45,000 nucleotides of DNA from NCBI GenBank assembly GCA_009839505.1, contig VXPO01000005.1, forward strand, positions 1 through 45,000. Reading direction: 5' to 3'. Source of the stretch: Gammaproteobacteria bacterium. Lineage in GTDB: Bacteria; Pseudomonadota; Gammaproteobacteria; Pseudomonadales; Azotimanducaceae. How positions within the stretch are numbered: position 1 is the first letter of the stretch; every line of letters starts with the position of its first letter. Position numbers and translations under genes: made by a program. Under the pieces are notes generated by a model, which worked only from the letters and a program-made list of their open reading frames with translations, ran no database searches and had not been told where the DNA came from. Below are positions 1 through 45,000 of this stretch, piece after piece.

Positions 1-855
1 CCACGTGGCCATCGGTTTGCCCACGTCGCCCACGACCGTGGTCTGATTGATGAGCGATGCCTCCAAGGCCATGTTGTCGCTGATGTCCCATCTGGCGCGG
101 AGGCGGTAGCCGTCTGTTTCTTCCGTGTCGGCATCGTCTCGGGGCTGCACGCCGACGACGTCGATGAATCCGGGCAAATCGTAGCGGTACGCCGCCAAGC
201 GGACGGCGAACGAATCCGACAGCGGAACGTTGACAACCCCTTCGATCGAGTTGCCGGTGCCGCCACCCGCAACCGTGTCAAGGGATGCGCTGATGTTCGC
301 CGAGAACGCTTCCGCGTCCGGCTTGTTGCTGACGAAGCGCACCAGGCCCGCCATCGCGCTCTTGCCGAACAGCGTGCCCTGCGGTCCTTTCAGTACCTCC
401 ATGCGCTCGAGGTCGACCATCTTCAGCGGCGTGATGCCCGGGAACAGCACGACATCGTCTAGGTAGCTGGTGTTCGTCTGCTGACGCCAGATTTCCGCCC
501 GGTGATAGCCGCGACCGTTGTTGGACATGCTGCGGATGATGAGGATGGACTCCGTCGGCACCGACTCGGCCATGTCGACACCCGGGATCGCGGCGGCGAT
601 GTCGGTCACCTCCCGAATGCCGCGGGTGTCGAGTTGCTCGCCGGTATAGGCGGTGATGGCGAGGCTCGAGTCCTGGAGGTTCACCTCGCGCTTGGAGGCA
701 GTGACGACGACCTCCTCGATATAGCTGCTTTCGTCCTCGGCGGCGTCAGAGTCGTCCTCGGCGGCAGTTGCCGTCAAGGCGGTACCGGTCAGAAAGGCCA
801 GGACAACGGCGATTCCCGCCGCACGTACTGGGTCGGTGACAACTACTGGTGTCAT
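1..855 (-). CDS. TonB-dependent receptor, N-terminal part (cut by window edge)
   Basis: Outer-membrane receptor that would import a ligand using TonB energy. Only the first 285 codons lie in the window; the gene runs off the left edge. Read on the minus strand, the protein starts with a signal peptide (hydrophobic GIAVVLAFLTG, then TATAAED), then a TonB-box-like stretch IEEVVVTASKR, then the plug domain: a segment DIAAAIPGVDM, and MEVLKGPQGTLFGKSAMAG, the classic plug signature. The barrel begins near residue 195. The start ATG at 855 is chosen because GAGGGG lies nine bases upstream; an in-frame ATG at 864 sits directly against that site and is less likely. The EVVVTASKR style is typical of the large receptor family expanded in oligotrophic marine and sphingomonad-like bacteria. 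Substrate unknown. Confidence 0.93.
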   Translation of the reverse strand, partial: MTPVVVTDPVRAAGIAVVLAFLTGTALTATAAEDDSDAAEDESSYIEEVVVTASKREVNLQDSSLAITAYTGEQLDTRGIREVTDIAAAIPGVDMAESVPTESILIIRSMSNNGRGYHRAEIWRQQTNTSYLDDVVLFPGITPLKMVDLERMEVLKGPQGTLFGKSAMAGLVRFVSNKPDAEAFSANISASLDTVAGGGTGNSIEGVVNVPLSDSFAVRLAAYRYDLPGFIDVVGVQPRDDADTEETDGYRLRARWDISDNMALEASLINQTTVVGDVGKPMATW

Positions 856-1020
856 GCGCTCCATCCCCTCAACATTGATGATTGTCGACTCATCTTACGC
901 CGAAAGTCGTGGTTGCGCCATTTGGAACGAGTTGGCGACGGTCAACATCATCCAATATTCACCCAAGAATTGGGGGGTGACGGGTAGCCCGAAGCAGGCA
1001 AGAAATGCCCTGGCTAGTCG

Positions 1021-1770
1021 TCAAGCCTTGTAGTACGCGGGCAGCAGTTTCGCGTAGGCGGCTACTAAGGCCTCGAGGTCCAAGCCGATCGCGCGCTCCG
1101 GCGGCCAGTAGAGATTCGCTTCCTCGAATGCCGTCTGCTGAAGCAGGCTCGCGGCGCGGTGCCAGGCGGCGACCACGCCGACGCAGTGCGTACCGGGACC
1201 GCCGGGCTGGGCGACTTGCTCGGCGGTTGTCTCGCGCAGGCGCTCCGGTGCGCCCGCCGCTCTTGACACCCGGTTCGTCACGCGGAACTCCGTGATCGCG
1301 CCCGCGTAGTTCGGAATGTCGCGCCGGGCGCGGGCGCTGCCGCTGGCGTCTTGGACTTCGAAGCGGACGCCGCCGTCTTCCGCCTCGAGCGCCAACACCT
1401 GACCCGGATGCAGTTCGGCGACAAGCCCCTGCGCGGCGACTCCGAGGTCGGCCTCGGGAAACCGAAACGCGCCGCCCGCGCGAAGTTCCCACTCGACTCC
1501 GAACAACCACTGCCGGGCCTTGGCGGTGTCCGCCAGAAAGCTCCAGGCGTCGTCGGGGGCGCACGGAACGCGACGGATGAACTGCGCGGTGCTGCGGTCC
1601 AGCATCGCGGCCGCGCCGTGGCAGAAGGCGCGCATGGCATCGTCGTCCGGGAGCTTGAACCGGCGAGCAATCTGATCCGGGGTCTCGTAGTGCTTGCGTT
1701 GCGCGTCGAACCAGTTGAGGTTGGTGATCGCGCCTTTGAGCGGCACTACCTGTGCATCGTCTTCGGCCAT
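1021..1770 (-). CDS. SRPBCC (START/AHSA1-like) domain protein
   Basis: 249 residues. The middle (about residues 50-165) reads as an SRPBCC helix-grip domain: IRRVPCAPDDAWSFLADTAKA followed by W-L-F-G-V-E-W and AGGAFRFPEADLG, the usual start of polyketide-cyclase/AHSA1-like folds that bind hydrophobic ligands in a deep cavity. The flanks are not recognised. The open frame extends further upstream, but the ATG at 1770 (MAEDDAQVVPLKG) starts the soluble-looking protein and the upstream part has unlikely composition and overlaps the divergent neighbour's promoter. It lies 165 bp upstream of the TonB receptor gene on the same strand and is divergent from the gene at 1925. Function beyond ligand binding cannot be assigned. 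Confidence 0.75.
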   Translation of the reverse strand: MAEDDAQVVPLKGAITNLNWFDAQRKHYETPDQIARRFKLPDDDAMRAFCHGAAAMLDRSTAQFIRRVPCAPDDAWSFLADTAKARQWLFGVEWELRAGGAFRFPEADLGVAAQGLVAELHPGQVLALEAEDGGVRFEVQDASGSARARRDIPNYAGAITEFRVTNRVSRAAGAPERLRETTAEQVAQPGGPGTHCVGVVAAWHRAASLLQQTAFEEANLYWPPERAIGLDLEALVAAYAKLLPAYYKA

Positions 1771-1880
1771 GGTTGCTGCCGATCCGGTAGTCGTCGCCGT
1801 GAATACCAGCAACGTACCTGGTGCGCAACTGGGGATCAGGGCGTACTCCAGCGGTGGGGCAACGGCCTGTCTCGGGAATG

Positions 1881-1889
1881 TGCTACGTT
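1881..1889 (+). promoter_or_regulatory. possible extended -10 promoter for the gene at 1925
   Basis: TGCTACGTT is an extended -10 (TG-n-TACGTT), about 36 bases before the ATG. No convincing -35 hexamer is visible. The same TGCTA core recurs upstream of the plus-strand genes at 17449 and 24636. Confidence 0.3.
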
Positions 1890-1924
1890 GGTTGATTCCG
1901 ACTGCTGCAGCTACGAGGAGCCAA

Positions 1925-2563
1925 ATGCCATACGTGATCGATATGTCGACCTTGAAAAAGGAAGGGGAGTTCGGGTCGAAGGAGTGGGGTGAAGCCTGCG
2001 CGGCCGCCGCGGTCAAGATTCTCGAGGCCGCGGATCTGCCGGAAGATTTCGAATGGGCATTCACCGAGTGCTATACGCACCCTCCCGCGCGGCTCATGCA
2101 AGGGGGCCGGGAGAAGGCCGGCTACTACATCATGGTGAAGGACGGGAAGATCACCGGCGGCGATGGCGAACCGGAAGAGGCGCTGGCCATACGCGGTTTC
2201 CACATCCGCGCCCGATGGGCCGCAATCTGCAACCAATCCGGTGCCTTCTACGGTCGCGAGGGCGGGCGGAAGCGCGGCGAGGGCCAACGAGCGCTGCTGG
2301 CGGCGATCGAGCAATACGTCGGTCGGAAGAACCCTTACGGCGAAGAGCAACCGTCGGAGATGTACTGGCCCGATACGGTCAGCATTCCGCTGATGGCCGG
2401 CTCCGAGGAAGGCAATGGACTGCACAACATCGCCGCCGCGATGCAGGTCCAGTCGCCGGAGTTCGTGGACCTGCCGGTCACGGAGATGCTCGTGCCGATT
2501 TTCGAGGAAATGACCGAAGAGCAGAAGAAGGACTTCCTCAAGCTCCTGGCGGTCGAGATGTAG
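1925..2563 (+). CDS. conserved-looking protein of unknown function
   Basis: 212 residues, soluble, no signal peptide or membrane segment. The start ATG at 1925 (MPYVIDMSTLKKEGEFG) follows GAGGAG by five bases, a strong ribosome site, so the longer in-frame extension upstream is rejected. Sequence is rich in charged and aromatic residues, with an acidic helical end (FEEMTEEQKKDFLKLL). I do not recognise a family. It is divergent from the SRPBCC gene and convergent with the BCCT operon, so it is probably monocistronic. Confidence 0.75.
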   Translation: MPYVIDMSTLKKEGEFGSKEWGEACAAAAVKILEAADLPEDFEWAFTECYTHPPARLMQGGREKAGYYIMVKDGKITGGDGEPEEALAIRGFHIRARWAAICNQSGAFYGREGGRKRGEGQRALLAAIEQYVGRKNPYGEEQPSEMYWPDTVSIPLMAGSEEGNGLHNIAAAMQVQSPEFVDLPVTEMLVPIFEEMTEEQKKDFLKLLAVEM

Positions 2564-2567
2564 GGAG

Positions 2568-2664
2568 ACCCCATCGCGCCGGTGGGGTGCGCGGTCGCCT
2601 ACGTCGACGACGCTGCCCCGCGCGGTGAACCAACACGGGCGACCACAAGGCGCCCGCAGGGCGC
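2568..2664. terminator. convergent terminator region with short hairpins
   Basis: The gap between the convergent stops at 2563 and 2664 holds ACCCCA/TGGGGT arms (2568-2573, 2583-2588) and a perfect GCGCCC-gca-GGGCGC hairpin (2650-2664) touching the stop codon of the BCCT gene. A wider pair GGTCGCC/GGCGACC (2593-2599, 2638-2644) could also fold. No U-tract is present, so intrinsic termination is uncertain. Confidence 0.45.
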
Positions 2665-4259
2665 TACGGGGTCGCTGAAGAGTCCTGGGTTAGGGACTTG
2701 ATCACCCCGAAGGTCATCGCCAGCAGGATCGCGCAAACCGGCAACGCCGCCGCGATCGACGCCGCCTGCAGCGCCTGCAGGCCGTCGACGAGAAGCAGGA
2801 GCGCCGCCACGACCCCGATGCACACGCCCCAGACGACGCGGAAGCGACGTGGCGGGTGGTCGTCGCCCATACTGAGCATGGTGGCGATCACCAATGTTCC
2901 GGAGTCGGACGACGTGATGAACCAGGTTGCCAGCAGGAACGTCGCCAAGGCCGACATCGCCCACACCAGCCAGGGAATCTCGGTCATCAGCTCGATAGTG
3001 CCGTAGAGCGCCGCCTCCAGCTCCCAGTTGCGGGCGAGTTCCAGGATGCCTGCCGTGCCGGCGCCGCCCTCGGCGTTCAACTCCAGGTACAAGGCGTTGC
3101 CTCCGAACAGGCACAGCCAGACGATGCCGATCACCGTGGGCACGAACATGGCCCCGACGGTGAACTCGCGGATGGTCCGCCCGCGGGAGATGCGGGCGAT
3201 GAACAGCCCGACGAAAGGTGCCCAGGCGATCCACCAGCCCCAGTAGAAGATCGTCCAGCCCCCTTGCCAGGCGCTGTCGCCCGGTTCGGTGGCGATCCAC
3301 AGCCCGGTGGGCACGAAATGCCAGAGGTACGAACCGACCGTCTTCGCGAGGAAGCCCAGCAGCCATTCCGCGGGCCCGAAAACCATGAAGAATCCGAGCA
3401 GAACGATGCTCAGGTAGATGTTCCATTCGGAGATGATGCGGATGCCCCGGGCGACGCCGGAGACCGCCGACAGCGTGGCGATGGTGGTTATGACCGCGAT
3501 CAGTACGACATAGGTCGAAATGCCGACGGGTACGTCCGCCAGTACGTCGAGTCCGGCCGCCATCTGCTTGACGCCGAGCCCCAGCGATGTGGCGACGCCG
3601 AACACCGTTCCGAACACGGCCAGCAGGTCGACACCGTGGCCGATGGGACCGTAGATGCGCTCGCCAATGATCGGATGGAGGGCGGAACGCAACGTCAGTG
3701 GAAGTTTCTTGCGGAATCCGAAATAGGCGAGACACAGGCCCACCAGGACGTACACGGCCCAGGCGTGCATGCCCCAGTGGAAGTAGGTGATGCGCATGGC
3801 GTGGACAGCCCGGTCTTCGGTCAGTTCCAGCGCACCTGCCCGGTCGGCGTGTGGATTGTTGGGATAGCCCGAGGCGGCGGCGTTGTCGAAGTAGAACATC
3901 GGCTCGGCGATGGAGAAGAACAGCAGCCCGATGCCGAGTCCCGCCGAGAACAGCATGGCGAGCCATGAGAAGGTGCTGAACTCCGGCCGTGCATCGTCGT
4001 CGCCGAGCCGCACCCGGGCGTGGCGGCTGAACATGACGTACAGGCAGCCAAGAAAGACGATGAAGATGGCAACCACGTAGAAACCGCCGAAGGTGGACTC
4101 GACCCAGCCCCGGACGGCCGCGTAGGCGTTGCCGGCGCTGTCGACGAATGCCAGCGTGAACACGACGAACGCCCCGACCATCGCGAGCGACGCGATGGTC
4201 ATGCCGGGGTGCATGCCTCTGAACCAGCCGGACTTCGCAACCGTGCGTGCTGAACTCAT
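2664..4259 (-). CDS. BCCT family transporter
   Basis: 531-residue inner-membrane secondary transporter of the betaine/choline/carnitine family, with about 12 hydrophobic segments. The family signature G-W-T-x-x-Y-W-x-W-W is present exactly at residues 334-343 (GWTIFYWGWW), followed by IAWAPFVGLFIARISRGRTIREF, the usual TM8 continuation that carries substrate-binding tryptophans. Earlier hallmarks FSAGLGIGLLFFSIAEP and ITYFHWGMHAWAVY are also present. The ATG at 4259 overlaps the stop of the upstream dehydrogenase by four bases (ATGA), indicating translational coupling. Its substrate is probably a quaternary ammonium or sulfonium solute or another zwitterion; the neighbours, a reductase and a transketolase-like enzyme, argue for nutrient uptake rather than osmoprotection. 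Confidence 0.93.
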   Translation of the reverse strand: MSSARTVAKSGWFRGMHPGMTIASLAMVGAFVVFTLAFVDSAGNAYAAVRGWVESTFGGFYVVAIFIVFLGCLYVMFSRHARVRLGDDDARPEFSTFSWLAMLFSAGLGIGLLFFSIAEPMFYFDNAAASGYPNNPHADRAGALELTEDRAVHAMRITYFHWGMHAWAVYVLVGLCLAYFGFRKKLPLTLRSALHPIIGERIYGPIGHGVDLLAVFGTVFGVATSLGLGVKQMAAGLDVLADVPVGISTYVVLIAVITTIATLSAVSGVARGIRIISEWNIYLSIVLLGFFMVFGPAEWLLGFLAKTVGSYLWHFVPTGLWIATEPGDSAWQGGWTIFYWGWWIAWAPFVGLFIARISRGRTIREFTVGAMFVPTVIGIVWLCLFGGNALYLELNAEGGAGTAGILELARNWELEAALYGTIELMTEIPWLVWAMSALATFLLATWFITSSDSGTLVIATMLSMGDDHPPRRFRVVWGVCIGVVAALLLLVDGLQALQAASIAAALPVCAILLAMTFGVIKSLTQDSSATP

Positions 4260-5344
4260 GGCCAACGCAGATTGAGGTCCAGTTCGGCGCTTGCGCCGTT
4301 GAACCAGTCGACGACCTCGCGGTGGTAGGGGATGCCCTCGGCACGGCGCTTCTCCGCTTCTTCGTGCTCGATGAGCCCCGCGTAGTAGACGCGCTCGTGT
4401 CCAGCCGCAGGCTTCATGTCGACGATCTTGTCGATCAGCGTGTCCATGTCGCGCTTGAACTCGTCCAACTCGACGAAGGCATCGATCTTGAAGGCCATCA
4501 CGAACTGCGAGAGCTCGCGACCTCCGGCGACGAAACCGGGTCCGTTGCCGGACAGGATTCCCGACATGATGTCCGCGATCATGGCAAAGCCGTAGCCCTT
4601 GTGGCTGCCGTTCTCCCGCGTACCCCCGAAGGGCGGCATGAAGAACTTGCCGTAGCCGGGGGCGTCGACGGGTTCGGTGATGGGGTCGCCGTTGAGATCG
4701 GTGATCCAGCCGGGTTCCAGCTTCGAGCCGATGCGCCGCGTCAACATGATCTTGTTGGCCGCCACCTGCGTCGTTGCGACATCGAATACGAACGGCGGGT
4801 GTTTGCCGGCCGGTGCCGCCCAGGCGATGGGGTGGGTGCCGAAGACGGGCTCGGAGCCGAACGTCGGCACCTGGATGTGGCCTCCGGCGGAGACCATGCA
4901 GACCCCGATCATGTCCCGTTCCACGGCCATCATCGGGTAGTAGGCGAGCATGCCCACATGGCCGCAGCGCTGCACGCCGACCGCTCCCATGCCGTACTTG
5001 TCGGCCTTGTCCATCGCCAAGTCCATGGCCCTCGGCCCGACCTGCAGGCCAATGCCGAAGTCCGCGTCCAGGGTGGCGCTGACCGCGGACTCGCGCACCA
5101 CCTTGACGTCGGGCACCGGATTCAATTGCCCGCTGCCGTATTGCTGGACATAGATGCGCAGCTGATTGGAGATGCCGTGGCTCTCGCAGCCTCGCAGGTC
5201 GCTGGTGATCAGGACATCCGTGCACAAGGCGGCGTCGGCCGCCGGCACGCCAAGCTTTTCGAAGATCGCCTGGGTTCCCTCGCGCGCGGCCGCCTCGGAC
5301 ACCAGGACTTGGTCCGCTTCCGGGACCAGGAAGTGTTTCAGCAT
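4256..5344 (-). CDS. Ldh_2 (malate/L-lactate/sulfolactate dehydrogenase) family oxidoreductase
   Basis: 362 residues, normal length for the Ldh_2/MDH2 fold, which reduces 2-oxo acids or imines with NAD(P)H. Seen: SDLRGCESHGISN with His56, CGHVGMLAYY with His129 (the expected catalytic histidine), and FGTHPIAWAAPAG followed by the family's conserved middle and MPPFGGTRENGSHKGYG near residue 240. Family members include ComC sulfolactate dehydrogenase, ureidoglycolate dehydrogenase and diketogulonate reductase; the sequence does not by itself tell which. It sits between a transketolase-like gene (two bases apart) and a BCCT transporter (four-base overlap), so all three are probably one transcript. 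Physiological direction could be oxidation of a 2-hydroxy acid to feed the transketolase-like enzyme, but that is inference. Confidence 0.9.
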   Translation of the reverse strand: MLKHFLVPEADQVLVSEAAAREGTQAIFEKLGVPAADAALCTDVLITSDLRGCESHGISNQLRIYVQQYGSGQLNPVPDVKVVRESAVSATLDADFGIGLQVGPRAMDLAMDKADKYGMGAVGVQRCGHVGMLAYYPMMAVERDMIGVCMVSAGGHIQVPTFGSEPVFGTHPIAWAAPAGKHPPFVFDVATTQVAANKIMLTRRIGSKLEPGWITDLNGDPITEPVDAPGYGKFFMPPFGGTRENGSHKGYGFAMIADIMSGILSGNGPGFVAGGRELSQFVMAFKIDAFVELDEFKRDMDTLIDKIVDMKPAAGHERVYYAGLIEHEEAEKRRAEGIPYHREVVDWFNGASAELDLNLRWP

Positions 5345-5346
5345 GG

Positions 5347-7890
5347 CTACAAACTGGCCAGTGCTTCTCGCTGCCGCTGCAGACGTCCCTCCCGGTCGGC
5401 GGCGAACCGCGCCACGCCCTCGGCGACGGTGTCGCGGTCGAGGTGTGCTTCGGCGATCACGTCGGGCTCCAGACCGCCGGTCAGCCAGCGGTTGTGCCAG
5501 TCGGACACCAGCGAGTATTCGGAGGTCAACGGTCCCACGTCGCGCAGCGGCCAGACGCGCTGCGTCCCCGTGGAGACGATCATCATGTCGAGCTTCGCAC
5601 CTGCGGGCAGCACCGACTCGCGGTAGGCCGCCGGCTGCCGGTCGAACAGCTCCTCGCTGATGGCCGCGACCACCTTGACGTTGATGCCCTTGGCCTCGAG
5701 TTCCGGCAGCGCCTGCACTAGGTTGAAGGTCGAGCTCGAGCCTTGGGCGACGACGTAGCCGTGGCGGGGTTTGTCCGGTTCGAAGTCGCGGATCACGTAG
5801 AACCCCTTCGCGGCAGCCTTGAGGTCGGTATCGGCGAACTCGGAACGGTCCGCGACCGCGAAGTCGGGACGCGCGACCTCAATCACGATCACGCCGATCA
5901 GGGGGTCGCGGGCGGCGAGTTCCACGGCGGCGAAGTAGCCCGGGGCGACATCGTTGTAGTCCCAGAAGTTCAGCACCATCACCTGACCCCGTGGAAACAG
6001 CTTCCACACCTGCGGGGCGAAGATGCCGAAGTGGGTGCGTGCGTCCGCCGCCGTTTCGGGGCCCGAATGCCCGGCGAGAATATTCAGCACCCCGACGCGG
6101 AACGGACTGTCTTGGTTCTGCTGGCTCCAAACCCGCGCGGGCAGGTACATGAAGGGCGTGAACGCCCCGTAGCTGCCGCTCATCGCCCAGACCCCGCTGT
6201 GCGTGTCGGGATCCAGAGACGCGCTCTGGCCGACCAGGCCGATGGCGGTGGACGCATTGCCCGCCTCTTGGATGGCGGCCTTGAATCTCGTGCCCGCCGG
6301 GTTGGAACGCGGGTGGTAATGGCCCGTGAGCGTGCCCTTCTCGACATTGATGGAACTCGACAGGTCAGCGGACACGGTGATGAACCGGTTGTCCGTGACG
6401 TGGTTCATCCACTTCACGATCTCGGAGATCGCCCGGCGCGTGCCGGCCACTTCGCCCGGCGCCTTGAACAGTTCGACGCCGACCTCGGTGTCCTCGCCGT
6501 TGGAGCGGGCCGGAACGGTCTGCGGGTCGACCGGCAGGTTGTCCACGAGCAGACGGTCGTCCTGGAACGGATCCTTGCGGTTGTCGAGGCGGAGCTTCGC
6601 ATCGTCCGTAACCTGGTCGCCGATTTCCACGAGGCGGTCGCTCAACCAGTCGCCCAAGCCGTTCGCGTCGAGCACCGACATGGCAATGTCGATGTTCGTC
6701 TTGAACTGCTTCAGTCGCTCGACCTCGTCGCTCACCGCACCGTCGCGAATGCCCTCGAAGGTTACGCCGAAGCGTCGTTCGAAGGTCTCGGCAAGAGCGA
6801 CGAAGTAGGGCACGTTCATCTTCATGTCGTAGGGGTGGCTGGGAAAGCCGACCACCTGGTCTCCGAAGCCGGGGATCGCGCCGTCGCTTGCGGCGGGCCA
6901 CCAGCCCTTGGTGGTCCTGCCGACCACGATCATGGGCCGCCGGTCGTCCGGATCCCAGTCCTCCATGGTCTTGAGGGCGGCCAGGACCTGGTCGTAGTCG
7001 TTGCCGTTGTCGAGGCCGAGCACGTTCCATCCGTAGGATGCCCACTGGTCCGCGATCCGGTAGCCCTCCATGGATTCCGCGACCACGCCGCCGATCAGGG
7101 AGTCGTCGATGCCGGCGTTGTTGAACGACAGCATGATGCGCAGGCGCTTGCCCACCTGTTGCGCGACGGCCTGGGTCTTCAGCTCCTGGGAGTGGCCCGA
7201 AGTCATGGCGAATTCGCCTTCGAGCGCCACGATCTTGGGTGACGGTCCGGCACCCATGAAGTCCCAGAACGCCGCCTTGCCGGCGGCGGTTGCGATACCG
7301 ATGCCGGAAGGGCCGCCGTTGACGTCATTGATGAGGTCGGTGGTCTCCGAGTGGCCGGCCAGCGAGCGGATTCCCCGCAGCTTTGCCTGCGCGAACAACG
7401 GGTCGTCCACGAGACCCTGGTCGGCCAACAGGTTGGCGAGCGCGCCGGCTCCACGACGGAAGCCGAGGCAGTCGATGGACAGCATAGCGGTCTGAGGATC
7501 GACCCGGAATCGGCTGTCGCCCGTGGCCGCGTGTCGCCGCGCCATGGCTTCGCCCATGATCATCCACAGCGCGTAGAGCGTAGGGATGTTGTGCCCGCCG
7601 GCCAGCAGCAGCTTGTCACCGAACGGGTGTTTCGGGCGCCGGTAGTCGTAGCGCAGTCCACCGTTCTCCGGGCCGGCGAGGTGCAGCGCGACGTTGTAGG
7701 GCGTATACGCCAATGGTCCGCCGAAGTGGCCGGTCTGTGCGTAGTTGCCGAGCAAGGTCAGCGTCATCGCGGTCATGAAGCCGACATCCTCCAAGCGCTG
7801 CCGGTCGTAAGCGGGAAGCTCGACGCTGCGTTCGGTGGCTTCTCCCCGGCTGGAGGCGGTGCGCACCAGGACTGCTGTTCCGTTACCCAT
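5347..7890 (-). CDS. transketolase-like thiamine diphosphate enzyme, 847 aa, atypical
   Basis: Transketolase-fold protein, about 180 residues longer than ordinary transketolase. Landmarks: TGHFGGPLAY with His55, LLLAGGHNIPTLYA with His100, VNGGPSGIGIATAAGKA (residues 190-206), and the ThDP/Mg motif as ALEGEFAMTSGHSQE with NNAGID about 30 residues on; the usual GDG aspartate appears as Glu224. The pyrimidine-binding half (about 485-700) contains ISADLSS-like VSADLSSSIN and GLVGQSASLDP, and a C-terminal domain follows. It is neither phosphoketolase-like nor a pyruvate dehydrogenase E1 by its landmarks. First gene of the operon with the Ldh_2 reductase and BCCT transporter. The donor ketose or 2-oxo acid is unknown. 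The start ATG at 7890 has GAGAG upstream. Confidence 0.85.
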   Translation of the reverse strand: MGNGTAVLVRTASSRGEATERSVELPAYDRQRLEDVGFMTAMTLTLLGNYAQTGHFGGPLAYTPYNVALHLAGPENGGLRYDYRRPKHPFGDKLLLAGGHNIPTLYALWMIMGEAMARRHAATGDSRFRVDPQTAMLSIDCLGFRRGAGALANLLADQGLVDDPLFAQAKLRGIRSLAGHSETTDLINDVNGGPSGIGIATAAGKAAFWDFMGAGPSPKIVALEGEFAMTSGHSQELKTQAVAQQVGKRLRIMLSFNNAGIDDSLIGGVVAESMEGYRIADQWASYGWNVLGLDNGNDYDQVLAALKTMEDWDPDDRRPMIVVGRTTKGWWPAASDGAIPGFGDQVVGFPSHPYDMKMNVPYFVALAETFERRFGVTFEGIRDGAVSDEVERLKQFKTNIDIAMSVLDANGLGDWLSDRLVEIGDQVTDDAKLRLDNRKDPFQDDRLLVDNLPVDPQTVPARSNGEDTEVGVELFKAPGEVAGTRRAISEIVKWMNHVTDNRFITVSADLSSSINVEKGTLTGHYHPRSNPAGTRFKAAIQEAGNASTAIGLVGQSASLDPDTHSGVWAMSGSYGAFTPFMYLPARVWSQQNQDSPFRVGVLNILAGHSGPETAADARTHFGIFAPQVWKLFPRGQVMVLNFWDYNDVAPGYFAAVELAARDPLIGVIVIEVARPDFAVADRSEFADTDLKAAAKGFYVIRDFEPDKPRHGYVVAQGSSSTFNLVQALPELEAKGINVKVVAAISEELFDRQPAAYRESVLPAGAKLDMMIVSTGTQRVWPLRDVGPLTSEYSLVSDWHNRWLTGGLEPDVIAEAHLDRDTVAEGVARFAADREGRLQRQREALASL

Positions 7891-8178
7891 TGAAAGGTTC
7901 TCTCATCTCGTGCTTTGTACCGTCCCCTGAACGACTCGGCGGCGTCCGTGCGGATGCCACGCGAGGCGCTTATCGTCAGCCTACCGCAGGCTGCGCGCGG
8001 CTGTCATCCGATGGGAACTTTCCGGCGCGAAACAGCGTCAACTATGGGCGGTCTCGTTAGTTCCCGGTCGCGTCCGCGGGTTGCGTTGTTGTCCGGGTCG
8101 TTTCAACATCGAGTGTGCAACGGATGCTTGCGGCAACGCTCGAATCGACGCAGCCTTGATTGAGTTCGGGAGCTGAAT
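7891..8178. other. divergent intergenic region
   Basis: 288 bp between the transketolase operon (minus) and the giant protease/LRR gene (plus). It should hold both promoters, but I see no hexamer pair good enough to call. No tRNA, riboswitch or convincing short ORF is visible. Confidence 0.5.
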
Positions 8179-11100
8179 GTGGAAGAGGCTCTGGCAAACG
8201 CTAGGCAGTATCGAACGAAGGACGTCTTGCTCCGTACCACCGTCCGCCGGGCGATGTGGTTGATTGCGTTCCTATGTGTTGCGGGTTCTGTGTCCGCCCA
8301 GGCAAGGGACCTCTTCATGCCCGTCGACCGCCCGGCAGTGCCGCCTTCGGTCGACGACTCGGAGACGGACCTTCGAACCACCGCCGATGTACCGAACTGG
8401 GGCGGTGAGACTGAGAGGCACCGGCGCATGCGAGTCGACTTCACGGCGCTGGACGAAGTGCGCGAAGCGTTGGCCGACGGCGAGTCCCCGACGATCGGCG
8501 TGAACCTGTTCGAGGATGTGCGCTTCGAAGCCGTTGACCTGCGCACGGCCCCAACGGCGACGGGCTATTCGCTGGCGGCTTCGCTGCGGAACATTCCCCA
8601 CGGTACACTGACGCTGGTGGTCAACGGCGAACTCGTGACCGGAACGGTGCGCACGCCCCTGGCGACCTTCACCATCGACTCCTCGGGCGGCCCGGTCCAC
8701 ATTCGCAAGGTCGACCCGTCCACGCTCCGCAAGCTGGCGGAGCCGCTGGATCCGGCACGCCTTCCCAAGAGTTCCAGGGCCGTGGGCACCGGGGATCCAT
8801 CGGCTTCGGCGGAGGATCCATCCGTGGTCGACTTGCTCGTGCTCTTCACACCATCGGTCACCGATGCGCGCGGCGGAATTGTGCAGGTTCACGGCATGGT
8901 TGATCTTTGGGTGGCCGAAACGAACCAGGCGTTCGAGGACAGCGGCGCGGATGTTCGCGTGTTCCTGACGCGGGCGGTAGGCGTGGACTACCTGGAGGGG
9001 GGCGCCTCGAGTATCGATCTGTATCGGTTGGCGATTCCGGGTGACGGGTACCTCGATGTCGCGCATGAACTGCGGGAGAAGACCGGTGCGGATCTCGTTC
9101 ACCTAATCGCCTCGTCCAATGATGTCTGCGGCATCGCCTTCCTCATGCCCGGGATCTCAGCGGAGTTCGAGGATCGGGGCTTCGGCCTCACGAGCCACGA
9201 ATGCGGCGGCTCGACCTTTGCCCACGAGTTGGGTCACAACCTGAGTCTTCGCCACGACCGCTACGTGGATCCGTCCAACTCGCCGTACGCCTACAGCCAC
9301 GGCTACGTGAATCAGCGGGCGTTCGAAGAAGACGCCAGCGGTACCCAACGTTGGCGCACGATCATGGCGTACCCGAACCAGTGCTCTGAGTCAGGGTTCC
9401 AATGTCCAAGACTGCTTCGCTACTCCAACCCGGAGCAATCCTACATGGGCGATCCCCTCGGCGTTGCGGGGGACTCCCCGACCTTGCAGACCGACGGGCC
9501 CGCCGACGCACGCCGAAGCCTCAACAATGCCAGGGTCGTGGTGGCGGCATATCGGGGAGCGGGCCCCGACTTGGCGATCACGCCGGTGCTTACCGATCGG
9601 TCGTGGGACGCGGGTCAGGACGTCACCATCGTCGCCGCCGTGACCAACCAGGGAAGGATCGACTCGGGCGCAGCCACGGCGACCTACTACCGCTCGACGG
9701 ATCCGGTCATCGACACGGACGACACCGCGTTGGATTCGTTTGAGGTCGACACGCTTTCGGCGAAGGAAACCGACACCCACGTATTTGCGACAACGGCACC
9801 CGATGAGCACGGGCGGTTCTACTACGGGCTCTGCATCGGCGTGGTGGACGGGGAGACGGATACCACGAACAACTGCTCGGTGGGACTGGCCGTTTCCGTT
9901 GGTCCCACGGTAGCGGTCAGCGACACACGCATCGTCGAAGGTAACAAGCTGACGTTCTCGGTCGAAGCGTCGGCGGCGCAGTCCACTCCGGTCGAGGTCC
10001 GCTGGGAACTTCGGCAGGGCACCGCGGTAGCCGGTGTCGACTACGCCGATGCGGCGGGAACGATCACCTTCGCCGCGAACGACACATTCGAGACGGTGTC
10101 GGTGGATACCTTGGCGGACGAGCTACCCGAAGGCGAAGACACTCTAACGCTCGTGCTGGTCGGAACCTCGCCCCCTGGTAGCCTCGTGGTGAGCCCGGAC
10201 GGTGGAGAGGCAACGGGTACGATTCTGGACGATGACGACGACCTTCGAATTCCCGATGAGAGCCTGCGAGCCGCGCTGAATCGGGCGCTGGGGAAAGGGA
10301 GCGAAGAGGATGTCACCGCGGACGAGTTGGCGGAGCTCGCCTCGCTCGTCGTTCCGAGTCGCGGCATAGCTGATCTAACGGGCATCCAGGCTGCCACTGC
10401 CCTCAAACGGTTGGTGCTGAACGGCAACTCCGTGACGGACTTCGGTCCACTTCGCCACTTGGCCAATCTCACCCGGTTGGAGTTGGCCGAAAACGGGATC
10501 ACGGACGTCGTCGGACTGGCTGAACTGTCCAACCTGATCGACTTGGTGCTGTCCAAAAACGACCTCGACGACCTCGCGCCGCTTGCGGGGTTGACGGCCC
10601 TTCGATTGCTGGACCTGGAGTCAACGGGCGTTTCGGATCTGTTGCCTCTTGCCGGTTTGACGGGAATGGAGACATTGCATCTTCGCGACAACGCCGTGGC
10701 CGACTTGTCACCGTTGCAGGATCTCTCGCGCCTGTCGACCCTCGACTTGAACTACAACGACGTGTCGGATCTGCAGCCTCTCAAGAGCTTGACGCGCCTT
10801 GCCTGGCTTGGACTGTGGTCCAACGGGATCACCGATGTCGAACCCTTGCGGAACCTGGAGCAGCTCATCTGGCTCGACTTGGACGAGAACGCGGTCAAGG
10901 ACATCGAGCCGCTGGCGGGGCTCTCGGACTTGACTTTCCTGTGGCTGTTGGACAATGAGATTGCCGACCTCCCCAGTCTGGATGGGTTGGAGAGCATCGA
11001 AGGATTGGACTTGGCTTCGAATCGACTGGTCGACATCGGGCCGCTTGCATCGTTAGACACATTGGAACTCCTGGACTTGGGTGGCAATGCGATCAGGAGC

Positions 11101-13251
11101 ATCGAGGCCTTGTCGGGCCTGATCGGGCTCGAAGAGCTCTTCTTGGACAGCAACCGCATTTGGGACATCTCGCCTTTGGCTGGCATGACCCGGCTTGTCC
11201 GGTTGGATCTGGGCGACAACCTCGTTGCCGATCTGCAACCCCTCGCGGGTTTGACCCGTCTGCGGACCCTCGACCTGAACGACAATCTGATTCGCGACGT
11301 GGCCCCGCTCACCGACCTCACCGCGTTGCGGACGCTCCGCCTCGCCGACAACCGGATCCGCGACGTCGAACCGCTGGTCGACAACGCTGGCCTGCGTTTC
11401 GGCGATCGGGTCTACCTACAGGGCAATCCGCTGTCGTCGGCATCCGTCGACGACGTTGCGACCTTGCGGGGACGCGGCGTCACGGTGTTCGACGTTGGTC
11501 TGTCGATCGCCGCTGCATCTGCGTTGGAGGGAGACCCGCTCGAGTTCCTGGCCCGGTTGTCATCGGCGGTCGATGGGGATGTCAGTGTGAACTGGGCTGC
11601 GTTCGGGGTGACCGCGGACGAGCCCGACGACTTCGCCTCCGGCCAGTCCGGCACGGTCCGGATTGCAGAAGGCGAGACGGAGGCATCCTTCAACCTGCCG
11701 ACCTATCAAGACGACCTGGTGGAGCCGCATGAGACCGTCCTAGTCGGGTCAGCGATCGCTGGCGCGCCCAGTGGGGTCGCCTTTTCCGAGCGGCTGGCGC
11801 TGGGGCTGATCGCCGATCGGGATGGACCCCGTGCGGATGTGCCCGTGTTCGCGCCGGCGAGCGACGAGACGCGCCAAGGCTTCGTGCGGGTGTCCAACTA
11901 CCGAGGTGTAAGGGTCGTTCACGTCGACGCGTTCGACGACGCCGGCAACCGGCGCTCCACCTCGCTGGCCTTGAATGGGCTCGCGGCCGCCCATTTCAAC
12001 TCGGATGACCTTGAGGGCGGCAACTTCGGTAAGGGACTGTCGCGTGGCGTTGGAATGGGGACGGGTGACTGGCGTCTTGAAATGCGCGGCGCGAGTGTGG
12101 AGGTGCTCACCTACATGCGCACCAGGGACGGCTTCCTGACAAGCCTGCACGACCTGGTGCCGGCCGGCCCCGATGGCTACCGGGTACCGGTATTCAATCC
12201 CGGCAGCAACAAGAACCAGGTGAGTTTGCTGCGTTTGGTGAATGCCGGTACGGAAGACGCTACCGTGAATATCTCCGGCACGGACGATCGCGGTGACGCT
12301 TCCCCGGGAACCGTGCAGCTCGTCTTGGCTGCCGGCGAGTCCCGCTCCATCTCTGCGGCGGATTTGGAGTCGGGCAGTGGGCTCGACGGCGACGGCTTGG
12401 GCGACGGCTTCGGGAAGTGGCGGCTTGTAGTTGCCTCGGATGAGCCTGTCGGGGTCGCCAGCCTGTTGGAGAGCCCGACCGGGCATCTGACGAATCTCTC
12501 GACGACACCGGACAACAAGGAGTCAGTGGATGGCGAGACCCTGCATCGGGTACATCTATTTCCATCTGCCTCGGACCCCAAGAAGCGGCAGGGGTTCCTG
12601 CGGGTCGTCAATCGGGGCGCTGCCGGCACGGTCGAGATCCAAGCCTACGACGACACCGGGTACGATCCACCGGCGGTCACGCTGAACCTCGACGAAAACG
12701 AGACGGTCCACTTCAACTCGAACGACCTTGAATCCGGCGAAATGGAGAAGGGGCTTGCCGAAGGCGTTGGCTCGGGCCAAGGCGACTGGCGACTCGAGTT
12801 GACCAGTTCCCTCGATCTCGACGTGCTGACCTACATCCGGCGGACCGAGGACGGCTTCCTGACCAGCATGCACGACACCGCAACGGTGACCGACGGTGTT
12901 CATCACGTACCGATCTTCAACCCCGGCAGCAACCGCAACCAAGTCAGCTGGTTACGCCTGATGAACTACGGCTCGGAGCCCGCCATGGTTAGCATCCGGG
13001 GATTCGACGACACCGGTTCGTCCTACGGCATCGTGGAGTTGTCCGTCCCGGGCGAATCGGTGCGCATGCTCTCCGCCCAGGAACTGGAGGCCGGCGCCAG
13101 CGACTTCATGGGCACCCTGGGGGACGGTGTAGGGAAGTGGCAACTCTCGGTGCGGTCCGACTCGCCCATCCATGTGATGAGCCTCCTCGAAAGCCCTACT
13201 GGCCACCTCACCAACCTCTCGACCTCGACGGGAGTACTGTCGGCAGAGTGA
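8179..13251 (+). CDS. giant secreted metzincin-type protease with Calx-beta, LRR and C-terminal repeat domains
   Basis: Up to 1690 residues. Order: signal peptide (MWLIAFLCVAGSVSAQA); propeptide-like region; a metzincin catalytic domain (about 205-460) with zinc motif HELGHNLSLRHD (His349, Glu350, His353, His359) and Met-turn TIMAY (Met396); a CARDB-like adhesive domain (about 465-575); Calx-beta (about 580-680); fifteen 22-residue internalin-type LRRs (about 730-1075); a second Calx-beta-like domain (about 1110-1215); four repeats of about 115 residues to the end. GTG at 8179 has GGGAG six bases upstream; TTG at 8227 (after GAAGGA, giving MLRTTVRRAMWLIAF) and ATG at 8254 are also plausible and give cleaner signal peptides. 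Likely secreted or surface-displayed, cleaving or binding proteins outside the cell. Apparently monocistronic. Confidence 0.88.
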   Translation: MEEALANARQYRTKDVLLRTTVRRAMWLIAFLCVAGSVSAQARDLFMPVDRPAVPPSVDDSETDLRTTADVPNWGGETERHRRMRVDFTALDEVREALADGESPTIGVNLFEDVRFEAVDLRTAPTATGYSLAASLRNIPHGTLTLVVNGELVTGTVRTPLATFTIDSSGGPVHIRKVDPSTLRKLAEPLDPARLPKSSRAVGTGDPSASAEDPSVVDLLVLFTPSVTDARGGIVQVHGMVDLWVAETNQAFEDSGADVRVFLTRAVGVDYLEGGASSIDLYRLAIPGDGYLDVAHELREKTGADLVHLIASSNDVCGIAFLMPGISAEFEDRGFGLTSHECGGSTFAHELGHNLSLRHDRYVDPSNSPYAYSHGYVNQRAFEEDASGTQRWRTIMAYPNQCSESGFQCPRLLRYSNPEQSYMGDPLGVAGDSPTLQTDGPADARRSLNNARVVVAAYRGAGPDLAITPVLTDRSWDAGQDVTIVAAVTNQGRIDSGAATATYYRSTDPVIDTDDTALDSFEVDTLSAKETDTHVFATTAPDEHGRFYYGLCIGVVDGETDTTNNCSVGLAVSVGPTVAVSDTRIVEGNKLTFSVEASAAQSTPVEVRWELRQGTAVAGVDYADAAGTITFAANDTFETVSVDTLADELPEGEDTLTLVLVGTSPPGSLVVSPDGGEATGTILDDDDDLRIPDESLRAALNRALGKGSEEDVTADELAELASLVVPSRGIADLTGIQAATALKRLVLNGNSVTDFGPLRHLANLTRLELAENGITDVVGLAELSNLIDLVLSKNDLDDLAPLAGLTALRLLDLESTGVSDLLPLAGLTGMETLHLRDNAVADLSPLQDLSRLSTLDLNYNDVSDLQPLKSLTRLAWLGLWSNGITDVEPLRNLEQLIWLDLDENAVKDIEPLAGLSDLTFLWLLDNEIADLPSLDGLESIEGLDLASNRLVDIGPLASLDTLELLDLGGNAIRSIEALSGLIGLEELFLDSNRIWDISPLAGMTRLVRLDLGDNLVADLQPLAGLTRLRTLDLNDNLIRDVAPLTDLTALRTLRLADNRIRDVEPLVDNAGLRFGDRVYLQGNPLSSASVDDVATLRGRGVTVFDVGLSIAAASALEGDPLEFLARLSSAVDGDVSVNWAAFGVTADEPDDFASGQSGTVRIAEGETEASFNLPTYQDDLVEPHETVLVGSAIAGAPSGVAFSERLALGLIADRDGPRADVPVFAPASDETRQGFVRVSNYRGVRVVHVDAFDDAGNRRSTSLALNGLAAAHFNSDDLEGGNFGKGLSRGVGMGTGDWRLEMRGASVEVLTYMRTRDGFLTSLHDLVPAGPDGYRVPVFNPGSNKNQVSLLRLVNAGTEDATVNISGTDDRGDASPGTVQLVLAAGESRSISAADLESGSGLDGDGLGDGFGKWRLVVASDEPVGVASLLESPTGHLTNLSTTPDNKESVDGETLHRVHLFPSASDPKKRQGFLRVVNRGAAGTVEIQAYDDTGYDPPAVTLNLDENETVHFNSNDLESGEMEKGLAEGVGSGQGDWRLELTSSLDLDVLTYIRRTEDGFLTSMHDTATVTDGVHHVPIFNPGSNRNQVSWLRLMNYGSEPAMVSIRGFDDTGSSYGIVELSVPGESVRMLSAQELEAGASDFMGTLGDGVGKWQLSVRSDSPIHVMSLLESPTGHLTNLSTSTGVLSAE
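10366..11400 (+). repeat. fifteen in-frame internalin-type leucine-rich repeats
   Basis: Coding repeats of 22 residues with consensus LxxLxLxxNxIxDxxPLxxLxx, for example LTRLELAENGITDVVGLAEL and LRTLDLNDNLIRDVAPLTDL. They are preceded by an internalin-like cap (IPDESLRAALNRALGK). The DNA copies have diverged, so this is an old protein repeat rather than a recent tandem duplication. Confidence 0.9.
11836..13230 (+). repeat. four C-terminal domain repeats, pattern A-B-A-B
   Basis: Units begin near residues 1220, 1334, 1456 and 1575. A-type units contain RQGFVRV or RQGFLRV, FNSDDLE or FNSNDLE, GDWRLE and LTYxR-x-DGFLTS-HD; B-type units contain VPVFNPGSNKNQV or VPIFNPGSNRNQV, GKWRL/GKWQL and SLLESPTGHLTNLST. 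A and B share the same framework (xxGxGxW-L, then L-S/T-xxS/T), so all four probably come from one ancestral domain. I cannot name the domain. Confidence 0.8.
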
Positions 13252-13316
13252 CACCGAGGCGGGGTTGGGACGTGTTGCTCGCGCAGACGGACGACGACAA
13301 CGCGTCCACCACGGCG

Positions 13317-15224
13317 CTACGGTGGCGGACGGCGTTCGCGCAGCGCGGTTTGGATCTCCTCGAGGATCGTGGGATCGTCGATGGTCGACGGCGGCTCGTA
13401 AGGTTGGCCATCGGCGATCTTGCGAATCACTTGGCGGAGAATCTTGCCCGAGCGCGTCTTTGGTAGGCGCGGCACGACCAGCGCTCGCTTGAAGTTGGCG
13501 AACGCGCCCACGCGGCGACGAACCATCTGCACCAGTTCTGATTCCAATTCCGCGGGGTCGGCATTGACGCCGTCCTTGAGCAGCATCAGCCCAAGCGGCA
13601 CCTGGCCCTTGTCTTCGTCGGCGATACCGACCACGGCGCATTCCGCCACCGCGGGGTGGGCGGCCACCACCTCTTCGAGTTCGCCGGTCGACAGCCGGTG
13701 GCCAGCGACGTTCATCACGTCGTCCACCCGACCCATGATGTAGACGTAGCCGTCGGCGTCGCGGTAGCCACCGTCGCCGGTGAGATAGAAACCCGGATAG
13801 CGCGACCCGTAGGCTTCGACGTAGCGCTGATGGTCGCCCCAGATCGTAGACAGCGTGCCGGGCGGCAGGGGTGCCTTGACCACGACGTTGCCTTCCTCGT
13901 CCGGACCGAGTTCATTGCCGTTGTCGTCCAGAACGCGCAGGTCGTAGCCAGGCACCGGAAAGCCCGGACTTCCGGATCGGGTCTGCCGTGCGTCGGCATC
14001 GGCGACACCCACCATGCTGGCGCAGATCGACCAGCCGGTCTCGGTCTGCCACCAGTGGTCGATCACCGGGGTGTGGACGGTCGCCTTCAGCCACTCGTAG
14101 GTGGGCGGATCCAACCGCTCGCCCGCGACGAACAGGTATTCGAGGCAGGAGATGTCATAGCGCCGCTTCAATGTCGCGTCCGGATCCTCTTTCTTCACCG
14201 CGCGAAACGCCGTGGGTGCGACGAAGAACGTCTTCACGCCGTGTTCGGCAATGACCCTCCAGATGGCGCCGGCGTCGGGCGTGCGCACGGGCTTGCCCTC
14301 GTACAGCACGGTCGTGCAGCCCTTGATGAGGGGTCCGTAGACGATATACGAGTGCCCCACCACCCAGCCGACGTCCGAGGCGGCCCAGTAGACGTCGCCG
14401 GCATCGCAGCCGTAGATCGTATCCATGCTGTAGTTGAGTGCCACGGCGTGCCCGCCGTTGTCGCGCACGACACCCTTTGGCCGCCCGGTGGTGCCCGACG
14501 TGTAGAGGATGTACAGCGGATCCCAAGCATCCACCTCTACCCAATGCGCAGGTTCGCTCGAGGCTTCCCAAGCGTCCCAGTCGAGGTCGCGGCCTTCGAT
14601 CAACGGCGCTTCGTGTTGGGGTCTTTGGACGATCACCGTGTGCGCTGGTTTTGACGTGGCCAAGTCAATGGCTTCGTCCAGCAGCGGCTTGTAGGGGATG
14701 ACGGTCTGGAATTCGATCCCGCATGATGCGGACAGCACCACCTTGGGGTTTGCATCGTCGATCCGCACGGCCAGTTCCGGTGCGGCGAAGCCGCCGAACA
14801 CCACGGAGTGGACAGCGCCGATGCGGGCACAGGCCAGCATGGCGATCACGGCTTCCGGGATCATCGGCATGTAGACGATGACTCGGTCGCCCTTTGATAC
14901 TCCGAGATCACCGAGGCCCCCTGCGACCCGGGACACCCGTTCGGTAAGTTCCGCGAACGACCAGCTCAGGATTTGGCCGGTGACGGGTGAATCGTAGATC
15001 AACGCGGTGGCGTCGCCCCGCCCGGCCTGCACGTGCCGGTCGAGCGCAAGCCAAGCGGTGTTGAGCTTGCCGCCTCGAAACCAGCGGATCGTGCCGTTTG
15101 AATCCTCATCGAGGATCGATGCCGGGAACTCGAACCAGTCGATGTCGCGTGCGGCCTCGCGCCAGAAAGACCCGGGATCCTCGATGGATAGCCGGTACGC
15201 TTCCTCGTAAGTGCGGATTTTCAA
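13317..15224 (-). CDS. prpE: propionate--CoA ligase (PrpE-like acyl-CoA synthetase)
   Basis: 635 residues, ACS-type AMP-forming ligase that activates propionate (or another short acid) to its CoA thioester in the cytoplasm. Seen: N-terminal ACAS extension YEEAYRLSIEDPGSFW; P-loop YTSGTTGRPKGVVRDNGGH, where the VRDNGGH continuation is characteristic of PrpE rather than acetyl-CoA synthetase; DHWWQTETG; YLTGDGGYRDADGY; and KTRSGKILR with the acetylatable catalytic lysine. The start is a TTG at 15224 (MKIRTYEEAY), supported by AGGAGGT about ten bases upstream inside the end of the previous gene. The racemase gene ends four bases before it, so the two are co-transcribed. Confidence 0.9.
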   Translation of the reverse strand: MKIRTYEEAYRLSIEDPGSFWREAARDIDWFEFPASILDEDSNGTIRWFRGGKLNTAWLALDRHVQAGRGDATALIYDSPVTGQILSWSFAELTERVSRVAGGLGDLGVSKGDRVIVYMPMIPEAVIAMLACARIGAVHSVVFGGFAAPELAVRIDDANPKVVLSASCGIEFQTVIPYKPLLDEAIDLATSKPAHTVIVQRPQHEAPLIEGRDLDWDAWEASSEPAHWVEVDAWDPLYILYTSGTTGRPKGVVRDNGGHAVALNYSMDTIYGCDAGDVYWAASDVGWVVGHSYIVYGPLIKGCTTVLYEGKPVRTPDAGAIWRVIAEHGVKTFFVAPTAFRAVKKEDPDATLKRRYDISCLEYLFVAGERLDPPTYEWLKATVHTPVIDHWWQTETGWSICASMVGVADADARQTRSGSPGFPVPGYDLRVLDDNGNELGPDEEGNVVVKAPLPPGTLSTIWGDHQRYVEAYGSRYPGFYLTGDGGYRDADGYVYIMGRVDDVMNVAGHRLSTGELEEVVAAHPAVAECAVVGIADEDKGQVPLGLMLLKDGVNADPAELESELVQMVRRRVGAFANFKRALVVPRLPKTRSGKILRQVIRKIADGQPYEPPSTIDDPTILEEIQTALRERRPPP

Positions 15225-15227
15225 GTA

Positions 15228-16370
15228 CTACGCCACCTCCTGGGCTGCTTGGACGACGCCCGTTGCCTCAAGGGAATCGATTTCGGCATCGTCCAGTCCA
15301 AGACTCGCGAGCACCTCGCGGGTGTCTTCGCCGGGAATCCGCGCCGCGTGCGAGACCCTGGGGCTCGTACGGCTGAATCGCGGCGACGGTGCCGGCTGGG
15401 TAACTCCGTCCACCTCCACGAACGTACCGCGATGGCGGTTGTGAGGATGGTCCGGGGCTTCGAGGATCGACAGCACCGGGGCGAAGCAGACGTCGCTGCC
15501 CTCCATGATCGCGCACCACTCGTCACGAGTCCTGGTCTTGAAGACCTCCGTCAGTTCCGCCTTGAAGCCCTCCCACTGGTCGCCGTCCATTTGCGGCCCG
15601 AAGCGGTTCGGGTCGACGCCGGCCTTGTCCACGAGCTCAGCGTAGAACTGGGGCTCGATCGCGCCGACGCAGACGTACTTGCCGTCCTTGGTCTCGTAGG
15701 TGTTGTAGAAGTGCGCGCCGCCGTCGAGCATGTTCGAACCGCGCTGGTCCTTAAAGCCGTGTCCTGCCATGGAGAAGAACATCGCCATGAGCGATGCGGC
15801 GCCATCGACCATGGCGGCGTCGATGACCTGGCCCTTGCCGGAACGGGCGGCCTCGAGCATGCCGCAGACCAACCCGTAGGCCAGCAACATGCCGCCGCCG
15901 CCGAAGTCGCCGATGAGGTTGAGCGGTGGGACAGGTTTGCCCCCCGGTTCGCCGATGGCGTGGAGCGCGCCCGCGAGGCCGATGTAGTTGATGTCGTGGC
16001 CGGCGGCGTGTGCGATGGGACCTTCCTGGCCCCAGCCGGTCATGCGGCCGTAGACGAGTCTCTCGTTGCGCGCAAGGCAGTCGTCCGGGCCGAGTCCCAG
16101 GCGCTCCGTGACACCCGGCCGAAAGCCCTCGAACAGGGCATCGGCCGTGTCGACGAGCTTGAGCACGAGCTCGACTCCCTCGGGCTGCTTCAGATCCACG
16201 GCGACGGAACGCCGGTTCCTGGCGAGCACGTCCCGGGCGCGCCGTCCTCCTCGGCCGATGCGATCCACGCGGATCACCTCCGCGCCCATGTCCGATAGCA
16301 TCATCCCGCAGAACGGTCCGGGACCGATGCCCGCGAGTTCGATGACGCGAAACCCATTTAGCGGTCCCAC
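15228..16370 (-). CDS. alpha-methylacyl-CoA racemase (CoA-transferase family III)
   Basis: 380 residues, the usual length. It interconverts (R)- and (S)-2-methylacyl-CoA by deprotonation at C2. All three catalytic residues of the Mycobacterium enzyme have counterparts at nearly the same numbers: His125 in GHDINYIGLAGALHAIG, Asp155 in LIGDFGGGG and Glu239 in VGAIEPQF. It starts with GPLNGFRVIELAGIGPGPFC, the family opening. The GTG at 16370 is chosen because GGGAGG lies about eight to nine bases upstream; the upstream ATG would add an uncharacteristic tail. Working before PrpE it fits degradation of branched-chain acids to propionyl-CoA, although many family III members are CoA transferases, so the assignment rests on the catalytic triad. 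Confidence 0.9.
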   Translation of the reverse strand: MGPLNGFRVIELAGIGPGPFCGMMLSDMGAEVIRVDRIGRGGRRARDVLARNRRSVAVDLKQPEGVELVLKLVDTADALFEGFRPGVTERLGLGPDDCLARNERLVYGRMTGWGQEGPIAHAAGHDINYIGLAGALHAIGEPGGKPVPPLNLIGDFGGGGMLLAYGLVCGMLEAARSGKGQVIDAAMVDGAASLMAMFFSMAGHGFKDQRGSNMLDGGAHFYNTYETKDGKYVCVGAIEPQFYAELVDKAGVDPNRFGPQMDGDQWEGFKAELTEVFKTRTRDEWCAIMEGSDVCFAPVLSILEAPDHPHNRHRGTFVEVDGVTQPAPSPRFSRTSPRVSHAARIPGEDTREVLASLGLDDAEIDSLEATGVVQAAQEVA

Positions 16371-16400
16371 TGAACTGTCCTCCCTCTGCTTGTCGGGTTG

Positions 16401-16406
16401 AGTGTA
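16401..16406 (-). promoter_or_regulatory. possible -10 box of the racemase-prpE operon
   Basis: Reads TACACT on the minus strand, about 31 bases before the GTG start. No good -35 partner at normal spacing. Confidence 0.3.
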
Positions 16407-16546
16407 GCCGAGGATGGATCGCAACACCGCCTGACATGCCGCACCCTAAGCGCTGTCGCGTATTCCGGCTTCCATGAACCGGCCACTTGCAGTCGCCCGT
16501 CGCGAGTGACGATACTGCGGCCGTGGACGTTGAACACGGCAATCCG

Positions 16547-16939
16547 ATGACCGTTGCGATTCCGCCTCGACCGGTACCGGTGACCGTGGGCGCGACGATG
16601 CTGCTCGGCAGCGCGCTCGCCCTGATCGTCACCTGGGCGATGGGCGTGGATGCGGTCGACAACAACGGTGGCCGGGTGTTCTTCGTGGTGCTCTGGGGCT
16701 TTTTGGCCTGGGCCGCCTATGGCGGGTCCGGCTGGGTCCGCGGTGCCGTCGTCGCCGTCTTCGTGGTTACCGTCCTTGGTTTCGTGAACGCTCCGTCGTT
16801 CGATGGCGCCGTCCGTGCGCTACCCACGGGCGACGTGATCTCGAAGATCCTCGCATTGGCCTCCCTGCCGATGTTGTGGTCGACGCCAGCGCGGCGGTGG
16901 TTCGCCGCCACCAAGGAGAGCCGCCACCAAGGAGAATAG
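16547..16939 (+). CDS. small integral membrane protein of unknown function
   Basis: 130 residues with about four hydrophobic helices (for example TMLLGSALALIVTWAMG, VFFVVLWGFLAWAAYGG and AVVAVFVVTVLGF). The ATG at 16547 is preferred over upstream GTG 16523 and TTG 16487 because hydrophobic coding begins just after it; no strong ribosome site distinguishes them. Divergent from the racemase operon and convergent with the VOC gene. No family recognised. Confidence 0.6.
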   Translation: MTVAIPPRPVPVTVGATMLLGSALALIVTWAMGVDAVDNNGGRVFFVVLWGFLAWAAYGGSGWVRGAVVAVFVVTVLGFVNAPSFDGAVRALPTGDVISKILALASLPMLWSTPARRWFAATKESRHQGE

Positions 16940-16945
16940 GGAGAG

Positions 16946-16963
16946 CGCGCCCTGACGGGCGCG
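16946..16963. terminator. hairpin between convergent genes
   Basis: CGCGCCC-tgac-GGGCGCG, a perfect 7-bp stem with 4-nt loop, seven bases after the membrane-protein stop and 25 bases from the end of the VOC gene. It ends in TTGATG rather than a U-run. Confidence 0.55.
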
Positions 16964-16987
16964 TTGATGCGATTCGGACCGTTACTT

Positions 16988-17371
16988 CTATTTCGCGGAC
17001 AGTTGGATCAGGACGCCGTGAGTTGACCGCGGGTGGACGAAGACCTGCGGTCCGCCCTCGCCGATGAGCTGCGCGCCGCCGGCCTTCATCGTGGCGCAGG
17101 CCGCATCGAGGTCGTCGACCGCGAAAGCCACGGTGTGGATACCCTCGCCCCGCTTGTCCAGTGCCTGACCCACTGCGGATGAGCGGTCGGTCGGCGCCAC
17201 GACTTCGATGAAACCGCCGCCGGGCAGGTTGAAGAACGCCTGCTTGATGCCCAGGGCGTCGTTCTCGTCGGTGCGGTCGAGCGTCAACCCGAGTTTGTCA
17301 CGGTAGGTGGCGATGCCCTCGTGGATGTCGCCGACCCGGACGACGAGATGATCGAATGCCGATAGCGCCAT
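16988..17371 (-). CDS. VOC-family protein, methylmalonyl-CoA-epimerase-like
   Basis: 127 residues, two beta-alpha-beta-beta-beta modules of the vicinal-oxygen-chelate fold. Putative metal ligands: His8 in FDHLVVRVGDI, the IKQAFFNLPGG strand, and His in GEGIHTVAFAVDDL. The last ligand, normally Glu in methylmalonyl-CoA epimerase, appears as Gln in HGVLIQLSAK, so epimerase activity is uncertain. With PrpE and the racemase less than 2 kb away a role in propionyl/methylmalonyl-CoA metabolism is attractive. The ATG at 17371 follows GGGGG by five bases. A generic glyoxalase or other VOC enzyme is the alternative. Confidence 0.7.
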   Translation of the reverse strand: MALSAFDHLVVRVGDIHEGIATYRDKLGLTLDRTDENDALGIKQAFFNLPGGGFIEVVAPTDRSSAVGQALDKRGEGIHTVAFAVDDLDAACATMKAGGAQLIGEGGPQVFVHPRSTHGVLIQLSAK

Positions 17372-17410
17372 GGAATCCCCCTCTGTCTTTGTCATGTTGG
17401 ATTGGTTGAG

Positions 17411-17419
17411 TGCTATGGT
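17411..17419 (+). promoter_or_regulatory. possible extended -10 promoter for the gene at 17449
   Basis: TGCTATGGT, an extended -10 with TATGGT, about 30 bases before the GTG start and just upstream of the divergent VOC gene. No clear -35. Confidence 0.3.
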
Positions 17420-17448
17420 ACACACGAAGCACGTCGCGGAGCATCGTC

Positions 17449-17730
17449 GTGGCCGACGACAAGGGCCTGACCAACCACGAGATCACCATCGCGCTTGCCG
17501 GCGGGGCGATGCTGGGACCGTTTCGAGCGACATGGAGTACAGAGATCATCAGCGACGTACGCGAACTCACGAAGGACTACGACGCCTTCCTCCAGGGGGG
17601 TGAGCAGAAGCGTTTCAAGTACCACTTGCACGATCCCTCGACCCATGTCTCGCACTCGCTCCTCCTCGACTTCAACCATGTGACGGCGATCTACGACCGC
17701 GTGGTGCTACACGAACGCCACCGGGATTGA
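17449..17730 (+). CDS. small hypothetical protein
   Basis: 93 residues, soluble, with an acidic-basic mixture and two histidine-rich stretches (KYHLHDPSTHVSHS and VVLHERHRD). GTG at 17449 has GGAG seven bases upstream; the frame extends to a GTG at 17410. No family recognised. It ends 28 bases before the Gfo/Idh/MocA gene and may be the first gene of that operon. Confidence 0.5.
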   Translation: MADDKGLTNHEITIALAGGAMLGPFRATWSTEIISDVRELTKDYDAFLQGGEQKRFKYHLHDPSTHVSHSLLLDFNHVTAIYDRVVLHERHRD

Positions 17731-17758
17731 GCGACGCCGTCGTCGCATCGTGTCCAGG

Positions 17759-18856
<1,098 letters not shown>

Positions 18857-18899
18857 ACGGCGAAGGCTTCAGAAGGGAAGACAGAACTTAAGGGGAATC

Positions 18900-19580
18900 A
18901 TGGGACGCGTATTCATAACGTGGGGCGGTTGGAACGGCCACGAGCCGGAACAGACGGCTGACATCTTCGCGAACGTCCTCGAAGCCGAGGGTCACGATGT
19001 CACCGTCACCGACCGGTTGGAACCCCTTGCCGACGAGGACTTCATGGCGGACTTAGACCTCGTGGTCCCGGTGTGGACCATGTCGCAGATCGGCCGCGAC
19101 CAGGAGGCGGGGCTGCTCAAGGCGATCCGCGCGGGCACGGGATGCGCGGGCTGGCACGGCGGCATGGCGGATTCGTTCCGCAACAACGTCGAGTATCAGT
19201 TCATGGTTGGCGGCCAGTTCATCTGCCATCCCGGCGGCATCATCGACTACGAGGTCAACATCGCCAGCAGCGACCCCATCGTCCGTGGTCTCGACGACTT
19301 CGAGATGCAATCCGAGCAGTACTTCATGCATGTCGACCCGTCCAACGAGGTGCTCGCGACCACGACCTTCAAGGGCGAGCACTGGGGCATCGACTGGGTC
19401 CGCGGCGTAACCATGCCGGTGGCGTGGAAGAAGCGCTACGGGGCAGGACGGGTCTTCTACAGCTCGCTCGGCCATGTGGCGTCGGACTTCGACGTGCCCG
19501 AGGCCAAGGAGATCATGCGCCGCGGCTGTCTGTGGGCCATGCGGGGCGCGACCGCTTCGCCAAATCTCCCGAGGAACTAG
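18900..19580 (+). CDS. ThuA-like domain protein
   Basis: 226 residues. Class I glutamine-amidotransferase-like fold of the ThuA family: [16 protein letters not shown] at the start, [14 protein letters not shown], then [16 protein letters not shown] and [10 protein letters not shown], and a C-terminal [13 protein letters not shown]. Known ThuA members work with Gfo/Idh dehydrogenases in trehalose and related disaccharide use, and many occur with PQQ or cytochrome domains. The ATG at 18900 follows AAGGGG by four bases. Middle gene of a likely sugar-oxidation operon. Confidence 0.88.
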
Positions 19581-19620
19581 AATCCGTGAGTAGCGCTGAT
19601 GTTTACACGCAGGTTGGATC

Positions 19621-19680
19621 TGGCAATACGCTTGGAGTCGCTTTTGGTCGCGTCGCGTACTCGCGAGGCGCACTAGCGGT
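19621..19680 (-). repeat. dispersed repeat, copy A
   Basis: About 60 bp whose reverse complement matches 29980-30039. The best-conserved part is ACCGCTAGTGCGCC followed by TCGCGAGTACGCGACGCG, 29 of 32 bases identical in the other copy. It lies in the 98-bp gap before the cytochrome/PQQ gene and ends on that gene's GTG start codon. Confidence 0.55.
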
Positions 19681-21211
19681 GAGCACGTCTGGGCTGATCA
19701 ACCGGCTGGCGGGATTCGTCCTGCTGCTCGGAATCACCGCGTGTGGGGTCGAGGAGGTCGAGGGCTTCGAGCGTCTCTATCACAGCCATTGCGCGGTCTG
19801 CCACGGCGCGAAGCTGGAGGGCGCCGCCCAGGGCACGCCCTTGGTCGGCATCGACCTGGCGTACGGCGAGGGCATCGAGAACATCGCCCGGAGCATTGCC
19901 GCCGGGATGCCGGACCGGGGCATGCCGACGTGGTCCGAGACCCTCTCGGAGACGCAGATCAGGAGCCTTGCCATCTTCATCGCCGAAGAACGCGCGAATA
20001 CGACCTTCGGCGACTTCCGCATCGAGACGCCGCTTGTTGTGCCGGCGGAGGTGGTCCGGACGTCGCTGCACGACTTCGGCCTCGAGGTCGTCGCCGATGG
20101 GCTCGACCCGCTCCCCTACGCCATCGCACCTTTGCCGGATGGCCGCATCCTGCTCACCGAGAAGATGCGCGGCCTCTCTGTCGTCTCCGCTGCCGGCGAG
20201 CAATCAGACCTGGTGCCCGGGGCACCCGTCGGCCACGGGGGTGCCGTACAGTTCGGCCCGCTTCAGTACGGCAACGGCTGGGTCCTCGACGTCGCCCTGC
20301 ATCCCGACTACGCGGACAACCACTGGATCTATCTCAGCTACGGTGACCGCTGCGAAGACTGCGCCGCCCAGAGTCGATGGGGACCGGCGTCGATGACCAA
20401 GCTGATCCGCGGTCGCCTGCGCGACGGAACGTGGACGGACCAAGAGACCATCTTCGAAGTGGACAAGGCGTTCTACAACTCGGCCACCGATATGGCGACG
20501 GGCGGACGGATCTGTTTCGACGACGCCGGTCACGTCTTCCTGAGCCTCGGCATGAAAGCCGGTGAACGACAGGTACAAAGGCTCGATCTGCCGGAAGGCA
20601 AGATCCACCGCATGCACGACGACGGGCGCGTACCCGAGGACAATCCCTTCGTCGACGAGCCGGGCGCGTTTCCGACCATCTGGACCCTGGGCCATCGCAG
20701 TCCCCACGGTCTCGAGTTCGACTTGGCGTCGGGTGAGCTATGGAGCACCGAGATGGGGCCCCGGGGCGGCGACGAGATCAACAGGCTGATCGCCGGCGGC
20801 AACTACGGCTGGCCGCTCACCTCGAAAGGGGTGCACTACAACGGCCGCCCGGTGGACGGCCGGGGGCTCGGCATCGACTTCGATCTCGCCGACTTGGAAC
20901 AGCCCGTGGTCGACCTCACGCCGTCGGTGGCAGTATCGAGCTTCGTGTTCTACGACGGCGACGCGTTTCCCGAATGGCGCAACCACGCCCTCGTTGGGTC
21001 GCTGAAGGGATCCGATGTGGTCCGGTTCGTATTCGAGGACGGCGAGGAGATGGAACGCGAAACCCTGATCGAGGATCTCGCCCGGATCCGCGACATAGAA
21101 ACGGGGCCCGGAGGCGTCATCTACCTCCTGCTCGAACACGCCTCGGGGGGCCAGATCGTGCGCATGACTCCTGCAGCGAGAGAGAACGGCGGGGGGGACG
21201 CCGATGCCTGA
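19679..21211 (+). CDS. lipoprotein cytochrome c fused to PQQ-type sorbosone/glucose dehydrogenase
   Basis: 510 residues. Signal peptide with lipobox GITAC (Cys22), so a membrane-anchored periplasmic lipoprotein; a class I cytochrome c domain (about 28-110) with heme motif CAVCH (Cys38, Cys41, His42) and probable Met ligand in GMPDRGMPTW; then a six-bladed GSDH/sorbosone-dehydrogenase beta-propeller (about 135-500) with LDVALHPDYADNHWIYLSY, LGHRSPHGLEFD and STEMGPRGGDEINRL, the typical PQQ/Ca-site strings. It should oxidise an aldose or sugar derivative in the periplasm and pass electrons to its own heme. GTG at 19679 gives the clean lipoprotein signal; the frame extends upstream without a signal. 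Last gene of the Gfo/ThuA cluster. Confidence 0.9.
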   Translation: MSTSGLINRLAGFVLLLGITACGVEEVEGFERLYHSHCAVCHGAKLEGAAQGTPLVGIDLAYGEGIENIARSIAAGMPDRGMPTWSETLSETQIRSLAIFIAEERANTTFGDFRIETPLVVPAEVVRTSLHDFGLEVVADGLDPLPYAIAPLPDGRILLTEKMRGLSVVSAAGEQSDLVPGAPVGHGGAVQFGPLQYGNGWVLDVALHPDYADNHWIYLSYGDRCEDCAAQSRWGPASMTKLIRGRLRDGTWTDQETIFEVDKAFYNSATDMATGGRICFDDAGHVFLSLGMKAGERQVQRLDLPEGKIHRMHDDGRVPEDNPFVDEPGAFPTIWTLGHRSPHGLEFDLASGELWSTEMGPRGGDEINRLIAGGNYGWPLTSKGVHYNGRPVDGRGLGIDFDLADLEQPVVDLTPSVAVSSFVFYDGDAFPEWRNHALVGSLKGSDVVRFVFEDGEEMERETLIEDLARIRDIETGPGGVIYLLLEHASGGQIVRMTPAARENGGGDADA

Positions 21212-21255
21212 GGACGGAATCGTGCATGAGCGCAGGTTGCAGGGGCCCAAGTAAG

Positions 21256-21293
21256 GCGGTTCACGAGGGGGAGCGTCCGTCCGGACAAACCGC
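21256..21293. terminator. weak inverted repeat between convergent genes
   Basis: GCGGTT (21256-21261) pairs with AACCGC (21288-21293) around an inner palindrome GTCCGGAC. It lies between the stop of the PQQ dehydrogenase and the end of the RHH gene; no U-tract. Confidence 0.3.
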
Positions 21294-21319
21294 AATCCGC
21301 GGTCGTCGATCAGACCTCC

Positions 21320-21577
21320 CTAGAATCCCTCGTCTTGTTCCTTGAGCCGCCTAATCTCGTCCTCGGCATCGTGACCGGCGAACAGCTCGAATAGTCGCTC
21401 GAGCGTCTGTACCCGCTCTCGTCGCTTGACCGGTGACATGCCCAACTCGGCGTCGCGTTGTCTTACCAGTGCGCGACGAATCGCTTCAGAAACGGAACAG
21501 TCGTAGCGGACGGCGAGTTGACGCGCTGCCGTTCGCGCCGGGTCGTCGAGAATGATGGTCGTTCTCGTGGGCATCAT
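21320..21577 (-). CDS. ribbon-helix-helix protein, orphan antitoxin-like
   Basis: 85 residues. The first half is a ribbon-helix-helix DNA-binding domain: TRTTIILDD beta strand, then ARTAARQLAVRYDCSVSEAIRRALV. The rest is a charged helix (RERVQTLERLFELFAGHDAEDEIRRLKEQDEG) like the toxin-neutralising tails of VapB/CopG-type antitoxins. No toxin gene follows: the next 108 bases downstream are non-coding and upstream there is no partner on the same strand. Two adjacent ATGs (21577 and 21574) could start it. It may be a solitary regulator or a relic of a toxin-antitoxin pair. Confidence 0.75.
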   Translation of the reverse strand: MMPTRTTIILDDPARTAARQLAVRYDCSVSEAIRRALVRQRDAELGMSPVKRRERVQTLERLFELFAGHDAEDEIRRLKEQDEGF

Positions 21578-21749
21578 TTGTGGCTCTCATCGGCACACAT
21601 TTTGTGTTTACCTCGATTCTTCCGCTGATTCGATCAAGAAAGCAACGGACTGGCTGTCCAAGCGGCTGCAGCTGTTCTAGCTCAGACACATTTGGCACTG
21701 AGCCCGGTACAGCAGCTTTACTGACACCAACACGGAGCGCACAATCGCC
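21578..21749. other. intergenic region of lower GC
   Basis: 172 bp, visibly more AT-rich than its neighbours (TTTTGTGTTTACCTCG near its left end). It separates the divergent RHH gene and the small ORF at 21750 and probably contains their promoters. No RNA gene recognised. Confidence 0.4.
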
Positions 21750-22061
21750 GTGGACTTCTTGAGTAGAGCAAAGCCCGTGAACCCGGTGGTCGCGCGCAAC
21801 GAGATCGAGCCGCTGTTGAGCGAGTTGATTCGCCAGTTGTCCGCCGAGGGGAGGGCTACGGAGCAGGCGATCTACCGGCGCATCCGCAAGTCGTTGTGTG
21901 ATGCCAGCAACGCGTGCGAATTGAATCGGCCGTTCACCGACCTGTCGACCATGGCGCAGGTGGGACCCAACGAATCGGGGGACGCGAGCGTGCTCTTGGC
22001 ACGCATCCTTGAGAAGGCTGGAACCCTCGTACTGCCCGTGGAGACGCCGATCGTCCACTGA
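21750..22061 (+). CDS. small hypothetical protein
   Basis: 103 residues from a GTG start; a shorter product from GTG 21777 is possible. Predicted mostly helical in the first half (RNEIEPLLSELIRQL and ATEQAIYRRIRKSL). No recognised family. It is convergent with the acyl-CoA dehydrogenase pair and lies in a patch of lower GC next to the orphan RHH gene, so it could belong to a small acquired segment. Confidence 0.45.
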   Translation: MDFLSRAKPVNPVVARNEIEPLLSELIRQLSAEGRATEQAIYRRIRKSLCDASNACELNRPFTDLSTMAQVGPNESGDASVLLARILEKAGTLVLPVETPIVH

Positions 22062-22110
22062 CCTTGGTAGGTCGACCGTCTGAACAGTGTCGGCTCCCAC
22101 CAGAGCGGCG

Positions 22111-23319
22111 CTAACGTCCCGTGGGCACCTCGTTGAACGGAATCCCCTTGTCGACGCGCACATCCTGGGGCAGGCCGAGAACCCGCTCGGAAAGGATGTT
22201 CAGCATGATCTCGTCGCTGCCGCCGGCGATGCGTCCGCCGGGCGCACCCATGAAGGTTGCCTGGTACATGCCGCGGGCCTCGGCGTGGGCCGGATCCGAG
22301 ATGGCGCCGGAGAGTTCCAGGAGGTCCATCGCGAAGGATGCCATGTCCTGGGCCTTGGACGCCGCGACGAGCTTGCCGATGGAGTTCTCGGGACCCGGGG
22401 TGTCGCCCCGCGACAGAGCGGACAGTGCCCGGTAGCCCGTGTACTTGAGGCCCGTCTCCTGGGCGTACCAGGTGGCGAGCTTGGCGCGCACGTTGCGGTC
22501 GCGAATCGCGGGTTCGCCGTCGATCTCCACCTTGCGGGCCAGATCGAACACTTGGGAGAAGCCAACGCCGCCACCGCCGCCGCCGATGGCCATGCGTTCG
22601 TTCATCAGCGTGGTCAGCGCCACCTGCCAACCCTGGCCGACGGCGCCGAGGCGCTGGTCGTCGGGCACCCGCACGTCGTTGAAGAAGACCTCGTTGAAGT
22701 TGGCACCGCCGGAGATCTGCTTGATCGGCCGGATCTCGATGCCGGGCGACTTCATGTCGAGGAAGAAATAGGACAGGCCCTTGTGCTTGGGCACCGTGGG
22801 GTCGGTGCGCAGGACGATTATTCCGTAGTCGGAATAGTGCGCTCCGGAGGTCCAGATCTTCTGGCCGTTGATGATCCACTCGTCGCCGTCCTTCTCGGCA
22901 CGGGTGCGCAGGGCCGCCAGGTCCGATCCGCCGGCCGGCTCGCTGAACAACTGGCACCAGATGTGTTCGCCGGAGGCGAGCGGCGGCAGGTGTTCCCGCT
23001 TGTGTTCTTCGCTCGCCCACGCCATGAGGGTGGGAGCGGCCATGCCCTGGCCGATGCCGAACACGCTGCCCGGCGTCGGGAACCTGCCCTCTTCCTGGTT
23101 CCAGATCACCTGTTCGATGGCGCTGGCGCCGCGCCCGCCGTATTCCTCCGGCCAGCGGATGCAGGCCCACCCGGCGTCGTACTTGCGCTTCTGCCAGAGC
23201 TTGGCGGCCTCGACCTCGTCCAAACCCTCGAGTTCCTCGCGTGCTGGAACGTTGGCCTCGAGCCAGGCGCGAGCCTCCGCGCGAAAAGCCGCTTCCTCGG
23301 CATTGTCGTTGAAGTCCAT
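22111..23319 (-). CDS. acyl-CoA dehydrogenase (subunit 1 of an adjacent pair)
   Basis: 402 residues, FAD-dependent acyl-CoA dehydrogenase of the FadE type used in fatty acid, sterol side-chain or aromatic acid breakdown. Seen: RWPEEYGGRGAS, QLFSEPAGGSDLA (flavin/substrate loop), INGQKIWTSGAHYSDYGI, and a C-terminus with GGRIAGGSDEIMLNILSERVLGLP in place of the common GGTNEIQ. A glycine run (IGGGGGGVGF) follows MNERMA near residue 250. The ATG at 23319 is preceded by GAGGAG. Its partner lies immediately upstream (18 bp). Confidence 0.92.
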   Translation of the reverse strand: MDFNDNAEEAAFRAEARAWLEANVPAREELEGLDEVEAAKLWQKRKYDAGWACIRWPEEYGGRGASAIEQVIWNQEEGRFPTPGSVFGIGQGMAAPTLMAWASEEHKREHLPPLASGEHIWCQLFSEPAGGSDLAALRTRAEKDGDEWIINGQKIWTSGAHYSDYGIIVLRTDPTVPKHKGLSYFFLDMKSPGIEIRPIKQISGGANFNEVFFNDVRVPDDQRLGAVGQGWQVALTTLMNERMAIGGGGGGVGFSQVFDLARKVEIDGEPAIRDRNVRAKLATWYAQETGLKYTGYRALSALSRGDTPGPENSIGKLVAASKAQDMASFAMDLLELSGAISDPAHAEARGMYQATFMGAPGGRIAGGSDEIMLNILSERVLGLPQDVRVDKGIPFNEVPTGR

Positions 23320-23337
23320 GATGTGCTCCTCGAATTC

Positions 23338-24453
23338 CTACGCGGCTGGCCGGTCGCGTTCCATGGCGCCGATCAGCTTGTCCTGCCAGGTCGCCTCGCT
23401 GCCGATGTTGACGGACAGGAGCTTGGCGCGGCGGTAGTGGAACTGGCAGTCGAATTCCCAGGTGAACCCCATGCCGCCGTGGGTCTGGATGTTCTCCTTC
23501 GACGCGTAGTAGTAGGCCTGGGTCGCGCTGACCCGCGCCGTCGCGGCCGCTACGGGAAGTTCGTCGGCGTCGGTGTCCAGCGCCCAGGCGCCGTAGTAGC
23601 AGTTCGCCCGTGCCAGCGTGTTCTTGACGTAGGCGTGGGCGAGCTTGTGCTTGATGGCCTGGTAGCTGGCGATGGGGCGACCGAAAGCGTAGCGCTCCAA
23701 GGCGTACTCCTTGGCCATTTCCAGTGCGGCGTTCGCACCGCCCACCTGTTCCCAGGCGAATAGCACGGCCGCGCGGTCGAGCAGCCGCTGGGTCGTCGTC
23801 CAGCCTTCGCCGTGGGTGCCGAGCGGTTCCGCCGCGTCGTCGGCGAAGGTGATCTTGGCGTGAGAGCGGGTGGGATCCAGGGTGCCGACCGATTGCGAAT
23901 CGACCCCGTCGAGTTCGGCGAGGTGGAGACTGGCACCGTCGCCGGCATCGGATCGTGCGACCACCACGGCGAAGTCGGCGACATCGCCGTCCGCGACGGG
24001 AATCTTGACGCCGGTGAGTGCGCCGGACGCAGCGGTAGCGAGCTTGTCGGCTCTCGGTTGCCCCGGCCCTTCGCCCAACGCAAAGGTGCCTATCACATCA
24101 CCCGTGGCCAGCCGCGGCAGCCACTTCTCCTTCTGCGCTTCGCTACCCGCCATGAGCAGTGCTTCCGTTGCCAGGTACACGGAGGACGAGAAGGGCACCG
24201 GCGCAATGGCCCGTCCGAGTTCTTCCGCGATGACACTGAGTTCGAGGTACGACAGGCCCAACCCACCGTACGCCTCGGGAATCACCGAGGCCGTCCAGCC
24301 GAGTTCCGCGATCTTGCGCCAAAGTTCGTCGTCGTAGGGGCGGTCGTCATCGTCCAGGATGGCGCGAACGGTCGACGTCGGGCAGGCCTCCTGCAAGAAG
24401 CCGAGTGCCTGCTCGCGGAGCAAGTTCTGCTCGTCGGAGAATTCGAAGTTCAC
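23338..24453 (-). CDS. acyl-CoA dehydrogenase (subunit 2 of an adjacent pair)
   Basis: 371 residues, the shorter partner. N-terminal FEFSDEQNLLREQALGFL, IPEAYGGLGLSYLELSVIAEELGRA, a reduced middle domain, then MAKEYALERYAFGRPIASYQAIKHKLA and IQTHGGMGFTWEFDCQFHYRRAK. Short acyl-CoA dehydrogenases encoded next to a full-length one are known to form alpha2-beta2 enzymes (for example the mycobacterial steroid side-chain enzymes), and that arrangement is likely here. GTG at 24453 (VNFEFSDEQN) is the natural N-terminus; the longer open frame upstream has no acyl-CoA dehydrogenase sequence. Confidence 0.9.
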   Translation of the reverse strand: MNFEFSDEQNLLREQALGFLQEACPTSTVRAILDDDDRPYDDELWRKIAELGWTASVIPEAYGGLGLSYLELSVIAEELGRAIAPVPFSSSVYLATEALLMAGSEAQKEKWLPRLATGDVIGTFALGEGPGQPRADKLATAASGALTGVKIPVADGDVADFAVVVARSDAGDGASLHLAELDGVDSQSVGTLDPTRSHAKITFADDAAEPLGTHGEGWTTTQRLLDRAAVLFAWEQVGGANAALEMAKEYALERYAFGRPIASYQAIKHKLAHAYVKNTLARANCYYGAWALDTDADELPVAAATARVSATQAYYYASKENIQTHGGMGFTWEFDCQFHYRRAKLLSVNIGSEATWQDKLIGAMERDRPAA

Positions 24454-24496
24454 GGTGGTTGTTTCTCCAGGCTGTGGTGGGAACGCGGGGAGCGCG

Positions 24497-24502
24497 ATTG
24501 TA
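24497..24502 (-). promoter_or_regulatory. possible -10 box of the acyl-CoA dehydrogenase pair
   Basis: Reads TACAAT on the minus strand (5 of 6 to consensus), 44 bases before the GTG at 24453. A matching -35 is not clear. Confidence 0.4.
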
Positions 24503-24582
24503 ACCGTCTCCTTTGCGACGTGTTGCGGATCGAAGCGGACCTCGCTCGGGGTCCGGCCCAACCCCCGCCGTCCTACCACCCC

Positions 24583-24616
24583 GTCGGACTTTGCCGCCGG
24601 CGCGCCGAAGTCCGAC
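24583..24616. promoter_or_regulatory. inverted repeat, candidate operator
   Basis: GTCGGACTT (24583-24591) and AAGTCCGAC (24608-24616) are perfect 9-bp arms separated by 16 bases that include the palindrome GGCGCGCC. It lies between the divergent acyl-CoA dehydrogenase operon and the small ORF/NAD synthase genes, over the -35 position of the plus-strand promoter at 24621, as expected for a repressor site. Confidence 0.5.
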
Positions 24617-24620
24617 AGGC

Positions 24621-24629
24621 TGCTACGAT
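24621..24629 (+). promoter_or_regulatory. extended -10 promoter giving a leaderless or nearly leaderless start
   Basis: TGCTACGAT is an extended -10 with TACGAT at 24624-24629. The ATG of the next ORF is at 24636, where transcription would be expected to begin, so that ORF may be translated without a leader. Confidence 0.4.
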
Positions 24630-24635
24630 TGCGAA

Positions 24636-24836
24636 ATGACGAAATCGGTTGATAGTCCGCACATCGAGCCGGCGGGTGATGACGCGCACACGGACGCGAA
24701 GGCGCGCCGAACACCGGTCGCGGTGGAGTTGGCCTTCGACCGCCGGGCGCGAATGATCCGGCTGGTCGGCTACGCGGGCACGTGCGCTGGGTTGATGACC
24801 GTGCGGGAACTGCACGTGGCCCGCCGTAGGGACTGA
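24636..24836 (+). CDS. small hypothetical protein upstream of NAD synthase
   Basis: 66 residues (MTKSVDSPHIEPAGDD start). Acidic N-terminal half, basic C-terminal half (FDRRARMIRLVGYAG and ELHVARRRD). No family recognised. It ends three bases before the NAD+ synthase start, so if real it is co-transcribed and translationally linked to it. The frame continues open upstream, so the start is judged only by the promoter position. Confidence 0.45.
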   Translation: MTKSVDSPHIEPAGDDAHTDAKARRTPVAVELAFDRRARMIRLVGYAGTCAGLMTVRELHVARRRD

Positions 24837-24839
24837 TCC

Positions 24840-26780
24840 ATGGTCCGAGGTTTAGCGACTGACTATCGGGAATTCGGATTCGTCAAGGTCGCGGCCGCAT
24901 CGCCGCCCGTGGTCATTGCGGACCCCGTGGCCAATGCCGAGTCGATCATGGCGGCATACGGTAACGCCCCGGACGACGCGGCGATCCTGCTGCTACCGGA
25001 ACTCTCCGTCACTGGGTACACCTGCGAGGATCTGTTCGCCACGGCGGACCTGCGCCGGGCGACGTCGTCCGCCCTCGGGTCGATCGCGGAAGCCACGGGT
25101 GAACGTGTTCTCGTTGTCGGCGCGCCGTGGTGGCTTGATGACGGTCGCATCCTCAACTGCGCGTTCGTCTGTCGTGACGGTCGTATTCTCGGCGCCGTGC
25201 CCAAGGTGGCCCAACCGAACTACGAGGAGTTCTATGAGAAGCGATGGTTCGCCTCCGGCGCGGACATCGCCTTGGACGTCGAACACGACTTGGGGACGTT
25301 TCCACTGGGCACCGGCTTGGTGTTTAAGCTGGGCGACACGGCCTTCGGCATCGAGATCTGCGAGGATCTTTGGGCACCCAGTCCGCCGAGCGCCGATCTA
25401 GCTCTCGCCGGCGCGGAAATCCTGCTGAACCTCTCCGCCAGCACCGAACTGGTTGCCAAGGCGGACTACCGGCGTGATCTCGTCCGCACCCAAAGTGCGC
25501 GGACCCTGTCCGGCTACGTATACGCCGGAGCGGGTCCCAGCGAGTCGACCAAGGACGTGGTCTTTGGCGGCCATCTGGTGGCGGCGGAGAACGGTCGGAT
25601 GCTCGGTGAGTCGTCGCGTTTCGATCTTGACGGCACAGTCCTGACGGTGGAAATCGACTGCGAGCGCCTCCGCCACGACCGGGTGCGCAACACGACCTTC
25701 GCCCAGAGTTGGCGGCCATCGCCGCCGGTGTTGGTGGACGCGGGTTCGCCACCGTCGTTGCCGACGCTCGCCCGGGCGTATCCACGCCAGCCGTTCGTGC
25801 CGTCGGACGAGACTGAACTCGATGCCCGGGCGCGGGAGATTCTCGCCATCCAGGCCACCGGACTCGCGCGCCGGGTGAAGGCATCCGATGCGAAACGGCT
25901 GGTGATCGGCCTGTCCGGCGGCCTCGACTCCAGCCTGGCGTACCTGGTGTGCCTCGACACTCTCGATGCCCTTGAGTTGCCTCCGTCGACGGTGTGTGCA
26001 CTGACCATGCCGGGTCCGGGGACGACCCGGCACACCCTGGCCTCGGCGCGCGAACTGGCGCGCACCACGGGCGTCGAACTGCGCGAGATTCCCATCGAGG
26101 CGGCCGTCGAACAGCACCTCGCCGACATCGCCCATCCCGGGGATGCCGACGTCACCTTCGAGAACGTCCAGGCCCGCGAGCGTACGCAGATTCTGTTCGA
26201 CACCGCCAACCTCACCGACGGCATCGTCGTCGGCACCGGCGACCTGTCGGAGCTCGCCTTGGGGTGGTGCACGTTCAACGCCGACCAGATGGCGAGCTAC
26301 AACGTCAATGCCGGCGTGCCAAAGACACTGATCGCGTACCTCGTGCGCTGGTACGCCCGTCACCGCGCCGACGAGGAGTTGCGCGCGATCCTCGAACGGG
26401 TTCTGGACACGCCCATCACGCCTGAACTGGTACCGTCCGAGGATGGCGAGATCGCACAGCGGACCGAGGAGATCATCGGCCCGTACGAGCTGCACGACTT
26501 CTTCCTGTTTCACTTCCTGCGCAGCGGCGCGGGTGCGGCGAAGATCTTCGCGCTGGCGACGCGGGCCTTCGGCGCCGACTATCCGCCAGCCGAGATCAAG
26601 CATTGGCTCGGCGTCTTCTTTCGCCGGTTCTTCGCGCAGCAGTTCAAACGCACTACCTTGCCACCGGGACCGAAAGTCGGCACCGTCAGCCTGTCTCCCC
26701 GGGGAGACTGGCGGATGCCCGACGAAGCGAGTGCCGGGGCGCTATTGGCCGCGATCGACAACATTCGAATCGACGAGTAA
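24840..26780 (+). CDS. nadE: glutamine-dependent NAD+ synthase
   Basis: 646 residues, two-domain enzyme: an N-terminal nitrilase-type glutaminase feeds ammonia to a C-terminal NAD synthetase that amidates nicotinate adenine dinucleotide. Glutaminase triad: Glu54 in LLLPELSVTGYTCEDL, Lys122 in AVPKVAQPNYEEFYEKRWF, Cys174 in GIEICEDLW. Synthetase P-loop SGGLDSS at 359-365. Other landmarks are TANLTDGIVVGTGDLSELALGW and YNVNAGVPKTLIAYLVRW. The length fits the long glutamine-dependent class. The ATG is three bases after the upstream small ORF and no strong ribosome site is seen. Confidence 0.96.
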   Translation: MVRGLATDYREFGFVKVAAASPPVVIADPVANAESIMAAYGNAPDDAAILLLPELSVTGYTCEDLFATADLRRATSSALGSIAEATGERVLVVGAPWWLDDGRILNCAFVCRDGRILGAVPKVAQPNYEEFYEKRWFASGADIALDVEHDLGTFPLGTGLVFKLGDTAFGIEICEDLWAPSPPSADLALAGAEILLNLSASTELVAKADYRRDLVRTQSARTLSGYVYAGAGPSESTKDVVFGGHLVAAENGRMLGESSRFDLDGTVLTVEIDCERLRHDRVRNTTFAQSWRPSPPVLVDAGSPPSLPTLARAYPRQPFVPSDETELDARAREILAIQATGLARRVKASDAKRLVIGLSGGLDSSLAYLVCLDTLDALELPPSTVCALTMPGPGTTRHTLASARELARTTGVELREIPIEAAVEQHLADIAHPGDADVTFENVQARERTQILFDTANLTDGIVVGTGDLSELALGWCTFNADQMASYNVNAGVPKTLIAYLVRWYARHRADEELRAILERVLDTPITPELVPSEDGEIAQRTEEIIGPYELHDFFLFHFLRSGAGAAKIFALATRAFGADYPPAEIKHWLGVFFRRFFAQQFKRTTLPPGPKVGTVSLSPRGDWRMPDEASAGALLAAIDNIRIDE

Positions 26781-26785
26781 CAGCC

Positions 26786-27700
26786 ATGCAGAGATCTCTT
26801 CTCGTGTTCATCTTGGTCGCGGCCGCACCTCTCGCGACCGCCCAGGACGTCCCCTATTGCGGCGACGAAGGCGTCTGGCTACAGATCCTCGGGTCCGGCG
26901 GCACGGATCTCGATGATCAACGGGGAGGCGCTTCCTACCTGGTCTGGATCGACGAGAATGTCCGTCTCATGGTCGACGTCGGCTCGGCGGCGGCGCTGCG
27001 CTTCGATCAGGCCGGCGCGGCGTTCGCCGACCTCGATGCAATCGTGTTCACCAAGCTCCAGGCGCGCAGCCTCGTCGATTTCCCGAGCCTGATCGAGGGT
27101 TCCCGGACGGCGTTTCGGGAACGGACCTTGCCCGTGTACGGACCGGCAGTACCCGGTGGCGATTCCCTGTCGGCGATGATCCAGAGGCTGATGGGCACCG
27201 AGGGCGCTTTCCCACGCTTGGCACCGTACTTGGACACGCCGTCGCCCGCGGGCTACCGGATCTCGGTGCGGGAGGTGACGGCCATCGGCACGCGCCGCTG
27301 GTCGGAGTTCGGCAACGAGCGTCTTACGCTTTCGGCGGTACCCGTGAATCACGGCGACATCCCGGCGCTCGCTTGGCGGGTGGACATAGGCGACGTGTCG
27401 CTGGTGTTCGCCGGCAGCTTCAGCAACCAGAACGGGGTGATCGCAAGATTCGCCAAGGACGCGGACGCGCTCATCGTCCATCATGCGATCCTGAACTCGG
27501 CGCGGGGCGCATCACTCGACTACTTCGCGACGCCGACGGAGCTCGCGAGGGTCGCGACCCTCGCGAACGTCCGCATGCTGGTCTTGGGACACCGGACGAC
27601 ACCCACGTTGGGCGTTGAGAGCATAAGCAGGGGTTTCATCGAGGAGCACTACGGGGGACCGTTGATCTTCGGTGACGAGATGGAGTGCTGGGGTATGTAA
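26786..27700 (+). CDS. exported metallo-beta-lactamase-fold protein with degenerate metal site
   Basis: 304 residues. Signal peptide MQRSLLVFILVAAAPLATAQ, so periplasmic or secreted. The remainder follows the RNase Z-like MBL fold: LQILGSGGTDLDDQRGGASYLVW, then MVDVGSAAALRF, ADLDAIVFTK, VNHGDIPALAWRVDIG, SLVFAGSF and RMLVLGHRT. The zinc motif HxHxDH is replaced by K-L-Q-A-R-S (after Thr89), and the strand that normally ends S-G-D-T reads A-G-S-F; only scattered His remain. It is therefore probably not a hydrolase, or uses a different site. It starts five bases after nadE and may share its transcript. Confidence 0.8.
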   Translation: MQRSLLVFILVAAAPLATAQDVPYCGDEGVWLQILGSGGTDLDDQRGGASYLVWIDENVRLMVDVGSAAALRFDQAGAAFADLDAIVFTKLQARSLVDFPSLIEGSRTAFRERTLPVYGPAVPGGDSLSAMIQRLMGTEGAFPRLAPYLDTPSPAGYRISVREVTAIGTRRWSEFGNERLTLSAVPVNHGDIPALAWRVDIGDVSLVFAGSFSNQNGVIARFAKDADALIVHHAILNSARGASLDYFATPTELARVATLANVRMLVLGHRTTPTLGVESISRGFIEEHYGGPLIFGDEMECWGM

Positions 27701-27702
27701 AC

Positions 27703-27746
27703 GCGACCGCTACGCGGTCGCCCGAGAATTCGCTGCGCGAATTCTC
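27703..27746. terminator. two consecutive perfect hairpins after the MBL gene
   Basis: GCGACCGC-tac-GCGGTCGC (27703-27721) followed directly by GAGAATTCGC-tgc-GCGAATTCTC (27724-27746). Both stems are perfect with 3-nt loops, and the first begins two bases after the stop codon. CTCCTTCG follows rather than a U-run. Confidence 0.55.
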
Positions 27747-27811
27747 CTTCGTGGTCACTCGGCGTTGTTACTGACATCTGAAGCGTGACTGAAGAGCCGG
27801 GGCGCAACCGG

Positions 27812-27817
27812 TATGAT
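27812..27817 (+). promoter_or_regulatory. possible -10 box before the THX gene
   Basis: TATGAT (5 of 6 to consensus), 29 bases upstream of the THX start. A GTGACT-like -35 exists but at too long a spacing. Confidence 0.4.
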
Positions 27818-27845
27818 CATCGCGTCCTGCAACGAGGGGATGACC

Positions 27846-27953
27846 ATGGGGAAGGGCGACATCCGCACCCGCCGCGGCAAGATCGTGCGTGGCACGTTCG
27901 GCACCCGGCGGCGGCGCAAGCGGAAGAAGACCACCGACGACAAGAAGGATTGA
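27846..27953 (+). CDS. 30S ribosomal protein THX
   Basis: 35 residues (MGKGDIRTRRGKIVRGTFG, then an Arg/Lys-rich tail and TTDDKKD). It matches the small basic THX family, which sits in the head of the 30S subunit and binds 16S rRNA; the MGKGD-x-xTRRGKI opening is diagnostic. GAGGGG lies six bases upstream of the ATG at 27846; an in-frame ATG at 27840 would add two residues and overlaps the ribosome site. The tail is longer than in many THX proteins. It ends seven bases before the nitroreductase gene. Confidence 0.9.
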   Translation: MGKGDIRTRRGKIVRGTFGTRRRRKRKKTTDDKKD

Positions 27954-27959
27954 CCGAAC

Positions 27960-28601
27960 GTGGACGTCGAAACCTGCGATTGGCTGCTGTCGACCACGCG
28001 GGCCGTGCGCAAACGGCTGGACCTTTCGCGCCCGGTGCCGAGAGAGGTCGTCGACGAATGCCTCGAACTCGCCGTGCAGGCGCCCACGGGTTCGAACAGC
28101 CAGAACTGGCGTTGGGTGGTGGTGGACGACGCGGACAAGCGGCGTGCCCTTGCTGAACTCTACCGGCGTGGCGGAGAAGCGTATCTGACGGGTGCCAACA
28201 CCCGGGCACAGGCCGGGGGCGACGCGCAGCAGGCTCGCGTATTCAGTTCCGCGCTCTACCTGATGGAGCATCTGCACGAGGTTCCGGTGCACGTCATCCC
28301 GTGTCTTGCCGGACGCCCCCGCGCGGGTGCCGGGGTCACGGCCCTCGGCGGCTACTTCGCGTCGATCTACCCGGCGGTGTGGAACTTCCAGCTGGCCTTG
28401 CGGGCCCGGGGCCTGGGGTCGTGCCTCACCACCCTGCATCTCGGCTTGGAGCGGGAAGCCGCCGAGATTCTGGGCATCCCGGAGGACGTCGTGCAGACGG
28501 CGCTGCTGCCGGTGGCCTACACGCTGGGAACGGATTTCAAACCGGCTGCCCGACCGCCGGTTGCCGAGATCACGCATTGGAACGGCTGGGACGGCTCCTG
28601 A
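27960..28601 (+). CDS. nitroreductase-family FMN oxidoreductase
   Basis: 213 residues, GTG start. FMN-binding R-x-x-R region near the N-terminus (TTRAVRKRLDLSRPV) and APTGSNSQNWRWVVV, the conserved loop over the flavin, then IYPAVWNFQLALRARGLGSCLT in the dimer-interface helix and LGIPEDVVQTALLPVAYTLG near the end. These enzymes reduce nitroaromatics, quinones, enones or serve in cofactor metabolism. Its 3' end overlaps the start assigned to the amidase gene. Confidence 0.9.
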   Translation: MDVETCDWLLSTTRAVRKRLDLSRPVPREVVDECLELAVQAPTGSNSQNWRWVVVDDADKRRALAELYRRGGEAYLTGANTRAQAGGDAQQARVFSSALYLMEHLHEVPVHVIPCLAGRPRAGAGVTALGGYFASIYPAVWNFQLALRARGLGSCLTTLHLGLEREAAEILGIPEDVVQTALLPVAYTLGTDFKPAARPPVAEITHWNGWDGS

Positions 28602-30049
28602 GCGACCCCTGCCTACTCACGGCCACGGAACTGCGTGGGCTGGTCGCGCGCCGAGAACTGAGCTGCCGGGAGATTCTCGACGCGCACATCGAACGCATCG
28701 ACACGGTCAACCCCGCACTTAATGCCATCGTCACGACCTGTTTTGACATGGCTAGGGTTCGGGCCGACGCCTTGGATCGCGAGCCCTCCGCCCAAGGCGC
28801 GCTCGCGGGCCTGCCGATAGCCCACAAGGACCTCCTGCCGACTAAGGGCATCCGCACGACCTTCGGTTCACCCCTGTACGCTCGACACGTGCCGAACGTG
28901 GATGCGCTGATTGTCCAACGCATGCGGCAGGCCGGCGCGGTGACCATCGGCAAAACCAACGTGCCGGAGTTCGGCGCCGGTTCGCACACGTTCAACCGGG
29001 TGTTCGGGCCCACCCTGAACCCTTACGACCCAGCCAAGACCTGCGGCGGAAGCAGCGGCGGCGCGGCCGTCGCCCTGGCGGCGCGAATGATCCCCGTCGC
29101 GGACGGCAGCGACACCGGCGGATCGCTGCGCAACCCGGCGGCGTTCTGCAATGTCATCGGCTTTCGCCCTTCGCCCGGCCGGGTGCCGACCCTGCACGGC
29201 GACCCGTGGTCCGACCTGTCAACGGCGGGTCCCATGGCCCGAACCGTGGACGACTTGGCGCTCTTGTTCTCGGTGCTCGCCGGCCCGGACCCAAGAGTGC
29301 CCAACTGCCTGCCCGAGGCGGGCCCATCGTTCCAATTGGTCGAGCCTGTCGATCTCGCGAAGCTGCGCATCGCCGTCACCGACGACTTCGGCGGCCTGCC
29401 GGTCGAGCCCGGAATCCGGGACGCGATTGGCGAGTTGCGCGACGTCCTGGCCGACGCGGGCGCGGTGGTGTTTGACGCGGCACCGGACCTCGCCGACGCT
29501 CGCCGCATCTTCCACATCCTGCGGGCGACCGGTTTCCGCCGACGGTTCGGGCCGATGTCGGATGCGCACAAGGCGGAACTCAAGGACACGATCCATTGGA
29601 ATCTGGAGGCGGGCCTCGAATTGACCGCCGCCGACTACGACTGGGTGTACCCGGCGCGCGCTGCCCTTGTCGCGGGCTTCGCCGAGTTCTTCGAGAAGGC
29701 TGATCTCCTCATTGGACCCACCACCCAGGTCCAGCCGTTCGATATCGAGACGGACTGGCCGCGCGTGGTCGATGGCGAACGGATGTCCACCTACATCGAG
29801 TGGATGGAGAGCTGCAGTTGGATCACGGTGACCTGTTGTCCCGCGCTGTCGCTGCCGGCGGGATTCAGGAACGGCTTGCCGGTCGGCGCCCAGCTGATCG
29901 CCCCGTTGCGCGCCGACGGCTTCCTGCTCCGCGCAGCCAAGGCCATCGAAGCAGTGACCGCGCATTGGATGCGAATGCCACCGCTAGCGCGCCTTGCGAG
30001 TACGCGAGGCGTCAAGGAGCGACTCGGAGCGTCCGTCCATGAAATGTAA
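28577..30049 (+). CDS. amidase signature family hydrolase
   Basis: 490 residues. Ser-cisSer-Lys triad: Lys84 in LPIAHKDLLPTKGI, cis-Ser in the TCGGSSGGAAVALAA motif (159-160) and nucleophile Ser183 in DGSDTGGSLRNPA. Further conserved are GFRPSPGRVP and STAGPMARTVDDLALL. It hydrolyses an amide, possibly of a xenobiotic or amino-acid derivative; GatA is unlikely without GatB/GatC neighbours. The start is uncertain: the frame is open far upstream inside the nitroreductase gene, and TTG 28577, which gives a normal N-terminus and a 25-base overlap, is my choice. The last residues are encoded by a dispersed DNA repeat (29980-30039), so the original C-terminus may have been extended. Confidence 0.88.
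   Translation: MERLGRLLSDPCLLTATELRGLVARRELSCREILDAHIERIDTVNPALNAIVTTCFDMARVRADALDREPSAQGALAGLPIAHKDLLPTKGIRTTFGSPLYARHVPNVDALIVQRMRQAGAVTIGKTNVPEFGAGSHTFNRVFGPTLNPYDPAKTCGGSSGGAAVALAARMIPVADGSDTGGSLRNPAAFCNVIGFRPSPGRVPTLHGDPWSDLSTAGPMARTVDDLALLFSVLAGPDPRVPNCLPEAGPSFQLVEPVDLAKLRIAVTDDFGGLPVEPGIRDAIGELRDVLADAGAVVFDAAPDLADARRIFHILRATGFRRRFGPMSDAHKAELKDTIHWNLEAGLELTAADYDWVYPARAALVAGFAEFFEKADLLIGPTTQVQPFDIETDWPRVVDGERMSTYIEWMESCSWITVTCCPALSLPAGFRNGLPVGAQLIAPLRADGFLLRAAKAIEAVTAHWMRMPPLARLASTRGVKERLGASVHEM
29980..30039 (+). repeat. dispersed repeat, copy B, inside the amidase 3' end
   Basis: ACCGCTAGCGCGCC followed by TTGCGAGTACGCGAGGCG, then a less conserved part containing AGCGACTC and AGCGT. 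It matches the reverse complement of 19621-19680. Here it encodes the last residues of the amidase (PLARLASTRGVKERLG). Confidence 0.55.
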
Positions 30050-30082
30050 CCCGACCGTGAGCATCCGCTCCGCTCAGTGAGT

Positions 30083-31063
30083 CTAGCGGTACCGGGCTAA
30101 GACCCTATCCGCCGAATCTTCGACTAGCCGCACCAGCCAAGCCGTGCGGTCGCCGTGGTCGAGTTCCGGACGGGCCGCGATCCAGCCGATGGATGCGAGG
30201 TTCCGGACGAGCAGGAACAGCGGAATCCGGGCGACGGTCTCGTCGGCTACGGCCCGGTGTTTCCGATAGCCGTCGATCATGGCACCGGTGAATTCATCGA
30301 CGCGGTGGTCGCGTTGAAGGTGGGAGAGGGCGACCGCGAAGTCGTACGCGTGCCAGCCGAATCCGGCGTCGTCGAAGTCGATGACGTGCAGGGTCTCGCC
30401 GTTTTCGATGACGTTGTTCGGATGCAGGTCGGCGTGGATGAGGCCGAAGGTGCGGTGTTCGGTGCCGTAGGCGGTGAGGATGCGGTGTACGGTCGCACGT
30501 AGTGTTGCGAGCCGCGTGCGCTCGCCTGCATCCAGGTGCGGTGACTCCCAAAACCGGCCCCAGAAGGGCTGCTCGCCCATCAGCCCGTCGGCATCGAGAC
30601 GCTGGCGCCGAAACCCGGGTGGAATCGTCCAGGCGGCAGACTGATTGTGGATCGAGGCCATGATCTCGCCGAGCTGCGCGAAGCACTGGCCCACGAATAC
30701 AGGGTCGTCGTTGCGTCGCATCACGTCGTGCATGGTCGGACCGTCGACCCACTCGAGCAGACCGGCGTAGCGGCGTTCTCCCGCGACCTCGACCCGCGCA
30801 TAGCCCTGGCCGTTGCGGGTAATCACCGGTACCGGCACATCGACACCCGCCTCGCGCAGCGCCGCGGTCCAGGTCTGCTCGGAGATCAGTTCGTCGAGGT
30901 CGTGGTACCAGGGCCGGTGCAGACGCAGTACGTAGCGCCCGCCCGCACGGTCGTCGACGCGAAAAGCGATATTCTCGGTGACGGAGACGAGGCGGATATC
31001 CTTGACCTCGAGCTCCCACGCGCGAAGCGCTTCGCGCGCTGCGCGGAGACGTTCATCGGGCAT
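30083..31063 (-). CDS. APH/choline-kinase-fold small-molecule kinase
   Basis: 326 residues. Protein-kinase-like phosphotransferase: ATP-binding Lys/Arg region in RYVLRLHRPWYHDLDEL, catalytic loop LIHADLHPNNVIENG and metal motif VIDFDDAGFGWHAYD. In sequence style it resembles the hydroxylysine/homoserine/ethanolamine kinase group. It is encoded 3' of a class III aminotransferase of the phospho-lyase type and overlaps it by 11 bases. In animals and in some bacterial fusions such a pair phosphorylates an amino alcohol and then eliminates phosphate, so an amino-alcohol or hydroxylysine kinase is the most likely role. ATG 31063 (MPDERLRAARE) is chosen over an upstream in-frame start inside the aminotransferase gene. 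Confidence 0.85.
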   Translation of the reverse strand: MPDERLRAAREALRAWELEVKDIRLVSVTENIAFRVDDRAGGRYVLRLHRPWYHDLDELISEQTWTAALREAGVDVPVPVITRNGQGYARVEVAGERRYAGLLEWVDGPTMHDVMRRNDDPVFVGQCFAQLGEIMASIHNQSAAWTIPPGFRRQRLDADGLMGEQPFWGRFWESPHLDAGERTRLATLRATVHRILTAYGTEHRTFGLIHADLHPNNVIENGETLHVIDFDDAGFGWHAYDFAVALSHLQRDHRVDEFTGAMIDGYRKHRAVADETVARIPLFLLVRNLASIGWIAARPELDHGDRTAWLVRLVEDSADRVLARYR

Positions 31064-32324
31064 CGAGTTCGCGAAGCGTGTCTTCGAACGCCTGCAGGAA
31101 GGCGGCTGCATCCTGGTGGGAGAACATGAGCGGGGGGCGAATCTTCACCACGTTGCCGAACGCGCCGGCGTTGCCGATCAGGAACCCCTTGTCCTTCATC
31201 GCGTTGACCACGCGGACAGCACCATCGCGGTCCGGTGTCTTGGCCTCGCGGTCGGAGACCCACTCGACGCCGATGAACAGGCCGTGCCCTCGGACGTCGC
31301 CCATGGCCGCCGATCCGGGCTGTAGTTCGACCAGACGCCGACGGATGGCGGCGCCCACGTCGGCAGCATTGGCGCACAGGTCCTCGTTCTCGATCACGTC
31401 GAGTACGGCGTTCCCGGCCGCTGCCTGCAGGGGACTCGATGCGAAGGTATTGAAGTATCCGGTACCACGTCGGAACGTCTCGACGATGTGTCGGCTGGCA
31501 GCCGCCGCCGCCAGCGGGACGCCGGCACCGAGAGGCTTGCCCATGACTACGATGTCGGGTCGAAACTCCATGATCTCGTAGCCCCACCACCGTCCCGCTC
31601 GGCAGAGGCCGGCCTGCACCTCGTCCGCGACCACAAGGCCACCGGCCTCGTGGACCAGTTCGGCGGCCGCGGACATGAAACCTTGCGGAATGTTCGGCAG
31701 ACCCTCGTTGGCGAGCAGCGGACAGAGCAGCATGCCCGCGAAGGGAACGTCGTCGCGTTCGAAACCTGCGATGACGTCGCGGAGCTTGTCGAGGTAGAAC
31801 CCGGCCGGGTCGTTGGACTCGTGGCGGTACGTCTCCGGGAACGGGATCGACCGGACGTCACCGTCGGTGCTCCGGTTGCGCGTGAGCTTGCGTACCTCGG
31901 CACTGTTGCCGTGATAGGCGGCGTCCGTGCACACGATGCCCCGACCGCCCGTGGCCAGACGCGCCATCATGAGGGCCACCTCGTTGGCCTCTGTGCCCGT
32001 ACAGGTGACGACGACACTTTCGATACCGTCATGATGGCGTCCAGCGAGTCGCTCGGCGTAGTCCAGCACCCCCTCGTGGAGGTAGCGGTTGTGGACGTTG
32101 AGCGTGGCGGCTTGATCGCTGACGGCACGCACCACGTGGGGGTGGCAATGACCGACGCACGGCACGTTGTTGTACATGTCGACGTAGCGCCGGCCGGCGG
32201 CGTCGTACAGCGATACGCCTTCTCCACGGACGATGTGCAGTGGCTCGGCGTAGAAGAGCGGTGCGCCGGTGCCGAGCAGGCGGTCGCGACGCTGTCTCAG
32301 GGACTCATCCATCAGGTGTGGCAT
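31053..32324 (-). CDS. class III PLP-dependent aminotransferase, phospho-lyase-like
   Basis: 423 residues. PLP-fold type I: CTGTEANEVALMMARL cofactor loop, VVADEVQAGLCR (Asp234) and Schiff-base Lys263 in VVMGKPLGAGVPLAAA. The N-terminal MYNNVPCVGHCHPHVV and the GKPLGAG lysine motif resemble ethanolamine-phosphate and phosphohydroxylysine phospho-lyases more than ornithine- or GABA-aminotransferases. Overlap of 11 bases with the kinase gene downstream and 20 bases with the TonB-lipoprotein gene upstream implies one operon. It would take the kinase product, eliminate phosphate and ammonia and give an aldehyde; an ordinary omega-aminotransferase is the alternative. Confidence 0.87.
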   Translation of the reverse strand: MPHLMDESLRQRRDRLLGTGAPLFYAEPLHIVRGEGVSLYDAAGRRYVDMYNNVPCVGHCHPHVVRAVSDQAATLNVHNRYLHEGVLDYAERLAGRHHDGIESVVVTCTGTEANEVALMMARLATGGRGIVCTDAAYHGNSAEVRKLTRNRSTDGDVRSIPFPETYRHESNDPAGFYLDKLRDVIAGFERDDVPFAGMLLCPLLANEGLPNIPQGFMSAAAELVHEAGGLVVADEVQAGLCRAGRWWGYEIMEFRPDIVVMGKPLGAGVPLAAAAASRHIVETFRRGTGYFNTFASSPLQAAAGNAVLDVIENEDLCANAADVGAAIRRRLVELQPGSAAMGDVRGHGLFIGVEWVSDREAKTPDRDGAVRVVNAMKDKGFLIGNAGAFGNVVKIRPPLMFSHQDAAAFLQAFEDTLRELDAR

Positions 32325-32691
32325 CGCCTGGCTTGAGCAGGTCGTCGTACTCGCTCTCGCCGAGGCGGAACAGCAGTTCGCTGACGCGCCCCGGGGCGGC
32401 GACCACCTCGCCGCGATCCACTCGGGGTCGGAAACGCCAGGATCTGACCGCGGTCAGTGCGGCCTCGTCGAACATCCCCGGCGGCTCGGAGGCCGCGACC
32501 ACGGCGTTGACGACGCTGCCGTCCGCAGTGACGTCGTAGCGAACAACGACGCGACCTTCTATGCCGCTCGCCTTGGCGGCCTCGGGGTACACCAGGTCCA
32601 CGCCGCCGATGAACTGCGGCGGCCGCGACGGTGCAATGCAGCCGACGACGGCGGGCATGGCGATGATGGCGACGATCAATGCGCGGCGCAT
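32305..32691 (-). CDS. TonB C-terminal-domain lipoprotein
   Basis: 128 residues. Lipoprotein signal MRRALIVAIIAMPAVVGC with lipobox VVGC, then a compact TonB C-terminal domain: VYPEAAKASGIEGRVVVRYDVTADGSV, EPPGMFDEAALTAVRSWRFRP. Unlike true TonB it has no N-terminal transmembrane anchor and no proline-rich spacer, so it is a stand-alone TonB_C lipoprotein whose partner is unknown. First gene of the operon with aminotransferase and kinase, 92 bp divergent from the peroxiredoxin. ATG at 32691 gives the proper signal peptide. Confidence 0.85.
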   Translation of the reverse strand: MRRALIVAIIAMPAVVGCIAPSRPPQFIGGVDLVYPEAAKASGIEGRVVVRYDVTADGSVVNAVVAASEPPGMFDEAALTAVRSWRFRPRVDRGEVVAAPGRVSELLFRLGESEYDDLLKPGDATPDG

Positions 32692-32783
32692 GGGTACCAA
32701 GATACCGGAATGACGTCTCGCCATCGCGGTGGACTTCGACTGGTGTATTCTCGAACTACGGTACGCAGGAGATGGGAGGCGGC

Positions 32784-33248
32784 ATGATTGCGGTCGGAGA
32801 CGCGGCCCCGGACTTCACCCTGAGAAGCCACCGGGGCGACGAGATCAGCCTGGCCGGTTTCAGGGGCGACAAGTGGGTCGTACTGCATACCTTTCCGTTG
32901 GCGTTCACCGGCGGCTGAAGCAATCAGACCACGAACTTCAACCGTGCGTTGAAGCAGTTCGACGAAGCCGGTGCCGCTCTCATCGGCTTGAGCGTGGACT
33001 CGGGTCCGGCGCTGGGCGCATGGTCCACGGCCATGGGAGGCATCCGCCACCCGCTGCTCGCGGATTTCTGGCCGCATGGCGGCGTCGCCAAGACCTATGG
33101 CCTGTTCAACGAGGCGGCAGGCATCGTCAACCGCACGCTCCTGATCATCGACCCCGATGGTGTTGTACGGCACACGGAGGCCCACCAACGAACGCTGCCC
33201 GATCCGGCTGCGGCGCTGAGTAAGCTGAAGGAGCTACAAGACGCGTAG
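32784..33248 (+). CDS. selenocysteine-containing peroxiredoxin (TGA at 32916-32918 read as Sec45)
   Basis: 154 residues including a predicted Sec. Thioredoxin-fold AhpC/TSA peroxiredoxin that would reduce hydroperoxides. N-terminus MIAVGDAAPDFTLRSHRGDEISLAGFRGDKW is standard, then VVLHTFPLAFTGG and an in-frame TGA where the peroxidatic Cys of the T-x-x-C motif belongs (T-G-G-U-S-N-Q). The same frame continues for 110 codons with the normal second half: ALIGLSVDSGPALGAW, IRHPLLADFWPHGGVAKTYGLF, NRTLLIIDPDGVVRHTE. The ATG at 32784 has GGGAGG just upstream. A SECIS-like hairpin follows the TGA. A gene-finder would split it into two ORFs or call it a pseudogene. No other Cys is present, so recycling would use an external thiol. 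Confidence 0.87.
32919..32960 (+). promoter_or_regulatory. candidate bacterial SECIS element
   Basis: Hairpin CTTCAAC-cgtgc-GTTGAAG at 32936-32954: 7-bp perfect stem, 5-nt apical loop with G in the second position; outer bases GAA and TTC can extend the stem past a small bulge. The loop starts 25 nt after the TGA, inside the 16-37 nt range described for bacterial SECIS elements that bind SelB. Confidence 0.65.
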
Positions 33249-33283
33249 GGGCGAGGCGTTTGAGCGCGCCCCCTAGGAGCCGG

Positions 33284-34030
33284 TCATCTGACGCTAGCCA
33301 ACCCTTTGCCGATACCCTCGCTTGCCCAACCGGCCCAAGGCAGCGTGAAGAAACTGAAGCCCTTGTCTTTGAGTTGCGCCGGTGAGATGCCGGGCGGTAC
33401 GAAGAACATGCCGGCGGCCACGCCCGCGGCCTGGCAGGAGGCGCCGATCTTGTCGAGCGCGGCTTGGTACGTGTCGCTGGTGTAGTCCAGGGGCACGTCG
33501 AGGTTGATGGACAGGTCGGAAGGTCCGACCAGCAGGACGTCGATGCCGGGCACGGCCAGGATGTCGACAATGCTGTCGAGGGCCTCCTGGGTCTCGATCA
33601 TGGGGATGATGAGCAACTGCTCGTTCACCGCATCCATGTATTCGCGGTAGCTCTTGAACTCGCCCCACTCGCCGCGCATGCCGGCGGAGCTTCGGACCCC
33701 TTCGAATGGGTACTTGCACCACTTCACCATGTCGGTGGCTTCTTCCGGGGTATTCACCATGGGCACGATGATCCCCTTGGCGCCGATGTCCAGCGCGTAG
33801 CAGATCTGGTCCGGTCGGAGGTCGCCGACGCGGATGATCGGGATCGCCTGAGCTCCCCGGGTGGCGGACACGGCCCGCGCGAGCCCCTTGATGTCGTCCG
33901 TCGAGTGCTGGGTGTCGAACAGAATGAAGTCGAAACCGGACCCGGCGAGAAAACGCGCCTCGCTGTTGGCACCGGCGGTGGTGCCGACGGCGGTCTCGCC
34001 AGCCTTGAGCATGTCCTTGACGCGATTCAT
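33284..34030 (-). CDS. HpcH/HpaI family aldolase
   Basis: 248 residues. Class II pyruvate aldolase fold: DFILFDTQHSTDDI with His42, IIRVGD (Arg67), AKGIIVPMVNTPEEA, metal ligands Glu146 in IIPMIETQEALD and Asp172 in LLVGPSDLSINL. It would cleave or form a 4-hydroxy-2-oxo acid, releasing pyruvate. The ATG at 34030 is standard for the family (MNRVKDMLKAGETAVGT). It is separated from the dienelactone-hydrolase-like gene upstream by a hairpin-rich gap of 176 bp, so co-transcription is uncertain. Confidence 0.9.
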   Translation of the reverse strand: MNRVKDMLKAGETAVGTTAGANSEARFLAGSGFDFILFDTQHSTDDIKGLARAVSATRGAQAIPIIRVGDLRPDQICYALDIGAKGIIVPMVNTPEEATDMVKWCKYPFEGVRSSAGMRGEWGEFKSYREYMDAVNEQLLIIPMIETQEALDSIVDILAVPGIDVLLVGPSDLSINLDVPLDYTSDTYQAALDKIGASCQAAGVAAGMFFVPPGISPAQLKDKGFSFFTLPWAGWASEGIGKGLASVR

Positions 34031-34055
34031 GTGGTTTACCCCTGCCAACGAAACG

Positions 34056-34197
34056 CGACACCTTAAGGGGTGTCGTGGGAAATCGCCAGCGCGCGCGTCC
34101 GCGCGCCCTTCGGGCTCGATGGAAGTTCGCTTCGCGAACTTCCGCGTAGCGCCGAGGTGGCGGGTTCCTCGACGGACGAGAACGCCTCGCCGAGGCG
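34056..34197. repeat. chain of consecutive hairpins
   Basis: Between the stop of the dienelactone-hydrolase-like gene (34207) and the aldolase start (34030): CGACACC-ttaagg-GGTGTCG (34056-34075), GCGCGC-gtcc-GCGCGC (34091-34106), GCCC-ttc-GGGC (34105-34115), GGAAGTTCGC-ttc-GCGAACTTCC (34121-34143) and CGCCTCG-c-CGAGGCG (34183-34197). All stems are perfect. Possible terminators, mRNA-stabilising structures or a REP-like array. Confidence 0.55.
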
Positions 34198-34206
34198 CGG
34201 TCGCCG

Positions 34207-35091
34207 TTACGGGATGGTCGTGCCTGCGGCGTTGCGTTCCACCGGATTCTGCGGGACGCCGGGGAAGATCTCCCGGAACAGGTTCAGCATGCTCATGGTG
34301 GAGCGTCGGTCGGTGGCTTCGTGCAGTCGGCCCGGGGGTCCGAGCGTAGGTGGCAGGGCGAACCCGTGGGGCGTCTTGGCGTGGTGATGGAAGACCCAGC
34401 TCACCCCCGCCGAGTCCATCTCGTCGAAGAACCGCTGCTTGCTGTCGTCCGGAACGAGGGCGTCGTCGGCGCCGTTCTCGATCAGGATTACGGCGTCGGT
34501 GTTGTAGTTGTTGGGGCAGGTCTTGAGCGGCGGCCGGTCGATGCCGTTGCGGGCCGCATTGGGATCCTCGCCCGTCTGCAGGAGACCGTGGAACGACACC
34601 ACGCCGCCGACGTTGAGGCCGCCGCGGACGCACTCGATGACGGCCATACCGCCGAAGCAGTAGCCGATGGCGCCGGCGGGAAACGACGCGTCGACGGTGG
34701 GATGGTCGAAGCCGCGGTTCAGCCATTCGCCGAGCAGTGCGCGGAACAGTTCGTGGTCGTGGTCCATGGCGACGAGACCCTCGAAGCACTTCTTTTGGAA
34801 GGCTGGGACGCGGCTCGGATCGTCCGGCCAGACGCGCTCGCCCGGCGGCACGATGTTGCCGTATACATCGATGGCGAGACCGACGTAGCCCACCCGCGCC
34901 AGGTACTCGGCGACATCGACGTCGAAGAACTTGAGCCCCTGGTAGTTGTGGATGACCAGGACCAGGGGTCGCGGGCCATCGTCGGCCGACGGTGCCACGA
35001 GGTGTCCCAGGTAGTCGTTGCCGCGGAAGCTGAAGGCGATGTCGTCGCGGCGCAGGGCGGGCGCCGGTGGCCAGAAGTCGGGCGAGGGCAT
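34207..35091 (-). CDS. dienelactone-hydrolase-like alpha/beta hydrolase
   Basis: 294 residues. Nucleophile elbow GAIGYCFGGMAV with Cys145, as in dienelactone hydrolases, acid in ENGADDALVP (Asp209 or Asp210) and His242 in AKTPHGFALPP. VLVIHNYQGLKFFDVDVAEYLA carries the oxyanion-side turn. It could open a lactone or hydrolyse a short ester or thioester. ATG 35091 (MPSPDFWPPAP). It follows the hexosaminidase-kinase gene after 114 bp on the same strand and has its own possible promoter. Confidence 0.88.
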   Translation of the reverse strand: MPSPDFWPPAPALRRDDIAFSFRGNDYLGHLVAPSADDGPRPLVLVIHNYQGLKFFDVDVAEYLARVGYVGLAIDVYGNIVPPGERVWPDDPSRVPAFQKKCFEGLVAMDHDHELFRALLGEWLNRGFDHPTVDASFPAGAIGYCFGGMAVIECVRGGLNVGGVVSFHGLLQTGEDPNAARNGIDRPPLKTCPNNYNTDAVILIENGADDALVPDDSKQRFFDEMDSAGVSWVFHHHAKTPHGFALPPTLGPPGRLHEATDRRSTMSMLNLFREIFPGVPQNPVERNAAGTTIP

Positions 35092-35125
35092 GGTTCGTTC
35101 TCTGTGGAGGAATTGGAGAACGATG

Positions 35126-35152
35126 ATGCTATGTCCACCGCGACCCGATCAA
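35126..35152 (-). promoter_or_regulatory. possible promoter for the dienelactone-hydrolase-like gene
   Basis: On the minus strand TTGATC (35152-35147) and TAGCAT (35131-35126) lie 15 bases apart, about 35 bases before the ATG at 35091. Spacing is short, so the call is weak. Confidence 0.3.
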
Positions 35153-35205
35153 ATCGTTACAAGCATCTTCCTTTGCCCGCGCGGTGGCTGTCCCTGTTTG
35201 CCGCC

Positions 35206-38052
35206 CTATTTGCCGCCGGATGTACACGCCTTTTCGATCATGAGAGCCATGTCGTCTTCCGCCTCGAGGAATCGGTGCGCGAGTTCGAGTTGGGACTTGG
35301 CACGCAGCAGGTTGTCACCGCGTTGCGCGATCTTGAAGTAGAGGTCGCCCTGGAGGTGGTCGGTGAGAAAACGGATCGCCAGCATGAAGCTCATGTAGGC
35401 GGGCGCGGCGGCGTAGCGTGCCAGGTCGTCGACCTTGCCGAACGCCGAGAAGAATCCCTGGCACAAGCTCTCGAACCGGAAGACGGAAAACGGTGCGGCG
35501 TCGTGCGTCTCCTCGGTGCCAGCAAAGGCGGAGCGGACGAGATCGCCGAAATCCCAGGCGGGATCGCCCAGCATGAGCGTGTCGAGATCGATCACCGCGA
35601 TCACCTCGTCCTGGGTCGGATGGAACAGCAGGTTGTTGACCTTGCAGTCCCCGTGGATGACGCGTTGCGGTTCGCCCGGCCGAAACCTGTCCCGCAGGCC
35701 GTTGATCTCGCGGATCAGCGGGCCGCCATCGGACACCGCGTCCAATGCCGCGAGGTAGTGTTCGAGGTCGAGGAAGCCGTCGATGACGGGTTCCAACGGT
35801 TCGCGGAAATCAGCGAAGGTCGCCAAGAAACCTCCGAACGCTTCGCCGGCGGGTGCGAGCAGTTCGTCGGGCAGGGTCTGGAAGCTGCGCGAGGGGACGT
35901 GAGGGAATACGCGCCACACGTCGCCGTTGGCATCCGTGGCGTAAGGTTCGCCATCGGAGGTGGCCACGGGGGGCAACAGCAGCTTGCCGCCCTCGTGGCG
36001 GAGCGCCATGGCCAGGTTGCGCATCAGCGCTTCCGGGCTACGGAAGACCGCGCGATTGAGGCCTTGCAGGATGTGACGTCCGCCGACCAGGTAGGTGTCG
36101 TTGATGTGTCCGGCGTCGATGGGTTCCAGGGAGCCAGTCACCTCCGGCCATGATCGGAGGGCTGCCCGGGCGCGGTTCGAGTCGACCGGGGCAGTCCTGG
36201 ACTGCCACTCGGAGACGGCCTGGGCGATCGGCAGCACGTATTCCCCGAAAGGACCGGCGAGGGTGCCGAAGTCGGCGGGAGTTCCGGCGTCGCTGTCCGA
36301 GTCGCCAGCGACGATGTCGGCGATTCGGGCCAAGGCGTCCGACACGTGGCCGAGTTCCTCCTGCAACTCCGGATGCCGCGCCAAGGCAGCCTGCTGTCTG
36401 CGCCAGCCGTCGATCCACGCATCCATCGGTGCGCCGGCGGCGAGGTCGGCTTCGGCGCGGCGGGAGGCCAAGCTCTCCGGAGGGATCCGGTCCACGATCC
36501 GGTCGAGTGGCGTCGTGGTGTCGTAGGGTCGCGGCTCGGCTTCGCCGCCGAGACCGCTTACCCGCCGCTGGAACTCCGTCGGACCGAGAAGCCGGACGTA
36601 CCATTTCACCGGTTCGAGCATCTCGATGAGTCTCGCCAGCTCGGGATGGTCTTTCGTCGCGCGCTCGTCCTCGGGAACCACGCCGAGCGTGGCTAGCGTC
36701 CGCCGGGTCGCCGCCATGCGTCGGTAGACATCCGCCGTGTTCGCGCCTGCGCCGTTCCACAGACGTTCCGCGATTGCCGGCAGGCGACTCCACACACGGG
36801 CGTCCAGCAGGTCGTCGGCAACCAGCTCCGACCAAAGGCACGCCTCACCGCCAAGAACCCGGCCCGATGGGTTCGAAGGCTGCAGAGTAGATTCGGCGAA
36901 CTCGCGGGCGAAGTCGCGCATCCACTCGAGCCCTTGGCGGACATGGGCGAGCCTGGGGTGAGCAAGCATCGCCCGTTCCGTATCCGGGGAAGCGGTTGCG
37001 GGATCAAAGGCGGCGTGGACGTCGGCTGGATAGAACAGGTCCAGGTAGTAGGGCGCGGACACGACGCAGTCGTGGCCGGCGTCGAGCGCGGCGTCGCGGG
37101 CTGCCAGACCTCGCCAGGCCTGCACAGCGGCCCGGGTGGGCAACTCGGGGTGCAGACATTCGTCCCAACCCAGGGCGCGTCTGCCGAGCGCCCCGATCCG
37201 GTCCACGACGTGCCGATGGAAAGCGGTACAGTCGCGGCCGACCTCGTCACCGCCGAAGTGCAGGAACTCGTCCGGAAAGACGTCGGCGAATTCCTCGAGG
37301 AGCGTGTCCACGGCCCGTTGGACCTGGGGGTTGTCGGTGTCTAGGCAGGCGTCGTGAACTCCGAAGCGCGTGCTCGGCGCAATGTCGGCAACGGTGTCCG
37401 AGACCCCCCATTCGGGATGCGCCGCGAGCCAGCTCGTGACATGGCCGGGCACGTCGAGCTCCGGCACGATCCTCACGGCCCGATCGGCGGCGTAGGCGAC
37501 AAGCGAACGCAGTTCGTCCACCGAGTAGGCCTCTTTGCTGGCCAGTTCCGGATAGGCCGCGGAGCGGAAGCGAAATCCCTGGTCGTCGGTGAGGTGCAGG
37601 TGCAGGACATTGAGCTTGTAGAAGGCCATGGCGTCGAGCGTCCGGCGCAGGGTGTCGAGGGTGATGAAGTGACGCACCGTGTCGATCATCAATCCGCGCC
37701 ACAGGTATTGTGGGGCGTCACGGATTTCGCTCACAGCGAGTTCGGCGCCGGCACTGAACTGCGCGAGGGTTGCGAGAGCCGTCAGTGCGCCCCATTCGTT
37801 AGCTGCTTCCACCCGTACGGTGTCGCTCACCAAAAGCCGGTAGCCGTATTCGTCGGCAAGCGCGGGAACCGCGGTAGGCGAAGCGTCGACGCGGAACTCG
37901 ACGGTGATGCCCATGGGCGGTATGCGTGCCACGGCGCGGCGCAGCCGATCCGTACACGCCCCTTCTATTTGGTTGGGGGTTTCGGATAGCGTGCGGCGCG
38001 GTCCCGGAACGACTTCCCGCGGGCCGGGCAGGAGCGCTTCGGCGCCTGTCAC
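35206..38052 (-). CDS. fusion of GH20 beta-N-acetylhexosaminidase and N-acetylhexosamine-kinase-like domain
   Basis: 948 residues, no signal peptide, so cytoplasmic. Residues about 1-115: GH20b-type N-terminal domain. About 115-500: GH20 barrel with WRGLMIDTVRHF, KLNVLHLHLTDDQGFRF, VPELDVPGHVTSW and catalytic Asp269-Glu270 in FLHFGGDEVG; a helical linker with conserved Trp follows. About 640-948: APH-fold kinase resembling NahK-type N-acetylhexosamine kinases: IDAGHINDTYLVGGRHILQGLN, catalytic loop VIHGDCKVNNLLF (His800, Asp802) and VIDLDTLMLGDPAWDFGDLVR. One polypeptide could free GlcNAc or GalNAc from an imported oligosaccharide and phosphorylate it. GTG start at 38052 overlaps the ribH stop by four bases (GTGA). 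Confidence 0.9.
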   Translation of the reverse strand: MTGAEALLPGPREVVPGPRRTLSETPNQIEGACTDRLRRAVARIPPMGITVEFRVDASPTAVPALADEYGYRLLVSDTVRVEAANEWGALTALATLAQFSAGAELAVSEIRDAPQYLWRGLMIDTVRHFITLDTLRRTLDAMAFYKLNVLHLHLTDDQGFRFRSAAYPELASKEAYSVDELRSLVAYAADRAVRIVPELDVPGHVTSWLAAHPEWGVSDTVADIAPSTRFGVHDACLDTDNPQVQRAVDTLLEEFADVFPDEFLHFGGDEVGRDCTAFHRHVVDRIGALGRRALGWDECLHPELPTRAAVQAWRGLAARDAALDAGHDCVVSAPYYLDLFYPADVHAAFDPATASPDTERAMLAHPRLAHVRQGLEWMRDFAREFAESTLQPSNPSGRVLGGEACLWSELVADDLLDARVWSRLPAIAERLWNGAGANTADVYRRMAATRRTLATLGVVPEDERATKDHPELARLIEMLEPVKWYVRLLGPTEFQRRVSGLGGEAEPRPYDTTTPLDRIVDRIPPESLASRRAEADLAAGAPMDAWIDGWRRQQAALARHPELQEELGHVSDALARIADIVAGDSDSDAGTPADFGTLAGPFGEYVLPIAQAVSEWQSRTAPVDSNRARAALRSWPEVTGSLEPIDAGHINDTYLVGGRHILQGLNRAVFRSPEALMRNLAMALRHEGGKLLLPPVATSDGEPYATDANGDVWRVFPHVPSRSFQTLPDELLAPAGEAFGGFLATFADFREPLEPVIDGFLDLEHYLAALDAVSDGGPLIREINGLRDRFRPGEPQRVIHGDCKVNNLLFHPTQDEVIAVIDLDTLMLGDPAWDFGDLVRSAFAGTEETHDAAPFSVFRFESLCQGFFSAFGKVDDLARYAAAPAYMSFMLAIRFLTDHLQGDLYFKIAQRGDNLLRAKSQLELAHRFLEAEDDMALMIEKACTSGGK

Positions 38053-38534
38053 GTGGTCCGGTCGGCGAGTCGGCGGCGCCAGTGAATCATCTCGATCGCA
38101 GCGGCCGCCGCCTCGATGCCCTTGTTGAATTCATCGTCCGCGGCGCGCGCCTGCGCATCGGCGAGTTCGGTAACCGGCAAGACCTCGTTGAGAATCGGTA
38201 CCCGGGACGCCCGGGAGACCTCGCCTAAGCCGCGCACGCATTCGTCGACGATCATCTCGAAGTGGTAGGTGTCCCCCTTGAGCACCACGCCGAGACAGAT
38301 GATGGCGTCGATGCCGGGATCGTGTTCCACGATCTCGCTGGCGGCGTATGGAAACTCCAGGGATCCGGGCAACGTGTGGGTCACGATCCGGTCCACGCCT
38401 CTCGCCCGCAACACGGCCTCGCACTTGGCTTGCAGCGATCCGACGATCTCCGGGTACCACTTGGAACAGAGGATTGCGACGCTCGCACCGCCGGAGAGTT
38501 CCGGAAGGGCATCGATGTCGATCGCCTGCTGCAT
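38049..38534 (-). CDS. ribH: 6,7-dimethyl-8-ribityllumazine synthase, divergent
   Basis: 161 residues, normal length. Penultimate enzyme of riboflavin synthesis, joining 5-amino-6-ribitylaminouracil with dihydroxybutanone phosphate. Seen: PGSLEFPYAASEI, LGVVLKGDTYHFEMIVDE with the catalytic His91, and the C-terminal NKGIEAAAAAIEMI. Deviations: the N-terminal R-F-N is SKWY, and the strand usually reading PVxFGVLTT reads PILNEVLPVT. No other rib genes are nearby. ATG 38534. Its stop overlaps the GTG of the GH20-kinase gene, so the pair is translationally coupled. Confidence 0.9.
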   Translation of the reverse strand: MQQAIDIDALPELSGGASVAILCSKWYPEIVGSLQAKCEAVLRARGVDRIVTHTLPGSLEFPYAASEIVEHDPGIDAIICLGVVLKGDTYHFEMIVDECVRGLGEVSRASRVPILNEVLPVTELADAQARAADDEFNKGIEAAAAAIEMIHWRRRLADRTT

Positions 38535-38606
38535 GGCAGGAGTGTGCGGGTAGCGGTCGAGGGGGGCAACCCTAGTGACTAGCCTGCCAACTCAACTAGG
38601 AAACCT

Positions 38607-38751
38607 CTGATCAAGCCCGTCCATGGGCTTGATCAGGAGCAAAACAAAAGCGCGGTTTTGTTTTGCTCACAAATTCAATGGCTTGCGCCATCGAATTTGG
38701 CGTCACATCCCTGTGCCGCGCTAGGGAAGCTCTTAATCAGAGCTTCCCTAG
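38607..38751. repeat. chain of four long hairpins after the LRR gene
   Basis: CTGATCAAGCCC-gtccat-GGGCTTGATCAG (38607-38636), GAGCAAAACAAAA-gcgcgg-TTTTGTTTTGCTC (38637-38668), CAAATTC-a-ATGGC-ttgc-GCCAT-c-GAATTTG (38670-38699, one mismatch) and CTAGGGAAGCTCT-taatc-AGAGCTTCCCTAG (38721-38751). The last contains the stop codon of the LRR gene at 38748. The four stems differ in sequence and lie almost end to end between the LRR gene and ribH, all on the minus strand. Confidence 0.7.
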
Positions 38752-41069
38752 AGCGTCTCAACACGTCCCCACAGGAGCGATCGTTGTGGTCGCCCCTGGT
38801 CGTCGACGAGGTCAAACCCTTGCATCTGTTCGTAGGGCGGCTCGCCGGGCGGCGGGTGCAACGTCAGCCGAACGTCGACGGACTCGTTGTCCTTGTCGGG
38901 GACGACGGTGATTGTCTGGCTGGCGACGGATCCCGCAGGAAGCACGACGGAGATAGCTCTCCCGGGTGGGGTACCTCCCGGTGAGTTGGGTACTGCCATG
39001 GTGCCACCGGTCGCTGTGAGGGAGGCCACTACCGCGACGGGGATGCCGAGGGGCGCTTCAATGACGTACGAGGTGGCGTCCGTCTGTCGGAGCTGAACGG
39101 GAACTGCAAACGGTTCACCGGGGTTCTTGCCAAGATTCAAAGTCACGAGTTTGTCGACACCAGCGAACGTGCCCGGCGGCAGTGCCGTTAGTTGGTTCTC
39201 CCAGAGGACAAGCTCACGCAGGTTGCCGAGATCCACGAACGGGTTCGGCGGTAGCGCCGTTAGGTTGTTCCCGGCGAGATCAAGGTATGCCAGCCGAGAA
39301 AGTCCATCGAAGGCACCGTGGGGCAACGAGTGCAATTGATTGCGGACAAGTGACAACCGCAACAGGTTGTCGAGCCCGCGGAACACACCGTCGGGCAGCG
39401 TGCGAAGTTGGTTGTTTTGCAGATCGAGCCAAGAGAGCTTGGAGAGTCCGCGGAAGATGCCGTGGGGCAGCGCCTCCAACCGGTTCCCGTCCAGCCCAAG
39501 ATATTCCAGATTCGCTAGTCTGGAAAAAAGGTCCTGTGGCAGCGATTCCAGTGCGTTTTCATCCAGCCAGAACAATTTCAGTTCGCCGAGATCCCGGAAC
39601 GAGTCGCTGTCGAGCGAGCGTATCTCGTTGCGGCTCAGGCTCAACGTCTCGAGGTACGACAATCCGTGAAGAGTCGAGGCGGGAAGCGACAAGATGCGAT
39701 TGCCCGACAACCCCAGTTGAGATAATCGGGACGTGTCGACGAACAGGTCTTCCGGCAAGCTTTCCAGTTCGTTACCGCTGAGTTCCAACTCCACGAGCGC
39801 GTGCAAGCCGGACAAGCTCTCGCGGCCAATCGATTTGAGGTCGTTGGAAGAGAGGACCAGCCGTTCGAGCTTTCGGAGGCCGCGGAACACGCCTTCCGGC
39901 AGCGAAGACAGGTCGTTCCTATAGAGTTCGAGCACCCGAAGTTCGGCTAGGCCACGGAACATGCCCTCGTGCAAGGCGGACAGTTCGTTCTCGTGGAGAT
40001 CGATCAGGCGAAGCTCAGAGAGGCCGGCGAACTGCGCGGCGGAAAGTTCGCTCAATTGGTTCCGCTGGAGGCGTATTTCGTGCAGGTTTTGGAGATTCGA
40101 AAACAACCCCGGCGGCAACGAGCGAAGCTGGTTTCTTTCGAGGTGCAATCGTTCAAGCTTGACGAGATCGGCGAGGGTGCGCGGGTCAAGTTCAGCCAAT
40201 CGGTTGTCGTTGAGGTGGAGGTGGCGGAGTTCGAAGAGACCCCCCAAGATATCTACGGGTAGTGCATCGAGCCGGTTCGACGCCAGTCCGAGATAGATCA
40301 GCTTGGGCGTATTGGCCGTCAGCCGCGGTGGCAAGCTATCGAGCCGATTGTTAGCAAGCTCCAGATGGGCCAAGGATGGGTTCTCATCGAAGAGGCCCGC
40401 AGGCAACGTCTCTAGCCCGTTGGCGCGCAGATTCAGGATTTGCAGAGCTTCCAGTCCCCGGAACGCCTGAGGAGAAAGCACGGTTAGCTCGTTGACCTGC
40501 AGGTTCAACTGTCGAAGGTTGCCGAGCCCGTGGAACACCCCGTCGGGTAGTGCGGACAGGGCGTTCGACCAAAGGTCGAGTCGCTCAAGGTTGGTGAGTC
40601 CTTCAAAAGCGTTTGCGTCGAAGGTCGACAGACGGTTCGCCCACAGGTCCAGCCGCTTCAGTTCGGCCGGGCCATGGAAAGCCCCGCGTGGCAATTCGAC
40701 GAGACGGTTGTCGCCCAAGGCTAGTCTTTCGAGTCGGGGAACGCCTGCCAAGAACCCTGCGGGTAGCGTGGCGATCTGGTTCTGGTCGAGAAGCAATTCG
40801 GTCAGATTGACCAGGCCGTCGAAGTCTTCCGCCGCAAGGGATTCGATTGCCTTTTGGCGGAGATTCAGCGTCCCCTCAATGCCAGCGAGGTCGCTGGCGG
40901 TGACCTGGCCGCAATCGTGGACTGCGGCAAGCTTGCGGATAATCGCGTCCCTGACCGGTTCGGTTCGGGTGCAGATGCCTTGGGCCGCTGCCACGACACA
41001 CATGGCGATGCCCATGACAGCCAGTGCGACCTGAACGGATGACGAACGGTACCGGGGCAGCTCGGCCAT
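38748..41069 (-). CDS. exported leucine-rich-repeat protein, 24 typical repeats
   Basis: 773 residues. Signal peptide (VALAVMGIAMCVVAAAQG), then an LRR N-cap with two cysteines (ICTRTEPVRDAIIRKLAA, VHDCGQVTASDLAG), then about 24 repeats of 24 residues, consensus LxxLxLxxNxLxxLPxGxFxGLxx, the eukaryote-like typical class. A C-cap begins NPGEPFAVPVQLRQTDA, followed by a beta-rich tail ending VETL. N-cap and C-cap match the LRR module in the gene at 41790. ATG 41069 overlaps the previous stop by one base (TGATG), so it is coupled. Likely secreted or surface protein that binds other proteins or glycans; no catalytic domain seen. Confidence 0.88.
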   Translation of the reverse strand: MAELPRYRSSSVQVALAVMGIAMCVVAAAQGICTRTEPVRDAIIRKLAAVHDCGQVTASDLAGIEGTLNLRQKAIESLAAEDFDGLVNLTELLLDQNQIATLPAGFLAGVPRLERLALGDNRLVELPRGAFHGPAELKRLDLWANRLSTFDANAFEGLTNLERLDLWSNALSALPDGVFHGLGNLRQLNLQVNELTVLSPQAFRGLEALQILNLRANGLETLPAGLFDENPSLAHLELANNRLDSLPPRLTANTPKLIYLGLASNRLDALPVDILGGLFELRHLHLNDNRLAELDPRTLADLVKLERLHLERNQLRSLPPGLFSNLQNLHEIRLQRNQLSELSAAQFAGLSELRLIDLHENELSALHEGMFRGLAELRVLELYRNDLSSLPEGVFRGLRKLERLVLSSNDLKSIGRESLSGLHALVELELSGNELESLPEDLFVDTSRLSQLGLSGNRILSLPASTLHGLSYLETLSLSRNEIRSLDSDSFRDLGELKLFWLDENALESLPQDLFSRLANLEYLGLDGNRLEALPHGIFRGLSKLSWLDLQNNQLRTLPDGVFRGLDNLLRLSLVRNQLHSLPHGAFDGLSRLAYLDLAGNNLTALPPNPFVDLGNLRELVLWENQLTALPPGTFAGVDKLVTLNLGKNPGEPFAVPVQLRQTDATSYVIEAPLGIPVAVVASLTATGGTMAVPNSPGGTPPGRAISVVLPAGSVASQTITVVPDKDNESVDVRLTLHPPPGEPPYEQMQGFDLVDDQGRPQRSLLWGRVETL

Positions 41070-41800
41070 CAGTTCTCCCCCATCGAGCCATGGTTGGCTC
41101 GTAGAGCGTTCTCGGCCGCCATCCGAAGTTCACGTTCGTCTGCTTCCCCGTCAATGAACTGCCTGAGAACCCGGACCAACTTGACGAGCTGGCCCGCCTC
41201 GGTAGCCGAGCCGGGCTCGTGGGCGCTGCCGACACTGCCGCGACTGAAGAAGTAGTAGCTGACTCCGTCAAGTACCACCCATTCGACATCGCCGTCGATT
41301 ATTGGGCGGTTGGAACGCGCATTCGCCAATGCGCGCCGAATCGCGGAGACAGACGCGGTGGCAATCTCGGGGTGTAGCAGCTTGGATTCGATCGCAATGC
41401 GGAGCGCCTCGTCATGGGCCAGATCCTGCAAGGGAAGTCCGAGCTCCGGTTCGCGCTTCTCGACAGTCATCCCGCCGTCCGCTTCGCGGAACAGCACGAC
41501 GTGAGGCAAAAAAAAGCTTGGCAGCACGAGCACGCCGAACTCCGTGGCGGGGAGGGTTCCGTGGGCGAGTTCCGGGAACAGGATCCGTGCCGCGTGCGCC
41601 ATCGAGCGTTCGACGGGGTCGCCGGTTGCCATCTCCGCCAAGGACCGTGCCGGGGCCAGGTATGGATGGTGCGGAGGAAGCGTCGTAACTTCGTCCTCAT
41701 TGGCGGCATGGCTCGCGCTGATCCAGAGAGTGGCGGCGATGGTGCCAACCAATGCTCGCCTACCCACCGCGTGGAATCCCCGCCTGCGTTCAGCTTTCAC
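41069..41800 (-). CDS. exported protein of unknown function in the LRR operon
   Basis: 243 residues, GTG start at 41800. N-terminus MKAERRRGFHAVGRRALVGTIAATLWISASHA is a strong signal peptide. The mature part is mixed alpha-beta with FGVLVLPSFFLPHVVLFREADGG and DGDVEWVVLDGVSYYFFSRG as probable strands; no motif recognised. It overlaps the upstream spondin gene by 11 bases and the downstream LRR gene by one, so all three are made together. Its compact length and position suggest an accessory or processing factor, but that is only inference. Confidence 0.75.
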   Translation of the reverse strand: MKAERRRGFHAVGRRALVGTIAATLWISASHAANEDEVTTLPPHHPYLAPARSLAEMATGDPVERSMAHAARILFPELAHGTLPATEFGVLVLPSFFLPHVVLFREADGGMTVEKREPELGLPLQDLAHDEALRIAIESKLLHPEIATASVSAIRRALANARSNRPIIDGDVEWVVLDGVSYYFFSRGSVGSAHEPGSATEAGQLVKLVRVLRQFIDGEADERELRMAAENALRANHGSMGEN

Positions 41801-44726
41801 GGGGTATCAAGGCGTTGCGCCAACCGCGGAGGAAACCACTCGGCCTTGGATCGATGGTGACGACGAAGGAGAGCGTGGCGGTTGCCCCTCCGGCGTCGGT
41901 CGCGGTGACGGTCACCGTCGCTTCGCCGTCCTCGCCTTCGTCGTTGGGTAGAAGTACGAGATCAGCGTCGTCCACCTGGACGGTGAGCAGGCTGTCATCG
42001 CTGGACTGCGCCGCGTAGGTGAACGGAACCCCCTCGCCGGAGAACAGCGACGACAGATCGATGTTCGTCGCATCCCCGTCCGCTAGCAGTTCGGGCGTCG
42101 GCGGGGTGTTGGAGGGCAGGACTTTCGTGAATAGGGTCAGCGTCTCGCCAACGGCCGTCGTCAGACCTCGAAAGCAGGGATGAGAGTCGTCGCCGCAGAC
42201 GCTTGTGGGCATTGCGGGAGGTTCGTCGAGCATTACGCTCGTCTTGCCGTCGACGGCTTGGGTCACCGTCGCCGACGGACTGAAGATGGCACCGGGCCAA
42301 ACGGTCAGGGTGGCCTTCGACGGTTCGCCGTTGATCGTGGAAACCCCCGCGCGCATGGCGAACGGCGCCCCGTGTGCGACGGTCGCGAAAACGGTCGCCG
42401 GTCCCGGTGCGGCGTTGAGCCCGTCCCGACGTTCCAGCTCCATGGTCAGCACGAACGGTGCCCCCGGATTGTCCTGCAACTGCAGTTCCTCGAGGTGGGG
42501 GACACCGTGGAACAGCCCGTCCGGCAAATCGGCGAGGCTGTTGCCGTTCAGCCGCAGCCGCTGAAGGGCGAACAGGTCTTCGAGCACGTCCGCATCCAAC
42601 TCGGTGAGCGCATTGCCGTCCGCCCGGAGGTCGACGAGATTCTCGAGTCCCAGAAACAAACCGCTCGGCAGCGTCTCCAGGTTGTTGTTGCTGATGTCGA
42701 GCGTGGTCAGACCCCTCAGACCGAGGAAATCAAGAGATTGCAGTGAGTCGACCTGTTGGTCGGCGAGCGCAAGCGATGTACGTCCGGTCAGATCCTCGAT
42801 GGATACCGCCGAGCAGACGTCCGTGCCTCGCAGCGTGTCGCGCACCTCTGGCGTACGGTCGCACACGCCCTCGTTGATGGTCACCGTCGCCGTTGTCCGG
42901 CCCAGCGCTAGGTCATTGGCGTGCTCGGCGGGCGCCGAGAGGGTCACCGTGAATACCTCGCGCGCCGGCTCGATGTCGTTGTCGTCATGACTTGCGAACT
43001 CGATGACCGCGTCGTTGTGGTTGGCGAGGATCACGACCGAGCCGTGGCCGCCGCCGTGGTCCCAGTAGTCCGCATCGGGAGTGTCCGGGTCGTCGTCGAC
43101 TCCAAGTACCCAGTTCAGTGTCGTGGTTGCTGTCCGTGGACGGCTCAAGCGCACGGTCAGCCGAGCGGTGCCGTGCTCGGGTATGGCGGCGGACGTGGTC
43201 GCGAAGAACGCCACCCGTCCCACCATCACGTCGAAGCGCTGCTCCGCCGTTAGGCCGACGCTGTCGCGGGCCGTCACCGTTATGGATGCCGCGCCCGTGG
43301 CGACGCCGCGGAGCGTCAAGACGTCGCCTTGGGTCCGCACCGTCGCGATGCCCACGTCGTCGGACGTAGCCTCGAACGTCAGTGCGCGACTCTCCGGGTG
43401 GCGGAAGTAGTCGGCGAGATCGATCTGCACGGTCTCGCCGATTTCGAGGAACCGCATCCCGATTTCCCCGCTGGCCTCGGGAGGACGACTGCGCGTGCGC
43501 GGCGTACCCGTCGCGACGGTCGAAGGTGGACCGTCGTCGGCGAAGGCGCGCGTGGCGATGACGCGCACGGAATAGGGCGTACCCCCCGCGAGGCCGGTGA
43601 GGGTGGTCCGGGTGTTCGACCCGCTGGTGACAACCACCTGTCGTGTGGCGCCGAATGACTGGTTCCCGGACCGCCACTGGACCTTGTAGCCGGTCGCGTC
43701 CGCCACGGCGTTCCAGGACACCGTAATCTGCTCGATTTCCGCGGTTACGCCCACGCCCGTCACCTGACCCGGTGCCGACGCTCTCGGGACACCGTTCGCC
43801 TCGGCGGATGCGGTGCCGTCGTCGGCGTCGCTCTTGGTGGCGATCACCCGTACGTAGTAGCGTGTCCCCGCCGTGAGGTTCGGGATGGTGTCACGCGTCG
43901 TCGACCCCCCGGAGACCGTGCGTTGGCGAGACGTGTTGAACCCCTGGCCGCTCGTTCTCCACTGCACCTTGTAGCCGTCCGCATCGCTCACCATGTTCCA
44001 GGAAACCGCCAGTCCGCCGACGCGGGGTGCAACGCCGACACCCGTGACGCGTCCGGGCGGTTGCCCGCTGGTGTCGAGCACGAAGGTGAGATAAGCCATC
44101 GGTTCGTCTGAGAACTTGCCCGTGCCCTTGATGCTCGTGATAACGCCCTGCGGACTGGTGGCGGGGTTGCTGAGCCGAAACTCGTCGCCTTCCTCGGTGC
44201 CGGCGTCGTAGGGAAAGAGATCGATCTCCAACCGTGTCAGCCACTCGCCTTGGGGGTCCTGCAGCGATCGGCCCGAGATGCCCACGAACCAGTCGGGACT
44301 CGGTCCGATCATCGATGAGAGTGTGACGAGGGGATGCGTGTCGGGAACCTCCAGATCGAACGTCGCGGAGCCCGTCCCGCCTCCGGAAACACCTTCCTCG
44401 ATCACCGCGTGATAATGGGTGCTGGCCTCGATCTCCGACCTCAGCGTACTGGTGATCCCGAGTTCGGCCATGTTTTCGACACCGCTCGAGGCGGTACCGC
44501 CGACGCTCCAGAAGCTGACGCTGCTGTTGTGCACGGCACCGATCAGGGTCGTGAAGTGCGCACCGCCGACAACTCCGCCGGGCGTGCTCTCGAGCGTCCA
44601 GTTGCCTCGGAAGGTGACCTCGTAGGTCACCGTGTCGTCCTGGGCGTGCAGGGAACCACCGAACCCCACGGTCGCCACGAGCAGCGACACGAACCGCCTG
44701 CGCAACGACGTGCTGTGGCGTTCCAT
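41790..44726 (-). CDS. exported multidomain protein: spondin, two FN3, Calx-beta, LRR
   Basis: 978 residues. Signal peptide (MERHSTSLRRRFVSLLVATVGFGGSLHAQ); spondin-N domain (about 33-220) with AHFTTLIGAVHNSSVSFW, ENMAELG, SMIGPSPDWFVGISG and DLFPYDAGTEEGDEF; two fibronectin III domains (about 226-310, 319-405; GLAVSWN, QITVSWN, GYKVQWRS); a cadherin/Big-like domain (about 415-500); Calx-beta (about 500-610); an LRR module with N-cap (VCDRTPEVRDTLRG) and C-cap (NPGAPFVLTMELERRD); and a C-terminal Ig-like domain with DGEATVTVTATDAGGATA. ATG 44726 is chosen for its signal peptide; ATG 44756 would add ten residues. First gene of the three-gene exoprotein operon. Confidence 0.87.
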   Translation of the reverse strand: MERHSTSLRRRFVSLLVATVGFGGSLHAQDDTVTYEVTFRGNWTLESTPGGVVGGAHFTTLIGAVHNSSVSFWSVGGTASSGVENMAELGITSTLRSEIEASTHYHAVIEEGVSGGGTGSATFDLEVPDTHPLVTLSSMIGPSPDWFVGISGRSLQDPQGEWLTRLEIDLFPYDAGTEEGDEFRLSNPATSPQGVITSIKGTGKFSDEPMAYLTFVLDTSGQPPGRVTGVGVAPRVGGLAVSWNMVSDADGYKVQWRTSGQGFNTSRQRTVSGGSTTRDTIPNLTAGTRYYVRVIATKSDADDGTASAEANGVPRASAPGQVTGVGVTAEIEQITVSWNAVADATGYKVQWRSGNQSFGATRQVVVTSGSNTRTTLTGLAGGTPYSVRVIATRAFADDGPPSTVATGTPRTRSRPPEASGEIGMRFLEIGETVQIDLADYFRHPESRALTFEATSDDVGIATVRTQGDVLTLRGVATGAASITVTARDSVGLTAEQRFDVMVGRVAFFATTSAAIPEHGTARLTVRLSRPRTATTTLNWVLGVDDDPDTPDADYWDHGGGHGSVVILANHNDAVIEFASHDDNDIEPAREVFTVTLSAPAEHANDLALGRTTATVTINEGVCDRTPEVRDTLRGTDVCSAVSIEDLTGRTSLALADQQVDSLQSLDFLGLRGLTTLDISNNNLETLPSGLFLGLENLVDLRADGNALTELDADVLEDLFALQRLRLNGNSLADLPDGLFHGVPHLEELQLQDNPGAPFVLTMELERRDGLNAAPGPATVFATVAHGAPFAMRAGVSTINGEPSKATLTVWPGAIFSPSATVTQAVDGKTSVMLDEPPAMPTSVCGDDSHPCFRGLTTAVGETLTLFTKVLPSNTPPTPELLADGDATNIDLSSLFSGEGVPFTYAAQSSDDSLLTVQVDDADLVLLPNDEGEDGEATVTVTATDAGGATATLSFVVTIDPRPSGFLRGWRNALIPRES

Positions 44727-44917
44727 TGGGCGTGAGTTGTCCACCGGGTAGCGCATGAAGCGAGTGTGCGAACTTGGATTGCCGGGGGCAAGCCGGAAAT
44801 CCGCCCGTCGAGTACCATCGGAGTACGTCAGAGTCGAGTTCCATGCAAGCGCCCCATAGCCGGTCCCGCACTTCGCTTCGCTGTGTGCCGGGTCGCGCCG
44901 CTTGCGGCGCGCCGCCG
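44727..44917. other. upstream region of the spondin operon, with a hairpin
   Basis: About 190 bp that must carry the operon's promoter; I see no convincing hexamers. CGCGCCGC-tt-GCGGCGCG at 44894-44911 is a perfect 8-bp hairpin of the same type as the hairpin chains elsewhere. No gene recognised. Confidence 0.4.
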
Positions 44918-44983
44918 CCGGCCCCGCCCCGCCCCCCCCCCCAGGCCCCCCCGCCCCCCCGAGGCGGGGCGGGGCGGGGGGGG
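44918..44983. repeat. C-rich then G-rich low-complexity tract at window end
   Basis: Runs of C up to about a dozen bases, then GGGGCGGGGCGGGG-type repeats, forming a crude inverted repeat. It could fold as a hairpin or G-quadruplex, but homopolymer slippage or an assembly end artefact is as likely. Confidence 0.5.
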
Positions 44984-45000
44984 TTGTGGCAGAGGGGCGC

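Follow-up and report, generated by a model that had tools for sequence, protein, structure and literature searches.

The gene at positions 32784–33248 of the window (the whole 45,000-nucleotide stretch of DNA analysed here) very probably encodes an AhpE-type peroxiredoxin that is a selenoprotein, with an in-frame UGA specifying selenocysteine (Sec) at the peroxidatic position; this high confidence excludes the identity of the reductant. As a selenoprotein gene it is well supported; it has orthologues in 22 genomes (its own included), which are inferred to form a single family of Gammaproteobacteria, and further relatives in Dehalococcoidia bins. In the proposed mechanism, SelB with Sec-tRNA would bind a hairpin downstream of the codon, and the ribosome would decode the UGA as Sec (Table 1). 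The presence of Sec-decoding genes, the conservation of the TGA, a constrained hairpin and purifying selection all agreed with this reading, which had been proposed earlier from the letters of the window alone (hereafter, the sequence-only reading). From these data we infer the actual insertion of Sec and the peroxidase activity of the product.

Table 1. Predicted features of the selenoprotein gene and the evidence for each
Feature	Position	Strand	Basis
AhpE-type peroxiredoxin gene, 154 residues with predicted Sec45	32784..33248	+	Reading frame, AhpC-TSA profile, AhpE match by sequence and fold
GGGAGG, likely ribosome-binding site	32774..32779	+	Read in the sequence
UGA codon, predicted selenocysteine at residue 45 (peroxidatic position)	32916..32918	+	TGA conserved in the best-scoring loci and family orthologues
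Predicted bacterial SECIS hairpin, 7-bp stem, loop CGUGC at 32943–32947	32936..32954	+	Frozen codons, covariation, published SECIS rules
Codon of predicted active-site Arg117 (Arg116 in AhpE)	33132..33134	+	Invariant in 30 aligned rows

Reading frame, protein family and candidate reductants

A single frame ran from the ATG, which follows the GGGAGG after 4 nt, to a TAG ending at 33248, and its sole internal stop was the TGA at residue 45 of 154, within the motif FTGG-TGA-SNQ (T42-G-G-U45). Plain translation with code 11 truncates the peroxiredoxin at residue 44. The Pfam AhpC-TSA profile matched residues 4–130 with 107 bits (cut-off 26), indicating that both halves around the TGA belong to one domain. 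The sequence-only reading had described one frame from a supported start codon, interrupted only by a TGA at the Cys position of a T-x-x-C motif, with peroxiredoxin sequence on both sides and no Cys elsewhere; the frame, the profile match and the total absence of Cys from the 154-residue translation bore out each of these points. The open frame itself was rejected as evidence, as the window contained 56 TGA codons (34 on the forward strand and 22 on the reverse strand, 32916 included) that were preceded by 44 or more open codons and followed by 100 or more. As judged from sequence comparison, the case rests on the homology on both sides, the position of the TGA and its conservation across genomes, and the open frame by itself is no proof. 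A scan for promoters and terminators found none.

In a sequence search against solved structures, the first seven rows were all AhpE (114–117 bits), and the next was a 2-Cys enzyme with 62 bits (best 60 of 143 rows). The structural model (pLDDT 96) matched AhpE with a TM score of 0.92 and an rmsd of 1.4–1.5, and the first 12 among the 50 listed fold matches were AhpE. Three positions, Pro38, Arg117 and residue 45 (with C standing for Sec), were invariant in 30 aligned rows, and T42 was nearly so. Over the first 150 codons, no other Cys was present in 21 of 24 distinct orthologues; two of the remaining three (L117 and L121) have Cys71, and the third (L008) is out of frame after a frameshift. 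Given that AhpE is the closest family and that no other Cys is present, the protein is probably a one-Sec AhpE requiring an outside thiol. The guess that the local sequence might mark an unusual subgroup thus acquired a definite form, namely an FTGG-U-(S/T) clade of the AhpE type, mostly without other Cys.

In the proposed catalytic cycle, Sec45, set among Pro38, Thr42 and Arg117, would attack the hydroperoxide to form a selenenic acid. Since there is no resolving Cys, an outside reductant would be needed, most likely glutathione alone or together with glutaredoxin. A glutathione synthetase gene (gshB) was found in the own genome (398 bits, cut-off 299), which makes glutathione the first candidate, although this assignment is tentative and falls a little short of probable. 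Glutathione and glutaredoxin would be analogous to the reductants of AhpE, which is reduced by mycoredoxin either in a single step or after an initial reaction with mycothiol (PMC4360819, from the part of the text available).

Reduction of the selenoprotein by the thioredoxin system, and not by glutathione/glutaredoxin, is a less likely alternative that nevertheless carries some weight. A thioredoxin reductase is encoded 2.7 kb beyond the gene for tRNA-Sec (L130:13480–14490; TIGR01292, 379 bits, cut-off 343), but on a different contig from the peroxiredoxin. Moreover, thioredoxin usually attacks a disulfide, and the protein has no second Cys or Sec with which to form one. Neighbouring frames of 22 relatives were grouped with those of the window, and annotation covered nine proteins (seven in the window and two beside relatives), none of which was a redox partner. 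The neighbours comprised an amidase, an APH-type kinase, an aminotransferase, a TonB C-terminal protein, one protein without a Pfam match, a dienelactone-hydrolase-like protein and a GH20/APH protein, and PhyH adjoined the peroxiredoxin in two relatives. Elsewhere in the window, two large proteins (8179–13251 on the forward strand and 38748–41069 on the reverse strand) had leucine-rich-repeat matches, all far below curated cut-offs.

With glutathione retained as the first candidate, a broader proposal can be made, which we regard as speculative and rather unlikely as a whole: the AhpE-type enzyme might constitute a distinct selenoenzyme class with Sec as the sole reactive chalcogen and no Cys form seen in its clade, using a one-Cys scaffold for the fast selenenic-acid/glutathione chemistry that selenium glutathione peroxidases perform, with Sec offsetting the missing resolving thiol and guarding against over-oxidation. 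A natural one-Sec AhpE would offer a direct way to ask what selenium gives a peroxiredoxin without a resolving Cys.

Evidence for decoding of the UGA as selenocysteine

Among the best 80 of 185 homologous loci found, TGA occupied position 45 in 13, which were the 13 best-scoring loci (44–95% identity), and TGC or TGT occupied it in the other 67; the alignment with Cys-containing homologues suggested in the sequence-only reading thus placed the TGA at the position of a Cys. An orthologue (61–99% identity) was found in 22 of 206 genomes of the own family, the source genome included, with one TGA in each; two of these were partial matches (G186 and G194), and two genomes (G187 and G194) gave additional rows for C-terminal pieces without the TGA site. 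Any match at 1e-10 was found in 91 of the 206 genomes, and in the own genus an orthologue was present in 12 of 16 genomes. In a sample of the order, only 3 of 390 genomes had a match at 1e-20, all three from the own family. No relative was found on virus contigs, and 350 plasmid records had a match, the best place of each being below 60% identity (comparison by identity). The same TGA was present in separate assemblies, including those of L006 (OX638346.1, a 4.3-Mb chromosome assembled as one contig) and L010 (on a contig of 4.36 Mb), and a base error at this codon is therefore very unlikely.

Several observations on individual relatives accompany this distribution. The nearest orthologue (L008/L112, G194:C230) shows 95% identity up to a frameshift at about residue 111, caused by either assembly error or decay. 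At G187:C45:2066–2311 (L134), a second copy is represented by a C-terminal fragment that lacks the Sec region. Very similar genes occur in a bin labelled Deltaproteobacteria (L009, SP124) and one labelled Gammaproteobacteria (L011, RS426), reflecting a mislabelled bin or a recent transfer. In addition, many distant peroxiredoxins of the family (about 28%–38% identity) have one in-frame TGA somewhere in the match (e.g., G185:C201:28139–28510, G188:C1:1838406–1838777 and G036:C93:36196–36564), and the own family may be rich in selenoproteins.

The hairpin (CTTCAAC-CGTGC-GTTGAAG) was located where the sequence-only reading had placed it, beginning 17 nt after the TGA, with seven base pairs, a G at loop position 2 and 24 nt between the TGA and the loop. 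Codons +7 to +11 (TTC AAC CGT GCG TTG) were frozen: among 24 distinct orthologues, pairs with the same residue used the same codon in 100% of cases (276/276 pairs for four of the codons and 232/232 for one), compared with an average of 0.50 for 76 other codons. The mean for codons +7 to +12 (0.96) was the highest of any six-codon stretch scanned. The stem was 97% paired in 19 sequences (of 26 distinct), and five of its seven pairs had changed on both sides; none of 500 shuffles reached the observed covariation, and shifted versions of the stem were only 26%–52% paired. This covariation extended across three groups, with most double changes coming from L013–L014 and L122–L125, i.e., from few events. 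The two Dehalococcoidia bins (L013 and L014) carry the same CGTGC in a different stem, one codon closer to the TGA, and L122–L125 have yet another stem at the SECIS place, without a G in the loop of L123. A stem of at least six pairs was present in all 27 distinct TGA sequences (the longest in L113 being another hairpin) versus 23 of 72 Cys sequences, and such a stem with a G at loop position 1 or 2 was present in 24 of 27 versus 17 of 72. Taken together, the frozen codons and the covarying stem indicate that, on comparative grounds, the hairpin is a bacterial SECIS.

The rules for bacterial SECIS elements given in the available part of PMC13188914 are a loop of 3–9 nt, a stem of 4–16 bp, a G at loop position 1 or 2, a UGA-to-loop distance of 16–37 nt and a minimum free energy of −7.5 kcal/mol or lower. 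The hairpin agrees with the rules for loop (5 nt), stem (7 bp), G (position 2) and spacing (24 nt); as a 30-nt piece in isolation it reached −7.1 kcal/mol, narrowly short of the energy rule, for which the stretch to be folded is unspecified in the part of that paper available. A 60-nt fold reached −14.9 kcal/mol with a different hairpin preferred, and was no better than shuffled sequences (z −0.95; 41 of 200 shuffles as good). The single-sequence fold was rejected as evidence on this account, and the competing hairpin was also discarded for want of conservation, since 72.9% of its cells were paired, a value equalled or exceeded by 266 of 500 shuffles. There was no match in Rfam. A SECIS model (R1), which is narrow and provides no count of the selenoproteome, scored the peroxiredoxin site at 70.6 bits in a scan of the own genome; the next four matches scored 11–17 bits (E 0.13 to 9), and none of these had a TGA followed by more than 27 open codons.

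The source genome (4.7 Mb, 181 contigs, 96% complete; window on contig C107) contains the genes on which the sequence-only reading depended. selA, selB and the tRNA-Sec gene lie in this order in one cluster (C150:7643–10793), with 479 bits for SelA (cut-off 23), 371 bits for SelB (cut-off 242) and 69 bits for tRNA-Sec (gathering cut-off 47; anticodon TCA by ARAGORN), and SelD (256 bits, cut-off 125) is encoded on C129. Among 14 well-known control genomes, a selA match was found in 2 and tRNA-Sec exceeded the cut-off in 5, making selA together with selB more telling than tRNA-Sec. A selA match was found in all 22 genomes with a TGA orthologue (at only 1.9e-5 in G182) but also in 176 of the 206 family genomes, so its presence discriminates little. 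selB was detected in 21 of the 22 orthologue genomes (20 over the cut-off) and tRNA-Sec in 18; neither was found in the assembly of G195, and no tRNA-Sec was found in those of G194, G082 and G186, these assemblies being 64%–92% complete. Regarding the surroundings of these genes, selD (L097, G000:C129:6844–7749) lies inside an open frame of 729 residues, more than twice the SelD model, which suggests fusion to another domain, of the sort known as Ndh-SelD in the accessible text of PMC2398784. The sel cluster is followed (L130:11741–17868) by genes for an ECF sigma factor, a FecR-like protein, a thioredoxin reductase and a TonB-dependent receptor.

A general or suppressor mechanism that would insert Trp or some different amino acid at the UGA, in place of Sec, therefore appears highly improbable: nothing beyond the open frame speaks for it, whereas the aligned residue is Cys in the 67 of 80 loci without TGA, the sel genes are present, and the hairpin conforms to the SECIS rules except for the narrowly missed energy value.

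Selection and history of the selenocysteine position

With Sec as the preferred reading, the gene also shows the signature of a functional coding sequence. The dN/dS analysis covered 22 of the 24 distinct orthologues, the frameshifted L008 and L011 (N) being dropped. The median was 0.24 upstream of the TGA (24 codons; dS finite in 187 of 231 pairs) and 0.17 downstream of the hairpin (53 codons; 169 of 231). Rows were aligned from the TGA, here as for codon use, so that those with a gap of one codon around residue 30 are out of register more than about 15 codons upstream; the sole possible effect is a higher dN/dS in the upstream part. Both flanks of the TGA are thus under purifying selection, which argues against a pseudogene. 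The alternative in which the TGA is a genuine stop of a pseudogene, or a miscalled TGC, can draw on the 56 similarly flanked places in the window and on the frameshifted L008. It is extremely improbable, however, because all 22 family orthologues and the 13 top-scoring loci among the 80 carry the TGA, selection continues after it and the hairpin is frozen. Of the outcomes that the sequence-only reading had named as counting against it, the absence of sel genes and a base other than TGA do not apply, nor does pseudogene decay, given the purifying selection; 1 of the 22 family orthologues is frameshifted (L008 in G194), far from the TGA.

The tree of Sec and Cys forms comprised 96 rows from the window and 110 loci, after the exclusion of 14 copies or pieces and the loss of one row for coverage or identity. 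The main Sec clade contained 22 rows on one side of a branch with support of 94/85 (not starred), without any Cys member, and included the own family, the Dehalococcoidia-labelled L012–L014 and L009, labelled Deltaproteobacteria. L122–L125 formed a separate Sec group on a long branch flagged as unsure. The three Sec/Cys changes counted on the tree include L018, which was mislabelled as Sec owing to a stop at another place in its row and has a TGC codon. From the supported Sec-only clade and the separate group, Sec looks old and stable in the clade, and one or more further Sec groups lie close by. This second group of TGA peroxiredoxins (L122–L125 in G040, G053, G035 and G034; match from 1501) has the motif WTPN-U-STEM, a covarying hairpin of 10–11 bp after the TGA and, unlike the Cys-free protein of the window, a Cys near the C-terminus.

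According to the available part of PMC1794560, the Pseudomonadales sequenced by that time had no selenoprotein other than FdhA; the nearest relatives here, which are labelled Pseudomonadales or Gammaproteobacteria, have the predicted Sec peroxiredoxin. The FdhA match in the own genome contained no internal stop.

Comparison with known peroxiredoxins

Lists of selenoproteins have included TxxU peroxiredoxins from the Sargasso Sea survey onwards, if not earlier, with 43 sequences in that survey (PMC1088965; also PMC2398784; both available in part). Those in the surveys (COG1225 or PF00578) resemble the present protein in the PxxxTxxU motif, the peroxidatic Sec and the bacterial SECIS (PMC1088965, PMC2398784, PMC9312934, PMC13188914, as far as their text was available). 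The surveys differ in treating Prx as one family, which may include sequences of the AhpE-type Sec branch. The term "AhpE" does not occur in the available text of PMC13188914, PMC9312934 and PMC1794560, nor does "1-Cys" in that of PMC13188914. No report of a Sec-bearing AhpE-type enzyme was found among the titles and beginnings of abstracts listed or in the accessible part of PMC12697902, in a search that left subscription literature mostly outside. Thus, TxxU Prx is known as a kind of selenoprotein, and the AhpE-type Sec branch, which in the material available was not found described by itself, may sit inside the Prx family of the surveys.

The NCBIfam models, including PrxU and Prx-SUH, all scored below cut-off for the window protein and three relatives (L006, L013 and L125). 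PrxU (NF040737) is also a peroxiredoxin, but the window protein, with 64.3 bits against a cut-off of 270, lies far below it, and the three relatives scored 60, 82 and 82. This model is presumably linked to the selenoprotein peroxiredoxin of Eubacterium acidaminophilum. The Sec enzyme of that species is cited as the tested TxxU case in the available parts of PMC13188914 and PMC9312934. Prx-SUH (NF045827; 36 bits, cut-off 298) is likewise a selenoprotein thiol peroxidase but has a CxxU motif, in contrast to TxxU here (PMC13188914, in the part available). The closest known system is AhpE of Mycobacterium tuberculosis (1xxu, 1xvw, 4x0x and 5id2), which shares with the window protein its length, fold, FPLAFTG motif, DFWPHG segment, active-site Arg (R116, named in the title of structure 4xih) and single peroxidatic residue. 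The difference lies in that residue, which is Cys in AhpE and would here be Sec, encoded with a SECIS hairpin.
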